From positions 1 through 64,000 of the forward strand of contig JALSIB010000025.1 in assembly GCA_026981855.1 (NCBI GenBank): a DNA stretch of 64,000 nucleotides. Direction: 5' to 3'. Positions within the stretch are counted from its first letter, which is position 1, and each line of letters opens with the position of its first letter. This document shows positions 1 to 64,000 of the stretch, piece by piece. The DNA is from Methylothermaceae bacterium. Lineage in GTDB: Bacteria > Pseudomonadota > Gammaproteobacteria > Methylococcales > Methylothermaceae. A model generated the notes under the pieces. That model searched no databases. It saw only the letters and a list, made by a program, of their open reading frames with translations, and was not told where the DNA came from. Position numbers and translations under genes: made by a program.

Positions 1-69
1 TTCAATGGGTTATTGCTATACACATTTTACCCGATCAGGAACCCCGATCCTCTCGTTTTGAACCCCTTT

Positions 70-2075
<2,006 letters not shown>

Positions 2076-2090
2076 GGACACAACGACGCC

Positions 2091-2106
2091 GCCGGCACAT
2101 GCCGGC
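2091..2106 (-). other. Intergenic hairpin between dnaK and dnaJ
   Basis: The sequence GCCGGCACATGCCGGC forms a GC-only stem of 6-7 bp with a very short loop in the dnaK-dnaJ gap. There is no following T-run, so it is more likely to affect mRNA stability or the dnaK:dnaJ expression ratio than to terminate. This function is inferred. Confidence 0.5.
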
Positions 2107-2162
2107 GGCTCTCCTCCAGGTTTTAAAGTCTCAAGGTTGAATGCCAGGCCCCTTGGGCCAAC

Positions 2163-4103
<1,941 letters not shown>

Positions 4104-4153
4104 TGCTTTTTCTCCGTTACTGAATGTTATCCATCGATGCCCGCTGCCACCTA

Positions 4154-4181
4154 AGATGGGGGCCGCGGCCGCGTTTTCAAG
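4154..4181 (-). promoter_or_regulatory. Sigma-32 (heat-shock) promoter of dnaK
   Basis: Reading the minus strand, CTTGAA (4181-4176) is followed after 14 nt by CCCCATCT (4161-4154). This matches the RpoH consensus CTTGAA-N13/17-CCCCATNT almost exactly. The -35 element overlaps the grpE stop codon, and the start site would fall in the grpE-dnaK gap. Assignment is from consensus only. Confidence 0.75.
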
Positions 4182-4752
4182 CCTGCTCGTCCACGCCCCG
4201 GTGTTCCTCGGCGGGCGGCTTGGCCACCACCACCAATGCCGGCCGGATCAGCCTGTCATTGAGCAGATAGCCCTTTTGAAACACTTTGACCACGGTGTCC
4301 GGCTCCACCCCCCTGACCTCCTCCGTGGCCATCGCCTGATGATAGTCGGGGTTGAACGGCTCGCCCACAGGGTCGATGGGCTGGATGTTGAACCGGTCGA
4401 AGACGGTCAACAGCTGCTTCAGGGTCAGCTCCATGCCCTCGCGGATCTTTTCCACCTCGTCGGTCTCGATCGCGGCCTGCAACCCGAGCTCCAGGCTGTC
4501 CATCACCGCAAGGAGCTCCTTGGCGAACTTCTCGATGGAATATTTTTGGGCGTTCTGCACTTCCCGCTCCATCCGCCGGCGCAGATTCTCCAGTTCCGCC
4601 TGGGCCCTGAGCAGCTTGTCCCAGTTTTCTTCGGCCTTTTTCTCGGCCGCCGCCAGCTGGTCACGCAGCACGGCCAGCTCCTCGCTTTCCTCCGGCGGCG
4701 CGGACTGGGGCTGATCCACCGTTTCCTGGGGATCCTTGGTCTCCTCGGTCAT
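4177..4752 (-). CDS. grpE: Nucleotide exchange factor GrpE
   Basis: GrpE releases ADP from DnaK. The 191-residue protein has an acidic, Gln/Pro-rich N terminus, a long charged helix (about 30-85) that forms the dimeric coiled coil, and the C-terminal beta domain containing [17 protein letters not shown]. The ATG giving MTEETKDP was preferred over an upstream TTG because GGAG lies 9 nt before it. It sits between hrcA and dnaK, the usual order of HrcA-controlled chaperone operons. A weak sigma-32-like sequence (GTTGAT-N14-CCCTTATT, minus strand) lies in the 98-nt hrcA-grpE gap. Confidence 0.97.
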
Positions 4753-4850
4753 AGATTTCAACTCCGTCAATGATTGATTCTGAATTCCATTTAGGCGAAA
4801 TAAGGGCGGGCGGTGGAAAAATCAACCCGCCTCTGCTGAATTTACGGCGA

Positions 4851-5894
4851 TCATTCGGGGGACGACAGTTTTTGATTCAGGGCGCAGCTCAGCAGCTTTC
4901 CGGTAATGTCCACCAGGGGAATGATCTTGTCATAATGCATCCGGGTCGGGCCGATCACCCCCAGAACCCCCAGCACCCGGTCGTCCACCTCGTAGGCCCG
5001 GGTCACCAGACTGCACGGTTCGAAAGGGCCGTAACCGGATTCCTCGCCAATATAGATCTGCACCCCCTCGGCGCCGATACACTGATCGAGCAGATGGATC
5101 AAATCCCGTTTTTCCTCGAAGGCCTCAAACAGCATCCGTAACCTTTGATGGTCGGAAAGCTCCGAGAAACCCATCAGATTCACCTGGCCCGAAAGCACGA
5201 AATCCTCGTCCATGGATTCGGCCCCGAACATTCCCTGAGCCATTTCCATCACCGACATCATCTCCCCGCTCGCCCGCTCGCCCGCGGCCTTCAGCTCGTC
5301 TATCAGGGCGGCCCGCAGTTCGGTCAGGCGGCGCCCCTGCAGATGGGCGTTGAGGTAGTTGGCCGCCTGCTGCAATTGCGAGGGGGTGAACGGCTTGTCG
5401 GGACGAATGATCCTGTTGTGGACTTCCTGGTCATCGGTCACGAGGATGACCAGGATCCGCCCCTGGGACAGCGGCAGAAACTCGATGTGCTGAAAGGAAA
5501 TCTGCTGGCGCCTCGGCAAGGTCACCAGGCCGACCATGCGGGTGAGACGGGCGAGCAATTGGGAAGTCGTCTCGAGAAGTTCCTGGGGGTCTTCCAGGGA
5601 TTCGAAATCGTCCCACAGATCCTGGATCAGTTCCCGCTCGAGCGGTTTGACCGTCAGCAGGGAGTCGATGAACAGGCGATATCCCTTGACCGTCGGCACC
5701 CGGCCCGCCGAGGTGTGCGGAGAGGCCACCAACCCCATTTCCTCGAGATCGGCCATCACGTTACGGATCGTCGCCGGACTGAGATTGAGCCCCGCCTCGC
5801 GGGCCAGCGCCCGGGAACCCACGGGCTGCCCCTCGTCGATATAACGCTCGATCAGGGCCTTGAGCAGGAATTGGGCGCGGTCGGTTAATTCCAT
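4851..5894 (-). CDS. hrcA: Heat-inducible transcription repressor HrcA
   Basis: HrcA represses class I heat-shock genes by binding CIRCE operators, and its folding depends on GroEL. The 347-residue protein opens with the winged-helix domain (MELTDRAQFLLKALIERY, then SPATIRNVMADLEEMGL around residues 38-54), followed by the GAF-like inserted dimerisation region. It is the first gene of the minus-strand chaperone operon and is almost certainly autoregulated through the perfect CIRCE copy 20 nt ahead of its ATG. Many gammaproteobacteria lack hrcA and rely on sigma-32 alone. Confidence 0.97.
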   Translation of the reverse strand: MELTDRAQFLLKALIERYIDEGQPVGSRALAREAGLNLSPATIRNVMADLEEMGLVASPHTSAGRVPTVKGYRLFIDSLLTVKPLERELIQDLWDDFESLEDPQELLETTSQLLARLTRMVGLVTLPRRQQISFQHIEFLPLSQGRILVILVTDDQEVHNRIIRPDKPFTPSQLQQAANYLNAHLQGRRLTELRAALIDELKAAGERASGEMMSVMEMAQGMFGAESMDEDFVLSGQVNLMGFSELSDHQRLRMLFEAFEEKRDLIHLLDQCIGAEGVQIYIGEESGYGPFEPCSLVTRAYEVDDRVLGVLGVIGPTRMHYDKIIPLVDITGKLLSCALNQKLSSPE

Positions 5895-5913
5895 GGGAAG
5901 TCGGCAAACGCCG

Positions 5914-5940
5914 TTAGCACTCTATTACCATGAGTGCTAA
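5914..5940 (-). promoter_or_regulatory. CIRCE operator (HrcA binding site)
   Basis: TTAGCACTC (5914-5922), a 9-nt spacer, and GAGTGCTAA (5932-5940) form a perfect match to the CIRCE consensus. The site covers the predicted hrcA transcription start and touches its -10 box, so HrcA binding should block initiation. Confidence 0.96.
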
Positions 5941-5967
5941 ATTAGCAACGTATGGATGGACTGTCAA
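5939..5967 (-). promoter_or_regulatory. Sigma-70 promoter of hrcA operon
   Basis: On the minus strand a perfect TTGACA (5967-5962) is separated by 17 nt from TAATTT (5944-5939). The start point would fall inside the CIRCE operator. The -10 is weak (3/6) but the -35 is consensus and the spacing is ideal. Confidence 0.7.
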
Positions 5968-5984
5968 GAAACACCTAATATAAT
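5957..5984 (+). promoter_or_regulatory. Sigma-70 promoter of nadK-recN-aguAB
   Basis: A perfect TATAAT at 5979-5984 is preceded by TGGACT (5957-5962, 4/6 match) at 16 nt. It lies divergently from and overlaps the hrcA promoter region, giving a short leader of about 20 nt before nadK. Confidence 0.6.
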
Positions 5985-6010
5985 AGGGCATTTGGCAGGA
6001 CACGGATTTT

Positions 6011-6886
6011 GTGAACGCTCATTTCCGGATCATTGGCATCGTGGCCAAACCCAACGCCAAGCGGGTCGGCCCCACGCTGCGGAATCTGTTCGATCATCTC
6101 GCACGGCGCGGGTTCCGGATCCTGTTCGACCCTTCCTGCCGGGACATCATCGAGGCGCCTTCCGACGCGATACGCCCCCCCGAAGCGCTGGGGCGCGAAT
6201 GTGACGTGGTCATCGCCGTCGGCGGTGACGGCACCCTGCTGAACGCGGCCCGGGCGGTCGCACCCTTCGGCACCCCCGTCATCGGCATCAATCTGGGGAG
6301 AATCGGCTTCCTGGTGGACATTTCTCCCGATCACGCCCTGGGCAAGCTCGACGAGATACTCGCCGGTCATTTCCTGGCGGAGGAGCGCTTGATGCTGCAA
6401 ACCCGCATTCAACGTGATGGACGGATCATCCACCAGGAACTGGCGGTGAACGAGGTCGTAGTCCACCGGTGGATCACCCCCAGCATGATCGAAATCATCA
6501 CCCGCATCGACGGCCGCTTTCTCAACGCCCAGCGCGCGGACGGGCTGATCATCTCCACCCCCACCGGCTCGACCGCCTACGCCCTTTCAGGCGGCGGCCC
6601 CATTCTCTATCCCAATCTGGACGTCATCGAACTGGTGCCGATCAACCCCCATACCCTGACCAACCGCCCCATTGTCATCGCCAGCGACAGCAAGGTGGAA
6701 ATCGCCTTCGCCACCACCGGCGAAATGCGCGCCGAGGTCACTTGTGACACCGTCTCCATTCCGGAAGTCCTGACCGACGACCGCATTCTCATCCGCAAGG
6801 CGGACAAATCCTTCAAACTGCTGCATCCGGTCGATTACGACTTTTTCGAGATTCTCCGGGCCAAATTGAACTGGAGCAAAAACTGA
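6011..6886 (+). CDS. nadK: NAD kinase
   Basis: NAD kinase phosphorylates NAD to NADP with ATP or polyphosphate in the cytoplasm. The 291-residue protein contains the signature GGDGTLLNAAR (71-81), with the conserved Asp in GGDG, the AVNEVVV strand near residue 145, and TPTGSTAYALSGGGPI. I chose a GTG start because it gives MNAHFRIIGIVAKP, matching the family N terminus. AGGA lies about 11 nt upstream. It is divergent from hrcA and followed 7 nt later by recN, an arrangement known from many gammaproteobacteria. Confidence 0.97.
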   Translation: MNAHFRIIGIVAKPNAKRVGPTLRNLFDHLARRGFRILFDPSCRDIIEAPSDAIRPPEALGRECDVVIAVGGDGTLLNAARAVAPFGTPVIGINLGRIGFLVDISPDHALGKLDEILAGHFLAEERLMLQTRIQRDGRIIHQELAVNEVVVHRWITPSMIEIITRIDGRFLNAQRADGLIISTPTGSTAYALSGGGPILYPNLDVIELVPINPHTLTNRPIVIASDSKVEIAFATTGEMRAEVTCDTVSIPEVLTDDRILIRKADKSFKLLHPVDYDFFEILRAKLNWSKN

Positions 6887-6893
6887 ACCCCGT

Positions 6894-8561
6894 ATGTTGT
6901 TGAGCCTGACCATTCACGAACTGGCGGTCGTCAAGTCCCTGGATCTCGAGCTTGCCCCGGGATTCACCGCCCTGACGGGAGAAACCGGAGCCGGCAAATC
7001 CATTTTGTTGAACGCGCTGGGGCTGGCGTTGGGGGAACGGGCCGGCGCCGACTTGATCCGGGAAGGGGCCTCGCGCGCGGAGGTGATCCTGGAATTCGCG
7101 CTCGAAGCCGCCCCCGCGGCGAGACGATGGTTAGAGGAAAACGACCTCGATGGCGGCGACAGCTGCCTGATCCGCCGCACGCTCGCCATCAAGGGCCGCT
7201 CGCGCGCCTTCATCAACGACCGCCCGGTCAGCCTCCAGGCGCTCCAGGGCTTTGCCCGTCATCTGGTCGAAATCCACGGCCAGCATGCCCATCTGCGGCT
7301 GCGTCAATCCAGCGCCCAACGCGAACTGCTCGACGCCCATGGCGGCCACGAACCCCTGTTGCGGCAGGTGGCCACCCTCCATCGGCAGTGGCACGAGGTT
7401 CAGGAAAGGCTGACGCAACTGAGGCAACACGAAGGCGACCAAAGTCTGCGCGAGGAATTCCTGCGTTACCAGATCCAGGAACTGGAAGCCGCCGCCGTCG
7501 AGGATCTGGATTACGACGCCCTGGTGGAAGCGCATACCCGTCTGGCCAACCTGGACAAGGTGCTCTCCACGGCCCGGGGGCAGCTGGAAGCGGTGTACGA
7601 TGGTGACCAGGCCGCGGCCGACCGGATCGATCGGGCGGCCCAGGAACTGGAAATCATCGCCGAATGGGCGGCGGAATTCCGCGAGCCCGCCGAGCTGTTG
7701 CGCAGCGCCCAGATCCAGCTCGAAGAAGCCGGTCACAGCCTCAGGCGCAACCTCGACGCCATCGACGACGATCCCGGCCGGCTGATCGAGCTGGACCAAA
7801 AACTGGCGCTGCTCCATGATCTGGCCCGCAAACACCAGACCTCCCCCCCGGAACTGGCGGCAAAACTGTCTCAGATGCGCCAGGAGCTGGACACCCTGAG
7901 CCACCAGGATCGGCTGATCGCGGAATTGACGGCGCAGCAGGAACGTATCAGTGAACGTTACCGGGAGGCCGCGGCCCGGTTGAGCGAGCAGCGGCGGGAA
8001 CAGGCCGGTTTGCTGGCCTCGAGAATCACCGAACTGATGCGGGAACTGGGGATGCCGCACGGGGAATTCGCCATCGAGGTCCATACCGACCCCGGCGCCA
8101 CCCCCCGCAAGGAGGGGCTGGACCGGGTGGCGTTCCTGGTCACCACCAATCCCGGCATGCCGCCCCGTCCCTTGAACAAGGTCGCCTCGGGGGGAGAGCT
8201 TTCCAGGCTCAGCCTGGCGATCCAGGTCGCCTGTATCGAGGCCCGGTCCGTGCCGACGCTGGTTTTCGACGAAGTGGACACCGGAATCGGGGGCGGTGTC
8301 GCGGAAATCGTCGGGCGGCGGCTGCGGGAACTGGGAAAGAGCCGTCAGATTCTTTGCGTGACCCATTTGCCTCAGGTGGCGGCCCAGGCCCATCGGCACC
8401 TCTTGGTCAGCAAGGAAACCTCGGGCAGGGAATCCCAAAGCACGGTCGCCGCGTTGACGGCCGAAGCGCGAAAACGGGAGATCGCCCGGATGCTCGGAGG
8501 CGTCACGATCACCTCCCAGACCCTGGCCCATGCGGAGGAAATGCTGCGATGGGCGAACTGA
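6894..8561 (+). CDS. recN: DNA repair protein RecN
   Basis: RecN is an SMC-like ATPase that tethers DNA ends in recombinational double-strand-break repair. The 555-residue protein has Walker A GETGAGKS (29-36), a central coiled-coil region (about 160-370), the ABC signature SGGELSR and Walker B LVFDEVDTGIGG near the C terminus. The length agrees with E. coli RecN (553). No LexA-type box is visible immediately upstream, and it probably shares the nadK promoter. Its last 13 nt overlap the start of aguA. Confidence 0.97.
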   Translation: MLLSLTIHELAVVKSLDLELAPGFTALTGETGAGKSILLNALGLALGERAGADLIREGASRAEVILEFALEAAPAARRWLEENDLDGGDSCLIRRTLAIKGRSRAFINDRPVSLQALQGFARHLVEIHGQHAHLRLRQSSAQRELLDAHGGHEPLLRQVATLHRQWHEVQERLTQLRQHEGDQSLREEFLRYQIQELEAAAVEDLDYDALVEAHTRLANLDKVLSTARGQLEAVYDGDQAAADRIDRAAQELEIIAEWAAEFREPAELLRSAQIQLEEAGHSLRRNLDAIDDDPGRLIELDQKLALLHDLARKHQTSPPELAAKLSQMRQELDTLSHQDRLIAELTAQQERISERYREAAARLSEQRREQAGLLASRITELMRELGMPHGEFAIEVHTDPGATPRKEGLDRVAFLVTTNPGMPPRPLNKVASGGELSRLSLAIQVACIEARSVPTLVFDEVDTGIGGGVAEIVGRRLRELGKSRQILCVTHLPQVAAQAHRHLLVSKETSGRESQSTVAALTAEARKREIARMLGGVTITSQTLAHAEEMLRWAN

Positions 8562-9616
8562 CGCTGCCTCCGGAATGGGCGCCCCAGTCTTTCGTCGTCC
8601 TCGCCTGGCCCCGGCCCGAGGGGGATTTCGGCCCGTGGCTGGAAGCGGTGGAAGAAACCTACGCGCTCGTCGCCAGAGCAATCAGCGCCCGTCAGCGCCT
8701 TTGGATCATCGGCCGCGACACCGCACACATCGGCCATATTCAAACGCTGCTCGCCAGATACGCCGCCGCTGCGGCCAATATTCGCTTCACCGCGCACCCT
8801 TACCATGACACCTGGGTCCGCGACACCCTGCCACTGACCGTGTGGCAAAGGGCGGGGAAAGCAACCTCCCGGCATGTCCGGCCCGCGCTGGTGGATTTCC
8901 GCTTCAACGGCTGGGGAGGAAAATATCCGGCGAAACCGGACGACGAACTGGGCGCCCGCCTCCACCAGGCCGGGCTGTTCGGTGCCACGCCCTACCGAAA
9001 AGTGGAATGGGTGCTGGAAGGTGGGAGCGTGGAAACAGACGGGCTCGGCACTCTGCTGGCCACCCGCGGTTCGATCCAAAATCCCAACCGCAACCCGAAC
9101 CCCCAAGAGGCGGAAAGCGTTCTGAGAAAGGCCCTGGGGCTGAAGCGCTTTCTCTGGCTGGATCATGGGCGCCTGGAAGGAGACGACACGGACGGGCACA
9201 TCGACACCCTGGCCCGCTTCTGCACCCCCGACACCATCGCCTACCAGGCCTGCGAAGACCCTTCCGACACCCATTACCCGCCCTTGCAGGCCATGGCGAA
9301 GCAGCTGGCCGGTTTCCGCACCCCTGAAGGCAAGCCCTACCGGCTGCTGCCGTTGCCGCTGCCCAAACCCGTTCACGACCGGCAAGGCAGGCGGCTGCCG
9401 GCGTCCTATGTCAACTTCCTGCTCATCAATGGCGCTGTTCTCGTCCCTCAGTATGACGATTCCGCCGACAGGCCGGCCGCTTCCCTTTTGTCCCGGGCGT
9501 TCCCAGGAAGGGAAATCGTCCCCATTCCCGCCCGCCCACTGATTCACCAATATGGCAGCATTCATTGCATGAGCATGCATTATCCTGTCAATCAAACCCA
9601 GGCCCGATGCCCATGA
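8549..9616 (+). CDS. aguA: Agmatine deiminase
   Basis: The enzyme deiminates agmatine to N-carbamoylputrescine plus ammonia. The 355-residue protein belongs to the guanidino-group-modifying PAD_porph family. It shows DTWVRDT, EGGSVETDGLGTLLATRGS, HTDGHIDTLARF-type motifs (here DTDGHIDTLARF) and the C-terminal GSIHCMSMHYP loop with the presumed catalytic Cys340. The ATG lies inside the end of recN (13-nt overlap), giving MGELTLPPEWAPQ, which fits the family start. It overlaps aguB, so the two act as one putrescine-forming module. Confidence 0.93.
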   Translation: MGELTLPPEWAPQSFVVLAWPRPEGDFGPWLEAVEETYALVARAISARQRLWIIGRDTAHIGHIQTLLARYAAAAANIRFTAHPYHDTWVRDTLPLTVWQRAGKATSRHVRPALVDFRFNGWGGKYPAKPDDELGARLHQAGLFGATPYRKVEWVLEGGSVETDGLGTLLATRGSIQNPNRNPNPQEAESVLRKALGLKRFLWLDHGRLEGDDTDGHIDTLARFCTPDTIAYQACEDPSDTHYPPLQAMAKQLAGFRTPEGKPYRLLPLPLPKPVHDRQGRRLPASYVNFLLINGAVLVPQYDDSADRPAASLLSRAFPGREIVPIPARPLIHQYGSIHCMSMHYPVNQTQARCP

Positions 9617-10500
9617 CCCATACACGCTCCGTCGCCCTGGTCCAACATCCATGTGGCGGCGATTACGATCACAACCTTTCCCTCTCCATTGACGCAATCC
9701 GAGCCGCTGCCGCAAAAGGGGCGGAACTGATCCTCCTTCCCGAACTCCATACCCTGCCCTACTTCTGTCAGGCCGAAAACACCGGGCATTTCGAGTTGGC
9801 CGAACGAATCCCGGGGCCCACGTCGAACAAACTGGCCGGACTGGCCCGGGAGCTGGGTGTGGTCATCGTAGCGTCCCTGTTCGAAAAACGTGCGCCGGGG
9901 TTATATCACAATACCGCGATCGTTTTGGACCGTGACGGCTCTTTGGCCGGAAAATACCGGAAGATGCATATTCCGGACGACCCCGGTTATTACGAGAAAT
10001 TTTATTTCACCCCCGGCGATCTGGGATTCGAACCCATCCAGACCAGCCTGGGAAAACTGGGGGTATTGGTGTGTTGGGATCAATGGTATCCCGAGGCGGC
10101 CCGGTTAATGGCCTTGTCCGGGGCCATAATCCTGCTTTATCCCACCGCCATCGGCTGGGATCCCCGGGACAATGAAGGTGAAAAGCAACGCCAGCTGGAT
10201 GCCTGGAAAGTGATTCAAAGATCCCATGCCATCGCCAACGGCCTGCCCGTGGTTTCTTGCAACCGGATTGGACTGGAACCGGATCCGAGTCATCAATCGG
10301 CGGGAATACATTTTTGGGGCAACAGTTTTATATGCGGCCCCCAAGGGGAATTATTGGCGCAAGCCGGTGCCGAGGAAGAACGGATATTGCTGGCCCAGAT
10401 AGATATTCAATGCACGGAAAAAATACGCCGGATCTGGCCCTATCTGCGTGATCGCCGCATAGACGCCTATTCGGACCTGACCCGGCGCTATCGGGATTGA
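9607..10500 (+). CDS. aguB: N-carbamoylputrescine amidase
   Basis: This nitrilase-superfamily enzyme hydrolyses N-carbamoylputrescine to putrescine, CO2 and ammonia. The Glu-Lys-Cys triad is visible: LLPELH (E46), KYRKMHIPDD (K119) and LVCWDQWYPE (C156). The 297-residue product matches the family. Two close ATGs are possible (9607 or 9613); I took the first because AGG lies 5 nt upstream. It overlaps aguA by 10 nt. The stop codon directly abuts the stop of the convergent H-NS-like gene, leaving no room for a separate terminator. Confidence 0.95.
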   Translation: MPMTHTRSVALVQHPCGGDYDHNLSLSIDAIRAAAAKGAELILLPELHTLPYFCQAENTGHFELAERIPGPTSNKLAGLARELGVVIVASLFEKRAPGLYHNTAIVLDRDGSLAGKYRKMHIPDDPGYYEKFYFTPGDLGFEPIQTSLGKLGVLVCWDQWYPEAARLMALSGAIILLYPTAIGWDPRDNEGEKQRQLDAWKVIQRSHAIANGLPVVSCNRIGLEPDPSHQSAGIHFWGNSFICGPQGELLAQAGAEEERILLAQIDIQCTEKIRRIWPYLRDRRIDAYSDLTRRYRD

Positions 10501-10845
10501 TCACTCCGTGATGAGAAAATCTTCCTTTTTATGCCCTTGCGCCACCAGCTCACGCATCCAGCGCGGCATCTGCCCTCTTCCGGTCCAAACCAGAGAGGGA
10601 TCGGTGGGATGGCGATACTTCGGCGGCAACTTCCCTCTCCGGCGCCCTCCGCGCTCTTCCGCCTCGGCCTTCCCTTTTACCCGGATGATGACCTCGAGCC
10701 CTGCGGAAGCGGCCAGTTTTTTTATTTCCCGAATCACCTGCTGGCGCTCTTCCTTTTTCTTTGCGTCGAGCGTACGCTGGGCCTCCTCGATCATTTTTTC
10801 CAGTTCCTCGGCGGATAGTGCTTCCAATTGTTTTTCCAGCTTCAT
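10501..10845 (-). CDS. H-NS family nucleoid-associated protein
   Basis: The 114-residue protein has an N-terminal charged helical oligomerisation region (about 1-50), a basic linker (65-76) and the C-terminal H-NS DNA-binding motif KYRHPTDPSLVWTGRGQMPRWM-like segment at 76-97, with the GRGQMP core. Such proteins bind and silence AT-rich DNA. The gene has its own good sigma-70 promoter in an AT-rich divergent spacer shared with the rhodanese-like gene. A specific paralogue name (hns, bpH3, hvrA-like) cannot be fixed from sequence alone. Confidence 0.92.
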   Translation of the reverse strand: MKLEKQLEALSAEELEKMIEEAQRTLDAKKKEERQQVIREIKKLAASAGLEVIIRVKGKAEAEERGGRRRGKLPPKYRHPTDPSLVWTGRGQMPRWMRELVAQGHKKEDFLITE

Positions 10846-10888
10846 TTTTCACTCAATATTCAATTAAATTAAAAAATATTCGGTATTC

Positions 10889-10918
10889 ATTATAGCCGGT
10901 TTTCATTAACACCATCAA
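10889..10918 (-). promoter_or_regulatory. Sigma-70 promoter of the H-NS-like gene
   Basis: On the minus strand TTGATG (10918-10913) is followed after 18 nt by a perfect TATAAT (10894-10889), about 45 nt before the ATG. The 82-nt divergent spacer is notably AT-rich compared with its surroundings and could itself be an H-NS target. Confidence 0.7.
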
Positions 10919-10927
10919 TTCACCACC

Positions 10928-11599
10928 ATGAAAACAATTCGCTACCGATATTTAACAGCCCTTTTCGTATCCTTCTATTGTGCCTCCTCAAGCTGGGCCC
11001 AACCCATTTCCGCCAAACCTCCTTCTTCACCCGCAAAAGTCAATCTCAGCCCTCACATCGAAAAACTGGAGATTGTCACCCCCGATGGCACCTTGGTTAT
11101 ACGCAGGATAGCCGACCCTTTACATACTGTCCCACCACCCTTCGATAAAACTTCACGCCCGTGCCCCCCCTTCTGCATTCAACCCATTATCGCGGGGGAG
11201 GGCGTGCAAACCATTGGCGAGCTGGAATTGTTCGAATATCTTCAAAAGGGGACAAAGCGCGACGATATCCTCATCATCGATACCAGACTGGCGGAATGGT
11301 ATGGACGGGAAACCCTCCCTTTGGCAATCAACCTCCCCCAGGAACTGCTGGTGAATGGTTTCGACAATATTGCCCAGACCGACCTCGGGGCGACAAAAAC
11401 GGAAAAAGGCTGGGAGTATTCCAACGCCAAAACTCTGGTGATTTTCTGCAATGGGTATTGGAATCCCGACTCCTACCAAACCATTCAATTCCTGCTATCG
11501 AAACATTACCCTCCGGAGAAAATCAAATGGTATCGAGGCGGCATGCAGGCATGGCTGTCTCTGGGACTGACCACGGTAAAAAATCCAAACAGCCCTTGA
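10928..11599 (+). CDS. Secreted rhodanese-like protein
   Basis: The 223-residue protein starts with a signal peptide (about residues 1-24, ending SSWA) and is probably periplasmic. A CPPFC motif precedes a rhodanese-like domain, with IIDTRLAEWY and the active-site loop FCNGYWNPDS (candidate Cys174), then WYRGGMQAWLSLGL. In relatives I recall, the loop is CNGxWCxQS, so the second loop Cys seems replaced here. Sulfur transfer is therefore plausible but not certain. The gene is more AT-rich than its neighbours. There is no clear ribosome site ahead of the ATG. Confidence 0.85.
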   Translation: MKTIRYRYLTALFVSFYCASSSWAQPISAKPPSSPAKVNLSPHIEKLEIVTPDGTLVIRRIADPLHTVPPPFDKTSRPCPPFCIQPIIAGEGVQTIGELELFEYLQKGTKRDDILIIDTRLAEWYGRETLPLAINLPQELLVNGFDNIAQTDLGATKTEKGWEYSNAKTLVIFCNGYWNPDSYQTIQFLLSKHYPPEKIKWYRGGMQAWLSLGLTTVKNPNSP

Positions 11600-11690
11600 A
11601 ACGCTTCATTCAGAAAGCCTCCCCGGCGGAACGGATATAATTGTCCCGTTCAGCGTCTCATCAGAAACCTGGGATTACCGCCAAACCAAC

Positions 11691-14600
11691 ATGAACGATA
11701 CATTGCAACCCGGCCGGGCCGGCTCGCTCCTCCACCCTGAATGCCCGACACCTTCCAATCCCGCCCTCCAATGGCGCGGACTGATCGGCAGCGCCCTGCC
11801 ACTCGCTCTGGCCCAGGCGGTACGGGAACAACGGGAACGACTGCTCGTGGTGGTCACGCCCGACACCCACAGCGCGCAGCAACTGGAACAGGCCATCGGC
11901 TTCTTCCTCGACGGCCAGGCGTCCGTGCTGCACTACCCGGACTGGGAAACCCTGGCTTACGACGTCTTTTCCCCCCTTCCTGAAATCATCTCGGAAAGGT
12001 TGAAAACCCTGGCCCAGCTCCCCGGAACCCGGAGCGGGGTTCTCATCACCCCCATCGCCACGCTGATGCAGAAGCTGGCCCCCAGAACCCACATCCTGGC
12101 CCAGAGCCTCTCCCTGAAAACGGGAGAACGGCTGGACCTGGAGGCGACCCGGAAACAGCTCGAGCAGTCGGGTTATCAATTCGTGTCCCAAGTGAGTCAA
12201 CATGGTGAATTCACTGTCAGGGGCGCCATTCTCGACCTTTTCCCCATGGCCAGCGACCACCCCATCCGGGTCGAGCTGTTCGACGACGAAATCGAATCCA
12301 TCCGCACCTTCGATCCCGACACCCAGCTGTCCATAGAAAAGAAAGATGCGATAGAACTCTATCCGGCCCGGGAATTCCCCACCGACCCCGAAGCCATCAA
12401 ACGTTTTCGCCGGGCTTTTCGCACCGCTTTCCCCGATCTGCCCGCATCCAACCCCCTCTATCAGGATGTCAGCAACGGTTTCCTGCCCGGCGGCATCGAG
12501 TATTACCTGCCCCTGTTCCTGGAAAAGACCGAAACCCTGTTCGACTATCTTCCGCGGCAGGTCACCTTCGCGCTGGCCGCGGCCCCCCATTTCGCCGAGG
12601 CCTGCTTCGCCGAAGTGGAAGAACGTTATCAATTGCGCCGCGGCGACCTCGACCGGCCACCGCTGCCGCCCGCCCGGCTTTTCCTCTCGGCGGAAGAATT
12701 ATGGCAACGCCTGAACACCTTTCCCAGAATTGAACTGTTCGAGGAATCGACCGCGCCGGTCAAAGTCGATTTCCCCACCCACCCGATCCCCGACATCAGC
12801 CTTCAGCCCCAGAAGAAAAGGCCGACGCAGGCGCTCGAGTCATTCCTTTCCGGACGCTCGAACCCGGTACTGTTCACCGCCGAAAGCCCGGGCCGGCGCG
12901 AAGCTCTGCAAGCAATGCTTGCCGGAATCGGGATTCAGGCGAAACCTGTCGAAGGCTGGAACGACTTTCTACAGGCCCGGCCCCAGGCCGGGTTGACCCT
13001 CGCCTCCCTGGAACAGGGGCTGGGGTGCGATGAACCGGCCCTGACCCTGATTCCGGAAGCGCTGCTGCAAGGCGAAAGGGTACGCCAGCGGCGCAAGGCC
13101 GGAGCGGCCAGAGAGATCGAAAACCTGATCGCGGATCTGAGCGAATTGTCCATCGGCGCGCCGGTCGTCCACCGGGACCACGGTGTCGGCCGTTACCAGG
13201 GCATGCAGAAACTGGAAGTGGGCGACGTCGAGACGGAATTCCTGACCCTGGAATACGCCGGCGGCGACAAACTCTATGTGCCGGTTTCCTCGCTCCATCT
13301 GATCAGCCGCTACAGCGGCGCCGACATCGAACACGCCCCCTTGCACCGCTTGGGCGGCGAACAATGGCGCAAGGCCAAGCGCCGCGCCCAGGAAAAAATC
13401 CGCGACGTGGCGGCGGAGCTGCTGGAAATCCACGCCCGGCGCGCCGCCCGGACAGGACTCGCCCACCAGCTGGACGAACAGGCCTACACGGCCTTCGCGG
13501 CCGGGTTCCCGTTCGAAGAAACGGTGGATCAGGCCAGCGCCATCGAAGCGGTGCTGAGCGACCTCCAGGCGCCGCATTCCATGGACCGGGTGGTCTGCGG
13601 CGATGTCGGATTCGGCAAGACCGAAGTGGCGATGCGGGCGGCCTTCGTCGCGGTTCACAATGGCAAACAGGTGGCCATTCTGGTGCCCACCACTCTGCTC
13701 GCCCAGCAGCATTACCAGAACTTCCGCGACCGCTTCGCCGACTGGCCGGTGCGGGTCGAGGTGCTGTCCCGCTTCGTCACCGCGAAGCAACAGAAGCGGA
13801 TCCTGGAAGATACCGCCGAGGGAAAGGTGGACATCCTGATCGGCACCCACAAGTTGATTCAAAAGGGCGTCCAATACAAGGATCTGGGACTGGTGATCGT
13901 GGACGAGGAGCAGCGCTTCGGTGTCAGGCAGAAAGAGCACTTCAAGAAACTGCGCAGCGAGGTGGACTTGCTCACCCTCACCGCCACGCCCATCCCCCGC
14001 ACCCTCAACATGTCCCTGTCGGGACTGCGGGACATTTCCATCATCGCCAGCCCGCCGGAAGGGCGCCACCCCATTCAGACCTTCGTCAGCGAATGGATCG
14101 ATTCCCTGATCCAGGAAGCCATCCTGCGCGAAATCCGCCGGGGCGGGCAGGTCTATTTCGTCCACAACAAGATCGAAACCATGGAGCGGATGGCCGAAGA
14201 CATCCAGCGCCTGGTCCCCGAAGCCCGCATCCGCATCGCCCACGGCCAGATGCCGGAGCGCGAACTGGAACAGATCATGCTGGACTTCTATCACCAGCGC
14301 TTCAACATCCTGCTCTGCACCACCATCATCGAAAGCGGCATCGACATTCCCTCGGCCAACACCATCGTGATCCACCGCGCCGACCTGTTCGGGCTGGCGC
14401 AGTTGCATCAGCTGCGCGGGCGGGTGGGCCGCTCCCATCACCGGGCCTATGCCTACCTGATCGTTCCACCCAGAAAAATGATGACCAAAGACGCCGTCAA
14501 GCGGCTCGAAGCCATCCAGGCTTCCGGCGAACTGGGCGCCGGCTTCCTGATCTCCTCCCACGACCTGGAGATCCGCGGCGCCGGGGAATTGCTGGGAGAC

Positions 14601-15149
14601 GAACAGAGCGGACAGATCCAGGAAATCGGCTTCAACCTCTACGCCGAACTGCTGGAGCGGGCCGTGGAGGCCCTCAAGGCGGGCAGGGAGCTGGATTTCG
14701 AAAGCGTGGAGGCCGGCATCGAGATCGACCTCAAGATTCCGGCGCTCATCCCCGAGGACTACCTGCCGGACGTGCATACCCGCCTGGTTCTCTACAAACG
14801 TATCGCCAACGCCGCAGACACCCAGGCACTGGAAAGGCTGCAAGTGGAAATGATCGATCGCTTCGGTCTGCTGCCCCAGCCAACCAAGAACCTCTTCGCC
14901 CTGGCGGAAATGAAGCTGAAAGCCGAATCCCTGGGAATCGAGAGAATCGATGCCAACCAGGGGGGCGGCCGGATTCAGTTCACCCCGGAGCCCGCCATCG
15001 ATGTCGAGGCCCTGCTCAAACTGGTGCAGACCCAGCCGGATCTCTTTCGCCTGGATGGCCCGCAAATGCTGCGCTTCCAGGCGAACCTGGAAGATCCCGG
15101 TGAAAGGCTGGCGTTCGTCCAGAAGCTGCTCGACCAGCTCACGCCGTGA
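11691..15149 (+). CDS. mfd: Transcription-repair coupling factor Mfd
   Basis: Mfd removes RNA polymerase stalled at lesions and recruits UvrA. The 1152-residue protein has the N-terminal UvrB-like module, the RNA-polymerase-interacting domain, and the RecG-like translocase with Walker A GDVGFGKT (about 637-644), the DEEQ box (about 738) and [18 protein letters not shown]. The C-terminal TRCF domain follows. Length is close to E. coli Mfd (1148). A TATAAT hexamer at 11636-11641 could be its -10 box, but no convincing -35 accompanies it. A copy of the dispersed hairpin repeat lies just after the stop. Confidence 0.98.
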
Positions 15150-15156
15150 GCCGGCT

Positions 15157-15200
15157 CAATCGCATGAACCGATTTCCCCCTCTCCCAGAGGGAGAGGGGC
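15157..15200 (-). repeat. Dispersed hairpin repeat, copy A
   Basis: The unit reads AATCGCATGAACCGATTT, then a perfect 10-bp stem CCCCTCTCCC (15177-15186), AGA loop, and GGGAGAGGGG (15190-15199). Related units occur at 56592-56637 and 58420-58480 in the opposite orientation. A further inverted partial copy, TCATGCGATTG (15243-15253), pairs with CAATCGCATGA (15157-15167). It follows mfd and may also act as an mRNA 3' end, though no T-run is present. Confidence 0.7.
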
Positions 15201-15332
15201 TTCAAAGTCGTGCAAAATTAAGTCTGAACAGGGAAGTCGCGGTCATGCGATTGCCCTGCACCGTGACCAGAAGTCGGCCAACCTGTTAATATATGATTCA
15301 TCGTTAATCCACATTCCCAGGAATTCTTTGTC

Positions 15333-15737
15333 ATGAGCGAACAAAATGTCGGTATGGACGCGACCAATCTGTACCGGGAAGAAATCTACACCGACCTCCA
15401 GGCCGGCACGATCAAACGCATGATCCCCGTCACTCCGGAAGGATTGACCGATTCCAGCCGCAAGGAAGTTTATCTCGGCCAGGCCACCGTCCTGACACCG
15501 GTGGGCAGCCTGCCACTGAGCTTCGAAATAGAGGCCGGCTCCCTGAGCGAAGCGGTGGAGAAATATGGCGACGCGGCGGAGAAAGGTCTCCAGGAAACCA
15601 TGGAGGAACTGCGGCGGCTGCAGCAGGAACAGGCCAGCTCCCTGGTGATCCCCAAAGGCGGCGTCCCCGGCGGGGATCTTCCCGGCGGCGGCATGGGGGG
15701 CGGCTTTCCAGGCGGTGGCGGAATCAAACTGCCCTGA
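15333..15737 (+). CDS. Conserved hypothetical protein with Gly-rich tail
   Basis: I do not recognise a named family. The 134-residue product has no signal peptide or membrane segment, so it is probably cytoplasmic. Residues 1-100 look folded (YREEIYTDLQAGTIKRM, GSLPLSFEIEAGSLSEAVEKY), followed by a helical, Gln-rich stretch. It ends in a Gly/Pro tail with repeated GG and PGG units (about 108-134). Similar proteins occur, as far as I recall, in other gammaproteobacteria without assigned function. It is 12 nt upstream of the Uma2 gene and may be co-transcribed. Confidence 0.8.
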   Translation: MSEQNVGMDATNLYREEIYTDLQAGTIKRMIPVTPEGLTDSSRKEVYLGQATVLTPVGSLPLSFEIEAGSLSEAVEKYGDAAEKGLQETMEELRRLQQEQASSLVIPKGGVPGGDLPGGGMGGGFPGGGGIKLP

Positions 15738-15749
15738 CGTCTTGTTTCC

Positions 15750-16295
15750 ATGCTTCCCTCACACTGGCTGCCACACTACACTCTGGCCGACTACCGCCAA
15801 TGGCAGGGGGATTGGGAATTGATCGAAGGCGTTCCCTACGCCATGGTCCCAAGCCCGAGCTACCATCATCAGCGTGTCGCCACCCGGATCCTGGCCCGGC
15901 TCGAACAGGCCCTTGCCGACTGTCCCCACTGTCACGCCGTGCATGAAACCGACTGGATCGTCGCCGAGGATACGGTGGTACGCCCGGACATCATGATTGT
16001 GTGCGGCGAAGTGATGGGAGAGTACCCCACCCAGACCCCTGCCGTGATTTTCGAGGTGGTGTCACCCACCAGCGCCCTGCGCGATGAACAAATCAAATTC
16101 AGCCTTTATGCCCGCGAAGGGGTCTGTTTCTATGTTCTGGTCTACCCAAAGTTGCGCAAGGCAAGGGTTTTCCAGCACACGAATGGGGATTTCGTAAAAA
16201 AGAGGGATGCCGTCAAGAAACAGGAAGCGTTCGAATGGGACGACTGCAAATTCCAGCTCGACTTTTCCCGCATATGGGAAGACTCTCAACCTTGA
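15750..16295 (+). CDS. Uma2 family (DUF820) putative endonuclease
   Basis: This 181-residue protein belongs to the PD-(D/E)xK-fold Uma2/DUF820 group, common as scattered single genes of unknown role. It shows the N-terminal YRQWQGDWELIEGVPYAM, the acidic VVRPDIMIVCG and VIFEVVSPTS strands that supply the nuclease-type Asp and Glu, and a following Lys-containing helix. Nuclease activity is predicted from fold only. It sits between the unknown 15333 gene and csiV and ends 5 nt before the csiV ATG. A second family member is at 20772. Confidence 0.85.
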   Translation: MLPSHWLPHYTLADYRQWQGDWELIEGVPYAMVPSPSYHHQRVATRILARLEQALADCPHCHAVHETDWIVAEDTVVRPDIMIVCGEVMGEYPTQTPAVIFEVVSPTSALRDEQIKFSLYAREGVCFYVLVYPKLRKARVFQHTNGDFVKKRDAVKKQEAFEWDDCKFQLDFSRIWEDSQP

Positions 16296-16300
16296 GCCTG

Positions 16301-16819
16301 ATGCGTTCCAGTTGGCTTGTCTTGCTGCTGGGGCTGGCCCTGACTTCGCCCGCCGACGCGGCCCCCAACTTTTACCAGGTGGCCGTGGTGGTCTTCTCAC
16401 AACCCGTCGACAGCGAGGAAGACCTGCTCGACCAACCCGAAATCCCCTGGCCGGCCCGCTGGCGCGAAACGAAAAAACTGCCGGCGGCGCAATCGGGTTT
16501 ATACAACGCTTACGACCGCCTTCGCCGCTCCCGCAGTTACCATCCGCTGCTCCATACCGCCTGGATACAACCGGCGGGCCCCAACCGCGTCAACCCGCCC
16601 TATCATGTGGGCAGCGCCGACGGGCCGGTTGAAGGTGTGGTGAGGCTGCAGAGGGGTGAATACCTGCACGTGATCGTCGATATGGAATACCGGGGCCGCG
16701 ACGGCCTCGTCCACCGGTTGAGGGAAAAAAGGCGGGTCAAATTCAACGAGATTCATTATCTCGATCACCCTGCGTTTGGAGTTCTCATCCGCGTTTCTCC
16801 CGCCAACGCCTCCCCCTGA
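16301..16819 (+). CDS. csiV: CsiV-like periplasmic protein
   Basis: CsiV is a secreted protein described in Vibrio as peptidoglycan-associated and needed for growth with noncanonical D-amino acids. The 172-residue product has a signal peptide (about 1-20, ending PADA), then FYQVAVVVFSQP, EIPWPARW, the YHPLLHTAWIQP strand, RGEYLHVIVDMEY and the C-terminal RRVKFNEIHYLDHPAFGVLI, all typical of the CsiV domain. I chose the ATG next to the signal sequence; a TTG at 16292 or ATG at 16274 inside the Uma2 gene are alternatives. In pseudomonads the homologue lies beside mfd, as here. Confidence 0.88.
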   Translation: MRSSWLVLLLGLALTSPADAAPNFYQVAVVVFSQPVDSEEDLLDQPEIPWPARWRETKKLPAAQSGLYNAYDRLRRSRSYHPLLHTAWIQPAGPNRVNPPYHVGSADGPVEGVVRLQRGEYLHVIVDMEYRGRDGLVHRLREKRRVKFNEIHYLDHPAFGVLIRVSPANASP

Positions 16820-16874
16820 ACGACCTTCAGCCGGCAGATCCACGTCACTCCAACAGGTTGTGCCTTGATCCAGG

Positions 16875-16904
16875 GAGGCAGCCGGTTCGCTTCCCCCCTG
16901 CCTC
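16875..16904. terminator. Hairpin between convergent csiV and MTIP genes
   Basis: GAGGCAG (16875-16881) and CTGCCTC (16898-16904) form a perfect 7-bp stem with a 16-nt loop in the 106-nt convergent gap. No T-run follows on either strand, so termination is only a weak inference. Confidence 0.3.
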
Positions 16905-16925
16905 AAGAGATAACAGAGCGCTCAT

Positions 16926-17675
16926 TCAGTCGGAAAGCACACCGTCCAGGGAAGCGAAACCCTTCAGCAGCTTCCGCGCCCTGGCCATGCCCGATTCCAG
17001 ATGCGCCCGGATTTCGGACATGGAAACGATCCCGTCGCTCTTGCCCGCGGCCCAGTTGACCACCACCGCCAAACAGGCGTATTCCATTTCCAGCTCACGC
17101 GCCAGGGCGGCCTCGGGCATGCCGGTCATCCCCACCAGGTCGCAGCCATCCCGCTCCATCCGCCGGATTTCCGCCGCCGTCTCCAGCCGCGGCCCCTGCG
17201 TACAGCCATAACAACCCCCGTCGATGACCTCCACCCCCGCCTTCACCGCGGCCGCTTTCATCCACTCGCGCAGCCTGCGGCCATAGGGAAAACTGAAATC
17301 CACGTGGACGACCTCGCCGTCCCGTTCGAAGAAAGTATGGGCCCTGCCATGGGTGTAATCGATGAGCTGATCGGGCAACACCAGACACTGGGGAGCCATT
17401 CGGGAGGTGATGCCGCCGACCGCGGCCACCCCGATCACGTGGGTGACGCCGCTTTGCCTCAATGCGTACAGATTGGCACGGTAATTGATTTTGTGGGGAG
17501 GCACAGTATGGTCTTTCCCGTGGCGCGGCAGAAACACCACCTTCAACCCGCCCAGCCGACCGGAAACCAACGGCGCGGAAGGCTCACCATACGGCGTCGT
17601 CACCGTTTCCGCCTCACTGTCGGTCAACCCCTCCAGCGTGGCGAGCCCCGACCCGCCGATGATCCCCAGCCTCAT
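16926..17675 (-). CDS. S-methyl-5'-thioinosine phosphorylase
   Basis: This 249-residue member of the PNP/MTAP family probably phosphorolyses methylthioinosine to hypoxanthine and methylthioribose-1-phosphate, as shown for the Pseudomonas PA3004 type. Visible are the phosphate-site IIGGSG, RHGKDHTVPPHKINYRAN, YGCTQGPRLET and the purine-site GMTGMPEAALARELEMEYA with the NWAAGKS loop. Classical MTAP for adenine substrates is the alternative. Its ATG overlaps the hpt stop (ATGA), and hpt would salvage the released hypoxanthine. Confidence 0.88.
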   Translation of the reverse strand: MRLGIIGGSGLATLEGLTDSEAETVTTPYGEPSAPLVSGRLGGLKVVFLPRHGKDHTVPPHKINYRANLYALRQSGVTHVIGVAAVGGITSRMAPQCLVLPDQLIDYTHGRAHTFFERDGEVVHVDFSFPYGRRLREWMKAAAVKAGVEVIDGGCYGCTQGPRLETAAEIRRMERDGCDLVGMTGMPEAALARELEMEYACLAVVVNWAAGKSDGIVSMSEIRAHLESGMARARKLLKGFASLDGVLSD

Positions 17676-18223
17676 GTCTCCTCCCGGCGGGCATAGATGC
17701 CCGGCAGATTACGCAGATACCCCTTGTAGTCCATCCCGTAACCGAAGACATAACGATCGGCGCACCTCAGGCCCACATAGTCCGCGCGGCAGGGCTTGGC
17801 GACGGGCAATTGCTTGTCCAGCAGCACACCGATCGACACCGCCCTGGCCCCTCGCTCCAGACAATAATTCCGGATCGCGGCCAGGGTGAAGCCTTCATCG
17901 AGGATATCGTCCAGAAGCATCACACTTCGGCCACGCAAATCGACGCCGGGTTCATGCAGCCAATGCAATTCCCCGCCCTTGGTACCCCCGCGGTAACGGG
18001 TGACATGAACGCTGTGGAGTTCGAGCAGAAAAGGGAGCTTCAGCAGCAAGTGCCCCGCCACCACCACCCCGCCATTGAGGACACACAAAATCACCGGGTT
18101 GCTCGATCCAAGATCACGGGTCATTTCACTGGCCATGCGGGACAAGGCCCGATCGACCTCTTCCCTGGAATACAACAGCTCCGCATCGGCGCGGACCTGC
18201 TCGATCTCCTTCAGATCAACCAT
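17672..18223 (-). CDS. hpt: Hypoxanthine-guanine phosphoribosyltransferase
   Basis: The enzyme converts hypoxanthine or guanine plus PRPP to IMP or GMP. The 183-residue product carries the PRPP-binding loop VMLLDDILDEGFTL (about 100-113), a pyrophosphate-loop region CVLNGGVVVAG, and the C-terminal purine-site VFGYGMDYKGYLRNLPGIY. It lies between the methylthioinosine phosphorylase (ATGA overlap downstream) and a small membrane protein (8-nt overlap upstream), which supports a shared purine-salvage operon. Confidence 0.93.
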   Translation of the reverse strand: MVDLKEIEQVRADAELLYSREEVDRALSRMASEMTRDLGSSNPVILCVLNGGVVVAGHLLLKLPFLLELHSVHVTRYRGGTKGGELHWLHEPGVDLRGRSVMLLDDILDEGFTLAAIRNYCLERGARAVSIGVLLDKQLPVAKPCRADYVGLRCADRYVFGYGMDYKGYLRNLPGIYARREET

Positions 18224-18617
18224 CGCCTTCCCTTTCCCCGGCCTGTGGAACGGTTTCTTTCAGTTTCTCCAATTGCTTCTCGAGCTTTTCTATCAGGCGA
18301 ATCAGATTTCCGATCAGAATCCCTGTCCACACCCCAATGGCGAGAAAGCCGATCTCTTCCAGGACCAGGTCGCTCAAATGGGCGAAATAATCCATGATCA
18401 CGAACGCCACGATCTGCACCCCGAACACGCCGGCGATAATATTCACCTTTTGCGCCAGGGTGGTACGCGGAATCACCAGCATCGCCAGCACAATGCCAAT
18501 CCAGGCCCCGCTGTAGAGGAACAAGGTGATCTTTTCGAACTTGAACGCCCCGAAGAAGAGAATCAGAACGATCTGGGCGCCAAAGATGGACAGCAAAATT
18601 TTTTGTGTGGTAGTCAT
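18216..18617 (-). CDS. Small four-helix membrane protein of unknown function
   Basis: The 133-residue protein has four predicted membrane helices (about 6-24, 32-50, 58-76 and 85-104). A charged, Leu-rich cytoplasmic tail [16 protein letters not shown] likely forms a coiled coil. I do not recognise the family. It overlaps hpt by 8 nt and the nagZ stop by 4 nt (ATGA), so translation is coupled to both. Position suggests a membrane role tied to the nucleoside or muropeptide salvage around it, but nothing in the sequence proves this. Confidence 0.85.
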
Positions 18618-19666
18618 GGAGTTCTCCGGTTTTGTTCTTCGTTCATTCTTTCAATCAAGGGTTCCAATCTTCTCCTGGCGGCCCGCAGATCCGCTTCGGT
18701 CAAAGCGGCGGCACCCGTCGCCAATCCGGCGATTCGCCTTCCCCGGCCGGCATCCCGTCCCACGCGCACGGTATCCAGCAAGAGGGTTCCCTCGTCAGGG
18801 CAATTGCAGGCAAGCAGCATATCACAACCCGCCTCCAAGGCCGCCTCCGCCCGGGCCTGAAAATCACCCACACAGGCCGCCCCTTCCATCGCCAGATCAT
18901 CGCTGAACACGGCGCCGTCGAAACCCATTTCCCGGCGCAGGATCTGCCGCAGCCAGACAGGAGAAAAACCAGCCGGAAGGGTATCGACCAAAGAATAGAC
19001 CACATGGGCGCACATCACGGCTTCAAGCCCATCGTCCATCAGACGGCGGAACGGCAGCAAATCCCGCCGCCTCAGCTGCTCCAAGGGCCTGGGGTCGTCC
19101 GGCAGGGTGACGTGGGAATCGGCCGCCACCCCACCGTGCCCCGGGAAATGCTTGCCCACCGCCGCCATTCCGGCGCGCCGCATCCCTTTGGCATAGGCCC
19201 CGGCCAGGACGGCCACTTCGCCGGGGTCGGAAGAAAACGCCCGGTCACCGATCACTTCGCTGACGCCGGCGTCCACATCCAGCACCGGCGCGAAGCTCAG
19301 ATCCACCCCCACAAGGCGCAGCTCCGCCGCCATGAGAAAGCCCGCCGCTTCCGCCACTTCCAAAGCCGTTTCACGATCTCCGCGGTACAGCTTTCCGAAC
19401 GCCTCCACGGGCGGCAGGCGGGTGAAACCGGAACGAAAGCGCTGAACCCGTCCACCTTCCTGATCCACCGCAATCAGCACCGGACGCCCCGCCGCCTGGC
19501 GAATCTGGCCGATCAACGCCTGGATCTGGGCCGGATCGACATAGTTCCGGCTGAACAAGATAATGCCGCCCACAGCGGGGTGGCCGAGCCATTCCCGCTC
19601 TTCCGGCATCAGTTCGGTTCCCCGCAAATCGAGCATGAAAGGCGCTTCATCCCATGGCTGGCGCAT
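18614..19666 (-). CDS. nagZ: Beta-N-acetylhexosaminidase NagZ
   Basis: NagZ is the cytoplasmic glycoside hydrolase family 3 enzyme that removes GlcNAc from anhydro-muropeptides in peptidoglycan recycling. The 350-residue protein contains [26 protein letters not shown] (with the catalytic His of the mobile loop) and FSDDLAMEG with the nucleophile Asp. The start was chosen at the ATG giving [10 protein letters not shown] because a strong GGGAGGAG site lies 7 nt upstream; the longer upstream extension has no family resemblance. It heads the four-gene salvage operon, divergent from the radical SAM gene. Confidence 0.95.
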
Positions 19667-19717
19667 CGGAACTCTCCTCCCGTGACAAAATGATACTTTT
19701 ACGCTTAATCTATCCCC

Positions 19718-20770
19718 ATGAAAGCACCCCATAAAGGACGCGGCGCCGTCACCAACCCTGACGGCCGATACAACGACCATCGACACGAAGACTTCGACGA
19801 TGGCTGGGAAACGCGCTCGCAGGCACAACCGCCGCCGACCGAAGTCAGCCTGGAACACCCCCGCACCCTCATCTCCCGCAACCGTTCGCCGGACATTCCT
19901 TTCGATCGTTCCATCAACGCCTACCGGGGCTGCGAGCATGGCTGTATCTATTGCTACGCCCGCCCCACCCACGCCTGGCTGGGGCTGTCACCGGGACTGG
20001 ATTTCGAAACCCGGCTCAGCGCAAAACCCCAGGCGGCGAAACTGCTGCGGCGCGAATTGCAGGCACCCGGCTACCGCCCCGCCCCCATCGCCCTCGGCGC
20101 CAACACCGACCCCTATCAGCCCATCGAGCGCCGATACCGCATCACCCGGCAGATACTGGAAGTTTTGCGCGAATTCGGCCACCCCTGCACGATCACCACC
20201 AAGTCGGCACTGGTGGAGCGGGATCTGGACATTCTGGCTCCGATGGCGGAAAACCGCCTGGTACACGTCAACCTTTCCATCACCACCCTGAAGCCCGCGA
20301 TCGCCCGCGCAATGGAACCCCGCGCCAGCGCCCCGCACCGCCGCCTCCAGACGGTTGCCGAGTTGCGCAAAGCCGGTATCCCGGTCTCTGTCATGGTGGC
20401 GCCGGTCATCCCCGTCCTCACCGACCAGGAACTGGAAAGCATTCTTCAGGCCGCGGCGGATGCCGGCGCCCTCTCCGCCAGCTACATGCTGGTACGCCTG
20501 CCCCTGGAGGTCTCGGAGCTGTTCGAGGACTGGCTGCAAACGCATTTCCCCGCCATGGCCGACCATGTGATGAACCGTATCCGCGACAGCCGCGGCGGCC
20601 GCGCCAACGACCCGCGTTTCGGCCACCGGATGCGCGGCGAGGGCATCTTCGCCGACCTCATCGCCCAGCGCTTCCGCATCGCCGCCCGAAGGCTCGGACT
20701 GAACCGGCCGCTGGAACCGCTGGTCGCCAACCGTTTCCGCGGCGCCCCCCGGCAGCTGACGCTGCTTTGA
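19718..20770 (+). CDS. PA0069 family radical SAM protein
   Basis: The 350-residue protein carries the [4Fe-4S] cluster motif [12 protein letters not shown] (about residues 72-83; CxxxCxxC), preceded by [20 protein letters not shown], the hallmark of the PA0069/spore-lyase-related radical SAM group. A TIM-barrel core follows ([23 protein letters not shown]). The substrate is unknown in this family. It is divergent from nagZ across 51 nt and ends 1 nt from the convergent Uma2 gene. There is no obvious partner gene. Confidence 0.9.
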
Positions 20771-20771
20771 A

Positions 20772-21338
20772 TCAGCGCGCCACCACCCCGGCATAGATCT
20801 CCGCCAGCGGCACGGCGGCATCCACCGATACCAGATCGACCCCGGTATCTTCCGGCCCGTGGATCGCCACCTCTCCGAAAGCGCTTCCGGCACGCCGGAA
20901 GACCTCCACCCGAACTTCGTCGGGAGACACCAGCACGTATTCCCGGAGACTGGCGAGCTTCTGGTAATTGAGCAGTTTCTCGCGGCGATCGACATTTTCC
21001 GTGGACGGTGACAGCACCTCGATCACCAGCACCGGCGCTTTCAGGAACGAATCCTTCAGGTCGGCGGGCTCGCAGCTGACCACCACATCCGGGTAATAGA
21101 AGGCGTCGGCGGCCTCGATCCGCACCTTGACATCACTCATATAGGCGGAACAGAGCGTGCCCTGCAAATGTCGATGTAGAAAAGCGGCGATATTCAATGC
21201 CACCCGATTGTGAGCCAAGGTACCGCCCACCATGGCGAACACCCGCCCGGCCACGTATTCGTGGCGAATCTCGCTGTGCCGCTCCCCCTCCAGGTAATCG
21301 GCCACCGAAAGCAGCGGAACACGGGCATGCTGTGTCAT
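20772..21338 (-). CDS. Uma2 family (DUF820) putative endonuclease, second copy
   Basis: This 188-residue protein shows the Uma2 core: HEYVAGRVFAMVGG near the N terminus, FYYPDVVVSCEP and APVLVIEVLSPSTE as the PD-(D/E)xK-like strands, then REKLLNYQKLASLREYVLVSP. The ATG has GGGAG 6 nt upstream. It is only distantly similar to the copy at 15750, so the two are unlikely to be a recent duplication. It is convergent with the radical SAM gene and divergent from the VapBC-type pair. The role is unknown. Confidence 0.9.
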   Translation of the reverse strand: MTQHARVPLLSVADYLEGERHSEIRHEYVAGRVFAMVGGTLAHNRVALNIAAFLHRHLQGTLCSAYMSDVKVRIEAADAFYYPDVVVSCEPADLKDSFLKAPVLVIEVLSPSTENVDRREKLLNYQKLASLREYVLVSPDEVRVEVFRRAGSAFGEVAIHGPEDTGVDLVSVDAAVPLAEIYAGVVAR

Positions 21339-21426
21339 GACGAACTCCCTCGGTGAACTTCGCGCCTATTATGCCATCCCAGTTATGCTACGATTGTTGA
21401 AATTTTACATATCCACGAGGCTCATC

Positions 21427-21660
21427 ATGGCCACGGTCAACTTCTCCGTCCCTGACGATGTCAAAGAAGCCTTTTACAAAGCCTTCGAGGGTGAAAACAA
21501 AAGCGCCATCATCGCCCGCCTGATGCGCGAGGCGGTGGCGGAAAAGGAACACCAGCAGCGGCGCAAGACGATCATCGAGGAAATCATCCGTCTGCGCGAG
21601 CAAAGCCCCCTGGTCACAGACGAAGAAATCCGCAAGGCCCGAGAGGAAGGCCGATCTTGA
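21427..21660 (+). CDS. Ribbon-helix-helix antitoxin of a VapBC-type pair
   Basis: The 77-residue protein begins MATVNFSVPDDVKEAFYKAF followed by EGENKSAIIARLMREAVAEKE, a typical ribbon-helix-helix fold (one strand, two helices) for operator binding. A charged C-terminal tail probably wraps the toxin. The start ATG is preceded by CGAGG; in-frame upstream codons have no family resemblance. It overlaps the toxin gene by 4 nt. Autorepression of the operon is inferred from family behaviour; I did not find a clear palindromic operator. Confidence 0.85.
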   Translation: MATVNFSVPDDVKEAFYKAFEGENKSAIIARLMREAVAEKEHQQRRKTIIEEIIRLREQSPLVTDEEIRKAREEGRS

Positions 21661-22082
21661 AAAACGTGGTGATCGACGCCAGCGTCGCGGTCAAATGGTT
21701 TCTGCGCCAGGCGGAAGACGAAGATCATGTACCGGAAGCGGTCGCCGTTCTTCGTCGTATCGGTGACCGCACCCTCCAGCCGATTCAGCCACCCCATTGG
21801 CTGGCGGAAGTCGCGGCGGTTCTGGCCAGACGCTACCCGCAAGCCGCCCAACCCGGGATAGAACTCCTGGTAGCCATGGATATTCCCATCATGACCGGGC
21901 TCGCCTGTTATCAGCGCGCACTGTTCCTGTCCCAGAATCTCGATCACCATCTTTTCGACACCCTCTATCACGCCACCGCCCTGGAAACCGGCGCCACCTT
22001 GATCACCGCCGACCGGCACTACTGGCGCAAGGCCGGCGGCCTCGGCCACATCGCCCTTTTGCACGTCTTCGATCTTCCATGA
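21657..22082 (+). CDS. PIN-domain (VapC-like) toxin ribonuclease
   Basis: The 141-residue PIN domain has the conserved acidic residues of a Mg-dependent RNase: VVIDASVAVKWF (Asp7), WLAEVAAVLA (Glu), HLFDTLYHATA (Asp) and LITADRHYWRKA (Asp). The start is TTG, overlapping the antitoxin stop as TTGA and giving MKNVVIDAS, the family N terminus. Its own stop overlaps the uup ATG (ATGA). A cleavage target such as tRNA is known for some VapCs but cannot be read from the sequence. Confidence 0.87.
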   Translation: MKNVVIDASVAVKWFLRQAEDEDHVPEAVAVLRRIGDRTLQPIQPPHWLAEVAAVLARRYPQAAQPGIELLVAMDIPIMTGLACYQRALFLSQNLDHHLFDTLYHATALETGATLITADRHYWRKAGGLGHIALLHVFDLP

Positions 22083-23968
22083 CCCCCCTGCTGACTTTCA
22101 AACACGTCTCCCTCGCCTATGGCGCCCATCCCCTGCTCGAGGGGGCCGAACTGACCATCGAAGCCGGCGAGCGCATCGGCCTGATCGGCCGCAACGGCGA
22201 AGGCAAATCCACCCTGTTGAAATTGTGCGCCGGCCTGATTCACGCCGATGACGGTGAAATCCGCCGGCAACCGGGCCTGAAAACCGCGCTGCTCGAACAG
22301 ACGCCCCGTTTTTCGCCCGAAGCGACCGCCTACGAGGTGGTGGCCGAAGGGCTGGGCGACCTCGGCGCCCTGCTCCAGCGCTACCACCGGCTGGCCCGCC
22401 AGACCCGGCCGGACATCAAGGCCCTGGAACACCTTCAGCAACAACTGGAGGCGCGGGAAGGGTGGCAATCTCAGCAGAAGATAGAGCAGGCCCTCTCCCG
22501 GCTGGGACTCGACCCCGAAACCCTGGCCGGCACCCTTTCCGGTGGCTGGCAACGGCGGCTGGCCCTGGCCCGCGCCCGGGTCGCCGGCCCCGACCTGCTG
22601 CTGTTGGACGAACCCACCAACCACCTGGATCTGGATACCATCGCCTGGCTCGAGGACGAACTGACGGCGCTGCCCGGCGCGATCCTGTTCGTCACCCATG
22701 ACCGCGCCTTCCTGCAAAGACTGGCCACCCGGATCGTCGATCTCGACCGTGGCCGCCTGACCTCCTGGCCCGGCGACTACCACACCTATCTGCGGAAAAA
22801 GGCGGCCGCCCTGGAAGCGGAGCAACGCCAAAACGCCGAGTTCGACAAGAAACTGGCGCGGGAAGAAGCCTGGATCCGCCAGGGAATCAAAGCCCGCCGC
22901 ACCCGCAACGAGGGGCGGGTCCGGGCGCTGGAAAAGCTGCGCCGGGAACGGGCGCGGCGACGCGAGCGCCAAGGCAAGGCCAGGCTCGGGCTGGACGGCG
23001 CGGAGCGTTCGGGCAAACTGGTGATCGAAGCGGAAAACCTCGGCTACGCCTACGGTGATCGCGTCATCGTCAGGGATTTCTCCACCACCGTCTTGCGGGG
23101 CGACCGGATCGGCCTCATCGGCCCCAATGGCGCTGGCAAAACCACGTTGCTGAAACTGCTGTTACGGCAGCTCGAACCCAGGGCGGGCCGGGTACGCCAT
23201 GGCACCCGCCTGGAGATTCTCTGGTTCGACCAGCAGCGCGATCAGCTCGACCCGGACAAAACGGTGGCCGAAACCGTCGCCGACGGCAACGACTGGGTCA
23301 CCGTGAGCGGCCAGCGCCGCCACGTGATGTCCTGGCTGGCCGATTTCTTGTTCACCCCCGAGCGGGCCCGCCAGCCCGTCAAATCCCTTTCCGGCGGTGA
23401 ACAGAGCCGGCTGCTGCTGGCCAAACTGTTCACCCGCCCCGCCAATCTGCTGGTGCTGGACGAACCCACCAACGACCTGGACCTGGAAACCCTGGAGCTG
23501 CTGGAACAACGGCTGGTGGAATTCGACGGCACCTTGCTTCTGGTCAGCCACGACCGCGCTTTCCTGGATAACGTGGTCACCACCACCTGGGCGTTCGAGG
23601 GCGACGGCGTCATCTCCGAATATGTCGGCGGCTACGAAGACTTCCTCCGCCAGCGGCCGTCCCCCGATGCCGAAGCGGCGCCCAAGGCGCCCACCGGCAA
23701 GCCGAAGGCCCGAAAACCCAAGCGCCCCAAAACCAGGCTCAGCTATCGGGAACGACAGGAACTGGACACCCTGCCTGAAGAAATCGAGGCGCTGGAAACC
23801 CGGCAGGCCGAACTCAGCGAACAGATCGCCCAACCGCACTTCTACCGCCAGCAGCGGCCGCAAATCGAAACGGTGCTGGCGGAATTGAAATCCGTGGAAA
23901 CGTCCCTGGAAGAAAAATACGCCCGCTGGGACGAACTGGAAGCGCTGCGCGAATCATTGGAGTCTTGA
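22079..23968 (+). CDS. uup: ABC-F ATPase Uup
   Basis: Uup is a soluble duplicated ABC ATPase of the ABC-F group, linked to ribosome function and to suppression of transposon precise excision. The 629-residue protein has Walker A motifs GRNGEGKST (37-45) and GPNGAGKTT, signatures LSGGWQRRLALARA and LSGGEQSRLLLAKL, Walker B LLLLDEPTNHLD and LLVLDEPTNDLD, and a C-terminal coiled coil after a basic linker (about 545-629) typical of Uup. It begins at an ATGA overlap with the vapC-like stop, so this housekeeping gene is translationally coupled to a toxin gene. Confidence 0.95.
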   Translation: MTPLLTFKHVSLAYGAHPLLEGAELTIEAGERIGLIGRNGEGKSTLLKLCAGLIHADDGEIRRQPGLKTALLEQTPRFSPEATAYEVVAEGLGDLGALLQRYHRLARQTRPDIKALEHLQQQLEAREGWQSQQKIEQALSRLGLDPETLAGTLSGGWQRRLALARARVAGPDLLLLDEPTNHLDLDTIAWLEDELTALPGAILFVTHDRAFLQRLATRIVDLDRGRLTSWPGDYHTYLRKKAAALEAEQRQNAEFDKKLAREEAWIRQGIKARRTRNEGRVRALEKLRRERARRRERQGKARLGLDGAERSGKLVIEAENLGYAYGDRVIVRDFSTTVLRGDRIGLIGPNGAGKTTLLKLLLRQLEPRAGRVRHGTRLEILWFDQQRDQLDPDKTVAETVADGNDWVTVSGQRRHVMSWLADFLFTPERARQPVKSLSGGEQSRLLLAKLFTRPANLLVLDEPTNDLDLETLELLEQRLVEFDGTLLLVSHDRAFLDNVVTTTWAFEGDGVISEYVGGYEDFLRQRPSPDAEAAPKAPTGKPKARKPKRPKTRLSYRERQELDTLPEEIEALETRQAELSEQIAQPHFYRQQRPQIETVLAELKSVETSLEEKYARWDELEALRESLES

Positions 23969-23995
23969 GAGCAAGCCGCAAGAGGGGGCTGGCGT

Positions 23996-24901
23996 TCACC
24001 GCCGGCCGGCTCTGGAAAGGTAACGCAGACAGCTTTCATAACGCTCCGGAAAGTCCGCTTTCACCCGCGCTTCCAGACGCCGGGCCAGCACCGGATGCCG
24101 TTTGGCGGCGCCGATCAAATGGGTGTACCCCGCCTTTCGAGCACAGGCCGGGTCATAGGCTTCTTGCGGGCCCGGAAACAGGTAGCGCATATTCAGCCGC
24201 CGCAGGAACCGGCCTCGCGCCCGGCGGTGAAATTCGATACAGGCGATAAGCGAATACTGTTCGATGAACAGGTTGTCGGCCATATTCCCGCCCAGCCGCA
24301 TCCACCCGGCCTGGTTGTCCGGATGCTCGACGCTGCGGATGCCCAGATCGGCGTAATAGCGGATGAATTCCACCTCGCAACCGCCGAAAATCCCGCAACA
24401 GGCCGCCCGGTCGCAGCGCCTCGCCACCGCCCAGCGCCATTCCTCCGGCACCATGCCGCCGCCCGATTCCAGCGCCTCGACACACGCTCCGGGCCGGTAC
24501 CAGCTCTCTCCCTCGAAGGGGAAGGATTCGGGGCTCTGGGCGAAAACGGCCGCCGTTTCGAGCCTCGAAGGCAAGCGGTTCCACAAATAGACATCGCTGT
24601 CGATATGGACGAACGGCGCTTCCTGGCGGCGATAGGCATGGAGTTTGCCCAGCGCCCACCAGTCGGGATGACAATGCCGCAAACGGTCGAGACAGGTGGA
24701 GACGGTTTCAAATTCCAGCCCCAACCCGTCCACCAGCATCCTGGCCCCCGCGCTGTCGGTGATCAGGCAGGTTCGGGGGTAATGCCGCCGGGCCGCCTCC
24801 AGAGACAGGATCCACGACAACAGGTGATGTTTCCCACTGTACCAGGCACTGCCGCGGTCATACTCGAAGGGCTTGGTCCAGAACGACCAGACGGCGCGCA
24901 T
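23996..24901 (-). CDS. Putative glycosyltransferase-like protein
   Basis: The 301-residue protein starts MRAVWSFWTKPFEYDRGSAW and contains HIDSDVYLW (about 98-106), a DxD-type metal/nucleotide-sugar motif set in a GT-A-like context, and later GNMADNLFIEQYSL. I believe it belongs to an uncharacterised family (DUF6734-like) rather than to a named enzyme. There is no signal peptide or membrane helix. It is the second gene of a pair, since its ATG shares one base with the preceding stop (TGATG). The substrate is unknown. Confidence 0.75.
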   Translation of the reverse strand: MRAVWSFWTKPFEYDRGSAWYSGKHHLLSWILSLEAARRHYPRTCLITDSAGARMLVDGLGLEFETVSTCLDRLRHCHPDWWALGKLHAYRRQEAPFVHIDSDVYLWNRLPSRLETAAVFAQSPESFPFEGESWYRPGACVEALESGGGMVPEEWRWAVARRCDRAACCGIFGGCEVEFIRYYADLGIRSVEHPDNQAGWMRLGGNMADNLFIEQYSLIACIEFHRRARGRFLRRLNMRYLFPGPQEAYDPACARKAGYTHLIGAAKRHPVLARRLEARVKADFPERYESCLRYLSRAGRR

Positions 24902-25314
24902 CAGAGCAAATCACCACCGATGCCTGTCTCCATCCCCCCGTAGTCGAGGCCACCCCCAGCTTCCCGCTTCCCCGGCGCACGCCCTTCTTCAAGCGGCCGG
25001 ACCTGAAAACAGACGCCGAAGTCGGCGCTCTCGATGACGCCTCTCAGGGTCAGGACATGAAAGTGGTGCGGGCCGGTCATGGAGTCGGGGCTGATATTCA
25101 GCCTGACGCGGATCCAATCCTCTGCGGCATCGAGAACGGCCGTAGAGACCCTATCCTCCGGAAAGGTCACATCCACCGCATCGGCCAGGAAACGGCCGCG
25201 CACCGTGACCACGGTGGAAGCCCCCAGCCGGCTGTCGGCCGGTTCGACGCCGGTGATGGCGCACCTGTCCAGACCGACGGTGAAAGAGGTTTGGTACTCG
25301 ATTTTGTTCAACAC
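24901..25314 (-). CDS. IPT/TIG-like beta-sandwich protein
   Basis: The 137-residue protein resembles a single IPT/TIG immunoglobulin-like domain: ITGVEPADSRLGASTVVTV, RGRFLADAVDVTFPED, a strand with WIRVRLNISPDSMTGPHHFHV, then a Gly-rich C-terminal tail (about 105-137). There is no signal peptide. I chose a GTG start (MLNKIEYQ) because AAGGA lies 6 nt upstream; a longer in-frame form would add 15 residues. Translation is coupled to the glycosyltransferase-like gene. Its function is unknown; a carbohydrate- or partner-binding accessory is possible. Confidence 0.65.
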   Translation of the reverse strand: MLNKIEYQTSFTVGLDRCAITGVEPADSRLGASTVVTVRGRFLADAVDVTFPEDRVSTAVLDAAEDWIRVRLNISPDSMTGPHHFHVLTLRGVIESADFGVCFQVRPLEEGRAPGKREAGGGLDYGGMETGIGGDLL

Positions 25315-25582
25315 ACGCCATCCTTCTTCCTCAGAAGACCCGGGGCGACACCCGGCCATACGTCAAAAGGGATTCCGCTTCCGCAACAGACAAAGGGGAT
25401 AAGTGTATGCAACCACGCCCTGTGGTTTCAATTTTTTTGCAGGAACTCCAGCCCTTCGGAAACAACCGACCATCATGCCCGGAACGGGGACATTTCTGAA
25501 TTGGGTTGACAGACGGCCATCCCCGGGAGTTTCGTGTATGCTAGGCTTCATCAGGAGTTCCACCACAAGCCGGCCCAAAACC

Positions 25583-26563
25583 ATGAACACACCGATCGAA
25601 TCCTTCAACACAGAAACTCTCGGCCGCAAGATGCCCGGCTTCAACGTGCCGGCGCTGGCGATTCCCGCCCTCGTCCTCGTCATGCTCGCCTTCATGGCGG
25701 TGTACACCATCGAAAGCGGCAACGTCGGGGTGCTGAGCACCTTCGGCAAATACGACCCGGAGGAGAAGGAACCGGGCCTGCACCTGAAACTGCCTTTCGT
25801 CCAGACCGTCAAGGTATTCGACGTGCGGCTGCAGACGGTCAACTACAAGAGCGCCAAGGATCTGCCGGACCAGGGCGGCGTCATCAACAAACCCGCCATC
25901 GAGGTGCTCGACAACAAGAACCTGCCCATCGGCGTCGAGCTGACGGTCCAGTTCACCCCCGACAAGAAGGAGGCAGCGGAAATCCTGACCCGCTATGGGG
26001 CCAACTACTTCGAAAAGCTGATCAACCCCATCGTCCGCGACGTGGTGCGCGACGTCATCGGCAAGTACCAGGCCGAGAAGATCGCCGCCGACCGCACCGT
26101 GATCGCCAAAGAAATCCGCGCCGTTTTGGGGGAGAAGTTCAAGGAACTGCCGTTCCACCTGCACGATGTGGCGCTGCGCAACATCCGCCTGCCCCAGATC
26201 GTCCTCAAGAAGATAGAGGAAGTGCAGCTGGCCAAACAGGAGGAGCAGCGCCTGGCGATGGTGGAAAAACAGGCGGAGAAGAACCAGAAGATCAAGACCA
26301 TCGAAGCCAACACCAAGCTGATCGAGATCACCACCCAGGCCAAGGCCCAGGCGGAGAAGAAACGCATCGAGGCCGACGCCAAAGCCTATCAGATCATGAA
26401 AGAAGCCGAGGCCGTCGCCAAGGCCAACCAGCTGGTGGCCGCCTCCATCACCGACCGGCTGATCCGGTACAAATCAGTGGAAAAGTGGAACGGCACCTAT
26501 CCCGCCACCCTGATGCAGGGCGGCGACAAGGGCCTGCTCCTGCAACTGCCGCCGGCGCGGTGA
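25583..26563 (+). CDS. Prohibitin-like SPFH domain membrane protein
   Basis: The 326-residue protein has one N-terminal membrane helix (about 22-42), then an SPFH/Band 7 domain (VGVLSTFGKYDPEEKEPGLH, VFDVRLQTVNYKS, DVVRDVIGKY) and a long charged, Ala/Lys-rich coiled coil (about 210-300). Such proteins form oligomeric membrane rings that scaffold proteases or membrane microdomains. No NfeD or FtsH gene is adjacent. The ATG was chosen at MNTPIESFNT. It is divergent from the IPT-like gene across 268 nt, which contains no recognisable gene; TTGACA at 25505-25511 lacks a well-spaced -10. Confidence 0.9.
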   Translation: MNTPIESFNTETLGRKMPGFNVPALAIPALVLVMLAFMAVYTIESGNVGVLSTFGKYDPEEKEPGLHLKLPFVQTVKVFDVRLQTVNYKSAKDLPDQGGVINKPAIEVLDNKNLPIGVELTVQFTPDKKEAAEILTRYGANYFEKLINPIVRDVVRDVIGKYQAEKIAADRTVIAKEIRAVLGEKFKELPFHLHDVALRNIRLPQIVLKKIEEVQLAKQEEQRLAMVEKQAEKNQKIKTIEANTKLIEITTQAKAQAEKKRIEADAKAYQIMKEAEAVAKANQLVAASITDRLIRYKSVEKWNGTYPATLMQGGDKGLLLQLPPAR

Positions 26564-26574
26564 GGCCATCTCCA

Positions 26575-27909
26575 TCATGGCAACGCGATCCCCCGAATCC
26601 GCTGATACAGCGTCACGGCGTAGGAATCGGTCATGCCGGCGACGAAATCGGTGGCGAGCAGGGCCCGTTGGTAGGGAGATAACTCGGCCGGATCGGGCAG
26701 CGGCCGGGGCATGAGCCGGAGCAGGGTGCGGCTGCGGGAACCGGCGGCGTCGCCCCGGGCGGCACGGTCTTCGATGGCGCCGACGAAGGCGTCGAGCAGG
26801 CCGGCGATGACCTCGAAACCACACGCCTTGACCTCCACCACCGGGCGGGCGTCGTAGACCCGCTCCCGGGCCACCCGCTTGAAGGCGGCGAAGGCATCGG
26901 CCTGGTCGATGTGTTCGAGCAAGGGCCGGTCGAATCGTCCCCGAATCAAGGCGTCGTAGCGCGCCTCGAACACGGCGGTCACCTGGCGGATAACCCGGTC
27001 GATGGTGACCGAGCGGAAATAACTGGCGCGCTGGGATCGGTCGGCCAGTTGCCGGGCGCGGCGCCAGTGACGCTCCGCCAGGAACGGGCGATGGAGCTGG
27101 CATAGGGTGTCGAAATCCACCACCCCGGCCTTGAAGCCGTCCTCGATGTCGATCACGTGATAACAGATGTCGTCGGCGGCCTCCAGCAGGAAGGCCAGGG
27201 GGTGACGGTGCCAGGCCGTCCCTGTCCCCGCCTTGGGCAGCAGGCCGACGGTTTCGGCCACCTCCCGGAACAGCGCCTGTTCGCTCTGGAAGAAACCGAA
27301 CTTGCGCCCGCCCGCTCCCTGCGCCTGGGCCGGCTCGACCAGCGACGCCCGGGGATATTTGGCCATGACCGCGAGCATGGCGCAGGTCATCTGCAGCCCG
27401 CCGGGCTGCCCCGGATTTTGCAGCACGCACAAGGTGCGGAATCCTTGGGCGTTGCCCTCGAATTCGAGCAGGTCGCGGCGCTCGGCCTCCGTCAGCCGCG
27501 CCAAACCCGTCCAGGCGGCGAACCACTCGCGGATGGCGTCTTCGCCGGCGTGGCCGAACGGCGGGTTGCCGATGTCGTGGGCCAGGCCGGCGGCGGCCAC
27601 CAGGGTGCCCACGTCCTGGGGCACCACCACGTCCGCCACCTCGGGATCGCGGCGGCGGATCACCTCGGCCGCCAGCATCCCCAGGGAGCGGCCGACGCTG
27701 GCCACCTCCAGGCTGTGGGTCAGCCGGGTGCGGACATAGTCGCTCTTGGCCAGGGGGAACACCTGGGTCTTGTCCTGGAGACGGCGGAAGGCGGAGGAGA
27801 AGATCAGGCGGTCGTAATCGCGGGCGAATTCGGTGCGCGGCGGCTGGCCGCCGTCGTCGGCCGCGGGCTTTCCCAGCCGCCGGGTGGACAGCAGCCGGCG
27901 CCAGTCCAT
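26575..27909 (-). CDS. dgt: Deoxyguanosinetriphosphate triphosphohydrolase (dGTPase)
   Basis: dGTPase hydrolyses dGTP to deoxyguanosine and triphosphate. The 444-residue HD-domain protein has RDYDRLIFSSAFRRLQDKTQ, RTRLTHSLEVASVG (first metal His), AGLAHDIGNPPFGHAGE (HD dyad) and EAADDICYHVIDIEDG (distal Asp). I used the ATG giving MDWRRLLSTR; a GTG eight codons upstream is possible, and neither has a good ribosome site. It is convergent with the SPFH gene (11-nt gap). Confidence 0.94.
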   Translation of the reverse strand: MDWRRLLSTRRLGKPAADDGGQPPRTEFARDYDRLIFSSAFRRLQDKTQVFPLAKSDYVRTRLTHSLEVASVGRSLGMLAAEVIRRRDPEVADVVVPQDVGTLVAAAGLAHDIGNPPFGHAGEDAIREWFAAWTGLARLTEAERRDLLEFEGNAQGFRTLCVLQNPGQPGGLQMTCAMLAVMAKYPRASLVEPAQAQGAGGRKFGFFQSEQALFREVAETVGLLPKAGTGTAWHRHPLAFLLEAADDICYHVIDIEDGFKAGVVDFDTLCQLHRPFLAERHWRRARQLADRSQRASYFRSVTIDRVIRQVTAVFEARYDALIRGRFDRPLLEHIDQADAFAAFKRVARERVYDARPVVEVKACGFEVIAGLLDAFVGAIEDRAARGDAAGSRSRTLLRLMPRPLPDPAELSPYQRALLATDFVAGMTDSYAVTLYQRIRGIALP

Positions 27910-28000
27910 GACGGGCTCGGCCGAAGGATTCACCGCCGAGACGCCGAGAACGTTTTCATGTCGCCGTCGTTCCAGGCCGTGGATTCACGATCCCGGGCCC

Positions 28001-29326
28001 TCACGGCCACAACCGCTTCCACCACGGTTCCGGCGCGGGCGGTTCGCCCAAGCCCATCGCCCGATAGATTTCCGCCAGGGGCCAGCCGGTCAGCCGGTGC
28101 AGATTATCGGCCTGCTGGCGCAGCCTTTGGGGCAGGAGCTCGCTTCGGTAACGCTTGGCCTCGGGGCAGTCGTCGCTGCCGTCCCACGGGTGGCGCAGGA
28201 CGTAGCGGGCCTGGAAGTTGCTTTTGTCGCCGGTCTGGTGGAGGCGCAGATCGTCGGGGAAGGTTCGCGCGTCGTAACGCAGGTGCAGTCGGGTGACGAA
28301 CACGTCCACCGGACGCGGCGGAGCGATCCGTGGCTTGGGCAGGGGCCGGACAGGGGGCGCCCCGGTCAGCCACATCACCCCCAGTTCCCGCAGCTCGCTG
28401 CGGCTCAGGGGCTGGGCAGCACATGGATCGCACCAGGCCATGTTCCAGGCGTATTCGGTGAACACCGCCCGGCCGCCGTGTTCTTCCACCTGGCGGGCGA
28501 AGAGGTCGCGGTAGAATTCCGCGAACCGGTCCTTGACGTACAAGGGGATTTCCTGCCCGGACGGAATGCGGACGGTGGGATAGTTGGCGGTCTCCACCCG
28601 GCCGCGGCGGGTCAACAGCCAGAAGAACAACTCCTGCCTGCCTTGGGCGTTGAGGGTGCCGAGCCGGATGGGCAACATGAACTTCGGCGTCTCGTAGGCC
28701 ACCTGCAGGGGACGCAAATAGTTGAAGCCGGTCCTGGCGAATTCGTCCAGATTCACCCGGGCGACGAAGAAACGCATCCCCTGCTTGAGATAGCTGCCCA
28801 CCACCGCCTCGGCTCCCGCGGGGAGGCGGTAGCCGTTCTCCTTCAGCCAGGTGACCAGACCGGCGCTTTCTGTGGCCGAGAGGATCAGGATGTCGTACTC
28901 GCCCACCGTGTAACGGGCCTCGACGGTCACCCCTAGAGCCTTGGCGCGGGCCACCGCCCCCTCGCCCGGGGCCGCCGCGTTCATGGCCTTCATTTCCATG
29001 CGGTAGAGACGGCGGCAGGGATTGGGGTCGAAATATTCCACCAGCCTCGGGGCGGTATAGGCGTCGAGATGGTCGATGACGGCGGTGCTGGCGACATGGA
29101 TCTGTTCCCGCTCGATGAAGCTGGGCACCGGGATGACGATGGCGAAGTCCTTCACGTCCCCCTGAAAATCGTTGGCCATGGTCAGCACGGTGCGTTCCCC
29201 GTCGCGGGCCATCACCACTTTGGAGGAACGGTTGTACAGGCCGGTATCGGCCCGGGCCACGTAGAAACCGCAGAAAGCCTGGGAAACGGCGGGAAGCAGG
29301 CACAGCATCAACATCCACAAGCGCAT
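28001..29326 (-). CDS. Secreted DUF2330 protein
   Basis: The 441-residue protein has a signal peptide (MRLWMLMLCLLPAVSQA, about 1-17), then CGFYVARADTGLYNRSSKVV, the hallmark start of the DUF2330 family, and FAIVIPVPSFIEREQIHV. It is predicted to be periplasmic or outer-surface, with no lipobox. The ATG has an ideal AGGAGGT site 6 nt upstream. The function of DUF2330 is not known to me. It follows the RnfD-like gene by 4 nt, its ribosome site overlapping that gene's stop, so the two are tightly co-expressed. A 7-bp hairpin (27975-28008) straddles its own stop. Confidence 0.88.
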   Translation of the reverse strand: MRLWMLMLCLLPAVSQAFCGFYVARADTGLYNRSSKVVMARDGERTVLTMANDFQGDVKDFAIVIPVPSFIEREQIHVASTAVIDHLDAYTAPRLVEYFDPNPCRRLYRMEMKAMNAAAPGEGAVARAKALGVTVEARYTVGEYDILILSATESAGLVTWLKENGYRLPAGAEAVVGSYLKQGMRFFVARVNLDEFARTGFNYLRPLQVAYETPKFMLPIRLGTLNAQGRQELFFWLLTRRGRVETANYPTVRIPSGQEIPLYVKDRFAEFYRDLFARQVEEHGGRAVFTEYAWNMAWCDPCAAQPLSRSELRELGVMWLTGAPPVRPLPKPRIAPPRPVDVFVTRLHLRYDARTFPDDLRLHQTGDKSNFQARYVLRHPWDGSDDCPEAKRYRSELLPQRLRQQADNLHRLTGWPLAEIYRAMGLGEPPAPEPWWKRLWP

Positions 29327-29330
29327 GGAA

Positions 29331-30125
29331 TCACCTCCTGAAAGCGGCAAGGCCTGTCGGCCAGGTGTAACGCTCCCCCGGAAACCACCGGTTGAGCAAC
29401 GGCACCAACGGGGTGCAAACGGCCAGGGCGTAAAACAGCCCTTCGTTGAGATGGAAATGATATTGAAGCACATATCCGGTCACCGCCACCACCACGGCGA
29501 AGCCGATTCGCGCCAGGCGCCGGTCCGGCAGGGTCATGGGATCGGAAATCATGAAGAAGGCGAAAACCAGCAGGCTGATGCTCTGCAAATGCAACAAGGG
29601 AATGGCGGCCGGATCGCCCAACCACCCGCTGCGGGCGAAGACCAGCGCGCTCCAGGCGGCCAGAAAAGCCAGGGTGATGTCGCTGCGGCGGGTGTGATGC
29701 ACTATCCACATCCCCATGCAGGCGGCCGCGAAGGCCAGAAACGCCCCGAGCCCCCACTGCCCCGGCGACACCCAGACGCGGCCGCTCAGAAGAAGCGTCA
29801 CCACGATGGCCAGACAGGTGGGATTGAACAGGTGGCGGCCATCGACCCGGATGAGGAACTTGCCGCCAATGGTGATCGCCGCCGCCACCAGCACCCACAG
29901 CCAGGAATCGGTGTGCAGCAGCAGGCCCAGCGACAACGAGGAAATCAGGGGGCTGCGGAAATCGAACCGGACGCCGCGCCAGCGGCAAAAAAGCCATTGC
30001 AAGGCCAGGGCGGAAACGGGATAAAGCAGATAGACCCAGCGGGGCCCCGGAAAATCCAGCCAGCCCAGGCCGTAGATCAGCATCCCCGCCAGGGCCATGA
30101 GTTGGAGGTGACGGGGATCTTTCAC
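29331..30125 (-). CDS. RnfD/NqrB-like membrane protein
   Basis: The 264-residue polytopic protein (roughly eight helices) resembles RnfD/NqrB subunits of ion-pumping oxidoreductases: GKFLIRVDGRHLFNPTC and FFMISDPMTLPDRR are the diagnostic loops. The S-G-A-T covalent flavin site of canonical RnfD/NqrB is not visible, and no other rnf/nqr genes are near. I chose a GTG start (KDPRHLQLM follows) because GAGGA overlaps the upstream ybaK stop with 7-nt spacing. The electron-transfer role is uncertain. It forms an operon with ybaK and the DUF2330 gene. Confidence 0.8.
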   Translation of the reverse strand: MKDPRHLQLMALAGMLIYGLGWLDFPGPRWVYLLYPVSALALQWLFCRWRGVRFDFRSPLISSLSLGLLLHTDSWLWVLVAAAITIGGKFLIRVDGRHLFNPTCLAIVVTLLLSGRVWVSPGQWGLGAFLAFAAACMGMWIVHHTRRSDITLAFLAAWSALVFARSGWLGDPAAIPLLHLQSISLLVFAFFMISDPMTLPDRRLARIGFAVVVAVTGYVLQYHFHLNEGLFYALAVCTPLVPLLNRWFPGERYTWPTGLAAFRR

Positions 30126-30135
30126 CGGCCCGTCC

Positions 30136-30630
30136 TCACTGCTTGACGAACCGGCCCATCTCGGCTTCCCCCAAAACCTTGCGCAGATCCCCGCTGCGCA
30201 CCTGGATGGACCAGCCCAGCACACCGGCTCCTATGAACACCTCCTCATGGGCGAAAATCCCCTCGTCCACCAGCACGCGCACCGAATCGGGAAGCGCCAC
30301 GGGCGGCACCGCTCCCACGGGGTAGCCGGTGGCATCCAAAACTTGGTCGAATTCGGCCATGGTCAGGCGGCGCTCTTCCACGTGCTTGCGCAGCTTGCCC
30401 CAGTCGGCGCGGGCGGTGGCAGGCGCCGCCAGCAGCACGAAACCGCCGCTGCCGGTACGGAACAACAGGCTGCGGACGATCTGCCCGGGCGTCATCCCCT
30501 TGGCCTCGACCAGCTCTTCCAGGGAGCGGATGGGCTTTCGGTCCGGATCGAGGGGGATTTCGATCCAGCGATACGAGATTCCGAGGCGGTCGAGCCACCG
30601 GGACACGGGGGAAGCGATCTGTTCTGTCAT
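30136..30630 (-). CDS. YbaK/EbsC family aminoacyl-tRNA deacylase
   Basis: The 164-residue protein matches the YbaK/ProX-like trans-editing fold that hydrolyses mischarged tRNAs: MTPGQIVRSLLFRTGSGGFVLLAAPA, the Lys-containing KLRKHVEERRLTMAEF segment, TGYPVGAVPPVALP (substrate loop) and VFIGAGVLGWSIQV. The exact mischarged substrate (Cys-tRNAPro or other) cannot be assigned. An AGGTG site precedes the ATG. It is the first gene before the RnfD-like and DUF2330 genes; a functional link to them is not evident. Confidence 0.87.
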   Translation of the reverse strand: MTEQIASPVSRWLDRLGISYRWIEIPLDPDRKPIRSLEELVEAKGMTPGQIVRSLLFRTGSGGFVLLAAPATARADWGKLRKHVEERRLTMAEFDQVLDATGYPVGAVPPVALPDSVRVLVDEGIFAHEEVFIGAGVLGWSIQVRSGDLRKVLGEAEMGRFVKQ

Positions 30631-30716
30631 CCATTCACCTCACTGGAAAAACGTTACCACCGAAATTCTGGAATGATAGAACCTTGCGCCTTTCAATGCC
30701 ATGCCCGCTCCGGCCG

Positions 30717-33700
30717 TCATCCCAGCGGCGCGAACAGTTCCTTCAGATCCTCCGCGCTCAAGGCCGGCCCCTGTTTGCCACCCTTGCCGTAGATCCCTTC
30801 GGCCAGGGCCTGCTTCCTGGCCTGGAGCTTGAGTATCCGCTCTTCCACCGTATGCTCGGTCATCAACTTGTAGACGAACACCGGTTTGTCCTGACCGATG
30901 CGGTGAGCGCGGTCCATGGCCTGGGCTTCCACCGCCGGGTTCCACCAGGGATCGTAGAGAATCACGGTGTCGGCCTCGGTCAGGTTCAGACCCACGCCTC
31001 CCGCCTTGAGAGAGATGAGGAACAGATTCGCTTCACCGCTCTTGAACCGCTCGATGGCTTCATCGCGCTTGCGGGTCTGGCCGGTCAGCTTGGCGTAGGC
31101 GATCTTTTTCCGCTCCAGCTCTTTTTCGATCAGCCCCAGCATTCCGGTGAACTGGGAGAACAGCAGGATCCGCCGTCCCTCCTCCAGAAGTTCCGGCAAC
31201 ATCTGCAACAGCAGATCGAGCTTGGCCGACGGGAGATTGCGCGCTTTGGACAATTTGACCAATTGCGGATGACAGCAGACCTGGCGAAGCTTCAGCAGCG
31301 CGTCGAGAATGGCGATCTGGCTGCGGGCCAGCCCCTTGGCCGCCACCGCCTCGCGCACCTTCGCCTCCATCGTCACCCGGATGCTTTCGTAGAGGGCCGC
31401 CTGGTTGGGATACAATTCCACCGTGCGGACGATCTCGGTCTTGGCGGGCAGATCCTTCTCCACCTCGGCCTTGGTGCGGCGCAACAGGAAAGGGGCGATG
31501 CGGCGAACCAGGCGCCGGCGGCAATCCTCGTCCCCGTGCTTTTCCACCGGGGTACGGTAAAGGCGCTTGAACTGCTCCTCGCTGCCCAGAAAACCGGGCA
31601 TGACGAAATCGAACAGCGACCACAGTTCTCCCAGGTGATTTTCCAGCGGGGTGCCGGTCAGGCAGAGACGGTAACTCGACTTCAACCGCCGCAGCGCCCT
31701 GGCCGCCTTGGTGCGGGGGTTCTTCACCGTCTGCGCCTCGTCCAGGATCACGAACGACCACATCTGGTCTTTCAGCTGCGCCTCATCGCGGACCAGCAGC
31801 GGATAGGTGGTCAGGACCAGATCGTGAGCGGGTATCGCCTCGAACCGTTCATGACGCGCCGGGCCGTGCAATACCAACACCTTCAGATCCGGGGCGAAAC
31901 GCTCCGCCTCGCGCCGCCAGTTGCCCATCAGGCTGGTGGGCGCCACCACCAGGGCAGGCTTGTCCAGCCGGCCGGCTTCCTTTTCCAGAAGCAAATGGGC
32001 CAGGGTCTGAACCGTCTTGCCCAGCCCCATGTCGTCGGCGAGGATGCCGCCCAGGTCGTATTCCCGCAGGAACTGGAGCCAGCTCAGGCCGAACTGCTGA
32101 TAGGGACGGAGCCGGCATTGCAGCCCCGCAGGCGGCGCCACGGTTTCTATCCCCTGAAAGTCCCGTAACCGCTGACCCAGCCGGCGCAGCCGCTCGGCTC
32201 CCTTCATCTGCAACCGCGCGTCCTCTTCCAGCTCCGCCAGCCGCGCGGCATCGAAGCGGGACAGGCGCAAAGACGCCTCGTCGTATTCGCCGTCGAACAG
32301 CTCGAACACGGTTTCTATGAAGGGCCGCAGACGGTCGGCTTCCAGGGTCAGAAACCGCTGTTCCCCCAAAGGCACGGTCAACTGGCCGGGCAACTGGTCG
32401 GGACGGTCGTATTGTTGCAGCAAAGGCAGCAACAGCGGCAACAACGGGATCTTCCGGCCATCGATCTCGAGATCGAACCGCAGGTCGAACCAGCCTTCTT
32501 CGTCTTCCTCGACTTGAGCCTCCACGGCGCTGCCGTCGAGGAAGCTGGGACGGAAATCCTCACTCCTGACGACCTTCCAGCCTTCCCGCTCCAGCCGGGG
32601 CAGCGTTTCCTGGAGAAATTCCCGCCAGACGCCGGCGCCGCCTTCCTTCACCTGGAAGCACCCCCGTGGCACTTCGGCCAGCCCCGCCTGGCGCAACGTG
32701 GCGGCACAGTTCTCCTCGGCTTCCAGATCGCGGTGCAGCCGCAGCAACCCATCGTCCCCCTGCAACACCACCACGGGGCTCGCTTTCTCTCGCTCGCAGA
32801 CACACAATTCGTAATCGAAAGCCAAGCGCGCCCGGTAGGGCAGCTCGCCTTCCTCCCTCAACTCGAGATGGAGCACCGGCGTCGGCGTGCGGCCCTCCAG
32901 TTCCTCGATCTCCACCGGCAGCGGCGGCGGAATCGGGAGGTCGGCGTAGTCGGTCAGCAGCGCCGCGGTGAAAGTCGCCAGTTCCTCCACCGGCAGCAGC
33001 GGCGCGGCCAAGAGCCTCTCCCATTCCATTCCGCCCAGGGAGGAAACGTCCAACGGCCCCACTTCCCCCGTCGCCCGGTCGAGCCAAAAAGGGGGTTCGG
33101 TGCCGAGCAGGTCCGCCTCCGGCTCGACCCGGGCGCGCATCCGAAAGCCCCTCGGCTCCCGCTCCCACTCCAGCCTGAGGCGGCGTTGCCCGCTGACGGG
33201 GTGCAGCCGGTTGGCGGGTGATTCCAGACAGCAGCGGCCGGTGGCCAGCATCTCTTCCAGCACGGCATGACCCAGCTTGCCTTCCAGCAAGCTCTGCTGA
33301 TCGCCTTCCCACAACGGCTCGAGCATCTTGAGAATCACCCTGTCATGATCCTGCAGACACCTGGAAGAATTGTAGGCGTATATATACCCCCAACCACCCA
33401 CGATCCCCTTGGCCGCTCGCCCCACGCCGGGCGCGCCGTCCTTCTTGATCCGTGCGATCTGCAACTTCAATCGCGGAGCCCGGCCATCGGGGTCGGGCTC
33501 GATCACATAGAACAAACAGCTCGAGCCGGGCTGCAACGCCGTGGTTTTTTTCTCCGGATTCCGGAGTGAGGCCAGCCACTCCGCAGCCCGCCTCCTGCCA
33601 GGACGGCTGTGCGTCTGATACTCCAGACAGGCGGCCACCACATGCTTGCAGTTGTAATCCATGGGACAAGTACACTTCCCATCGATGAAGAGCTGATTTC

Positions 33701-33899
33701 CCCGCAACTGCAAGGTGATATGCTGATCGTAAAGCCGCCCGCCCCTGCCTTCGACGGAGGACTCCACCACCGCCAACCCTTCCGTCTCCCGCGCCTCGAA
33801 GCTCACCACCCGGCCTTGCTGAAAATATTCCATACCGCGCTCGAACGCGGGGCTGCCGCACGCCCGCCTGATCACCATGTTGGGAATGGGAATGGCCAC
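30717..33899 (-). CDS. SWIM zinc-finger SNF2 family helicase
   Basis: The 1060-residue protein is a RapA/HepA-like SNF2 ATPase. An N-terminal SWIM finger has CTCPMDYNCKH (Cys76, Cys78, Cys84, His86). A long family-specific middle region follows, then the SNF2 motor with DDMGLGKT (about 620), LDEAQTVKN (about 718), LTGTPLENHLGELWSLFDF, and the helicase C lobe with LLFSQFTGM and DRAHRIGQ. It probably remodels nucleoprotein or RNA polymerase complexes. The start is GTG with AGGA 8 nt upstream. It runs convergently to nothing; tRNA-Ser lies divergently 100 nt upstream. Confidence 0.93.
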   Translation of the reverse strand: MAIPIPNMVIRRACGSPAFERGMEYFQQGRVVSFEARETEGLAVVESSVEGRGGRLYDQHITLQLRGNQLFIDGKCTCPMDYNCKHVVAACLEYQTHSRPGRRRAAEWLASLRNPEKKTTALQPGSSCLFYVIEPDPDGRAPRLKLQIARIKKDGAPGVGRAAKGIVGGWGYIYAYNSSRCLQDHDRVILKMLEPLWEGDQQSLLEGKLGHAVLEEMLATGRCCLESPANRLHPVSGQRRLRLEWEREPRGFRMRARVEPEADLLGTEPPFWLDRATGEVGPLDVSSLGGMEWERLLAAPLLPVEELATFTAALLTDYADLPIPPPLPVEIEELEGRTPTPVLHLELREEGELPYRARLAFDYELCVCEREKASPVVVLQGDDGLLRLHRDLEAEENCAATLRQAGLAEVPRGCFQVKEGGAGVWREFLQETLPRLEREGWKVVRSEDFRPSFLDGSAVEAQVEEDEEGWFDLRFDLEIDGRKIPLLPLLLPLLQQYDRPDQLPGQLTVPLGEQRFLTLEADRLRPFIETVFELFDGEYDEASLRLSRFDAARLAELEEDARLQMKGAERLRRLGQRLRDFQGIETVAPPAGLQCRLRPYQQFGLSWLQFLREYDLGGILADDMGLGKTVQTLAHLLLEKEAGRLDKPALVVAPTSLMGNWRREAERFAPDLKVLVLHGPARHERFEAIPAHDLVLTTYPLLVRDEAQLKDQMWSFVILDEAQTVKNPRTKAARALRRLKSSYRLCLTGTPLENHLGELWSLFDFVMPGFLGSEEQFKRLYRTPVEKHGDEDCRRRLVRRIAPFLLRRTKAEVEKDLPAKTEIVRTVELYPNQAALYESIRVTMEAKVREAVAAKGLARSQIAILDALLKLRQVCCHPQLVKLSKARNLPSAKLDLLLQMLPELLEEGRRILLFSQFTGMLGLIEKELERKKIAYAKLTGQTRKRDEAIERFKSGEANLFLISLKAGGVGLNLTEADTVILYDPWWNPAVEAQAMDRAHRIGQDKPVFVYKLMTEHTVEERILKLQARKQALAEGIYGKGGKQGPALSAEDLKELFAPLG

Positions 33900-33960
33900 T
33901 GTTTTCTTCCTGACTATAAACCGTTCATTCTAACCAGATATCTCAGACACTCGCCAGCCA

Positions 33961-33988
33961 ATGACAATTCCCGATTTTCTGGTAAAAT
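33961..33988 (+). promoter_or_regulatory. Promoter of tRNA-Ser
   Basis: ATGACA (33961-33966, 5/6 match) and TAAAAT (33983-33988, 5/6) are spaced by 16 nt and end 14 nt before the mature tRNA 5' end. Confidence 0.65.
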
Positions 33989-34002
33989 ACCCGATCCAGT
34001 CC

Positions 34003-34093
34003 GGAGAGGTGTCCGAGTGGTTGAAGGAGCACGACTGGAACTCGTGTATACCCTAACCGGGTATCGAGGGTTCGAATCCCTCCCTCTCCGCCA
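34003..34093 (+). tRNA. tRNA-Ser (anticodon GGA)
   Basis: The 91-nt gene folds as a class II tRNA: acceptor GGAGAGG pairs with CCTCTCC, the anticodon stem CACGA/TCGTG encloses loop CTGGAAC (anticodon GGA), a long variable arm TATACCC/GGGTA is present, and the T arm GAGGG-TTCGAAT-CCCTC precedes G73 and an encoded CCA. It reads UCC/UCU codons. It has its own promoter and a strong terminator, and no integrase or duplicated 3' end lies nearby. Confidence 0.98.
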
Positions 34094-34104
34094 AATTACA
34101 GAAA

Positions 34105-34141
34105 GGCACTTGGGTAAACCCACCCGAGTGCCTTGTTTTTT
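34105..34141 (+). terminator. Rho-independent terminator of tRNA-Ser
   Basis: GGCACTTGGGT (34105-34115) pairs with ACCCGAGTGCC (34122-34132) with one G-U pair and a 6-nt loop, followed by TTGTTTTTT. Confidence 0.92.
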
Positions 34142-34201
34142 GGAAAAGGCTGTTTGAGGGAGGGATGAGAACCCAATCAGAGGGTTCGGCAAAGCCGAAA
34201 A

Positions 34202-35212
34202 TCACTCCACAACGGTACGCCGGCCGCTGCGCAGGGCCTTGATGATGGCGTTCAAGGCCCTGCAGTTGCCCCGCGCATCTTCGATGGAGAGCGCCGGTGG
34301 ACGGTCTTCCAGGATACAGCGGGAGAAATGCTCGATCTCCAGGCGGAAGTGGTCGGCTGTGGGCAGCCATTCTTCGTGGAATCTGCCATCGCCGGTCCAC
34401 CAGCTGATGACGGGCGTATCGCCCGCCTTGGCCCAGACGTTGTGGCACTTGAGGCCGCCTTCGGTGCCGATGAGTTCGTATTCGGCGCGGCGGGCACGCT
34501 GGAAACTGAAATCGGCCTGGGCGAAGCGGCCATCGCCATAGTCGAGAATGGCGCTGGTGCTCACATCCGCTCCGTGATCGTTGAAACTGGCCAGAGCAAC
34601 GGCGGCGGAGGACTCGTGCTCGAAGAAGAAACGGCAACAGTGGACCGCGTAGCAGCCGATGTCCCAAAGCGCGCCGCCGCCCTCGTCGATCGAGCGGGAA
34701 ATACGATAGAGCCGGGCGTCGGTCATGGGAAAGGAGAAGGTAGCGCGGACGCTGCGGATCCGCCCCAGGGCGCCGGAATCGATGATCTCCCACACCCGTT
34801 GATGCTGGGGGTGAAAGCGGTACATGAACCCTTCCATCACCTTGAGATTCCCGGCCTTTGCGGCAGCCTCGATGGCATCGATGTCCTCAGGCCCGAGCGC
34901 CATCGGTTTTTCCACCAACACATGCTTGCCGTGTTCCAGCACTTTCGGCGCCCATTCTCCGTGTTCCTCGTTGGCCATGGGCAGATAGACCGCGTCCACA
35001 TCGGCATCGGCGAGCAGGGTCAGGGGATCGTCAAAGGCTTTGATCGAAGCAGCATCCAGGCCACACTCCCGCAACAAGCCGGCTGCGGCGCCCGGCCGGC
35101 GGCTGGCGACGGCCACCAGCCTGGCATTTTCGGCGGAGACGATGGCCGGCAACATGACTTTGCTCATGCGGGCGGCGCCAAGAATGCCCCAGCGGACTTT
35201 GCTTTCTGACAT
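34202..35212 (-). CDS. Gfo/Idh/MocA family oxidoreductase
   Basis: The 336-residue NAD(P)-dependent dehydrogenase has the Rossmann motif WGILGAARMSK (9-19), the catalytic/cofactor EKPMAL (101-106) and the C-terminal domain with WDIGCYAVHCCRFFF. The substrate is probably a sugar, inositol or related polyol, but cannot be assigned. A strong AAGGAGG ribosome site precedes the chosen ATG (MSESKVRW). Two small hairpins follow the stop (GAACCC/GGGTTC at 34169-34187 and TTCGGC/GCCGAA at 34185-34199) and could end the transcript. It stands alone, divergent from the META lipoprotein. Confidence 0.9.
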   Translation of the reverse strand: MSESKVRWGILGAARMSKVMLPAIVSAENARLVAVASRRPGAAAGLLRECGLDAASIKAFDDPLTLLADADVDAVYLPMANEEHGEWAPKVLEHGKHVLVEKPMALGPEDIDAIEAAAKAGNLKVMEGFMYRFHPQHQRVWEIIDSGALGRIRSVRATFSFPMTDARLYRISRSIDEGGGALWDIGCYAVHCCRFFFEHESSAAVALASFNDHGADVSTSAILDYGDGRFAQADFSFQRARRAEYELIGTEGGLKCHNVWAKAGDTPVISWWTGDGRFHEEWLPTADHFRLEIEHFSRCILEDRPPALSIEDARGNCRALNAIIKALRSGRRTVVE

Positions 35213-35396
35213 GTTCCCTCCTTTTTCGAGCAGGCTTTTCAACAGCGGCCAGCTTAACGCGGCGGTCAGCCACACTCAAATCCTTTGCAACAATGCCCTT
35301 TCGCCATCGATTCGCGCCATATTTGGTTTGATTTTCGTACCCGATATGGCTGACACTTTCCACGACGACATCCAACACCGGCACAGTAGGGGAACC

Positions 35397-35864
35397 ATGT
35401 CTTTGAAAAACCACCCTTTTGGAATCCGACGGGCTATCATACAGTCAATGCTCTTTGCCTTCGCTCTTTCCGGATGCGGCGGCAACACTATTCAAAAGCC
35501 GGAACCGCCTCAATCCATGAAACTCACCGATACCCGCTGGGTTCTCCTGGAAATCGACGGCGCACCCGCCCCTCGCGGCAACAAGGGCAGGTATCCGGAG
35601 TTGGTTCTGACGGCGGAAGGCAAAGTGAGCGGTTTTGCAGGATGTAACCGCTTCATGGGCGCTTATCATTTAACCCAATCCCGGTTGCAAACCGGCCCCC
35701 TGGCCACCACCAGAATGGCTTGCCCCCAGGGAATGGAATTGGAGCCGCGATTCTTGCAAACCTTACAATCGGTCGACCGGTTCCGGATCGAGGGCGACAC
35801 TTTGAATCTTTATGATGCCGAAGGTCATTTGATTCTTCGGTTTGGCAAATCTTCCACCGAGTAA
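35397..35864 (+). CDS. META-domain (HslJ-like) lipoprotein
   Basis: The 155-residue protein has a lipoprotein signal with lipobox LSGC (Cys27) and a META domain: LTDTRWVLLEIDGAPAP, LVLTAEGKVSGFAGCNRFMGAY and LATTRMACPQGMELEPRFLQTL. E. coli HslJ, the reference, is a heat-induced envelope protein linked to novobiocin resistance. It is expected to be anchored in the outer membrane. AGGGGA lies 4 nt before the chosen ATG; an in-frame ATG at 35346 would give a poorer signal sequence. Confidence 0.88.
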   Translation: MSLKNHPFGIRRAIIQSMLFAFALSGCGGNTIQKPEPPQSMKLTDTRWVLLEIDGAPAPRGNKGRYPELVLTAEGKVSGFAGCNRFMGAYHLTQSRLQTGPLATTRMACPQGMELEPRFLQTLQSVDRFRIEGDTLNLYDAEGHLILRFGKSSTE

Positions 35865-36166
35865 TTTGCGCTTCCAGGTGGCTATGTCCATGTCAGCCGG
35901 GGAGTGCTGGCTCTGGCCGACCCCGAAGACGAACCGGGCTGAGTGACCGGGCATGTCGCGCACAAGGCAAGGGGAACACCAGCCGCCCTGCTCAAACGCG
36001 CCTACAGAGCATTTGGGACGAAGGAACCTGCGCCATTGCCAACGGGCTTGACAGGGGCATGGGCCAGTGGATCAAAATCGCACTGGCCGGGCCATTATGA
36101 ACGGCTGTTTCACCGCTCCTCCCTGAACAGCAAACAGTGCCGTGAAAAAGTTACCCCGCAGGGCGG
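35865..36166. other. 302-nt stretch without a supported gene
   Basis: Between the META lipoprotein and the LysM protein I find no ORF with a ribosome site or recognisable product. One plus-strand frame near 35875-35942 reads as a short tail (GGYVHVSRGVLALADPEDEPG then stop), which might be a gene remnant, but this is not supported further. No hairpin-plus-T-run terminator is obvious. Confidence 0.4.
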
Positions 36167-36616
36167 TCAGCCGGAAACAGGAATGCGGATTTTCTGTCCC
36201 GGAAAAATCTTGTCGGGATCCTGAATCACTTCCCGGTTGGCTTCGAAAATCCTGGGATATGCCATGGCATCGCCATAGTACCGTTTGGCGATGAGCGAAA
36301 GGGTATCCCCTTTCTGGATGACATAGTATTCGACCTTTTCCTCCACTGCGGCTTCCGGGGCAGGAGACGTGACTTCCAGCTCGTCGTTGACGTTCTCCAC
36401 ACCCTTGATATTTCCCGCCAGCAATATCGCCTTTTCGACCGCGACGAAGGATTCCGCCTGCCCCTTCAAGGTGGCCGAACCATCCTCGTAAGCGACCTCC
36501 AGGTTTTCCACGCCGGGATTGTTGGCCTCTATGTGTTCCTTGATCTTTTCCGCTGCTTCCTCATCACTGGTAAACAGATCCGGTCCAACGTTCTTCACGA
36601 AATCGAGCAAACCCAT
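36167..36616 (-). CDS. BON-LysM domain protein (Kbp/YgaU-like)
   Basis: The 149-residue protein has an N-terminal GLLDFVKNVGPDLF segment, a BON domain (about 20-85) and a LysM domain (about 97-146: YYVIQKGDTLSLIAKRYYGD, IFPGQKIRIP). This is the architecture of E. coli Kbp, a K+-binding protein also classed as peptidoglycan-binding. No signal peptide is present, as in Kbp. An AAGGGGG site lies ahead of the ATG. It follows the DUF937 gene by 11 nt and is the last gene of a three-gene operon. Confidence 0.92.
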   Translation of the reverse strand: MGLLDFVKNVGPDLFTSDEEAAEKIKEHIEANNPGVENLEVAYEDGSATLKGQAESFVAVEKAILLAGNIKGVENVNDELEVTSPAPEAAVEEKVEYYVIQKGDTLSLIAKRYYGDAMAYPRIFEANREVIQDPDKIFPGQKIRIPVSG

Positions 36617-36627
36617 CGTATTCCCCC

Positions 36628-37188
36628 TTACCTGAAAAATTTTTGCGCCAGATTCAACACATCGTCCATGACATCCCCGTCATTGTCCATATCGAGAAAA
36701 TCCAGGAAAACCGAGGCCATGGTCGAACCCTCCACCGCGCCGGGCGACAACCCTTGGCCCAACATTCCCTTCTTCTCGCCTTCCTTTCCCAATACCCCCA
36801 TCAACAAGGTCGCCGCCAGGGGCAACAATTGCTTGACGATATCGGGACTGGTGCCGGCCTGCTCGGCCACCCGGGTGGCGACATTGCGGCTGACGTCCTT
36901 GCTGCCGAACACCTTGCCCAAAATGGCGTTGCCTTCCTGAAGCGTTTCGTCCCTTTCAAGCACTTCGGGGTTGTCGAGCACCTGCTGCGCTCGCCCCTGG
37001 GACAACTCGCCGACGAGTGATTGCAATTGATTCGGGTCGCCGATCTGTCTTTTGACGCCCTGCCCCAGGGCAGGCATCAACCTCGCCAAAAGATCGGCGG
37101 CCTGATCCTCCGGAACGCCCACTCTGCGGGCGACCTGACCGATGACCGCCGGCCCGCCGTTTTGCATGATCAATTCGAGTACGTTCAT
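36628..37188 (-). CDS. DUF937 family protein
   Basis: The 186-residue protein is Leu/Gly-rich and largely helical, with DUF937 features: an N-terminal MNVLELIMQNGGPAVIGQV, a central KVFGSKDVSRNVATRVAEQA segment and KQLLPLAATLLMGVLG. It ends in SVFLDFLDMDNDGDVMDDV, an EF-hand-like Asp-rich loop (DxDNDGD). No signal peptide. The family function is unknown. AAGGGA precedes the ATG. It lies between the DUF4332 and BON-LysM genes. Confidence 0.85.
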   Translation of the reverse strand: MNVLELIMQNGGPAVIGQVARRVGVPEDQAADLLARLMPALGQGVKRQIGDPNQLQSLVGELSQGRAQQVLDNPEVLERDETLQEGNAILGKVFGSKDVSRNVATRVAEQAGTSPDIVKQLLPLAATLLMGVLGKEGEKKGMLGQGLSPGAVEGSTMASVFLDFLDMDNDGDVMDDVLNLAQKFFR

Positions 37189-37209
37189 GATACATCCCTT
37201 CCCTCTGAT

Positions 37210-37617
37210 TCAATATTCCAGCAACTTGGGCAGCTGTTTGGCTTCCTCCACCCAGGTTGCCACCTGAGCCTGGCTCGGAGGCTGTTTGACCAGCCCCTCC
37301 TGTTCGTTGATTTCCATAATCTTCTTGTGCAGGTTGTCCGGTCTCCTCGTCGCCAGCTCCTTGACCGTATCGACCCCGGCCTTTTCCAGCAGATTGGAAT
37401 AGGCAGAGCCGATGCCTTTCACTCTCGCAAGATCAGCGCGGTTGGCAAGCTCCAGAATATCGCGCGCCGCAACCCCAACCTGTTTCGCCAACGCATTTCT
37501 TTGCCTGGGAGTCTTGGCCGCTTCCAGGAGCTGGTCGCTGTTGCCGATTCCCTCCTCTTTCAGTTTTTGTTCCAGCTCGGGCGTCATGCCGATCAGTGCA
37601 TTCAATTCCATCGTCAT
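37210..37617 (-). CDS. DUF4332 helix-hairpin-helix protein
   Basis: The 135-residue protein carries two helix-hairpin-helix-like segments: MTPELEQKLKEEGIGNSDQLLEA near the start and LARVKGIGSAYSNLLEKAGVDTVKELA in the middle, the pattern of DUF4332. Nucleic-acid or protein binding is possible, but no enzymatic site is seen. I used the ATG (MTMELNALIGM). A TTG two codons upstream is better spaced from the AAGGGTGA ribosome site and is a real alternative. It is first in the operon with DUF937 and BON-LysM. The 225 nt downstream-strand gap to the beta-helix gene holds nothing I recognise. Confidence 0.8.
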   Translation of the reverse strand: MTMELNALIGMTPELEQKLKEEGIGNSDQLLEAAKTPRQRNALAKQVGVAARDILELANRADLARVKGIGSAYSNLLEKAGVDTVKELATRRPDNLHKKIMEINEQEGLVKQPPSQAQVATWVEEAKQLPKLLEY

Positions 37618-37848
37618 TTTCAAATTTCACCCTTTCGTTGATGACCACAAATGCTCACATTACCTTTCCTCGCCGCAGAGATACAAGCCTCCCCCGGAAA
37701 ACGCGAGAGATCCCGATCCCGCCGCATTGTCGAAGGCCATGGCTGAATCCCGACTGAATGGCTCGCCTCGCGGCGACGGCAGGTAGAGCGACATCCAAAA
37801 TGTAAATCAAGCCGATTCGCAAAAATGAAAGCCTGCTCCTCACCCTGC

Positions 37849-38565
37849 TCAGCGAGGTGGCAGAAAACGGTTGCCTTCCATCCGCAACCCGGGCAACCGG
37901 GTGTCTTCGCCAATATTATGCGCCGGCGGCCACTTTTCGGCCGTACGCGAAAAGGCGATGCGGTTGCCGTTGCCATTGGCCTGGAAGAGGTTGCCGCGCA
38001 AGGTCACGGAGGGCCCCTGGTAGACCACCGGATAGGCGCTGTTATGGTGGATATGATTGTCGCGGATCAGCAGATCGGGGGCGTCATAAGCGGCGATGCC
38101 CACGGTGCCGCTGCCGTCGAGTTCGGATTCGGCGATCTCCACAGATTGACTGTTTTCTATCTGGATCACCGTACCCAGACATCCGGCCGGCCCCGAAGGC
38201 TTGGCGTGCCGGGCATGGATGCCGATGATCGACACCTGTGAGCTGTCACGGATCTCGATCACGTTGTAGTCCGGTGACTCCAGGATCAACCGCGCACCCC
38301 GGGCCTCCAGCCGCAACCCATGGATACCAACGATGCGCAAAGGGGACAGGGTACGGTAGGTTCCGGGTTCGAGACGGACCGTGACCGGCCGCGGCCCTTT
38401 CTCCAGCAACCGTTTCAAGGCGTCGATGTCACCGACCTGCAATACCGTTGCGGCTTCGGAAACGGCCGTTTTGCCCGGAGCCTGCTTGCCCAACGGCATT
38501 TCGCGGGGCATGCAAGCCAGCAACAAGCCGGCACAGGTAAACAAGATCAGCAGGGAACGTGTCAT
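37849..38565 (-). CDS. Beta-helix lipoprotein
   Basis: The 238-residue protein has a lipoprotein signal (MTRSLLILFTCAGLLLAC, Cys18) and then a right-handed parallel beta-helix: repeated strands such as VTVRLEPGTYRTLSPLRIVG, NVIEIRDSSQVSIIGIHA, VEIAESELDGSGTVGIAAYD and LLIRDNHIHHNSAYPVV. Pectate-lyase-like carbohydrate binding or processing is typical of the fold, but no catalytic set is clear. I chose the ATG at the signal sequence. A second in-frame ATG at 38739 has a much stronger ribosome site; see the palindromic element at 38611. Confidence 0.8.
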   Translation of the reverse strand: MTRSLLILFTCAGLLLACMPREMPLGKQAPGKTAVSEAATVLQVGDIDALKRLLEKGPRPVTVRLEPGTYRTLSPLRIVGIHGLRLEARGARLILESPDYNVIEIRDSSQVSIIGIHARHAKPSGPAGCLGTVIQIENSQSVEIAESELDGSGTVGIAAYDAPDLLIRDNHIHHNSAYPVVYQGPSVTLRGNLFQANGNGNRIAFSRTAEKWPPAHNIGEDTRLPGLRMEGNRFLPPR

Positions 38566-38610
38566 GGCCAGGTCCACGTCATTCAAACAGGTAACGCATC
38601 GGTCCAAGAA

Positions 38611-38704
38611 GCAGGTGGTTCGATTCGAAAGCCTCGCCGGCAGGGAGGCCGGCGTGGAGCCTACAGGGAGGTATTTACGGCGTTTTTCGAATCGGACCAC
38701 CTGC
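38611..38704. repeat. 94-bp palindromic (MITE- or REP-like) element
   Basis: GCAGGTGGTTCGATTCGAAA (38611-38630) and TTTCGAATCGGACCACCTGC (38685-38704) are 19/20 inverted repeats. Between them is a second perfect hairpin, CGCCGGC (38635-38641), AGGGAG, GCCGGCG (38648-38654). The whole can fold as a branched cruciform or structured RNA. No second copy is seen in this window and no transposase is present. Target-site duplications were not identified. Confidence 0.75.
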
Positions 38705-38768
38705 CTCAACCTCGATAGGCGACGAATCCCTGGAATCATGGCAACCTCCTCTTGACAACCATGCGCCC

Positions 38769-38788
38769 CCCTCAAGAAATCAAGAGGG
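38769..38788 (-). terminator. Small hairpin after the PLP decarboxylase gene region
   Basis: CCCTC (38769-38773) and GAGGG (38784-38788) form a 5-bp stem with a 10-nt loop in the 38705-38845 spacer, downstream of the minus-strand decarboxylase. No T-run follows, so the terminator call is weak. Confidence 0.25.
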
Positions 38789-38845
38789 TGAATCATTATA
38801 GCCAGCGGCCGGACGACCGGGCTGCCGCGCGAATCCACCGCGGAA

Positions 38846-40042
38846 TCATGCCACCGCCCGATGCAGATCGGCCAGAAATCCGGTCAACATCTCCCGATCC
38901 ACATGGGGCATCACCACCACATGGGCGTATTCCCGCCTCCCGGCTCCGATTTCCAGATGCATGGTCGCCAGGGCGTACTTTTCCACTATCCACCGCCCTG
39001 GGTGGCGAAAAAAGATGATGTTGGAAAGATCGTTGACCCGCCGGGGCCGCAGCATGGGAAAGTCACGTTCGAGCCGATCCAGCAACCAGGCCGTTCGCCT
39101 CAAGATCGTCCGGGCATCTTCGGCCTGGACGGCGAGCGCCTCGGGGGTGGAAAAAAAATAGAATTCGGCGGGTTTGACCGCATCCCTCGAACAGGTGATC
39201 GTGCCGGGTGCGTGGCCGATATATTCGGCATTGTGGATCTGACGATACCGTTCATTGAACCGCTTGAAATTGTTCCGGGTGGTGATGAACAGCCCCGCCG
39301 GGGAGGGAAAACCGAAGAATTTGTGGCACGATACGGCGATGGAATCGTAACGGCCCGGTGGGCCGTTGGGTGCGCGATGGCACACCTCCCCCGCCCCGGA
39401 AGTGTGGGGGAGATAGCCGCCAAACAACGCCGCATCCAGATGCAGATAGCTCTCCTTCCCCTGCAATACTTGCCGGATACGGTCCACCGGGTCAATCGCA
39501 CCCTTGAAGGTGGTTCCGATGGTGGCCACCACGAGGGCCGGATGAGCTGGATTTTGCGCCAACTTCCTTCCCAGATCCTGAGGATCCATGCCGGCATCCG
39601 GCAAGGTACCCACCCATACGGCCTCAAGTCCCAGCAGATCACACAGGATCTGGATCGAGTAATGGGCCTCGCGGGTGAAGTAGCATTTCGGCGCCCGGCC
39701 GGTGCGCGCCTTCAGCAGCGTTCTGCCCATATACATGCCGTGGAGGTTGCTGTCGGTGCCGCTGTGGGAAAGGAAACCCCAGGTGTCCGAAGGCAGAAAA
39801 CCATAGATACGCCCAAACCTGAGAATCAGTTCTCTCTCGAAATCATGGGTGTTGAAAGAAACCGGCACGGAACCGAAAGGATCTCCCACATTGTTGTGGG
39901 CGAAGCGTCCGATGCCTTCCGCGAACAATCGTTCCCGCCAGGCGAAAAAAGCAGCCGGCAGCGCCTTCATGTTGACGGGATATCCCAGGATACGCCCTCC
40001 CCGTTCTCCCGACCAGCCTTTCGCCTCAGCAACTAACGTCAT
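38846..40042 (-). CDS. PLP-dependent group II decarboxylase, histidine decarboxylase-like
   Basis: The 398-residue protein resembles the histidine decarboxylase branch of group II PLP decarboxylases. It shows ILGYPVN near the N terminus, HSGTDSNLHGMYMGR, YFTREAHYSI, TIGTTFKGAIDPV, LHLDAALFGG (Asp pairs with the PLP nitrogen), SCHKFFGFPSPAG (Schiff-base Lys, about residue 240) and ITCSRD. Products could be histamine or another amine; the substrate cannot be fixed. There is no antiporter, transporter or pyruvoyl partner nearby, so it is unlike acid-resistance amino acid decarboxylase operons. Confidence 0.82.
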   Translation of the reverse strand: MTLVAEAKGWSGERGGRILGYPVNMKALPAAFFAWRERLFAEGIGRFAHNNVGDPFGSVPVSFNTHDFERELILRFGRIYGFLPSDTWGFLSHSGTDSNLHGMYMGRTLLKARTGRAPKCYFTREAHYSIQILCDLLGLEAVWVGTLPDAGMDPQDLGRKLAQNPAHPALVVATIGTTFKGAIDPVDRIRQVLQGKESYLHLDAALFGGYLPHTSGAGEVCHRAPNGPPGRYDSIAVSCHKFFGFPSPAGLFITTRNNFKRFNERYRQIHNAEYIGHAPGTITCSRDAVKPAEFYFFSTPEALAVQAEDARTILRRTAWLLDRLERDFPMLRPRRVNDLSNIIFFRHPGRWIVEKYALATMHLEIGAGRREYAHVVVMPHVDREMLTGFLADLHRAVA

Positions 40043-40151
40043 CCCCCACGAACCGCCGTCGTGTTACCATGATTCCTCCCGATTCAACCTTTCATTTTTC
40101 AGGCAAAACTGTAACCAACCATTCCATTGGCAGCAAATGGAGCACGACCCC

Positions 40152-40526
40152 ATGAAAAAACTGATTCAACTCTCTTTACTCTGTTTTCCCCTCGTCGTCG
40201 CCGCCCAACCGCCGGCCATGAGCCGTCAGGACATGGAAAAGATGATGCAAGGGATAGAGGAGTGCATGAGAAACGTCGACCGGTCCGCCATAAAATCCAT
40301 GGCTTCGAAAGCGAAGGCGATGCAAAAAAGGATCAAAGCCCTGTGCCAGGCCGGCAAGCGCGACCAGGCACAAAACCTCGCCTTTGAATTCGCCATCGAG
40401 ACAGCCTCAAGCGAACCCATGAAACAGGCGCGAAAATGCGGCGAAATGATGCGGGGAATGATGCCGCGAACCCCTTTTCCCTCCGAGGATGAGTTGAAAC
40501 AGAGCCACATTTGCGACCGTTACTGA
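40152..40526 (+). CDS. Small secreted protein, conserved hypothetical
   Basis: The 124-residue product has a signal peptide (MKKLIQLSLLCFPLVVAA, about 1-18). It is rich in Met, Lys and Ala with four Cys after the signal (EECMRN, ALCQAG, RKCGEM, HICDRY), suggesting one or two disulfides in a helical periplasmic protein. GGAG lies 9 nt before the chosen ATG. I do not recognise a family. Its last 7 nt overlap the convergent DUF2892 gene. Confidence 0.78.
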   Translation: MKKLIQLSLLCFPLVVAAQPPAMSRQDMEKMMQGIEECMRNVDRSAIKSMASKAKAMQKRIKALCQAGKRDQAQNLAFEFAIETASSEPMKQARKCGEMMRGMMPRTPFPSEDELKQSHICDRY

Positions 40527-40726
40527 AATGCGGGACCCGGTTTCCTGCCCAGTTTTTTCAACAGGATCGCCATGGGGCAGAACCCGGTAAAGGCGGACTG
40601 GAGCATATTCGCTCCGACGAAGGCGGTCAGCCACAGCCACCGTTGGTCGTGGAACACCGCCAGTGCCACGGAGAGCAAGATCATGGTTCCCGCCACGGCG
40701 AATACGATTCGATCGATGGTCATCAT
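40520..40726 (-). CDS. DUF2892 (YgaP-type) small membrane protein
   Basis: The 68-residue protein has two hydrophobic helices and the C-terminal signature LTAFVGANMLQSAFTGFCPMAILLKKLG of the inner-membrane DUF2892 domain, which in other bacteria is fused to rhodaneses (YgaP). Here it is stand-alone. GGGAGG precedes the double ATG; I took the first. It overlaps the end of the convergent secreted-protein gene. Function unknown; a link to sulfur trafficking is only by analogy. Confidence 0.85.
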   Translation of the reverse strand: MMTIDRIVFAVAGTMILLSVALAVFHDQRWLWLTAFVGANMLQSAFTGFCPMAILLKKLGRKPGPAFQ

Positions 40727-40818
40727 TCTCCCTCCCACATACCCGTTCGTTTTCTCATTCTACCTGTTATCCTGACCCATATGGTTCCAAATTCCCGGTA
40801 ATCGAAGGAGGTATGCCC

Positions 40819-41451
40819 ATGCAATCGACGCCATCCATCCTGCCCGATCTGATCGATGCGGTTGCGGCCACGATCGAATCCCATGCCGAAGAAGTCACTC
40901 AACTGGACCAGACCTTGGGAGACGGCGACCACGTCACCAATCTGCAACGGGGATTGAAAAAGCTCATGGAGCAGAAGGAAGCACTGGCCGCCGCGGAAGA
41001 TTGGAGCGCCGCCATGCAGAAGATCGCCATGAGTGTCATGTCCACGGTGGGTGGCGCGTCGGGTTCTCTCTACGGCACCCTGTTCATGGCCTTGTCCAAA
41101 GGGCTGAAGGGCAAGCCGGTGGATCTGCCGACTTTTGCGCGGGCATTCGCTGAAGCGGTCGATGCGGTCAAGAAACGCGGCCGGACGGAAGTGGGGGAAA
41201 AAACCATGGTAGACACCCTGGCTCCCGTTGCCGACGCGCTGCTCACGGCCGCCGACGCCTCCCTCCCTCTTGCCCAGGTGCTGCACCAGGTCAGGCAAGC
41301 GGCCGAGAAAGGAATGGAATCGACCCGCGACATGCTCGCCACCAAAGGACGGGCCTCTTACATGGGCGAACGCTCCAGGGGCATCATCGACGCCGGCGCC
41401 CGGACCAGCCAGCTGATGATCTGCGCCATCGCCGACAGGCTGGGCGCCTAG
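40819..41451 (+). CDS. dhaL: Dihydroxyacetone kinase, ADP-binding subunit DhaL
   Basis: DhaL carries the nucleotide used by DhaK to phosphorylate dihydroxyacetone. The 210-residue protein has LDQTLGDGDHVTN with the Mg-nucleotide-binding Asp30, Asp35 and Asp37, then GGASGSLYGTLF and RASYMGERSRGIIDAGA, all family hallmarks. The second of two ATGs was chosen because AAGGAGGT lies 7 nt upstream of it. No dhaM (phosphotransferase donor) gene is close. It faces dhaK tail-to-tail rather than following it in an operon, which is unusual. Confidence 0.94.
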   Translation: MQSTPSILPDLIDAVAATIESHAEEVTQLDQTLGDGDHVTNLQRGLKKLMEQKEALAAAEDWSAAMQKIAMSVMSTVGGASGSLYGTLFMALSKGLKGKPVDLPTFARAFAEAVDAVKKRGRTEVGEKTMVDTLAPVADALLTAADASLPLAQVLHQVRQAAEKGMESTRDMLATKGRASYMGERSRGIIDAGARTSQLMICAIADRLGA

Positions 41452-41499
41452 CCCGGATATTCCCCCGCGCAGGGGAGAAATGAGAAAGTATCCGGGCTA
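41449..41499. terminator. Bidirectional hairpin between dhaL and dhaK
   Basis: TAGCCCGGATA (41449-41459) and TATCCGGGCTA (41489-41499) are perfect 11-bp inverted repeats, with a smaller CCCC/GGGG hairpin inside. The outer arms contain the TAG stop codons of both dhaL and dhaK. It probably serves as a shared terminator or transcript-stabilising hairpin; no T-runs are present. Confidence 0.65.
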
Positions 41500-42486
41500 A
41501 CATCCCCAGCGCAGGGCCGGGGTCAGCACCGGCGCATCCCACAACCGTATCAGCTCGTCGTCCAGCAGGGTGAGGGTGAGAGAACATCCCGCCATATCTA
41601 GGGCAGTGGTGTAGTTGCCCACCAGCGAACGATGCACCGCCACGCCCAGTCTGGTCCAGAATTCGTGGGCCAGTTCATAGACCAGGTACAGCTCCATCAA
41701 AGTGGTCGATCCCAGACCATTGACATGAAGCAGCACCTTCTGTCCCGGAGATGGCCTGATTTCCTCCTCGATGGCGACACACAAGGTCTTGACGATTTCG
41801 GTGGCGCTGGCGAAATCGGCCACTTCACGGCCGTGCTCGCCATGAATCCCCACGCCGATCTCGGTCTTGTCCGGCGGCAGATCGAAAGTCGGCCCGCCCA
41901 GCGCCGGGACGGTGCATCCGCTCAATGCCACCCCGATGCTGACGGTGGCGTCGGCCACCCGGTCGCCAAGTGACTTCAAGCGACCCAGATCGGCACCCTC
42001 CTCGGCGGCAGCCCCCAGAATCTTCTCCACCACCAAAGTACCCGCCACGCCGCGGCGACCGATCTCATGCTCCCTGGGAAGGGAAATATCATCCTGTACC
42101 AGCACGGTCTCGACAGGGCAATCCAGCATTTCCGCCGCCATCTCGAAATTCATCACATCACCGGCATAGTTCTTGACGATGAACAACACCCCACCCCCCG
42201 ACTCGACCGCCTGGGCGGCGGAAAGCATTTGATCGGGAGTAGGAGAGGTGAAAACCTGGCCAGGACAGGCGGCATCGAGCATTCCACGGCCGACGAACCC
42301 CGTATGCAGCGGTTCGTGCCCCGCCCCGCCACCGGAGATCAAGGCCACCTTCCCGGCGGACGGTGGCTGCCTGCGCCTAACGAAGCGGGGCTCGGGATTC
42401 AGATCGACCAGATCCTGGTGCGCCTTGGCAAATCCCCGGAGACTCTCGTCCAACAGGGTATCGACATGATTGATGAATTTTTTCAT
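41497..42486 (-). CDS. dhaK: Dihydroxyacetone kinase, substrate-binding subunit DhaK
   Basis: DhaK binds dihydroxyacetone covalently through a His and receives the phosphate from DhaL-bound nucleotide. The 329-residue protein has MKKFINHVDTLLDESLRGF, ALISGGGAGHEPLHTGFVG, YAGDVMNFEMAAEML and GVGIHGEHGRE, with the substrate-binding His in the last motif. The ATG giving MKKFINH was chosen because GAGGG lies 8 nt upstream, even though an ATG two codons earlier exists. It follows a HAD phosphatase by 12 nt and is convergent to dhaL. Confidence 0.95.
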   Translation of the reverse strand: MKKFINHVDTLLDESLRGFAKAHQDLVDLNPEPRFVRRRQPPSAGKVALISGGGAGHEPLHTGFVGRGMLDAACPGQVFTSPTPDQMLSAAQAVESGGGVLFIVKNYAGDVMNFEMAAEMLDCPVETVLVQDDISLPREHEIGRRGVAGTLVVEKILGAAAEEGADLGRLKSLGDRVADATVSIGVALSGCTVPALGGPTFDLPPDKTEIGVGIHGEHGREVADFASATEIVKTLCVAIEEEIRPSPGQKVLLHVNGLGSTTLMELYLVYELAHEFWTRLGVAVHRSLVGNYTTALDMAGCSLTLTLLDDELIRLWDAPVLTPALRWGC

Positions 42487-42498
42487 TGGCATCGCCCT

Positions 42499-43329
42499 CT
42501 ATGCTTGTGACAAAACCTCGGTCACCGCCCGGATGTCTTCCAGCACCCAGTCTGGCCGGTAATCCACGTGGTTCAGGTCCGCCTCGCCGGACACACCGGT
42601 CAGCACCATCAGGCTGCGGATACCGGCCCGCACGGCGCCGAGAATATCGGTTTCCAGGCGGTCGCCGATGGCGACCACCTCTTCCGGCCTCACCGCCAAT
42701 CTGCTCAAGGCCTGCTGATACAGGATCGGTTCCGGCTTGCCGATGATGGTCGGCTGCCTGCCGGTGGCCGCGATCAAAGCGGCCAGGATCGCGCCGTTGC
42801 CATGACTCACCCCCAGCTCCATCGGCAAGGTGGTGTCGGCGTTGGTGCCGATGAACTCGGCACCGGCATTGAGGTTCAAGGTCGCGGTGGCCAGTTTGTC
42901 CCACGTGAGGGTCTCGTCCTTGCCCACCACCACGACATCCGCCTTCCAGCCGTCCCCTTCCTTGTGGCTGCACGCCAGTTCGAATCCCTGGTCGCGCAAC
43001 GGCTCCAGCAGCCCCGCCTCGCCCACGGCAAAGACCCGGGTTCGCTCAGGTGCCCGGTTCTGGGCCAGCCAGCTCGCCGTCGCCATGCCCGAAGTGAGGA
43101 TTTCTTCCACCCTCACTTCGACCCCCATGCCTGCCAGTTTCCTCACATATTGCTCAGGCGTATTGCTGGCGTTGTTGGTGGCCAGCACAAAGGGAAGCGC
43201 CCTTTCTCGCAACAGGGAGAAAAACGCTCCGACGCCGGGAAGCGGATTGGAACCATGCCAAAGCACCCCGTCCATGTCGATGATCAGGGCTTTGGCGCCA
43301 TTCAGTGGTTTGTCATTCACATCCGTCAC
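42499..43329 (-). CDS. HAD-IIA family phosphatase
   Basis: The 276-residue protein belongs to the HAD superfamily IIA with a C2 cap: nucleophile motif IIDMDGVLWHG (about 16-26), LATNNASNTPEQY (motif II Thr/Asn), IIGKPEPILYQQ (motif III Lys) and GDRLETDILGA (motif IV Asp pair). Family members act on phosphoglycolate, glycerol phosphate or p-nitrophenyl phosphate. Coupling to dhaK hints at a triose/glycerol-phosphate substrate, which is inference. The start is GTG, with another GTG three codons downstream; neither has a clear ribosome site. Confidence 0.88.
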   Translation of the reverse strand: MTDVNDKPLNGAKALIIDMDGVLWHGSNPLPGVGAFFSLLRERALPFVLATNNASNTPEQYVRKLAGMGVEVRVEEILTSGMATASWLAQNRAPERTRVFAVGEAGLLEPLRDQGFELACSHKEGDGWKADVVVVGKDETLTWDKLATATLNLNAGAEFIGTNADTTLPMELGVSHGNGAILAALIAATGRQPTIIGKPEPILYQQALSRLAVRPEEVVAIGDRLETDILGAVRAGIRSLMVLTGVSGEADLNHVDYRPDWVLEDIRAVTEVLSQA

Positions 43330-43498
43330 AGATTCACACGCTGAAATTCAAGTTGATTGGGGTATCATACCGCAATCGGCTGGCCAGGCTTTCCCGCAAT
43401 CCAGCGATCGAACGGAATTTCCTTCACCGCGAAGCGGCACTGGGCGATCCGCTGTCTCCCGCTCTCTGCGATGAATCCATTACACGGTACTTGAGCTT

Positions 43499-44890
43499 AT
43501 GGCAGAAAAAGAGAAACTCTGGGGTGGACGTTTCACCCAACCCACCGATCAATTCGTCGAGGCATTCACCGCCTCGGTCCAATTCGACAAGCGACTGGCG
43601 CCCTACGACATTCAAGGCTCCATCGCCCACGCCAGAATGCTGCGCAAGATCGGCGTTCTGACCGCCGCAGAGTGCGAAGCCATCGTCTCGGGGCTGGAGC
43701 GGATCGGGGCAGAAATCCAAAGCGGCCGCTTCCCCTGGTCGGTAGCCCTGGAAGACGTTCACATGAACATCGAGGCCAGGTTGACCGAGTTGGTTGGCGA
43801 GGCGGGGAAAAAACTCCATACCGCCCGCTCCCGCAACGATCAGGTCGCCACCGACATCCGTCTGTGGCTGCGCGACGAACTGGGCCATATCCTCAGCGAA
43901 TTGCACCGCCTTCAATCGGCTTTGCTCGACCTCGCCTGGCAAGAAGCCGAGACCATCATGCCGGGATTCACCCACCTCCAAGTTGCCCAGCCGGTGACGT
44001 TCGGCCACCATCTGCTGGCCTGGTTCGAAATGCTCCAGCGGGACCGGGAGAGATTCACCGACTGCCGGCGCAGAGTCAACGTCATGCCCCTGGGCGCCGC
44101 GGCGCTGGCGGGCACGCCCTTCCCCATCGACCGGTTCTACACCGCGCAGCTTTTGGGCTTCGACACGCCCGCCGCCAACTCCCTCGATGCCGTCTCGGAC
44201 CGGGATTTCGCCATTGAGTTCACAGGTTGCGCCGCATTGCTGATGATGCACCTGTCGCGCTTTGCGGAAGAACTGGTGCTGTGGACCTCGGCCCAGTTCG
44301 GTTTCATCGAACTTCCCGACGCCTTCTGTACCGGTTCCTCGATCATGCCACAGAAGAAGAACCCCGACGTGCCTGAACTGGTGCGAGGCAAGAGCGGGCG
44401 TGTGTTCGGCCACCTGATGGGCCTGCTCACTCTGATGAAATCCCAGCCCCTGGCCTACAACAAGGACAACCAGGAAGACAAGGAGCCGTTGTTCGACACC
44501 GTGGACACCGTCGTCAACAGCCTGAGGGCCTTCGCCGACATGATGCCCCATGTCAGCCCCGACAGGGACCGCATGCGCCAGGCAGCCAGGCAGGGCTATG
44601 CGACCGCCACCGATCTGGCCGATTATCTGGTGCGCAAAGGCGTCGCTTTCCGGGACGCCCACGAAATCGTGGGCAAGGCGGTCCAGCTGGCCCTGAGCCG
44701 CCAGTGCGACCTCGCCGACCTCCCTCTCGAGCGCTTGCAGGCGCTTTGCGGGCGCATCGATGAGGATGTGTATGAAGTCCTGACGCTGGAGGGTTCGGTG
44801 GCCGCCCGCAACCATTTTGGCGGTACGGCGCCGGAGCAGGTACGGAAAGCCGTCGAGCAGGCACGGACCCGTCTGGAGCAAGTCATTTGA
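43499..44890 (+). CDS. argH: Argininosuccinate lyase
   Basis: ArgH cleaves argininosuccinate to arginine and fumarate, the last step of arginine synthesis. The 463-residue protein begins [15 protein letters not shown] and has the fumarase-superfamily signature [12 protein letters not shown] (about 280-291) with the catalytic Ser loop, plus [13 protein letters not shown]. It is the standard length. It starts 169 nt from the divergent HAD gene. The following gene is a degenerate GGDEF protein 68 nt away, with a weak possible promoter TTGACC at 44898 but no good -10. Confidence 0.98.
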
Positions 44891-44958
44891 CCACTGATTG
44901 ACCAAGCCGAAAGTTTTTATGTCATACTTTCCTTAAACGCAGGTTCAGGGGACAAATC

Positions 44959-45741
44959 ATGATCGTAACACTGGATGATTTAAGCGTCGCTCTGGAAAAA
45001 GCCCCGTTGGGCGTGTTGGTCCTCCAGAAAGGCCGTATCGCCTGGCTGAACGAGATCCTCACGGACATCGCCAACCGCCCGAAAGGAGATCTCGTCGGGC
45101 GCCTGCTGAATGAAACCCCCCTGGCGAACCTGCCAATGGATTCCGTGGCGGAAATGACCGTCGACGACCGCGTGCTTTGGCTGGAACACCGGCAAGCCCA
45201 TAAACTGGAAGGGCGTGAGATCCATTACTTCGCCGACGTCACCGGGCGCATCGAACTCGAGAACGACATCGAGCGGCTGCAACAGCGCGTCCATTCCCTG
45301 GAAACCAAGGATCCTGTCACCGGCCTCCACAACCGCCGCGCCATCCTCCAGGAGCTCGACCGCCAGATCAGCCGCAGCCGGCGTTACCAGAACCCCCTGT
45401 CCATCATCCGCCTTGGCATCGATTGCCATACGGGCGAGGAACAACGAATCGCCATGATTCAAACCATTGGACGCTCCCTCAAGGACAAGCTCCGCTGGGC
45501 CGATGAAATCGGCATGCTCAACGACCACGCCTTCCTGCTGATTCTGCCCGAGACCTCCCTGGAGGACGCCAAGGAACTGGCCGTCAAGCTGCTCAGTGAC
45601 CGCGCCACCTTCGACTTCAGTGATGGAGAGAACAAGATCCGTTACGGTGTCGCCTCCTGGCAGAAAGGGGACGACTTGAACAAGCTGTTACGCCGGGTGG
45701 AGGAAGACCGGGAAATCAACCTCAGCGCACTTCTCTCCTGA
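44959..45741 (+). CDS. PAS-like protein with degenerate GGDEF domain
   Basis: The 260-residue protein has an N-terminal PAS-like region (VALEKAPLGVLVLQKGRIAWLNEIL, about 10-95) and a coiled linker (about 98-117). A diguanylate-cyclase-type domain follows that starts with DPVTGLHNRR (118-127). Where GGDEF should stand it reads MLNDHAFLL (about 186-194), so the catalytic residues are missing and c-di-GMP synthesis is not expected. It is cytoplasmic, with no membrane helix. An AGGGGA site precedes the ATG. It ends 3 nt before the adenylate cyclase gene, suggesting a regulatory partnership. Confidence 0.88.
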   Translation: MIVTLDDLSVALEKAPLGVLVLQKGRIAWLNEILTDIANRPKGDLVGRLLNETPLANLPMDSVAEMTVDDRVLWLEHRQAHKLEGREIHYFADVTGRIELENDIERLQQRVHSLETKDPVTGLHNRRAILQELDRQISRSRRYQNPLSIIRLGIDCHTGEEQRIAMIQTIGRSLKDKLRWADEIGMLNDHAFLLILPETSLEDAKELAVKLLSDRATFDFSDGENKIRYGVASWQKGDDLNKLLRRVEEDREINLSALLS

Positions 45742-45744
45742 CGC

Positions 45745-48480
45745 TTGCCCTCGTCCAGCCATCCTCCGATCCGCCTGGGCGCCCCGGGCGAAGAGATCCA
45801 CCGCAAGCACTTCGGCATCCTGGCCCGCCGATTTCTCCATCTGCATCGCCAGCGCCTGGAGAAACTGCACAAATGCCTGAACCGCCGTCAAAGGGACAGC
45901 CTGGACATCCTGCCGCTGCTGTTCCACCACAACCACCCCGCCTTGCCCGGATTCTGCGGCGGACTGCCTCCTTTCGGGATCTGCGACTATCGGGCATCCG
46001 CTTCCGCCCGCCAGGCCATCAAACGCATCGCTCCCGGTTTCGACTACCGCCGCCGCGGCAATCCCGAAGCCCCCATTCTGGCTCTCTTCCTCATGGGCAG
46101 CGTCGGCAGCGTCGCCTGGTCCGACAACAGCGATCTGGATCTTTGGGTTTGTCATCGCGGGGATCTGGACGCCGAAGCGCTCCAACTGCTGGAATCCAAA
46201 TGCCGTGAAATCGAATGCTGGGCGGAAGGGCAGGGACTGGAAATACACTGCTTTTTGATCGAACCCGACGCGTTCCGGGAGGGCCGGCTTTCCCCCTTGT
46301 CGGGAGAAAGCTCGGGCAGTACGCAACACATCCTGTTACTGGAGGAATTCTATCGCTCCGCCATTCATCTGGCGGGCCGCCGGTTGCTGTGGTGGCTGGT
46401 CCCGCCCGAACAAGAACACCGCTACCGCGAATATGCCGCCTACCTCCAGGACAAACGGTTCATCGATCCCTCCTCGTTCATCGATCTCGGCGGGCTGGAA
46501 AACGTCCCGCCGGCGGAATTCGTCAGCGCGGGCATGTGGCACTTGTACAAGGCGCTGAACTCCCCCTACAAGGCGCTCCTCAAGCTCCAGCTGTTGCTCA
46601 GTTACGCCGCGGAATACCCCCGCCCCGACTGGATCGCGAGCCGCATCAAGCAGGACATCTACGCAGGCCGCCTCGAGGAATCGAGGTTCGACCCCTACAT
46701 CCGCCTCTATGAAAAAGTCGAACGCTTTTTGGCCGGCAGGCAAAAACAGGATCTTCTTGGCCTGGTAAGACGAGGGTTCGCCATCAAAACCCGTCACGCC
46801 CTGCATCATCCCCACCTGCGCCCCCAGCTCGAAAGCCTGCTGCGCGGCTGGGGATGGGATACCCCCCGAAGGGGCGCATATCAGCCCTATCCCCCGTCTT
46901 TCGATGCCCTGCGGAAAGAGTGGTACACACTGATCCAGGCCCTGGAGCAGAGTTACCGGACACTGCGCCGCTTTCATTACCGCCACGCCGCCGGACAAGG
47001 CGGAAACCTGGAAGAGCTGCGCACCTTGGGGCGAAAGCTCAACGCGGTGTTGGAAAAACGGCCAGGGAAAGTGGAGATCATTCATCTGACCACTCCTGTC
47101 GACCTCAGTGAAATGAATCTGCTGATAGCAGGTGACGGCGGTCCGGGCAGCCCTGCCCGCTGGATTCTCAGGCGGGGGCAGGATCAGGAGTCGCCCGCGA
47201 TATTCCAGGCCCGCTATCTCACCGAACTGCTCGCATGGACCCACGCCAACCACTTGGCGGGGCCCGCCACCCACTGGGACGTGCTCCCGGAAACGACACC
47301 ACTCCAGCCCGCCGAGCTGCGGTTCCTGAACCAAAGGGTCAGGCGGTTCCTCCCCGCCGTATCGAATGGCGGCATGGATGCCTACCGCGCCCGGGCAAAG
47401 CTGAAAAGCGTCGCCCTGTTTCCCAATATCGCCCATTCGGGCCGTCCCAGGCGGGCCAACCATGAAATCGCCAGTGAACATTTCGACCCCCTGGCCTACG
47501 GCGCCGACCGCCAGGTTCTTGTCCGCTTCATGGAGACCCTGAGCCTCAACAGCTGGGGAGAACTTCAAGTCAGGCGCCACGAAGGTCTGGAAGGGCTTTT
47601 CGATTGCCTGTGTCTACTCTTCGACCAGGCCGGGCCGGCCCTCCATCTGGAGGCCCATTGCTTCACCTCGCGCACCATCGCCCTGCGGATCGTGGAACTG
47701 TATCAGACATTGGCCCAAGCCATGGATCGAGACGGCAACACCCGATTCGTCTTGAGCGCGGGCCATACCTTCTATCTGTTTCAACGGCAAAACGGTTCCC
47801 TCAACTGGTGGGAAGTGGGAGGGAAGAAAGCATTGCTGGAACATCTCGGGCAACCCCGGGCCAACTTCAGTCCCGTGGTTTTCGACCGCCACCTGCGGGA
47901 AGACCCCCTCCTGCCATTTCTTTACCGGCACAATCGCGCCGACACCTTGCAGCTTTTCCTCCACCCCCTGAAGGAAGGGGCGGAGGTATTCCTGCTGGAC
48001 GAACGCGGCGCCCTGTTTCATCAACGTCATCCCCATGCACCGTTTCCGTCGACCGCGCAGCGATACGTCAGCTTGCTGGGAGCGCTGGACCGCCGCGGTG
48101 GAACCAGGCAGCCTCTGGAGCTTTATCGGCTCAAACAAAACGGCCGCAAGTGGGAAAAACACCCTTTGGAATCGGAGGTGATCTCAGATCCTGTCATCGA
48201 CGTGCGCGTCTATGCCGAAAACCATCCCGGCGCAGGCGTCAGCTACACCATCGTCTGCGATGGCAAGGAATTCCGTTCGGAGGAATGGAAACAGGAGGTG
48301 TTCGCCGAGGCGGCCGCATACATCCGCCGTTTGAGACGAAGCGGAACGGCTTACCCCGTCTATGTGAGCGACATCGACGTACCGGCCGAAATCCTGGGAC
48401 TCCCGTCACCGACGATGATCCATACGGTGCCCCTGTTGCAGTACAAACGGAGGATCGAGCAACGGCTCAATCAGGCATGA
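45745..48480 (+). CDS. cyaA: Class I adenylate cyclase
   Basis: The 911-residue protein makes cAMP from ATP and matches the enterobacterial-type class I enzyme. The N-terminal catalytic half contains LMGSVGSVAWSDNSDLDLW (118-136), GSTQHILLLEEFYRSAIHLAG and the MWHLYKALNSPYKALLK signature. The C-terminal half is the regulatory region. It is a little longer than E. coli CyaA (848). The only sensible start is a TTG 3 nt after the preceding stop, with no clear ribosome site, consistent with translational coupling to the degenerate GGDEF gene. The end overlaps the convergent esterase gene by 10 nt. Confidence 0.94.
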   Translation: MPSSSHPPIRLGAPGEEIHRKHFGILARRFLHLHRQRLEKLHKCLNRRQRDSLDILPLLFHHNHPALPGFCGGLPPFGICDYRASASARQAIKRIAPGFDYRRRGNPEAPILALFLMGSVGSVAWSDNSDLDLWVCHRGDLDAEALQLLESKCREIECWAEGQGLEIHCFLIEPDAFREGRLSPLSGESSGSTQHILLLEEFYRSAIHLAGRRLLWWLVPPEQEHRYREYAAYLQDKRFIDPSSFIDLGGLENVPPAEFVSAGMWHLYKALNSPYKALLKLQLLLSYAAEYPRPDWIASRIKQDIYAGRLEESRFDPYIRLYEKVERFLAGRQKQDLLGLVRRGFAIKTRHALHHPHLRPQLESLLRGWGWDTPRRGAYQPYPPSFDALRKEWYTLIQALEQSYRTLRRFHYRHAAGQGGNLEELRTLGRKLNAVLEKRPGKVEIIHLTTPVDLSEMNLLIAGDGGPGSPARWILRRGQDQESPAIFQARYLTELLAWTHANHLAGPATHWDVLPETTPLQPAELRFLNQRVRRFLPAVSNGGMDAYRARAKLKSVALFPNIAHSGRPRRANHEIASEHFDPLAYGADRQVLVRFMETLSLNSWGELQVRRHEGLEGLFDCLCLLFDQAGPALHLEAHCFTSRTIALRIVELYQTLAQAMDRDGNTRFVLSAGHTFYLFQRQNGSLNWWEVGGKKALLEHLGQPRANFSPVVFDRHLREDPLLPFLYRHNRADTLQLFLHPLKEGAEVFLLDERGALFHQRHPHAPFPSTAQRYVSLLGALDRRGGTRQPLELYRLKQNGRKWEKHPLESEVISDPVIDVRVYAENHPGAGVSYTIVCDGKEFRSEEWKQEVFAEAAAYIRRLRRSGTAYPVYVSDIDVPAEILGLPSPTMIHTVPLLQYKRRIEQRLNQA

Positions 48481-49136
48481 CCCAGCCGCCGCATCAGCCA
48501 GCGGCGGATGATCGCGATCTCCTCCGGGCACACCGCATGGGGCATGCTGAACGCATGCCATTCGACCCGGTAACCCAATTCCAGCAACAACCGACGGCTT
48601 TCCTCAGCCACCTCGACGGGAACGATTGGATCCATGTTGCCATGCATCATCAGAATGGGAGGCGCATCGGATCCTGCGGGTGGAAACTCGTCCCCCAGGG
48701 CGACATAGGTGGACAAGGCGACGATTCCGGCGATGGCAGGTTGCCGCCGAACCCCCGCTTCCAGTGCGATCACCCCGCCCTGGGAAAAACCGGCCAAAAC
48801 GATTCTTTCGGCTCCGATCCCCTTTTCGATCTGTTCATCGATCAAGGCATCGATGAGCTTCCTCGACTGGTGAATCCCGGCCCGATCCACCCGTTGCCCC
48901 AGGTCGGGGGCGGCAATGTCGTACCAGGCCCGCATGGCCATGCCTCCATTGATGGTCACCGGTCTGACCGGAGCATGGGGAAATACGAAGCGGATGGCCC
49001 CCGGCAACTGCAACGACTCGGCGATCGGTTCGAAGTCATACCCATCGGCTCCCAGCCCATGCAACCAAATGATACAGCTGTCGGGCTGAGGTGCAGTCTC
49101 CCTGATCACGGCATCGAGCCTGACTGATGGAATCAT
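48471..49136 (-). CDS. Carboxylesterase / phospholipase family alpha/beta hydrolase
   Basis: The 221-residue protein is an alpha/beta hydrolase of the acyl-protein thioesterase/carboxylesterase group: IIWLHGLGADGYDF oxyanion region, LAGFSQGGVIALE nucleophile elbow (Ser in GFSQG), an Asp in HGNMDPIVPVE and the His in FSMPHAVCPEE. E. coli YpfH and Pseudomonas esterase II are similar. The natural substrate is unknown. The ATG follows an AGGG. It is convergent with cyaA. Confidence 0.93.
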   Translation of the reverse strand: MIPSVRLDAVIRETAPQPDSCIIWLHGLGADGYDFEPIAESLQLPGAIRFVFPHAPVRPVTINGGMAMRAWYDIAAPDLGQRVDRAGIHQSRKLIDALIDEQIEKGIGAERIVLAGFSQGGVIALEAGVRRQPAIAGIVALSTYVALGDEFPPAGSDAPPILMMHGNMDPIVPVEVAEESRRLLLELGYRVEWHAFSMPHAVCPEEIAIIRRWLMRRLGHA

Positions 49137-49187
49137 AAGAACCCTGTCCCTCCCTGAAAAGTCCTGATGGTTGCCATGCGCCGATCG

Positions 49188-50267
49188 TCAAAGGGCACGG
49201 GCCCGCATGAATGCCTGTTCGGCGATACCCGACCAGGATGAAACCTGTTTGCGGAAGCGGTTGAAGGACGCATACACCTTGCGGGCGAACGGATCGGCGG
49301 CGGCGATTTCTTCCACCACTTCGGAGGAAAGGGTCTTGAGCTTTTTCAACACATCATCCGGCAACGGACGCACCTTCACGCCGTGCTCATTCACCAGCGT
49401 TTCCAAAGCCTGTTGATTGCGGGCCGTCAACTCGGAAATCATATCCAGGTTGGCCGCCTGGCAGGCCCCAAGCACGATGTGCTGCAAATCCTTTGGCAAG
49501 GCCTCGAAAGCGGAACGATTGATGAAACACTCGATCACCGAACCGGGTTCGTGCCAACCGGGGTAATAATAGTTTTTGGCCGCCTTGTATAAACCGAAAG
49601 CGAGGTCGTTGTACGGCCCCACCCATTCCGTGGCGTCGATGGCACCCGATTGCAAGGCAGTGAACAGCTCGCCGCCGGGAATGTTGACCGGCGTTCCACC
49701 GGCACGCTTCAACACCTCCCCTCCGAGGCCGGGAATGCGCATCTTCAGGCCCTTGAGGTCTTCCAGGGAATTGATCTCCTTACGAAACCAGCCGGCCATC
49801 TGGGCGCCGGTATTCCCCGCCGCTGTGGGAATCAGGTCGAATCGGGCATACAGCTCCCGCCACAGATCCATACCCCCGCCATGATACAGCCACGCATTGA
49901 CCTCCTGGGCGGTGAGCCCGAACGGCACTGCGGAAAAGAATTGAAACACCTCGCCCTTGCCTTTCCAGTAATACGGCCCTGCATGCCCCATCTGGGCGGT
50001 GCCGCGCGATACCGCATCGAAGGCTTCGAATGCCGGAACCAATTCCTTGGCGCCGTAGACCTTGACCTGAATCCGCCCCCCGCTCATGTCGGTGATCCGC
50101 TGGGCCAGCCGGTTGGCCGAGGTCCCCAGGCCGGGAAAATTCCTGGGCCAGGCGGTGACCATCTTCCAGCGGAATTTCTTCTTCGCCACCGCCACCTGCG
50201 GCACCACCATGGCAGCGGTCACCGCCGCCCCTGTCCCCAGCTTGTGAATGAACTGTCTTCTTTTCAT
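49188..50267 (-). CDS. TRAP transporter solute-binding protein (DctP family)
   Basis: The 359-residue periplasmic binding protein has a Tat-type signal (MKRRQFIHKLGTGAAVTAAM, twin Arg at 3-4) and DctP features: FRWKMVTAWPRNFPGLGTSANRL, LEDLKGLKMRIPGLGGEVLK and GGELFTALQSGAIDATEWVGPYND. The last resembles TakP-like subgroup members that bind alpha-keto or other organic acids. No dctQ or dctM membrane subunit is nearby, so it is an orphan. Folding before Tat export fits a bound metal or cofactor, but this is inference. Confidence 0.92.
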   Translation of the reverse strand: MKRRQFIHKLGTGAAVTAAMVVPQVAVAKKKFRWKMVTAWPRNFPGLGTSANRLAQRITDMSGGRIQVKVYGAKELVPAFEAFDAVSRGTAQMGHAGPYYWKGKGEVFQFFSAVPFGLTAQEVNAWLYHGGGMDLWRELYARFDLIPTAAGNTGAQMAGWFRKEINSLEDLKGLKMRIPGLGGEVLKRAGGTPVNIPGGELFTALQSGAIDATEWVGPYNDLAFGLYKAAKNYYYPGWHEPGSVIECFINRSAFEALPKDLQHIVLGACQAANLDMISELTARNQQALETLVNEHGVKVRPLPDDVLKKLKTLSSEVVEEIAAADPFARKVYASFNRFRKQVSSWSGIAEQAFMRARAL

Positions 50268-50432
50268 TGTATTCGCCGCTACCCGGATGTTGAATCAGCC
50301 AAGATTAAAACAAAGATGCCGGTCGTTATCCACATTTGCAACCGGCCCAGCCATCGCCCCGGCTCCTGGATGACAAAGACCAGACATGGACGTGATAACA
50401 TTCCCGCCATCCTCACCCCGTTGGAGACAAAG

Positions 50433-51806
50433 ATGGCCCACACCCGTCCCACCCAGATCGAAAACCCCCGCACCGGTTTCCTCTCCAACCGACAGATACC
50501 GCCAACCATGGACAAGGCTGGTGAAAAACCACTTTCGTCACCGCAAAAACGCTCACGACCAATAAAGCTTGCCATCGGTGCGCTCCTCGCCTTGACCACA
50601 GGTTGCGAATACTTACAGCAAAATTCCTATATCACGGAAATCCCATGGGCGCTCACCGGGGAATGGGTGACCGCCGACCTCCATACCCATACCCGGTTTT
50701 CCGATGGAAGTTATCCGCTGGCGGCGTTGGTGGACAAGGCCGCCCAAGGGGGATGCGATGTATTGGCCATCACCGACCACTCCGATCTGAGTGAACGAGC
50801 GGCCAGCCCGCAATACTTCCAGGCGATCGCCCAAGCGCGCCAGATCCATCCAGAACTGATTTTGTTCGGCGGACTGGAATGGAATATCCCCTCTTATCAA
50901 GGCCGCGAACACATCACGATGCTGCTCGAACCATCCCTGGAGCAACCCCTGCTGGGCGAATTCAAGCAGCGATTCGAACCTTCCAGCGCCAGTGACGAAG
51001 AGGCATTGTCCTGGCTGGCAAGTCAGCTCCCCTCGGAAGACGATGCCGTCCTCTTCTACAACCATCCCAGCCGCAAGGATGCCGATGTCCGGGAAAATCT
51101 CAGCGATTACATCCACTGGAGCACCGGAAACACGCTCTTCGCCGGCTTCGAGGGCGCCCCTGGCCATCAGAAGACCAAACCCGTCGGCGCCTATCACCAA
51201 GCTTTGAAAACGGTGGACCGGTGGGATCCGGTCGCCGGCATGATCGGCGGGGTTTGGGACACGTTGCTCGACCGAGGCGCCAATATTTGGGCAGCCATCG
51301 CCTCATCGGATTTCCACAACGATTCGCTCGATTATCCCCCCTGTCAGTTCGCCCGCATCCATATCCAAGTACCGGAAAGAAGTCATCGGGGAGTGCTGCA
51401 AGCTTTACGAGCCGGTTCCTTCTGGGCAGGTCATGGAAAAGTCATCGATTCCTTGACCGTGCTGCTGGCGGCTGAAGGCATCGAGTTGCCCTTGTCTCCG
51501 GGGGAGGCGGCACGGATCGAAAACGGAGAGGCCATCCAACTTGCGGTCACGATCAGCCGCAATCCCGAAAATGAGCCGACTCCTTTGATCGTCGAGGTCA
51601 TCGGCAATGGAAGAAACGGGATGCCCCAATTGCTCGAAAGTGCCACGCTCCCCCCCCAGCAGCAAACGGTCCGCTGGAGTTTCTCGGCTCTGCAACCGGG
51701 TGGGGATGGAGAAAGCGTCTATTTCAGAGTGCGGGTCCGTAAACCCGTCCAGGACGGACCGGATCTCCTGAGCTATAGCAACCCGATCCGCTTGTATCTG
51801 GATTGA
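50433..51806 (+). CDS. PHP-domain metal-dependent hydrolase, membrane- or lipid-anchored
   Basis: The 457-residue protein has a hydrophobic segment ending LTTGC (about residues 48-58), suggesting a lipoprotein or membrane anchor. A PHP phosphoesterase domain follows: ADLHTHTRFSDG (first metal His pair), AITDHSDLS, GLEWNIP, NHPSRKDAD and ASSDFHNDS, all plausible metal ligands. The C-terminal 110 residues form an extra beta-rich domain. The start at MAHTRPTQ is preceded by GGAGA at 6 nt; a later ATG at 50508 would give a shorter signal. The substrate is unknown. Confidence 0.83.
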   Translation: MAHTRPTQIENPRTGFLSNRQIPPTMDKAGEKPLSSPQKRSRPIKLAIGALLALTTGCEYLQQNSYITEIPWALTGEWVTADLHTHTRFSDGSYPLAALVDKAAQGGCDVLAITDHSDLSERAASPQYFQAIAQARQIHPELILFGGLEWNIPSYQGREHITMLLEPSLEQPLLGEFKQRFEPSSASDEEALSWLASQLPSEDDAVLFYNHPSRKDADVRENLSDYIHWSTGNTLFAGFEGAPGHQKTKPVGAYHQALKTVDRWDPVAGMIGGVWDTLLDRGANIWAAIASSDFHNDSLDYPPCQFARIHIQVPERSHRGVLQALRAGSFWAGHGKVIDSLTVLLAAEGIELPLSPGEAARIENGEAIQLAVTISRNPENEPTPLIVEVIGNGRNGMPQLLESATLPPQQQTVRWSFSALQPGGDGESVYFRVRVRKPVQDGPDLLSYSNPIRLYLD

Positions 51807-51810
51807 TTGG

Positions 51811-52266
51811 TCAGCCATCCACGTTGGCGATTTGCGGACGGTCGTCGGCGACCGTGAACCGGTAGCCGTGTTGGAGGCAGTGATCCAGCCACTTGTCGAG
51901 AAAATAATTCATCTCCCATTTGTGCGCCAGGACCTGCCTGTCCACGCGCTTGCCCACCCTCAACGGAGGTCTTTCCGAATCCTCGATCACTTCCGCCATG
52001 CCGGCATCGAGATAGATTCTGAGCTTGAGCGCCGGTTCGAACAGGGGCTGGGGCCCATGCTCGAAACAATAGCTCAATTCCAGCGTCATGGTGTAAGGAG
52101 CTTTCTCCAACAACTTGAGATGCAGCGCCGGCTTGCCACCCAAACGGGCCACGGCCCGTTCTTCCAGACAGGTCAAATGGGGAATCAACCGCAGCAGCTT
52201 GCGGTAGTTGGATTCACAGGTATCTTGCAGGGTCCGGAATGGCTGTACGAGCTTCAGGGTCGGCAT
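51811..52266 (-). CDS. DUF1249 (YqiB-like) protein
   Basis: The 151-residue protein matches the YqiB/DUF1249 family: SNYRKLLRLIPHL near the N terminus, TMTLELSYCFEHGP, LKLRIYLDAGMAEVIED and a C-terminal KWEMNYFLDKWLDHCLQHGYRF. E. coli yqiB sits beside nudF, whose homologue is about 3 kb away here. It is cytoplasmic with no known activity. It follows queD by 15 nt on the same strand and ends 4 nt from the convergent PHP gene. Confidence 0.92.
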   Translation of the reverse strand: MPTLKLVQPFRTLQDTCESNYRKLLRLIPHLTCLEERAVARLGGKPALHLKLLEKAPYTMTLELSYCFEHGPQPLFEPALKLRIYLDAGMAEVIEDSERPPLRVGKRVDRQVLAHKWEMNYFLDKWLDHCLQHGYRFTVADDRPQIANVDG

Positions 52267-52281
52267 GATGAAAATGAACGA

Positions 52282-52683
52282 TCATTCCCGATAACGGGCG
52301 TAGCTGGAATCGGTCTCCCACAACGATACCTCCTCGACCGGGTACCCCTGGGAAGCGACATGACGAAAGATCATCCTGGCCAGCACTTCGGCGGTTGGAG
52401 GATCGGGCAGGGTCAGAAACCGCTCTTGGGCTTCCCTGAGGAGCGGAACCAGGGGATCGTCTTCGTGGAGGAGCAGGTTATGGTCCAGCACCTCCTTGAC
52501 GTAGTCGGCCACGACCTTTTTCAATTCGGCGAAATCACAGACCATTCCCCCCGCGTCGAGCTGATCCGAAGACAGGGTGACCGCCGCCTTGACGCTGTGT
52601 CCGTGCAAGTGCCGGCATTTTCCGGGGTGGTTCATCAATCGATGGCCATAACAAAAACGGACTTCCTTGGTGATGGAAAACAT
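52282..52683 (-). CDS. queD: 6-carboxytetrahydropterin synthase QueD
   Basis: QueD makes 6-carboxytetrahydropterin in preQ0/queuosine synthesis. The 133-residue PTPS-fold protein has zinc ligands His14, His27 and His29 in YGHRL and HLHGHS, the catalytic Cys23 in GKCRHLHGH, and WETDSSYARY at the C terminus. A PTPS with another role cannot be excluded, but queC and queE in the same window support QueD. I used the ATG giving MFSITKEV; a GTG two codons upstream is possible. It is about 9 kb from queCE and paired with DUF1249. Confidence 0.9.
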   Translation of the reverse strand: MFSITKEVRFCYGHRLMNHPGKCRHLHGHSVKAAVTLSSDQLDAGGMVCDFAELKKVVADYVKEVLDHNLLLHEDDPLVPLLREAQERFLTLPDPPTAEVLARMIFRHVASQGYPVEEVSLWETDSSYARYRE

Positions 52684-52703
52684 TCCCACTGGTCGTTCTG
52701 ATT

Positions 52704-52997
52704 TCAGCTTTTGATACCTTTGATTTCCGCCGCGATCTCATAGAGTCCCGCCTTCTCCTCGACCCGCAACACCTCCACTAACGCCTCCAGCGGAGGCGCC
52801 GCCTTGCTTTCCGGGCAGATCCTGATTTCCAGCGCCACGCCAGGGTCGAGGGGATGACGGGTGGTGAACATCACCCCGGCGCCGCTGAGGTTGTGGCAAG
52901 TGGCCGGGAATGTCTCGGTGGACTGGGGGATACGGAAAGTCATTTTACACTGAGTCTGCGTTCTGATGAACCGGCGGCGTTCGACTTTGTCACCCAT
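52704..52997 (-). CDS. PilZ domain protein
   Basis: The 97-residue single PilZ domain has the c-di-GMP-binding pattern: RRRFIR (RxxxR type, about 7-12) and NLSGAGVMF ((D/N)xSxxG, about 40-48). It would act as a c-di-GMP receptor, perhaps for motility or exopolysaccharide. The start at MGDKVERRR was chosen because AGGAAAAAC lies upstream and the longer form has no family match. It lies 20 nt upstream of queD on the same strand, but any functional relation is unclear. Note the only cyclase-like protein here is degenerate. Confidence 0.88.
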   Translation of the reverse strand: MGDKVERRRFIRTQTQCKMTFRIPQSTETFPATCHNLSGAGVMFTTRHPLDPGVALEIRICPESKAAPPLEALVEVLRVEEKAGLYEIAAEIKGIKS

Positions 52998-53121
52998 GAA
53001 TGTTTTTCCTCGCTGTGTCACGGCCGGTTTACAGCATAGCCCACCTTGAACGGCAAGCATAGCTGCACATCCCGGGCAATTTTGCTAAGGTGACGCTCTC
53101 TCATCGATCGAGGTACCAACC

Positions 53122-53802
53122 ATGCGGGTTTTGATTGTCGAGGACGAAACACAACTGGGCGGACAATTGCGGGATTTTTTCACCGCCAAGGGATTTGCCG
53201 TCGATACCGCCGGCACTGCCAAAGAAGGTTTGTACTTCGCCACGGAATATCCGCTGGATGTGGCCATCATCGATCTGGGCCTGCCGGATTTCTCGGGACT
53301 CGAGCTGATCGGACAAATGCGCGAAAAAGGCCGCGACCTCCCGATCCTGATCCTCACCGCGCGGGATCGCTGGCAGGAAAAAGTGGAGGGACTGGAAGCC
53401 GGCGCCGACGACTATCTGGTCAAGCCTTTCCATTACGAGGAACTGTGGGCGCGTATCAACGCCCTGATACGCCGTGCCGCCGGCAAGGCCCACCCGGTAC
53501 TGCGCCATGGCCCGGTGTCTCTGGACACCACCGCCCAGACCGTCCGGCTCCATGACAACCCGGTGGAGCTGACGGCTTTCGAATACAAAGTGCTCGAATA
53601 TCTGATGCTGCATCCGGGCAAGGTGATCTCCAAATCCGAACTGACCGAACACCTGTACGACCAGGACTTCGAGCGCGACAGCAATGTCCTCGAAGTCTTC
53701 ATCGGCCGCCTGCGCAAAAAACTCGATCCCGAAGGCACCCTCCACCCCATCGAGACCCTGCGGGGCCGTGGATACCGCTGGTCGCTTCCCCAGGACCCAT
53801 GA
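53122..53802 (+). CDS. OmpR-family response regulator (PhoP/QseB-like)
   Basis: The 226-residue regulator has a receiver domain with the acidic pocket (VEDE), phospho-acceptor Asp51 in IIDLGLPD, Thr79 in LTA and Lys101 in VKPF, followed by a winged-helix DNA-binding domain (ELTAFEYKVLEYLMLHPGKV, IETLRGRGYRW). Its stop overlaps the kinase ATG (ATGA). The sensor's size and layout suggest the PhoP/QseB group. The regulon is not readable here; I saw no clear direct-repeat box nearby. Confidence 0.94.
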   Translation: MRVLIVEDETQLGGQLRDFFTAKGFAVDTAGTAKEGLYFATEYPLDVAIIDLGLPDFSGLELIGQMREKGRDLPILILTARDRWQEKVEGLEAGADDYLVKPFHYEELWARINALIRRAAGKAHPVLRHGPVSLDTTAQTVRLHDNPVELTAFEYKVLEYLMLHPGKVISKSELTEHLYDQDFERDSNVLEVFIGRLRKKLDPEGTLHPIETLRGRGYRWSLPQDP

Positions 53803-55157
53803 CCAGAGGCTCCCTCAGCTTCCGGCTGGGACTTTCCGCCGCCATCATTCTGCTGGCCTTCCTGGGGCTGGCCGGCGTGACGGTGGAAAAAGCCTTCGAC
53901 GAGGCCGCCCGCAAGGCCATGGAGGAAAGGTTGCAAGCGCACATTTACGCCCTGCTCGCCACCTTCGAGATCGACCCTTATGGCCAGGTCAGAATGAACG
54001 ATCAACGCCTCGACAACCGCTTTTCGATTCCCGGCTCCGGGCTGTATGGGTTCGTCTTCATGCAGGGACAGCCTTTGTGGCGTTCGGGCTCGGCGCTGGG
54101 AGTGCAAATCCCCTACGTGGCCCTGGGCAGTGGCAGACGGCGGCTTCTGTTCCGGCAGCAGGAACCGGGGCTGTGGATTCTTTACTACGGAGTCGTCTGG
54201 GAAACCGAGCGCGGGCATCCCATCCCTTTGGTCTTGGCCGTGGCCGAAGACGCCGCCTCGCTTTCACGCCAAATCGCGGATTTCCGCCAGACGCTCTGGT
54301 CGTGGCTCGGGGGCTCGGGCATATTCCTGCTCATCACCCAGGTATTGATCCTTCGCTGGAGCCTGAAGCCCCTGCGCACCATCGCCGCCGATCTCGAAGC
54401 CATCGAAGCTAGCAAGAAAAGGCGTCTGGCGGGCCCCTATCCCAAGGAACTGGGACGGCTGGCCACCAATCTCAACATCCTGCTGGAGAGCGAGCGCGCC
54501 CATCTGGAGCGCTACCGCAACACCCTGGCCGACCTGGCCCACAGCCTCAAGACGCCGCTTGCGGTTCTCACGGGAATGGGGCAAAGCACTCAGCTTCCCG
54601 AACCAGCGCAGCAGACCTTGAGCGAGCAGCTGGAAAGGATGCAACACCTGGTAGATTACCAGTTGAAAAAAGCCGCGGCCCAGGGCAGCCATGGCACCCT
54701 GACCCCCATCGCCGTCCTTCCCGTTCTGGAGCGCATCCGGAGCAGCCTGGACAAGATCCACCGGGAAAAAGCCGTCGTTTGCAGGCTGGCGGGCAAAGGG
54801 GATACCCATTGTTTCCTCGACGAGGGAGACCTGTACGAAATCGCCGGGAACCTGCTGGACAACGCTTACAAGTGGTGCCGGCGGCGGATCAACGTCAGGG
54901 TGGACGTTCACCCCCAGGCCGGGCGGCGCCACCCGGATCTTTACATCAGGATCGAGGACGATGGCCCCGGTATCCCCGAGTCTCTGCGCCGGGAAGTGCT
55001 CAAACGCGGCATCCGCGCCGATCAATCAACCCATGGTCACGGAATCGGCCTGGCGGTCGTGAATGAACTGGTCACCTTGCACCGTGGCCGTCTCGTTTAC
55101 TACCAAAGCCCCCTGGGCGGCGCCGGGTGGGAAGTCTGCATACCAAGCCCCGAGTGA
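53799..55157 (+). CDS. Sensor histidine kinase (PhoQ-like)
   Basis: The 452-residue membrane kinase has two transmembrane helices (about 10-28 and 166-186) enclosing a periplasmic sensor of about 135 residues. A HAMP-like segment follows, then the dimerisation helix with LADLAHSLKTPLAVL (phospho-His248), the N box GNLLDNAYKWC, and DDGPGIP and GHGIGLAVV of the ATPase. The H-box and sensor size are PhoQ-like, yet the acidic Mg2+-sensing cluster of enterobacterial PhoQ is not evident, so the stimulus is unknown. Co-transcribed with the response regulator and probably nudF (4-nt gap). Confidence 0.94.
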   Translation: MTRGSLSFRLGLSAAIILLAFLGLAGVTVEKAFDEAARKAMEERLQAHIYALLATFEIDPYGQVRMNDQRLDNRFSIPGSGLYGFVFMQGQPLWRSGSALGVQIPYVALGSGRRRLLFRQQEPGLWILYYGVVWETERGHPIPLVLAVAEDAASLSRQIADFRQTLWSWLGGSGIFLLITQVLILRWSLKPLRTIAADLEAIEASKKRRLAGPYPKELGRLATNLNILLESERAHLERYRNTLADLAHSLKTPLAVLTGMGQSTQLPEPAQQTLSEQLERMQHLVDYQLKKAAAQGSHGTLTPIAVLPVLERIRSSLDKIHREKAVVCRLAGKGDTHCFLDEGDLYEIAGNLLDNAYKWCRRRINVRVDVHPQAGRRHPDLYIRIEDDGPGIPESLRREVLKRGIRADQSTHGHGIGLAVVNELVTLHRGRLVYYQSPLGGAGWEVCIPSPE

Positions 55158-55161
55158 CGCC

Positions 55162-55770
55162 ATGCAAAACGACGATCGTCAATATCGAATCCTGGAAGAA
55201 GAACTCGCCTACCACGGCTTTTTCGATCTGATCCGGATGAAATTGCGCCATACCCTGTTCCAGGGCGGCTGGAGCAAGGTGCTCACCCGGGAACTGTTCC
55301 AGCGGGGCAATTGCGTCGCCGTGATTCCCTACGACCCGCTCCGGGACAAGGTGATACTGATCGAACAGTTCCGGGTCGGCCCGCTCAGGAACGACGATCC
55401 CAAATGGATGCTGGAAATCGTCGCCGGCGCCATCGAGCCGGGCGAAACGCCGGAGCAGGTCGCCCACCGGGAAACCCTGGAGGAAGCCGGCTGTGAAATC
55501 CTGGAACTGAGGCGGATCACCGAATTCTATACCAGCCCCGGCGGCTCTTCGGAGAAGATCACCCTGTTCTATGCCCGGGTGGAATCGGACAAGGCGGGCG
55601 GCATTCATGGACTGGACGAGGAGGACGAAGACATCCGGGTCCATGTCCTGCCCTTTCAACAGGCCTATGGCGAAGTCGAAAGCGGCAGAATCAATTCGGC
55701 CATTCCCATCATCGGCCTGCAATGGCTGGCGCTGCACCGCGACGCCCTCAGGCGGGAGGCTCCGGACTGA
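55162..55770 (+). CDS. nudF: ADP-ribose pyrophosphatase
   Basis: The 202-residue Nudix hydrolase cleaves ADP-ribose to AMP and ribose-5-phosphate. The Nudix box GAIEPGETPEQVAHRETLEEAG (about 89-110, in the pattern Gx5Ex7REUxEExGU) is complete and is preceded by the ADP-ribose-type IEQFRVGP. FYTSPGGSSEKITLFYA downstream is also typical of NudF. It starts 4 nt after the kinase stop, giving an unusual two-component/nudF operon. The stop directly abuts the convergent secretin-N-like gene. Confidence 0.93.
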   Translation: MQNDDRQYRILEEELAYHGFFDLIRMKLRHTLFQGGWSKVLTRELFQRGNCVAVIPYDPLRDKVILIEQFRVGPLRNDDPKWMLEIVAGAIEPGETPEQVAHRETLEEAGCEILELRRITEFYTSPGGSSEKITLFYARVESDKAGGIHGLDEEDEDIRVHVLPFQQAYGEVESGRINSAIPIIGLQWLALHRDALRREAPD

Positions 55771-56655
55771 CTAACAGCCGCCTGGCACCTCCACCCTGAC
55801 GAAAATCCGGCTGCGGCGGCGCTCGGTGGTGGAATCATACCCCCACCCCGCCGCACCGCCGGCATCGAGATCGTCAGAAACGGCCCCAAGCTCCACCCAG
55901 CGCCCCGGCTCCACCTCCACGGTCGTGCCGGCCGCCCGGACGTCGGTCCCGCCGTCTCCCATCCCGTGCATGCGCCGGGACCAGGGGGAAAGGGTCAAGC
56001 GGACCCGGCATCCCGCCATCCTCGGCACCACCTTGAACCCCCTCGTCACCGGCCGGTAATCGATCCCTCCCGTCACCACGGGTGGATACCCATAGACGCC
56101 GATGACCGGGACGGGCCTTTCCTCCCCCACCACGATATAAGCCGGTTTCCCCTCCAGGGTCTTCAAGCGTTGGCGCGCCCCTTCAAGGCTGTCGGAAAAG
56201 GAACGGTAGAGATGGGCCCGTCCCCGGATGGGCTGGCCGGAAGGCGCCTGGACGGACACCGAAGCCCCGGCGTTCAATTCATCCAGCGTCAATTCCGCGC
56301 TCTGCAGAACCGTAATCGTGAGCTGCTTCAAAGGCCGGTCCAGTTTCCCCACCAATTGGCGGATCTCCCCGATCCTGGCCGCCGGAGCCTTGACGACCAA
56401 TCCAGAGGGCGTGGCCACCACGGCCTCCCCCGGCTCCAGAAGCGGCGTGAGAATTGTGACCATCTCTTCCGGGAGCCGGTGATCGACCGGGATCACCGCC
56501 GTGCCCGCCCCCACCGGCCGTACAAACGCCGCCACCAGCAGCGTCACCGCCAGCCGGCGCCGTCTCCCCCTCCGCCCAGACGCCCCCCCGGTCCCTCTCC
56601 CGGAAGGAGAGGGGAGAATCGATTCATGAGATTGCCGCGATTTGAATCGTCGCAT
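55771..56655 (-). CDS. Secreted secretin-N-like protein
   Basis: The 294-residue protein has a long basic N-region, a signal hydrophobic core (LAVTLLVAAFVRPVGAG, about 36-52) and then a secretin N-like domain (IPVDHRLPEEMVTILTPLL, VVKAPAARIGEIRQLVGKLD, LTITVLQSAEL). No secretin pore domain follows; the rest is beta-rich with unknown function. The ATG follows GGGAG, but about 25 residues between MRRFKSR and RRRRLAV come from a copy of the dispersed hairpin repeat. I do not recognise a named gene. It is divergent from the membrane protein at 56719. Confidence 0.7.
   Translation of the reverse strand: MRRFKSRQSHESILPSPSGRGTGGASGRRGRRRRLAVTLLVAAFVRPVGAGTAVIPVDHRLPEEMVTILTPLLEPGEAVVATPSGLVVKAPAARIGEIRQLVGKLDRPLKQLTITVLQSAELTLDELNAGASVSVQAPSGQPIRGRAHLYRSFSDSLEGARQRLKTLEGKPAYIVVGEERPVPVIGVYGYPPVVTGGIDYRPVTRGFKVVPRMAGCRVRLTLSPWSRRMHGMGDGGTDVRAAGTTVEVEPGRWVELGAVSDDLDAGGAAGWGYDSTTERRRSRIFVRVEVPGGC
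56592..56637 (+). repeat. Dispersed hairpin repeat, copy B
   Basis: CCCTCTCC, CGGAA loop, GGAGAGGG form a stem followed by GAATCGATTCATGAGATTGCC, the reverse-orientation counterpart of copy A and similar to copy C. It lies inside the reading frame of the secretin-N-like gene on the minus strand, where it is translated as an ESILPSPSGRGT-like segment. Confidence 0.7.
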
Positions 56656-56718
56656 CACTTCTCCCCACCCCCAGTTTGATATGATGAAGCCATACTCAAA
56701 TCATAGTGGAGAAACGCC

Positions 56719-57297
56719 ATGCTCAAGAAAGAAGAAGACGCGATTTTCACCTGGCCGCTGTGGGGACTCATGGCCCTGATGGCGGCCACCCGCTTCCACC
56801 ATTTCGGTGACCTTCGGACCCTGCCCGACGCATCCCTGGCGGTTTTCTTTCTCGCCGGGCTGTTCGTCGCCAACCCTTGGGCGTTCGTCATCCTGCTGAT
56901 CGAGGCCGGCCTGATCGACTATCTGGCCATCCACTTCGGCGGTGTCAGCGGCTGGTGCGTCACACCCGCCTACCTGTTCCTGATTCCCACCTACGGCATC
57001 CTGTGGTTGGGAGGGCGCCGGAGCCGCGGGTTCTCCCCCGACACGGTCACCGGTATCGTTTCGACCCTGGGCGCGGTGCTGGTTGCGGCAATGCTGGCTT
57101 TCCTGCTCTCCAACGCCGGTTTCTACCTCTTGTCGGGCTATTTCGACGGACTGGGACCGGTGGAATACAGCACCCGGGTCGTCTCGTATCTGCCCCCATA
57201 CCTGATGTCCACCTTCACCTATAGCGCCCTCGTGCTGGCGGGATTGTGGCTATGGCGCCATCTTTCGGCGCCCGGGCCCGCCCTTCCCCACAAATGA
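56719..57297 (+). CDS. Polytopic membrane protein, DUF6580/ECF-S-like
   Basis: The 192-residue protein has five or six membrane helices. LMALMAATRFHHFGDLRTLP near the N terminus and the LSNAGFYLLSGYFDGLG...YLPPYLMSTFTYSALVL pattern resemble DUF6580-type proteins, thought to be related to ECF S components. The resemblance is from memory and moderate. GGAG lies 8 nt upstream of the ATG. The vitamin-B12-regulated btuB is two genes downstream, so transport of a corrinoid or related compound is a reasonable but unproven guess. A GGGGC/GCCCC hairpin lies just after the stop. Confidence 0.65.
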   Translation: MLKKEEDAIFTWPLWGLMALMAATRFHHFGDLRTLPDASLAVFFLAGLFVANPWAFVILLIEAGLIDYLAIHFGGVSGWCVTPAYLFLIPTYGILWLGGRRSRGFSPDTVTGIVSTLGAVLVAAMLAFLLSNAGFYLLSGYFDGLGPVEYSTRVVSYLPPYLMSTFTYSALVLAGLWLWRHLSAPGPALPHK

Positions 57298-57434
57298 CGG
57301 GGCCTTTTCGCCCCCGATGGGGCTTGTTCGACTAGCCTTGTCGAAGACTGACAGGGAAGTCACCAGAATTCTGACTACAATTCCATGACAGGGCCGATCC
57401 ACATCACCACGTTTCCTTCCCGGGGGGCAGACCA

Positions 57435-58409
57435 TTGCATCAGAACCGCTTGAATCTTCTGCGAACGATCGAAAGCCGGCGGCGTTCCAAGGCCATCCTC
57501 TATGCCACCGGCGACAGGCCGGGGCTGGAAACGGAAATCACCGGACAGGTCTACGAGTACTTCGTCGATATCCTGGAGCGATTCGGCGAGGTCCATCGGA
57601 TCTCGCTGGTTCTCTACACCCAGGGAGGCGATCACCTGACCGCCTGGTCGCTGGTCAACCTGATCAGACAATATTGCAAACGGTTCGAAGTCATCCTTCC
57701 AGCCAAGGCGCACGACGCCGGCACCCTTCTGAGCCTTGGAGCCGACTGCATCCTGATGACCAAGCAGGCGACCCTCAGCGCCATCGAGCCCTCGGTCGAA
57801 AGCCCGCTCAATCCGGACTTTGGTGAAGATCTGATGCGCCATGCCATTCCCCTCAACGAAGAAACCATTCACAACTACCTGGATTTCGCCCTCGCCCAGA
57901 TCGGTGAACACGACCCGCATGTGATCAAGGATCTGATCCTGGACCTGGCCAACAAGATCCACCCGCTGGTGCTCGGAGAGGCCTACAGGGCGGCGGCACA
58001 GCTCCAGGCGGTCGCCACCAAGTTGCTGCACGGCGCCGGTGTCGAGGAAAGCGCTATCGACAAAATCGTGTCTTTCCTCTGCTCCGAATCCGGCCACCGC
58101 TACCTCCTCCACCGCAACGAGGCCCATTCCCTAGGCCTTCCGGTCGAAAGGCCCCATGAAACCCTCTGCACCGAGATCAAAACGCTCCACCGCGATGTCG
58201 CCGACGAACTGGCGCTCAGACAAAGCTGGAAACCGGATCTGGAACCCGATATCCACGAACACGACACTTTCCACTACACCACCGCCCTCCTGGAATCCAC
58301 GGCGGGGCTTTCCTGGCGCTACGCCATCGAAGGCGATTTCCTCCGCCTCAACAACACTTACGAAGCCCACCGGACCTTCGAAGGCTGGAAACCGCAAACC
58401 CCTTCCTGA
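57435..58409 (+). CDS. SDH family Clp-fold protein lacking the expected Ser nucleophile
   Basis: The 324-residue protein matches the serine-dehydrogenase-proteinase (SDH) group of ClpP/crotonase-fold proteins: ILYATGDRPGLETEI, LVLYTQGGDHLTAWSLV, LMTKQATLSAIEPSV and NKIHPLVLGEAYRA. At the nucleophile position relatives read KAHSAGT, but here it reads KAHDAGT (Asp94, codon GAC), so proteolysis as in the family is doubtful. No membrane helix or signal peptide. The start is TTG, the only in-frame option near the family N terminus. It lies between the DUF6580-like gene and the B12-riboswitch btuB. Confidence 0.82.
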   Translation: MHQNRLNLLRTIESRRRSKAILYATGDRPGLETEITGQVYEYFVDILERFGEVHRISLVLYTQGGDHLTAWSLVNLIRQYCKRFEVILPAKAHDAGTLLSLGADCILMTKQATLSAIEPSVESPLNPDFGEDLMRHAIPLNEETIHNYLDFALAQIGEHDPHVIKDLILDLANKIHPLVLGEAYRAAAQLQAVATKLLHGAGVEESAIDKIVSFLCSESGHRYLLHRNEAHSLGLPVERPHETLCTEIKTLHRDVADELALRQSWKPDLEPDIHEHDTFHYTTALLESTAGLSWRYAIEGDFLRLNNTYEAHRTFEGWKPQTPS

Positions 58410-58419
58410 AAAAGCGCCC

Positions 58420-58480
58420 CTCCCCCCTCCTTCTCCCGGAGAAAAAGGGGGAAACCGGTTCATGCGATTACCCTGCCCGA
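58420..58480 (+). repeat. Dispersed hairpin repeat, copy C
   Basis: A CCCCCCTCCTTCTC ... GAGAAAAAGGGGG hairpin (about 58422-58451) is followed by GAAACCGGTTCATGCGATTACCCTGC, matching copies A (inverted) and B. It lies 10 nt after the SDH gene stop and may also close that transcript before the btuB promoter. Confidence 0.7.
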
Positions 58481-58496
58481 CGACCACCCAATCCGC

Positions 58497-58524
58497 TTGC
58501 AATCCATCCCCCAGCGTTTACAAT
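58497..58524 (+). promoter_or_regulatory. Promoter of the btuB transcript
   Basis: TTGCAA (58497-58502) and TACAAT (58519-58524, 5/6) are spaced by 16 nt. The start would be near 58531, right at the 5' edge of the cobalamin riboswitch, giving a leader of about 310 nt. Confidence 0.6.
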
Positions 58525-58530
58525 AGCCAG

Positions 58531-58735
58531 CCGCTTTTGGGTGCCCTTGGCGAAAGGGTGAAAAGGGAAGCCGGTCGAAGTCCGGCGCTGCCCCCGCAAC
58601 GGTAGGTGAGACAAGGCAGATCGACATGCCACTGGGCCCCGGCCTGGGAAGGCGATCGGCCAACATCCGCTCACGAGCCCGGAGACCTGCCCATTGGCGA
58701 GGCCGGGATGGGAAAAGCGTGCAACACCGCGCCAG
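58531..58735 (+). promoter_or_regulatory. Cobalamin riboswitch
   Basis: The leader holds the conserved elements in order: GGTGCCC, GGGAAGCCGGTCGAAGTCCGGC, GCTGCCCCCGCAACGGTA, the B12-box core GCCACTGG at 58628-58635, GGGAAGGCG and GAGCCCGGAGACCTGCC. The expression platform probably lies between about 58735 and the btuB ATG, where a 7-bp CGCGGCC/GGCCGCG hairpin (58763-58785) precedes the GAGGAG ribosome site at 58824-58829. B12 binding is expected to reduce btuB expression. The 3' boundary is approximate. Confidence 0.93.
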
Positions 58736-58838
58736 CCCTCTCCAACCTTCACCGGCCAGGGACGCGGCCCCAGGCATCGGCCGCGATCGTTCAAACCCGG
58801 GCGTGCGGTGGGCGCGCCCAAACGAGGAGCCTTCCATC

Positions 58839-60710
58839 ATGAACCCTTTTCTCAGAGCCTTTCCGCTGTTTTTCACCTTCCCTCTCACCGGACTGGCGGC
58901 CGACGAGCCTGTCACCGATCTCGAACCCATGGTCGTGACCGCCGCCCGCACCCCGATACCCTTGCGCGAAACCGGCAGCAGCATCACCGTCATCAGCGCC
59001 GAAGACATCGCCCGGCGGAGGCTGTTCACGGTCGCCGACGTGTTGCGCAACGTTCCTGGGCTGGACGTGGTGCAGGCCGGCGGTCTCGGCCGCCAGACCT
59101 CGGTCTTCATGCGGGGCGCCAACTCCAATCAGACCCTGGTGCTGATCGACGGAATCGAGGTCAACGATCCCTCCACCCCCGGCGCGGCTTTCGATTTCGC
59201 CAACCTCACCGTGGACAACATCGAACGGATCGAAATTCTCAGAGGCCCCCAAAGTACCCTCTATGGTTCGGACGCCATCGGCGGGGTGATCCACATCATC
59301 ACCAAACAGGGACAAGGCAAACCTTCCGCCGGCTTCAGCGCCGAGGGCGGCAGTTACGGCAGCTGGAAACTCATGGGCACCGCCTCGGGAACCCATGACC
59401 GCCTTCGCTGGAGCGCCAGTGCCAGTCATCTGAGCAGCAACGGATTCTCCGCCGCCGACGACAGGTTGGGGAACGGCGAAGACGACGGCTACGACAACAC
59501 CACCGTCTCGGCCCGGGGCGGCTGGCGGGCGCTGGACAACCTTGACCTGGACGCGGTCGTCCGCTTCCAGCACAGCAAGGCCGATCTGGACAGCTGTGGC
59601 GGTCCCGCTTGCGACGACCCCGACTACACCCAGGAAACCAACCAAGTCTATGTGCGGGGCCAGGGCACCCTGGACCTGTTCGACCAATTCTGGCGCCAGA
59701 CGCTACGGATCTCCTACAACCACAACGAAAAGAAATTCCGCGACAAGGCCAACCCCGGCGATTTCTTCGTCGACACCAGCAATTGGCGGGGAGAGAAGTT
59801 CAAGCTGGACTGGCAGAACACCCTCGACCTGGCCGACTGGGATACCCTGCTCTTCGGCATCACCACCGAAACCGAGTGGATGAACAGCAACGAGATCGAC
59901 ACTCTCTCGGCCACCATCAACGGTTACTATGGCGAGAACCGGCTCAAGATCCTGGACCGTTTCATCACCACCGCCGGCATCCGCCTGGACGACCATGATC
60001 AATTCGGCGACAAACTGACCTGGCGCATCACCCAGGCCGTCCTGATCCCTGAGACCGGCACCAAGCTGCGGGGAAGCTACGGAAAAGGTTTCAAGGCCCC
60101 CAGCCTGTACCAATTGTTCGGCCCCTCGGGTGCCTTCGGCCCTGTCGGCAATCCCGGCCTGAAACCGGAAACCAGCATCGGCTGGGACGTGGGGGTGGAT
60201 CAGTCCTTCCTCGGAGACCGCGTCTATCTCAGCGCCTCCTATTTCCACAACGATTTTTCCAACCTGATCGATTTCCAGTTCGGCAACGGCTACCAGAATC
60301 TGGATAAAGCCAGAACCAACGGCGTGGAAACCGCCGTGGAAGTCCGTCCCTGGGACATTCTGACGCTGCGCGGCACCTATACCTACACCAACACCGAAGA
60401 CAACGAGGAAAACCAACTGTTGCGCCGGCCCCGTCACAAGGGCAGCTTCGATGCCGACATCCAGGTCACCGAGAAAGGGCACCTGCACGTCAATGTCCTG
60501 GTTGTCGGAAGCCGCCGCTTCTCCAGTTTCGCCTACAGGGAGGCGCTCGATCCCTATGTGCTGGTCAATCTCGCCGGCAGCTACCAGCTCACCCGTTATC
60601 TGTCGCTCTATGGGCGCATCGACAACGCCCTGGACATGGAATACGCGGAAATTCCCGGCTATGGCACCAGCCGGGTGGCAGGTTATGGAGGATTCAGGCT
60701 GTCGTTTTGA
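58839..60710 (+). CDS. btuB: TonB-dependent vitamin B12 receptor BtuB
   Basis: BtuB imports cobalamin across the outer membrane with TonB energy. The 623-residue protein has a signal peptide (ending TGLAA, about residue 19), a TonB-box-like EPMVVTAAR, a plug domain (LRNVPGLDVVQAGGLGRQT, GSDAIGGVIHIITKQG) and a beta-barrel ending in the aromatic C-terminal VAGYGGFRLSF. The cobalamin riboswitch upstream supports the substrate. GAGGAG lies 9 nt before the ATG. No btuCDF is in the window; a small Cys-rich gene follows 179 nt downstream. Confidence 0.94.
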   Translation: MNPFLRAFPLFFTFPLTGLAADEPVTDLEPMVVTAARTPIPLRETGSSITVISAEDIARRRLFTVADVLRNVPGLDVVQAGGLGRQTSVFMRGANSNQTLVLIDGIEVNDPSTPGAAFDFANLTVDNIERIEILRGPQSTLYGSDAIGGVIHIITKQGQGKPSAGFSAEGGSYGSWKLMGTASGTHDRLRWSASASHLSSNGFSAADDRLGNGEDDGYDNTTVSARGGWRALDNLDLDAVVRFQHSKADLDSCGGPACDDPDYTQETNQVYVRGQGTLDLFDQFWRQTLRISYNHNEKKFRDKANPGDFFVDTSNWRGEKFKLDWQNTLDLADWDTLLFGITTETEWMNSNEIDTLSATINGYYGENRLKILDRFITTAGIRLDDHDQFGDKLTWRITQAVLIPETGTKLRGSYGKGFKAPSLYQLFGPSGAFGPVGNPGLKPETSIGWDVGVDQSFLGDRVYLSASYFHNDFSNLIDFQFGNGYQNLDKARTNGVETAVEVRPWDILTLRGTYTYTNTEDNEENQLLRRPRHKGSFDADIQVTEKGHLHVNVLVVGSRRFSSFAYREALDPYVLVNLAGSYQLTRYLSLYGRIDNALDMEYAEIPGYGTSRVAGYGGFRLSF

Positions 60711-60832
60711 AGCTCTGGGAAAGGCACGAGAAGGAGAGCGAAGGCCATGGCATATTCCCTATTAACGAGGCATATCACCCGGTTCCTTCGCCCCCTTTTC
60801 CGCAAGCTTTTGCTTTTTCTGATGAATTATTC

Positions 60833-60848
60833 TGGCATGGGAGATGCT
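60833..60848 (+). promoter_or_regulatory. Possible sigma-54 (-24/-12) promoter
   Basis: TGGCATGGGAGATGCT has GG (60834-60835) and GC (60846-60847) with exactly 10 nt between, close to the TGGCACG-N4-TTGC consensus. It lies 42 nt ahead of the small Cys4 gene. Consensus match only; no enhancer-binding site or activator gene was seen. Confidence 0.35.
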
Positions 60849-60889
60849 TTTAACCAAGGTGACAGACTCATCCCTCCGGGAGGCTCACC

Positions 60890-61042
60890 ATGCATGCACA
60901 CGTCCGCCGGAAAATTCTTCCAACCGCCAGTGAGGATAAAAAGCCGGGCTGCTTTCGCAGCGACCAACGTTTTTTCTGCCGGCAGAAAAATTGTCCCCTG
61001 CGCCGCGACTGTATGAAGCTGGTGGCTGAATGGCTTCGCTGA
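60890..61042 (+). CDS. 50-residue four-cysteine small protein
   Basis: An ATG with a strong GGGAGG site at 6-nt spacing opens a 50-residue frame. Cys21, Cys30, Cys35 and Cys41 are spaced C-x8-C-x4-C-x5-C within CFRSDQRFFC and KNCPLRRDCMKLVAEWLR. This looks like a small zinc- or iron-sulfur-binding module with a basic N terminus. Its stop falls in the arm of a bidirectional hairpin shared with queC. An 89-residue frame starting at 60747 overlaps it but lacks family features. No function is known to me. Confidence 0.65.
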   Translation: MHAHVRRKILPTASEDKKPGCFRSDQRFFCRQKNCPLRRDCMKLVAEWLR

Positions 61043-61064
61043 GCGCGAAAAAGCCCCCTCAGCG
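61037..61064. terminator. Bidirectional hairpin between the small Cys4 gene and queC
   Basis: CGCTGAG (61037-61043) and CTCAGCG (61058-61064) are perfect 7-bp inverted repeats whose arms contain the stop codons of both convergent genes. No long T-run is present. Confidence 0.5.
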
Positions 61065-61727
61065 ATAACGGGTCGGGTCCGGAACGCCGGCGGCGGCGAA
61101 ACCTTCCCGCCGTAAACGGCAGGCATCGCAGTGACCACAGGCCTTCCCTGCGCTGTCGGCGGCGTAACACGAGACGGCCAGCGCATAATCCGCGCCCAAC
61201 GCCACGCCACGCTGGATGATCTCGGCCTTGCTCAAACGGATCAAGGGGGTGTGAATCTTGAAGCGCCCCCCTTCCACCCCCACCTTGGTGGCCAGATCGG
61301 CCAGCTTCTGAAACGCCTCGATGAATTCAGGCCGGCAGTCCGGGTATCCCGAATAATCCACCGCGTTGACACCGATGAAGATGTCCAGGGCGCCGATCAC
61401 TTCGGCATATCCCAGGGCGAAGGCGAGAAATAGGGTATTGCGGGCGGGCACATAGGTCACCGGAATGCCCTCGCTGGGAACATCCGGCACCTCGATGGCT
61501 TCGTCGGTCAGGGCGGAACCTCCGATGTCACCGAGGCCGATGTGGATGATCTTGTGATCCTCGGCGCCATGGAGTTTGGCGATGGTTCGGGCGGCGCTCA
61601 GCTCCGCATCGTGGCGCTGCCCATAGTCGAAGCTCAGGCAATGGCAGCGATACCCCCGCTCGCGGGCGATCAGCAACGTCGTCAGGGAATCCAGCCCACC
61701 GGACAGTAGAATGACGGCTTTTTTCAT
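61059..61727 (-). CDS. queC: 7-cyano-7-deazaguanine synthase QueC
   Basis: QueC converts 7-carboxy-7-deazaguanine to preQ0 with ATP and ammonia. The 222-residue protein has the PP-loop SGGLDS (9-14), the FDYGQRH segment and a C-terminal zinc site in [19 protein letters not shown]. The ATG giving MKKAVILLS was preferred to an upstream TTG. It is the last gene of the tolB-pal-cpoB-queE-queC block on the minus strand, an order seen in many gammaproteobacteria. Confidence 0.97.
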
Positions 61728-61755
61728 AAGACAGGTCAACGATGATGAGTGAAAA

Positions 61756-62397
61756 TCAGCGGCCAGGTTCGTCGTCCCACAGCAGTTTGTGAAGCTGCAT
61801 CTGGAACCGGACCGGAAGGCGGTCGCGCAATATCCATTCGGCCAGCTCCCTCGGCGGCAGACGGCCCGCGACGGGCGAAAACAGCACCTCGCAACGATCG
61901 GCCAGCCGATACCGCCCCACGATCTCCCGCGACCAGCGATAATCCCCGGCGTCGGCGATCACGAACTTGACCTGATCCCGGCAGGTCAGGCAGTCGATGT
62001 TCCGGTACAGATTACGCCCCATCTCCCCGGATGCCGGGGTCTTGAGATCCATGACCCTGATCACCCGGGGATCGACGGCCGACACATCGAGCGCCCCGCT
62101 GGTTTCCAGGGAAACCTCGTGACCTTCATCGGCCAACCGTTTCAGTAGTGTCAGACAAGCCGGTTGGGCCAGGGGTTCACCGCCGGTCACGGTCACATGC
62201 CTGACGCCGTAACCGCCCACCTTCCGCACGATGGTTTCGACATCAATCCGCTCACCACCCTGGAAGGCATAGGCGGTATCGCAATAGCCGCAACGCAGCG
62301 GGCAACCCGTGAGCCGCACGAACACCGTCGGCCAGCCCATGGACCTCGATTCCCCTTGCAGGGAGAGAAAGATCTCGGTGATACGAAGCGTTTCCAA
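61756..62397 (-). CDS. queE: 7-carboxy-7-deazaguanine synthase QueE
   Basis: QueE is the radical SAM enzyme that contracts the ring of carboxytetrahydropterin to form 7-carboxy-7-deazaguanine. The 213-residue protein has LSLQGES near the N terminus, the cluster motif CPLRCGYC (Cys32, Cys36, Cys39) and [12 protein letters not shown]. The start is TTG, 7 nt after the cpoB stop, giving [17 protein letters not shown]; no nearer ATG fits the family. It precedes queC by 28 nt. Confidence 0.95.
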
Positions 62398-62404
62398 GGT
62401 GAAC

Positions 62405-63235
62405 TCAGCCCTTGCCTTCCCGCTTCATGCGCGCCAGACGATTGGCCGCCAATCCGGCCGCATGGGTATTGGGAAACCGCCGGATCACGTTTTCTAGGAT
62501 GCCGCGGGCATCTTTCCAGCGCCCCTGCTCATAGGCCACATAACCAAGCTTGAGCTGGGCATCGGGAACCTTGAGGCTGGAAGGGTAGCGCTCCACGACC
62601 TGGCGGAAAGCCTCCCGCGCCGCCTTGAAATCCCGCTTCACGTAATAGGCCTCACCCAGCCAGTAATAGGCGTTGGCCGACAAGGTGGTGCGGGGATAGT
62701 GTTGCAGGAAGCGGGTGAAGGCGGTGATGGCGGCATCGAAATGCCCGGCCTGAAGCTGATTGTAAGCCTTGCGGTAATGCCGCTTGGCCTTCTCGCTCGG
62801 CGGCGCCAGGGCGGCGGCCGGTTGTGGGGAAGCGTCGGCCTTTTCGACGGAACCTGCTGGAGAAGGCGCTGCCACAGCGGCATCCGCCGGGACAGGGGGT
62901 GGCGCCGCCGAAGCGGTATCGCCCCCCTCAGCGGCCGGGGCGGGGGCTCTTCCTTCCAGGCGACGCAGGCGGCCATCCAGATCGAGATACTGGCGCTTTT
63001 GTCCCTCCCGGGCGCGTTTCAGGGCGTTTTCCAGGGTCTCGACCTGCCCCCGCAACGCCTGGACTTCCTGCTGCAACTGGGTGACCTGTTGCATCATTTC
63101 CATCAATGCCCGGCTCGAAAGCCGTTGCTCCAGAATCCGAACCCGTCTCTCCAGTTCGCTTTCCCCCGCCCAGGTGGTGGAAACCGCGAAGAGCAACGCC
63201 ATCGCCCCACCTCTGCGCACGACTTCAACCCCCAT
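62405..63235 (-). CDS. cpoB: Cell division coordinator CpoB (YbgF)
   Basis: CpoB is the periplasmic Tol-Pal partner that links outer-membrane constriction with PBP1B. The 276-residue protein has a signal peptide (MGVEVVRRGGAMALLFAVSTTWA), an N-terminal trimerising coiled coil (about 25-95), a long Ala/Pro-rich linker (about 95-145) and C-terminal TPR repeats (YRKAYNQLQAGHFDAAI, ANAYYWLGEAYYVKRDF, LKLGYVAYEQGRW). It overlaps the pal stop by 11 nt, as expected for this operon. Confidence 0.96.
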   Translation of the reverse strand: MGVEVVRRGGAMALLFAVSTTWAGESELERRVRILEQRLSSRALMEMMQQVTQLQQEVQALRGQVETLENALKRAREGQKRQYLDLDGRLRRLEGRAPAPAAEGGDTASAAPPPVPADAAVAAPSPAGSVEKADASPQPAAALAPPSEKAKRHYRKAYNQLQAGHFDAAITAFTRFLQHYPRTTLSANAYYWLGEAYYVKRDFKAAREAFRQVVERYPSSLKVPDAQLKLGYVAYEQGRWKDARGILENVIRRFPNTHAAGLAANRLARMKREGKG

Positions 63236-63791
63236 AGACGATCTCTACCCGGCGGTTTTTCTGCCAGGCCGCCTCATCATGCCCCAGGGCCAACGGCTTT
63301 TCCTCGCCATAGGAAATGACCCGGATCCGCCGGTGGGCCACCCCGCTGAGCTCCAGCAGCTTGGCCACCGATTTGGCGCGGGCCTCGCCCAAGGCGATGT
63401 TGTATTCGCGCGAACCGCGCTCGTCGGTATGCCCTTCCAGGGTGACAACCAATTGGGGATGGGCCATCAGATAACGGGCATGGGCCTGGACGACCGGGAT
63501 GTCCGCCGGCCGCACCTGGGCGCTGTCGAAATCGAAATAGAGGATGCGTCTGGCCAGCAGGCCCGCCTGGTCGGGGCCGGCCTGCCCGCCTTCTCCCGCC
63601 TCACCGGTCCCCAGGGTTTGAACCTCGTACACGGTCGCCCCCTCGCCCGCCGCCAGTCCCCGGGTCGTCGCATCCGCGGCGGCCTGGCCCGCCGCGGCCT
63701 CCGTGTCCGCCGCTTCCCTGCCGCCGCCACCAAACGTCTCGCAACCCGTAAGGATCGCAACCAACATCAAGCTCAACATCACACGTGTCAT
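63225..63791 (-). CDS. pal: Peptidoglycan-associated lipoprotein Pal
   Basis: Pal anchors the outer membrane to peptidoglycan as part of the Tol-Pal system. The 188-residue protein has lipobox LTGC (Cys17), an Ala/Gly-rich linker (about 20-75) that is longer than in E. coli Pal, and an OmpA-like domain with YFDFDSAQVRPAD, LEGHTDERGSREYN and SYGEEKPLALGHDEAAW, which contain the diaminopimelate-binding residues. GGAGGAG lies just upstream of the ATG. It lies between tolB and cpoB. Confidence 0.97.
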   Translation of the reverse strand: MTRVMLSLMLVAILTGCETFGGGGREAADTEAAAGQAAADATTRGLAAGEGATVYEVQTLGTGEAGEGGQAGPDQAGLLARRILYFDFDSAQVRPADIPVVQAHARYLMAHPQLVVTLEGHTDERGSREYNIALGEARAKSVAKLLELSGVAHRRIRVISYGEEKPLALGHDEAAWQKNRRVEIVYGG

Positions 63792-63806
63792 CTTCTCCTC
63801 CTTCGG

Positions 63807-64000
63807 TCAAAAAGGCGACCACGCCGGTTCTCTCACATCGCCTTCCGGCGTGGCGAGCTGCTGGCGCACCCGGCCATCCACGGACACCGCGGCCAACTGG
63901 CCGCGGCCATCTATCTGAGTCGCATACAAAATCATACTGCCATTGGGGGCGAAACTGGGGGATTCGTCCAAAGGACCGGGCGTGAGGATCGACAAGGTGC
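63807..64000 (-). CDS. tolB: Tol-Pal system protein TolB (C-terminal fragment)
   Basis: The gene runs off the window's end; only about 63 C-terminal residues are seen. GPLDESPSFAPNGSMILYAT and REPAWSPF are beta-propeller blades typical of the TolB C-terminal domain that binds Pal. The stop lies 15 nt before pal, fitting the usual tolB-pal order. Confidence 0.93.
   Translation of the reverse strand, partial: TLSILTPGPLDESPSFAPNGSMILYATQIDGRGQLAAVSVDGRVRQQLATPEGDVREPAWSPF

Follow-up and report, generated by a model that had tools for sequence, protein, structure and literature searches.

A degenerate PAS–GGDEF protein encoded beside class I adenylate cyclase in Gammaproteobacteria keeps the I-site residues and may act as a c-di-GMP receptor of the cAMP pathway

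The gene immediately upstream of cyaA in a 64,000-nucleotide stretch of a Methylothermaceae genome (the window) encodes a small protein, ORF1, that belongs to a gammaproteobacterial family in which the GGDEF active site has been lost and the residues of the allosteric I-site have been retained. The reading that conserved residues and gene order suggest, and to which we give about an even chance, is that ORF1 is a catalytically dead receptor of c-di-GMP that takes PAS input and tunes the cAMP pathway. ORF1 would be a soluble regulator whose GGDEF-like domain makes no c-di-GMP, whose retained I-site binds it, and whose PAS domain supplies a second input, such that cAMP signalling would follow the c-di-GMP level through ORF1. 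As its output, ORF1 would most likely affect CyaA directly and, in certain lineages, perhaps CRP as well; we infer the contact with CyaA or CRP, as we do the sign of the effect. The features of the locus are as follows.

43499..44890, + strand: argH, the upstream neighbour of ORF1 (TIGR00838)
44959..45741, + strand: ORF1, 260 aa, ATG start; PAS plus GGDEF-like domain, catalytic motif absent
44980..45261, + strand: PAS region, about residues 8–101 (approximate bounds, from profile positions)
45307..45705, + strand: GGDEF-like domain, residues 117–249 (PF00990, E 4.8e-14)
45373..45375, + strand: R139, secondary I-site arginine position (R in 107/113 family members)
45493..45504, + strand: RxxD primary I-site motif, R179-W-A-D182, five residues ahead of the lost GGDEF
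45520..45534, + strand: position of the lost GGDEF (NDHAF)
45586..45588, + strand: K210, third I-site basic residue position (K/R in 110/113 members)
45739..45747, + strand: junction TGA-CGC-TTG (ORF1 stop, 3-nt spacer, cyaA start; same frame)
45745..48480, + strand: cyaA, class I adenylate cyclase, 911 aa, TTG start (PF12633 and PF01295)
45820..46395, + strand: CyaA N-terminal domain, Adenyl_cycl_N (PF12633 match)

As the initial annotation had described, the PAS–GGDEF gene ends 3 nt ahead of the cyaA TTG: the ORF1 TGA occupies 45739–45741, CGC follows, and the TTG begins at 45745, with a single frame throughout. The poor ribosome site that it ascribed to this start agrees with inspection by eye, which found no Shine-Dalgarno-like stretch ahead of the TTG; the E. 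coli cyaA start codon is likewise UUG. A promoter scan of 44700–48700 returned no sigma-70-like promoter, and terminator-like matches in the same interval were at chance level only. The argH–ORF1–cyaA arrangement recurs, by synteny, within the order (Methylococcales).

PF00990 was found in all 25 aligned members of the ORF1 family, and the match of the window's ORF1 is the weakest among the 21 GGDEF matches of its genome. Taken alone, this ORF1 gives only a below-threshold PAS match (PAS_GdpP, E 0.033); the PAS assignment is made because relatives match PAS_8, the commonest PAS model (12/25 aligned members at E ≤0.01), and because positions 8–101 of the family profile match PDB chain 2m1c (E 6.3e-6). 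The usual cofactor chemistries of PAS domains are haem bound via His and flavin bound via Cys; both are unlikely here, since Cys and His each stay below 40% at every one of columns 1–110, the PAS part of the family. An AlphaFold2 model of ORF1 from a 4-row alignment has a mean pLDDT of 51.9 and a pTM of 0.38, too low for I-site geometry to be judged from it.

The substitution of GGDEF within MLNDHAFLL, noted earlier from the window alone, lies at residues 186–194, with NDHAF at the GGDEF place (188–192). None of 113 non-redundant family members has GG[D/E]EF, and 105 distinct 5-mers stand in its stead. At the catalytic Asp column, where the DxD loop bears its metal-binding first Asp, the window's ORF1 has Gly and 6/113 members have Asp; both marks of an active diguanylate cyclase, the motif and the metal-binding Asp, are thus absent from ORF1. 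These counts rest on 119 rows reduced to 113 at <90% identity; an off-family GGEEF protein (G282) is excluded from all family counts, and two loci (G188:C36 and G149:C6) are absent from the alignment and hence from the residue counts. The variable catalytic Asp column and the missing motif strongly support the earlier prediction that ORF1 should not synthesize c-di-GMP, and, as judged from the alignment, the loss is family-wide and not local decay. That ORF1 is a functionless remnant of a decaying diguanylate cyclase is hardly credible: the GGDEF motif is lost throughout, and two members, both from one family, show an interrupted frame (six stops in G375, one at residue 28 in G158), in neither of which was cyaA found, but conservation largely contradicts this explanation, with ORF1 present in 45 families and purifying selection evident in four pairs (dN 0.017–0.16 vs dS 0.16–1.08). 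The stop flagged within the match in two other genomes (G081 and G228) simply marks the natural C-terminus, near residue 273. The tree was built without G282 and G375.

A degenerate GGDEF domain might also bind or hydrolyze ATP or GTP and report nucleotide supply to CyaA. The PAS domain followed by a degenerate GGDEF domain recalls the layout of YybT/GdpP, of which GdpP also has a DHH phosphodiesterase part, and 2m1c, the chain matched by the family profile, is named as a DHH subfamily 1 protein. According to passages of one study, YybT has a degenerate GGDEF domain, as ORF1 does, with ATPase activity, and CC3396 senses GTP (PMC7288161). However, the catalytic Asp column of the ORF1 family varies, the C-terminal A[LM][YF]xAK segment is missing from 113/113 members, and the 260-aa ORF1 has no DHH match, which sets it apart from GdpP and outside the GdpP/YybT group; we regard this explanation as very improbable.

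R179 and D182 (RxxD) are kept in 113/113 family members, exactly at the allosteric I-site spot, and all four I-site positions are kept in 104/113. R139 and K210, which we placed by spacing, are presumably the equivalents of PleD R313 and R390. The I-site role of R313 is described in PMC7288161. In a printed alignment, RWAD of ORF1 matches DgcR R206/D209 position by position. These two DgcR residues are altered in its AxxA I-site variant, and with the double change the inhibition constant of c-di-GMP rose nearly 50-fold (PMC8041772). The ORF1 family thereby joins a degenerate active site to an intact RxxD, the combination that defines receptors of the PopA/SgmT kind, and, on these residues, c-di-GMP is most likely bound at the I-site. 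Among the 20 other GGDEF domains of the window genome, RxxD occurs together with GG[D/E]EF in 16; the other four bear the signatures GGEEM, GADEF, EADTF, and GGDDF (the last a partial match) and none has RxxD, so that a domain losing its active site does not keep RxxD by default in this genome. Of the two functions offered in the initial annotation, control of cAMP synthesis by a PAS-sensed signal and a nucleotide sensor that connects cAMP with c-di-GMP, the second fits better because the I-site is retained.

RxxD is a common feature of GGDEF domains generally, and structure may account for part of its conservation here, because R142, Y143, E198, and T199 are equally fixed (113/113 members), as is W180 (112/112 readable). 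These residues, for which structure or partner binding may be responsible, lend some weight to the explanation that the PAS domain regulates CyaA or CRP and that RxxD is structural or serves another ligand, with no role for c-di-GMP; the linkage to cyaA and crp described below is, moreover, independent of the I-site argument. This is rather unlikely: the residues of a single known ligand site are jointly conserved, whereas the catalytic positions next to them vary freely, and the composition of the PAS columns given above makes the usual haem and flavin chemistries improbable.

Of the 369 genomes sampled at class level (Gammaproteobacteria), 90, from 45 families, carry a member of the ORF1 family, as do 32 of 61 genomes searched at order level; in a phylum-wide draw it occurred in 1/279 genomes, the window's own, and the 20 hitless genomes shown from that draw belong to the same class as the window genome. 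Neither 90/369 nor 1/279 is a general frequency, because the two draws differ. Large ORFs in three genomes (G105, G115, and G367) gave first-pass similarity and were not counted; they are probably GGDEF–EAL proteins like the k13 member. The class sample comprises 78 genomes with both ORF1 and cyaA, 12 with ORF1 only, and 28 with cyaA only, the last out of 106 that bear cyaA; the odds ratio for co-occurrence is 54 with G282 counted and relatedness uncorrected.

The linkage of the two genes exceeds chance: ORF1 and cyaA adjoin in 27 of the 32 ORF1-bearing genomes of the order and lie within 1.2 kb of one another in 56 of the 78 class genomes that have both (22 tandem pairs and 34 divergent ones; in G061 a 326-aa ORF lies between them). 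A gene order confined to close strains, which the initial annotation had named as counting against its proposal, is not what was found, as the two adjoin in 29 families. Within the order, tandem junctions range from −4 to +9 nt in 25/25 loci examined, and outside the order they are mostly looser; the suggestion that cyaA translation is coupled to ORF1 is consequently supported by junction geometry within the order and mostly not beyond it. The tandem genes of the order are probably a translationally coupled pair, and coupled translation would keep both proteins at matching levels. A natural ORF1–CyaA fusion produced by stop-codon readthrough was considered and rejected: the ORF1 stop (TGA, TAA, or TAG) and the spacer vary among tandem loci, and other families show GTGA or TAATG overlaps in a different frame.

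Linkage may nevertheless persist through inherited gene order. ORF1 could be a c-di-GMP receptor that acts on something unrelated and adjoins cyaA as part of an old arrangement beside argH; several genomes in which cyaA was not found have ORF1 next to argH or close to it, and the order repeatedly groups argH and cyaA with what we take from their neighbourhood to be hem/alg-type genes. Against this stand the tracking of cyaA presence by ORF1 presence (the odds ratio above, uncorrected for relatedness), the persistence of proximity while orientation changes between tandem and divergent, the tight tandem junctions within the order, and a single moved clade in which ORF1 sits by OsmC and crp, and we consider an unrelated output unlikely.

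In that clade, ORF1 lies one gene from crp, the cAMP receptor gene; this holds for 14 of the 22 class genomes in which ORF1 and cyaA are distant, all with the layout ORF1(+) OsmC(−) crp(+), from 9 families. One crp of this layout is a CRP equivalog (336.5 bits vs a cut-off of 266), and at least 10 of the 14 genomes have, among the matches listed, a crp above the equivalog cut-off at that place. The arrangement is confined to one clade and therefore probably reflects one relocation. ORF1 also occurs without a detected cyaA in 12 of the 90 class genomes (10 with an intact frame) and in four genomes of the order; crp is still present in 11 of the 12 (weakly in G212, E 2.0e-69) and in three of the four. 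CyaA is therefore probably not the sole output of ORF1. The interpretation given in the initial annotation is supported in part; an exclusive role on CyaA is not supported, given the 12 genomes with no cyaA detected and the clade near crp.

The window's CyaA carries both class I domains (PF12633, E 3.1e-69; PF01295, E 3.5e-77), and the best NCBIfam class I model (PRK09450) spans residues 16–911, below its equivalog cut-off. A class III cyclase does not discriminate as a replacement for CyaA: PF00211 was found in 16 of 17 ORF1 genomes scored as lacking cyaA (one of which, G011, has a cyaA fragment) and also in 64 of the 78 genomes with both genes; the window genome has no PF00211 match. EIIA-Glc is the PTS partner protein of E. 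coli CyaA. PF00358, its domain, matched neither the window genome nor any ORF1-bearing class genome, but with only 6/369 genomes matching, it is too rare for mutual exclusion with ORF1 to carry much weight.

The type of receptor proposed is already known. SgmT of Myxococcus xanthus and PopA of Caulobacter combine, like ORF1, a degenerate active site with an intact I-site and act as c-di-GMP receptors; SgmT, however, is a histidine kinase with a GAF domain, PopA belongs to the response regulators, and ORF1 is a PAS–GGDEF-like protein genomically linked to cyaA or crp; moreover, in the experiments covered by the cited passages, removal of the GGDEF domain changed the localization of SgmT with no difference in phenotype or gene expression (PMC3509222). 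The diguanylate cyclases DgcR and PleD, which are subject to feedback through the I-site, share the GGDEF family with ORF1 and, in DgcR, an RxxD aligned with RWAD, but retain the catalytic motif that ORF1 lacks together with A[LM][YF]xAK (PMC8041772, in part). Links between the two messengers are described in excerpts of other studies: BpfD of Shewanella putrefaciens, a putative c-di-GMP effector, directly contacts cAMP-CRP, although it is an inner-membrane protein that controls a protease and an adhesin and is acted upon by cAMP-CRP (PMC8938473); in Pseudomonas putida, c-di-GMP lowers cAMP through cyaA (PMC8125075; PMC11139211), there by transcriptional control through FleQ (PMC8125075), unlike the contact proposed here. 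The E. coli PTS, in which class I adenylate cyclase is under the control of a partner protein (PMC11139211, in part), offers another parallel, from which the ORF1 genomes differ in the missing PF00358 match. Among the matches listed from the open-access literature on GGDEF/c-di-GMP and adenylate cyclase, no report of the ORF1–cyaA gene pair was found.

Should ORF1 prove to bind c-di-GMP and to act on CyaA or CRP, the two messengers would have a dedicated post-translational connection in as many as 45 families in the class-level sample, and ORF1 would suggest how class I adenylate cyclase is regulated in genomes that lack EIIA-Glc. More tentatively, and with less than even likelihood, much of Gammaproteobacteria may possess a hard-wired switch in which ORF1 reads c-di-GMP and sets CyaA (or CRP) by contact, so that cAMP would be a readout of c-di-GMP where EIIA-Glc is absent. 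The CyaA proteins themselves differ in length: in four of eight genus relatives examined, CyaA ends at about residue 670, and the part beyond is therefore not needed in every species.

ORF1, a PAS and GGDEF-like protein, is encoded between argH and the class I adenylate cyclase gene cyaA, and its stop is joined to the cyaA start in the same frame by a TGA-CGC-TTG junction. The PAS domain in the N-terminal half is sub-threshold in the window protein by itself and clearer in relatives; the three relatives that carry public names are all MAGs of the Methylothermaceae (Methylococcales, Gammaproteobacteria). The features of the locus are:

43499-44890, argH, the neighbour of ORF1 on one side
44959-45741, plus strand, ORF1 (260 aa), between argH and cyaA
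ORF1 residues 117-249, GGDEF domain of the C-terminal half (Pfam, E 4.8e-14)
45745-48480, cyaA, both class I domains present

A carboxylesterase-family gene (PF02230; 48471-49136, minus strand) is convergent with cyaA, the 3′ ends of the two genes sharing 10 nt; its similarity cluster, k6, is represented 21 times in the class loci, frequently close to cyaA or ORF1. At 40663-42492, dihydroxyacetone kinase parts lie on opposite strands (Dak2 domain, 40663-41451, plus; Dak1 domain, 41497-42492, minus), adjoined by a HAD hydrolase. Compared with locus L104, ORF1 (44959-45738) differs synonymously in 35% of conserved-residue codons vs. 49% for CyaA, and this lower difference is distributed along the whole gene.

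ORF1 relatives (E 1e-20 or better) were found in 32 of 61 genomes of the order, and cyaA in 40 of the 61. A profile built from 25 ORF1 members and run on 369 genomes of the class (E 1e-25 or better) matched 91, from which one genome with a GGEEF match (G282) was removed. The loss of the GGDEF motif noted in the initial annotation extends through the family: in an alignment of 119 rows, reduced to 113 at <90% identity, GG[D/E]EF occurs in 0/113 members, 105 different 5-mers occupy its place, and six members have Asp at the catalytic Asp position. None of the 113 members shows the segment A[LM][YF]xAK, which is typical of active GGDEF domains and is seen in many of the other GGDEF domains of the window genome, used as controls. 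Judged from the alignment, the dead active site is ancestral, and the dN/dS ratios (~0.07 to 0.21 in four pairs) indicate that ORF1 is under purifying selection.

Residues of the allosteric c-di-GMP site (I-site) are kept. R179 and D182 (window ORF1 numbering) are present in 113/113 members, exactly five residues ahead of the lost GGDEF, R139 in 107 and K or R at position 210 in 110, with all four positions kept in 104. From spacing, we take R139 to occupy the place of PleD R313 and K210 that of R390. As a control, RxxD and GG[D/E]EF occur together in 16 of 20 other GGDEF domains of the window genome; RxxD occurs in 0/4 altered-signature GGDEF domains elsewhere in it. The GGDEF I-site is described as an RxxD motif with two further arginines, the first from the same domain and the second from an adjacent molecule, in PleD R359, D362, R390 and R313 (PMC7288161); according to the DgcR paper, some proteins carry the partner arginine elsewhere than at the R313 place (PMC8041772). 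In a HMMER alignment, RWAD of ORF1 lies over RKSD of DgcR and also over AKSA of chains of the R206A/D209A variant, which was built to avoid product inhibition (PMC8041772). Part of the ORF1 conservation may be structural or reflect a partner surface, because the R142, Y143, E198 and T199 columns are as invariant as those of the I-site.

The gene order, whose conservation the initial annotation proposed to check, proved to be conserved. ORF1 lies directly upstream of a neighbouring cyaA in 27 of the 32 ORF1-bearing order genomes (the best copy in G010, G011, G013, G017, and G018 has no adjoining cyaA), and the two genes are ≤1.2 kb apart on one contig in 56 of the 78 class genomes with both, in tandem (22) or divergently (34); a 326-aa ORF separates one of these pairs (G061). 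The remainder have them on different contigs (20) or far apart (2). The class sample also holds 12 genomes with ORF1 only (G282 dropped), 28 with cyaA only, and others with neither (Fisher p 7e-42 for co-occurrence across the 369, counting G282 and ignoring relatedness); by family codes, ORF1 occurs in 45, cyaA in 57 and both in 42.

In 25 order loci with cyaA downstream (leaving out the neighbouring pairs of G020 and G025), a spacer of −4 to +9 nt separates the ORF1 stop from the closest cyaA start, and it is exactly 3 nt in 17. The window genus has 3 nt and TTG in 8/10 members and 7 nt in the other two; family f6 has 3 nt and ATG (nine members), f4 a GTGA overlap in four genomes and a 9-nt spacer in one, and f7 a TAATG junction in one. 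In 25/25 order loci this is the geometry expected of the translational coupling proposed for the window locus, and coupling is the probable reading there; the proposal does not extend as well beyond the order, where spacing in 20 tandem loci is mostly looser. P. putida cyaA is also preceded by a poor Shine-Dalgarno sequence (PMC11139211), so this feature is not special to the window locus.

A gene for a small MazG-like protein (L166:3508-3864 and similar; cluster k7, 19 members, PF12643 found on one scanned member) is often just upstream of ORF1, or between ORF1 and argH. A histidine-phosphatase family gene (cluster c40; L073:6814-7422, with PF00300; L093, L097, L098) lies beside cyaA in three ORF1-less genomes and precedes ORF1 in G017. 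G011 has a typical ORF1 beside argH as well as a second, more distant relative (L076, contig C174), which is oriented divergently from a partial cyaA where the contig stops.

In 14 of the 22 class genomes whose two genes are not close, ORF1 is followed by an opposite-strand OsmC gene (14/14) and then by the cAMP receptor gene crp, on the strand of ORF1 and 511 to 830 nt away (crp and OsmC families assigned by scanning one genome). Among the matches listed, crp is above the cut-off at this place in at least 10 of these genomes, and tblastn gives a crp match (58 to 66% identity) in the remaining four; crp is present in 189/369 class genomes. The 14 crp-side rows and one further ORF1 copy form one group in the ORF1 tree (support 98), so relocation to the crp side was probably a single move. 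With 56 genomes near cyaA and 14 near crp, ORF1 is beside one or the other in 70/78, the exceptions being G093, G135, G137, G262, G263, G328, G354, and G365.

ORF1 was found, and cyaA not, in 12 class and four order genomes, many of them drafts. Since 11 of the 12 (G212 weakly, E 2.0e-69; not found in G375) and three of the four keep crp, what ORF1 genomes share is the cAMP pathway, not CyaA alone. These genomes speak against a simple CyaA regulator, as does the phylum-wide draw, in which the family occurs in 1/279 genomes, the window's own. Two genomes without cyaA (G161, G376) have a distant CRP-like gene downstream of ORF1 (35 to 37% identity, tblastn). The ORF1 frame is broken in two of the 12, both of family f106: G375 has six stops, and G158, which has crp, has one at residue 28. 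Class III cyclases did not separate ORF1 genomes without cyaA from those with both genes.

Our best reading, which taken whole we hold to be evenly balanced, is that ORF1 is a soluble c-di-GMP receptor in which PAS would provide the input and the output would fall on the cAMP pathway, probably via CyaA contact where both proteins are made together. That c-di-GMP-bound ORF1 controls CyaA or CRP directly is a more tentative proposal, which we rather doubt. The loss of the catalytic motif, the kept I-site residues, the gene linkage and the junctions are observed; the ligand, the partner and the sign of the effect are what we infer. PopA and SgmT are described as receptors having a GGDEF domain with a degenerate active site and an intact I-site (PMC3509222). 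ORF1 has the sequence features of that receptor kind and is predicted to bind the ligand likewise; what sets it apart from them is its linkage with the class I adenylate cyclase and with CRP. Cross-talk of cAMP and c-di-GMP is presented as mostly transcriptional so far, through FleQ on cyaA (PMC8125075; PMC11139211), with one protein contact, CRP-BpfD, reported (PMC8938473); the literature matches listed, mostly open-access, held no description of the ORF1-cyaA pair.

Among the eight genus relatives examined, four (L043 of G008, L044 of G004, L048 of G009, and L050 of G003) have a CyaA that ends near residue 672 to 675, ~240 residues short of window CyaA, and its C-terminal part appears to have been lost. 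ORF1 is nevertheless retained, and therefore any contact in those four must fall before residue 672 to 675.
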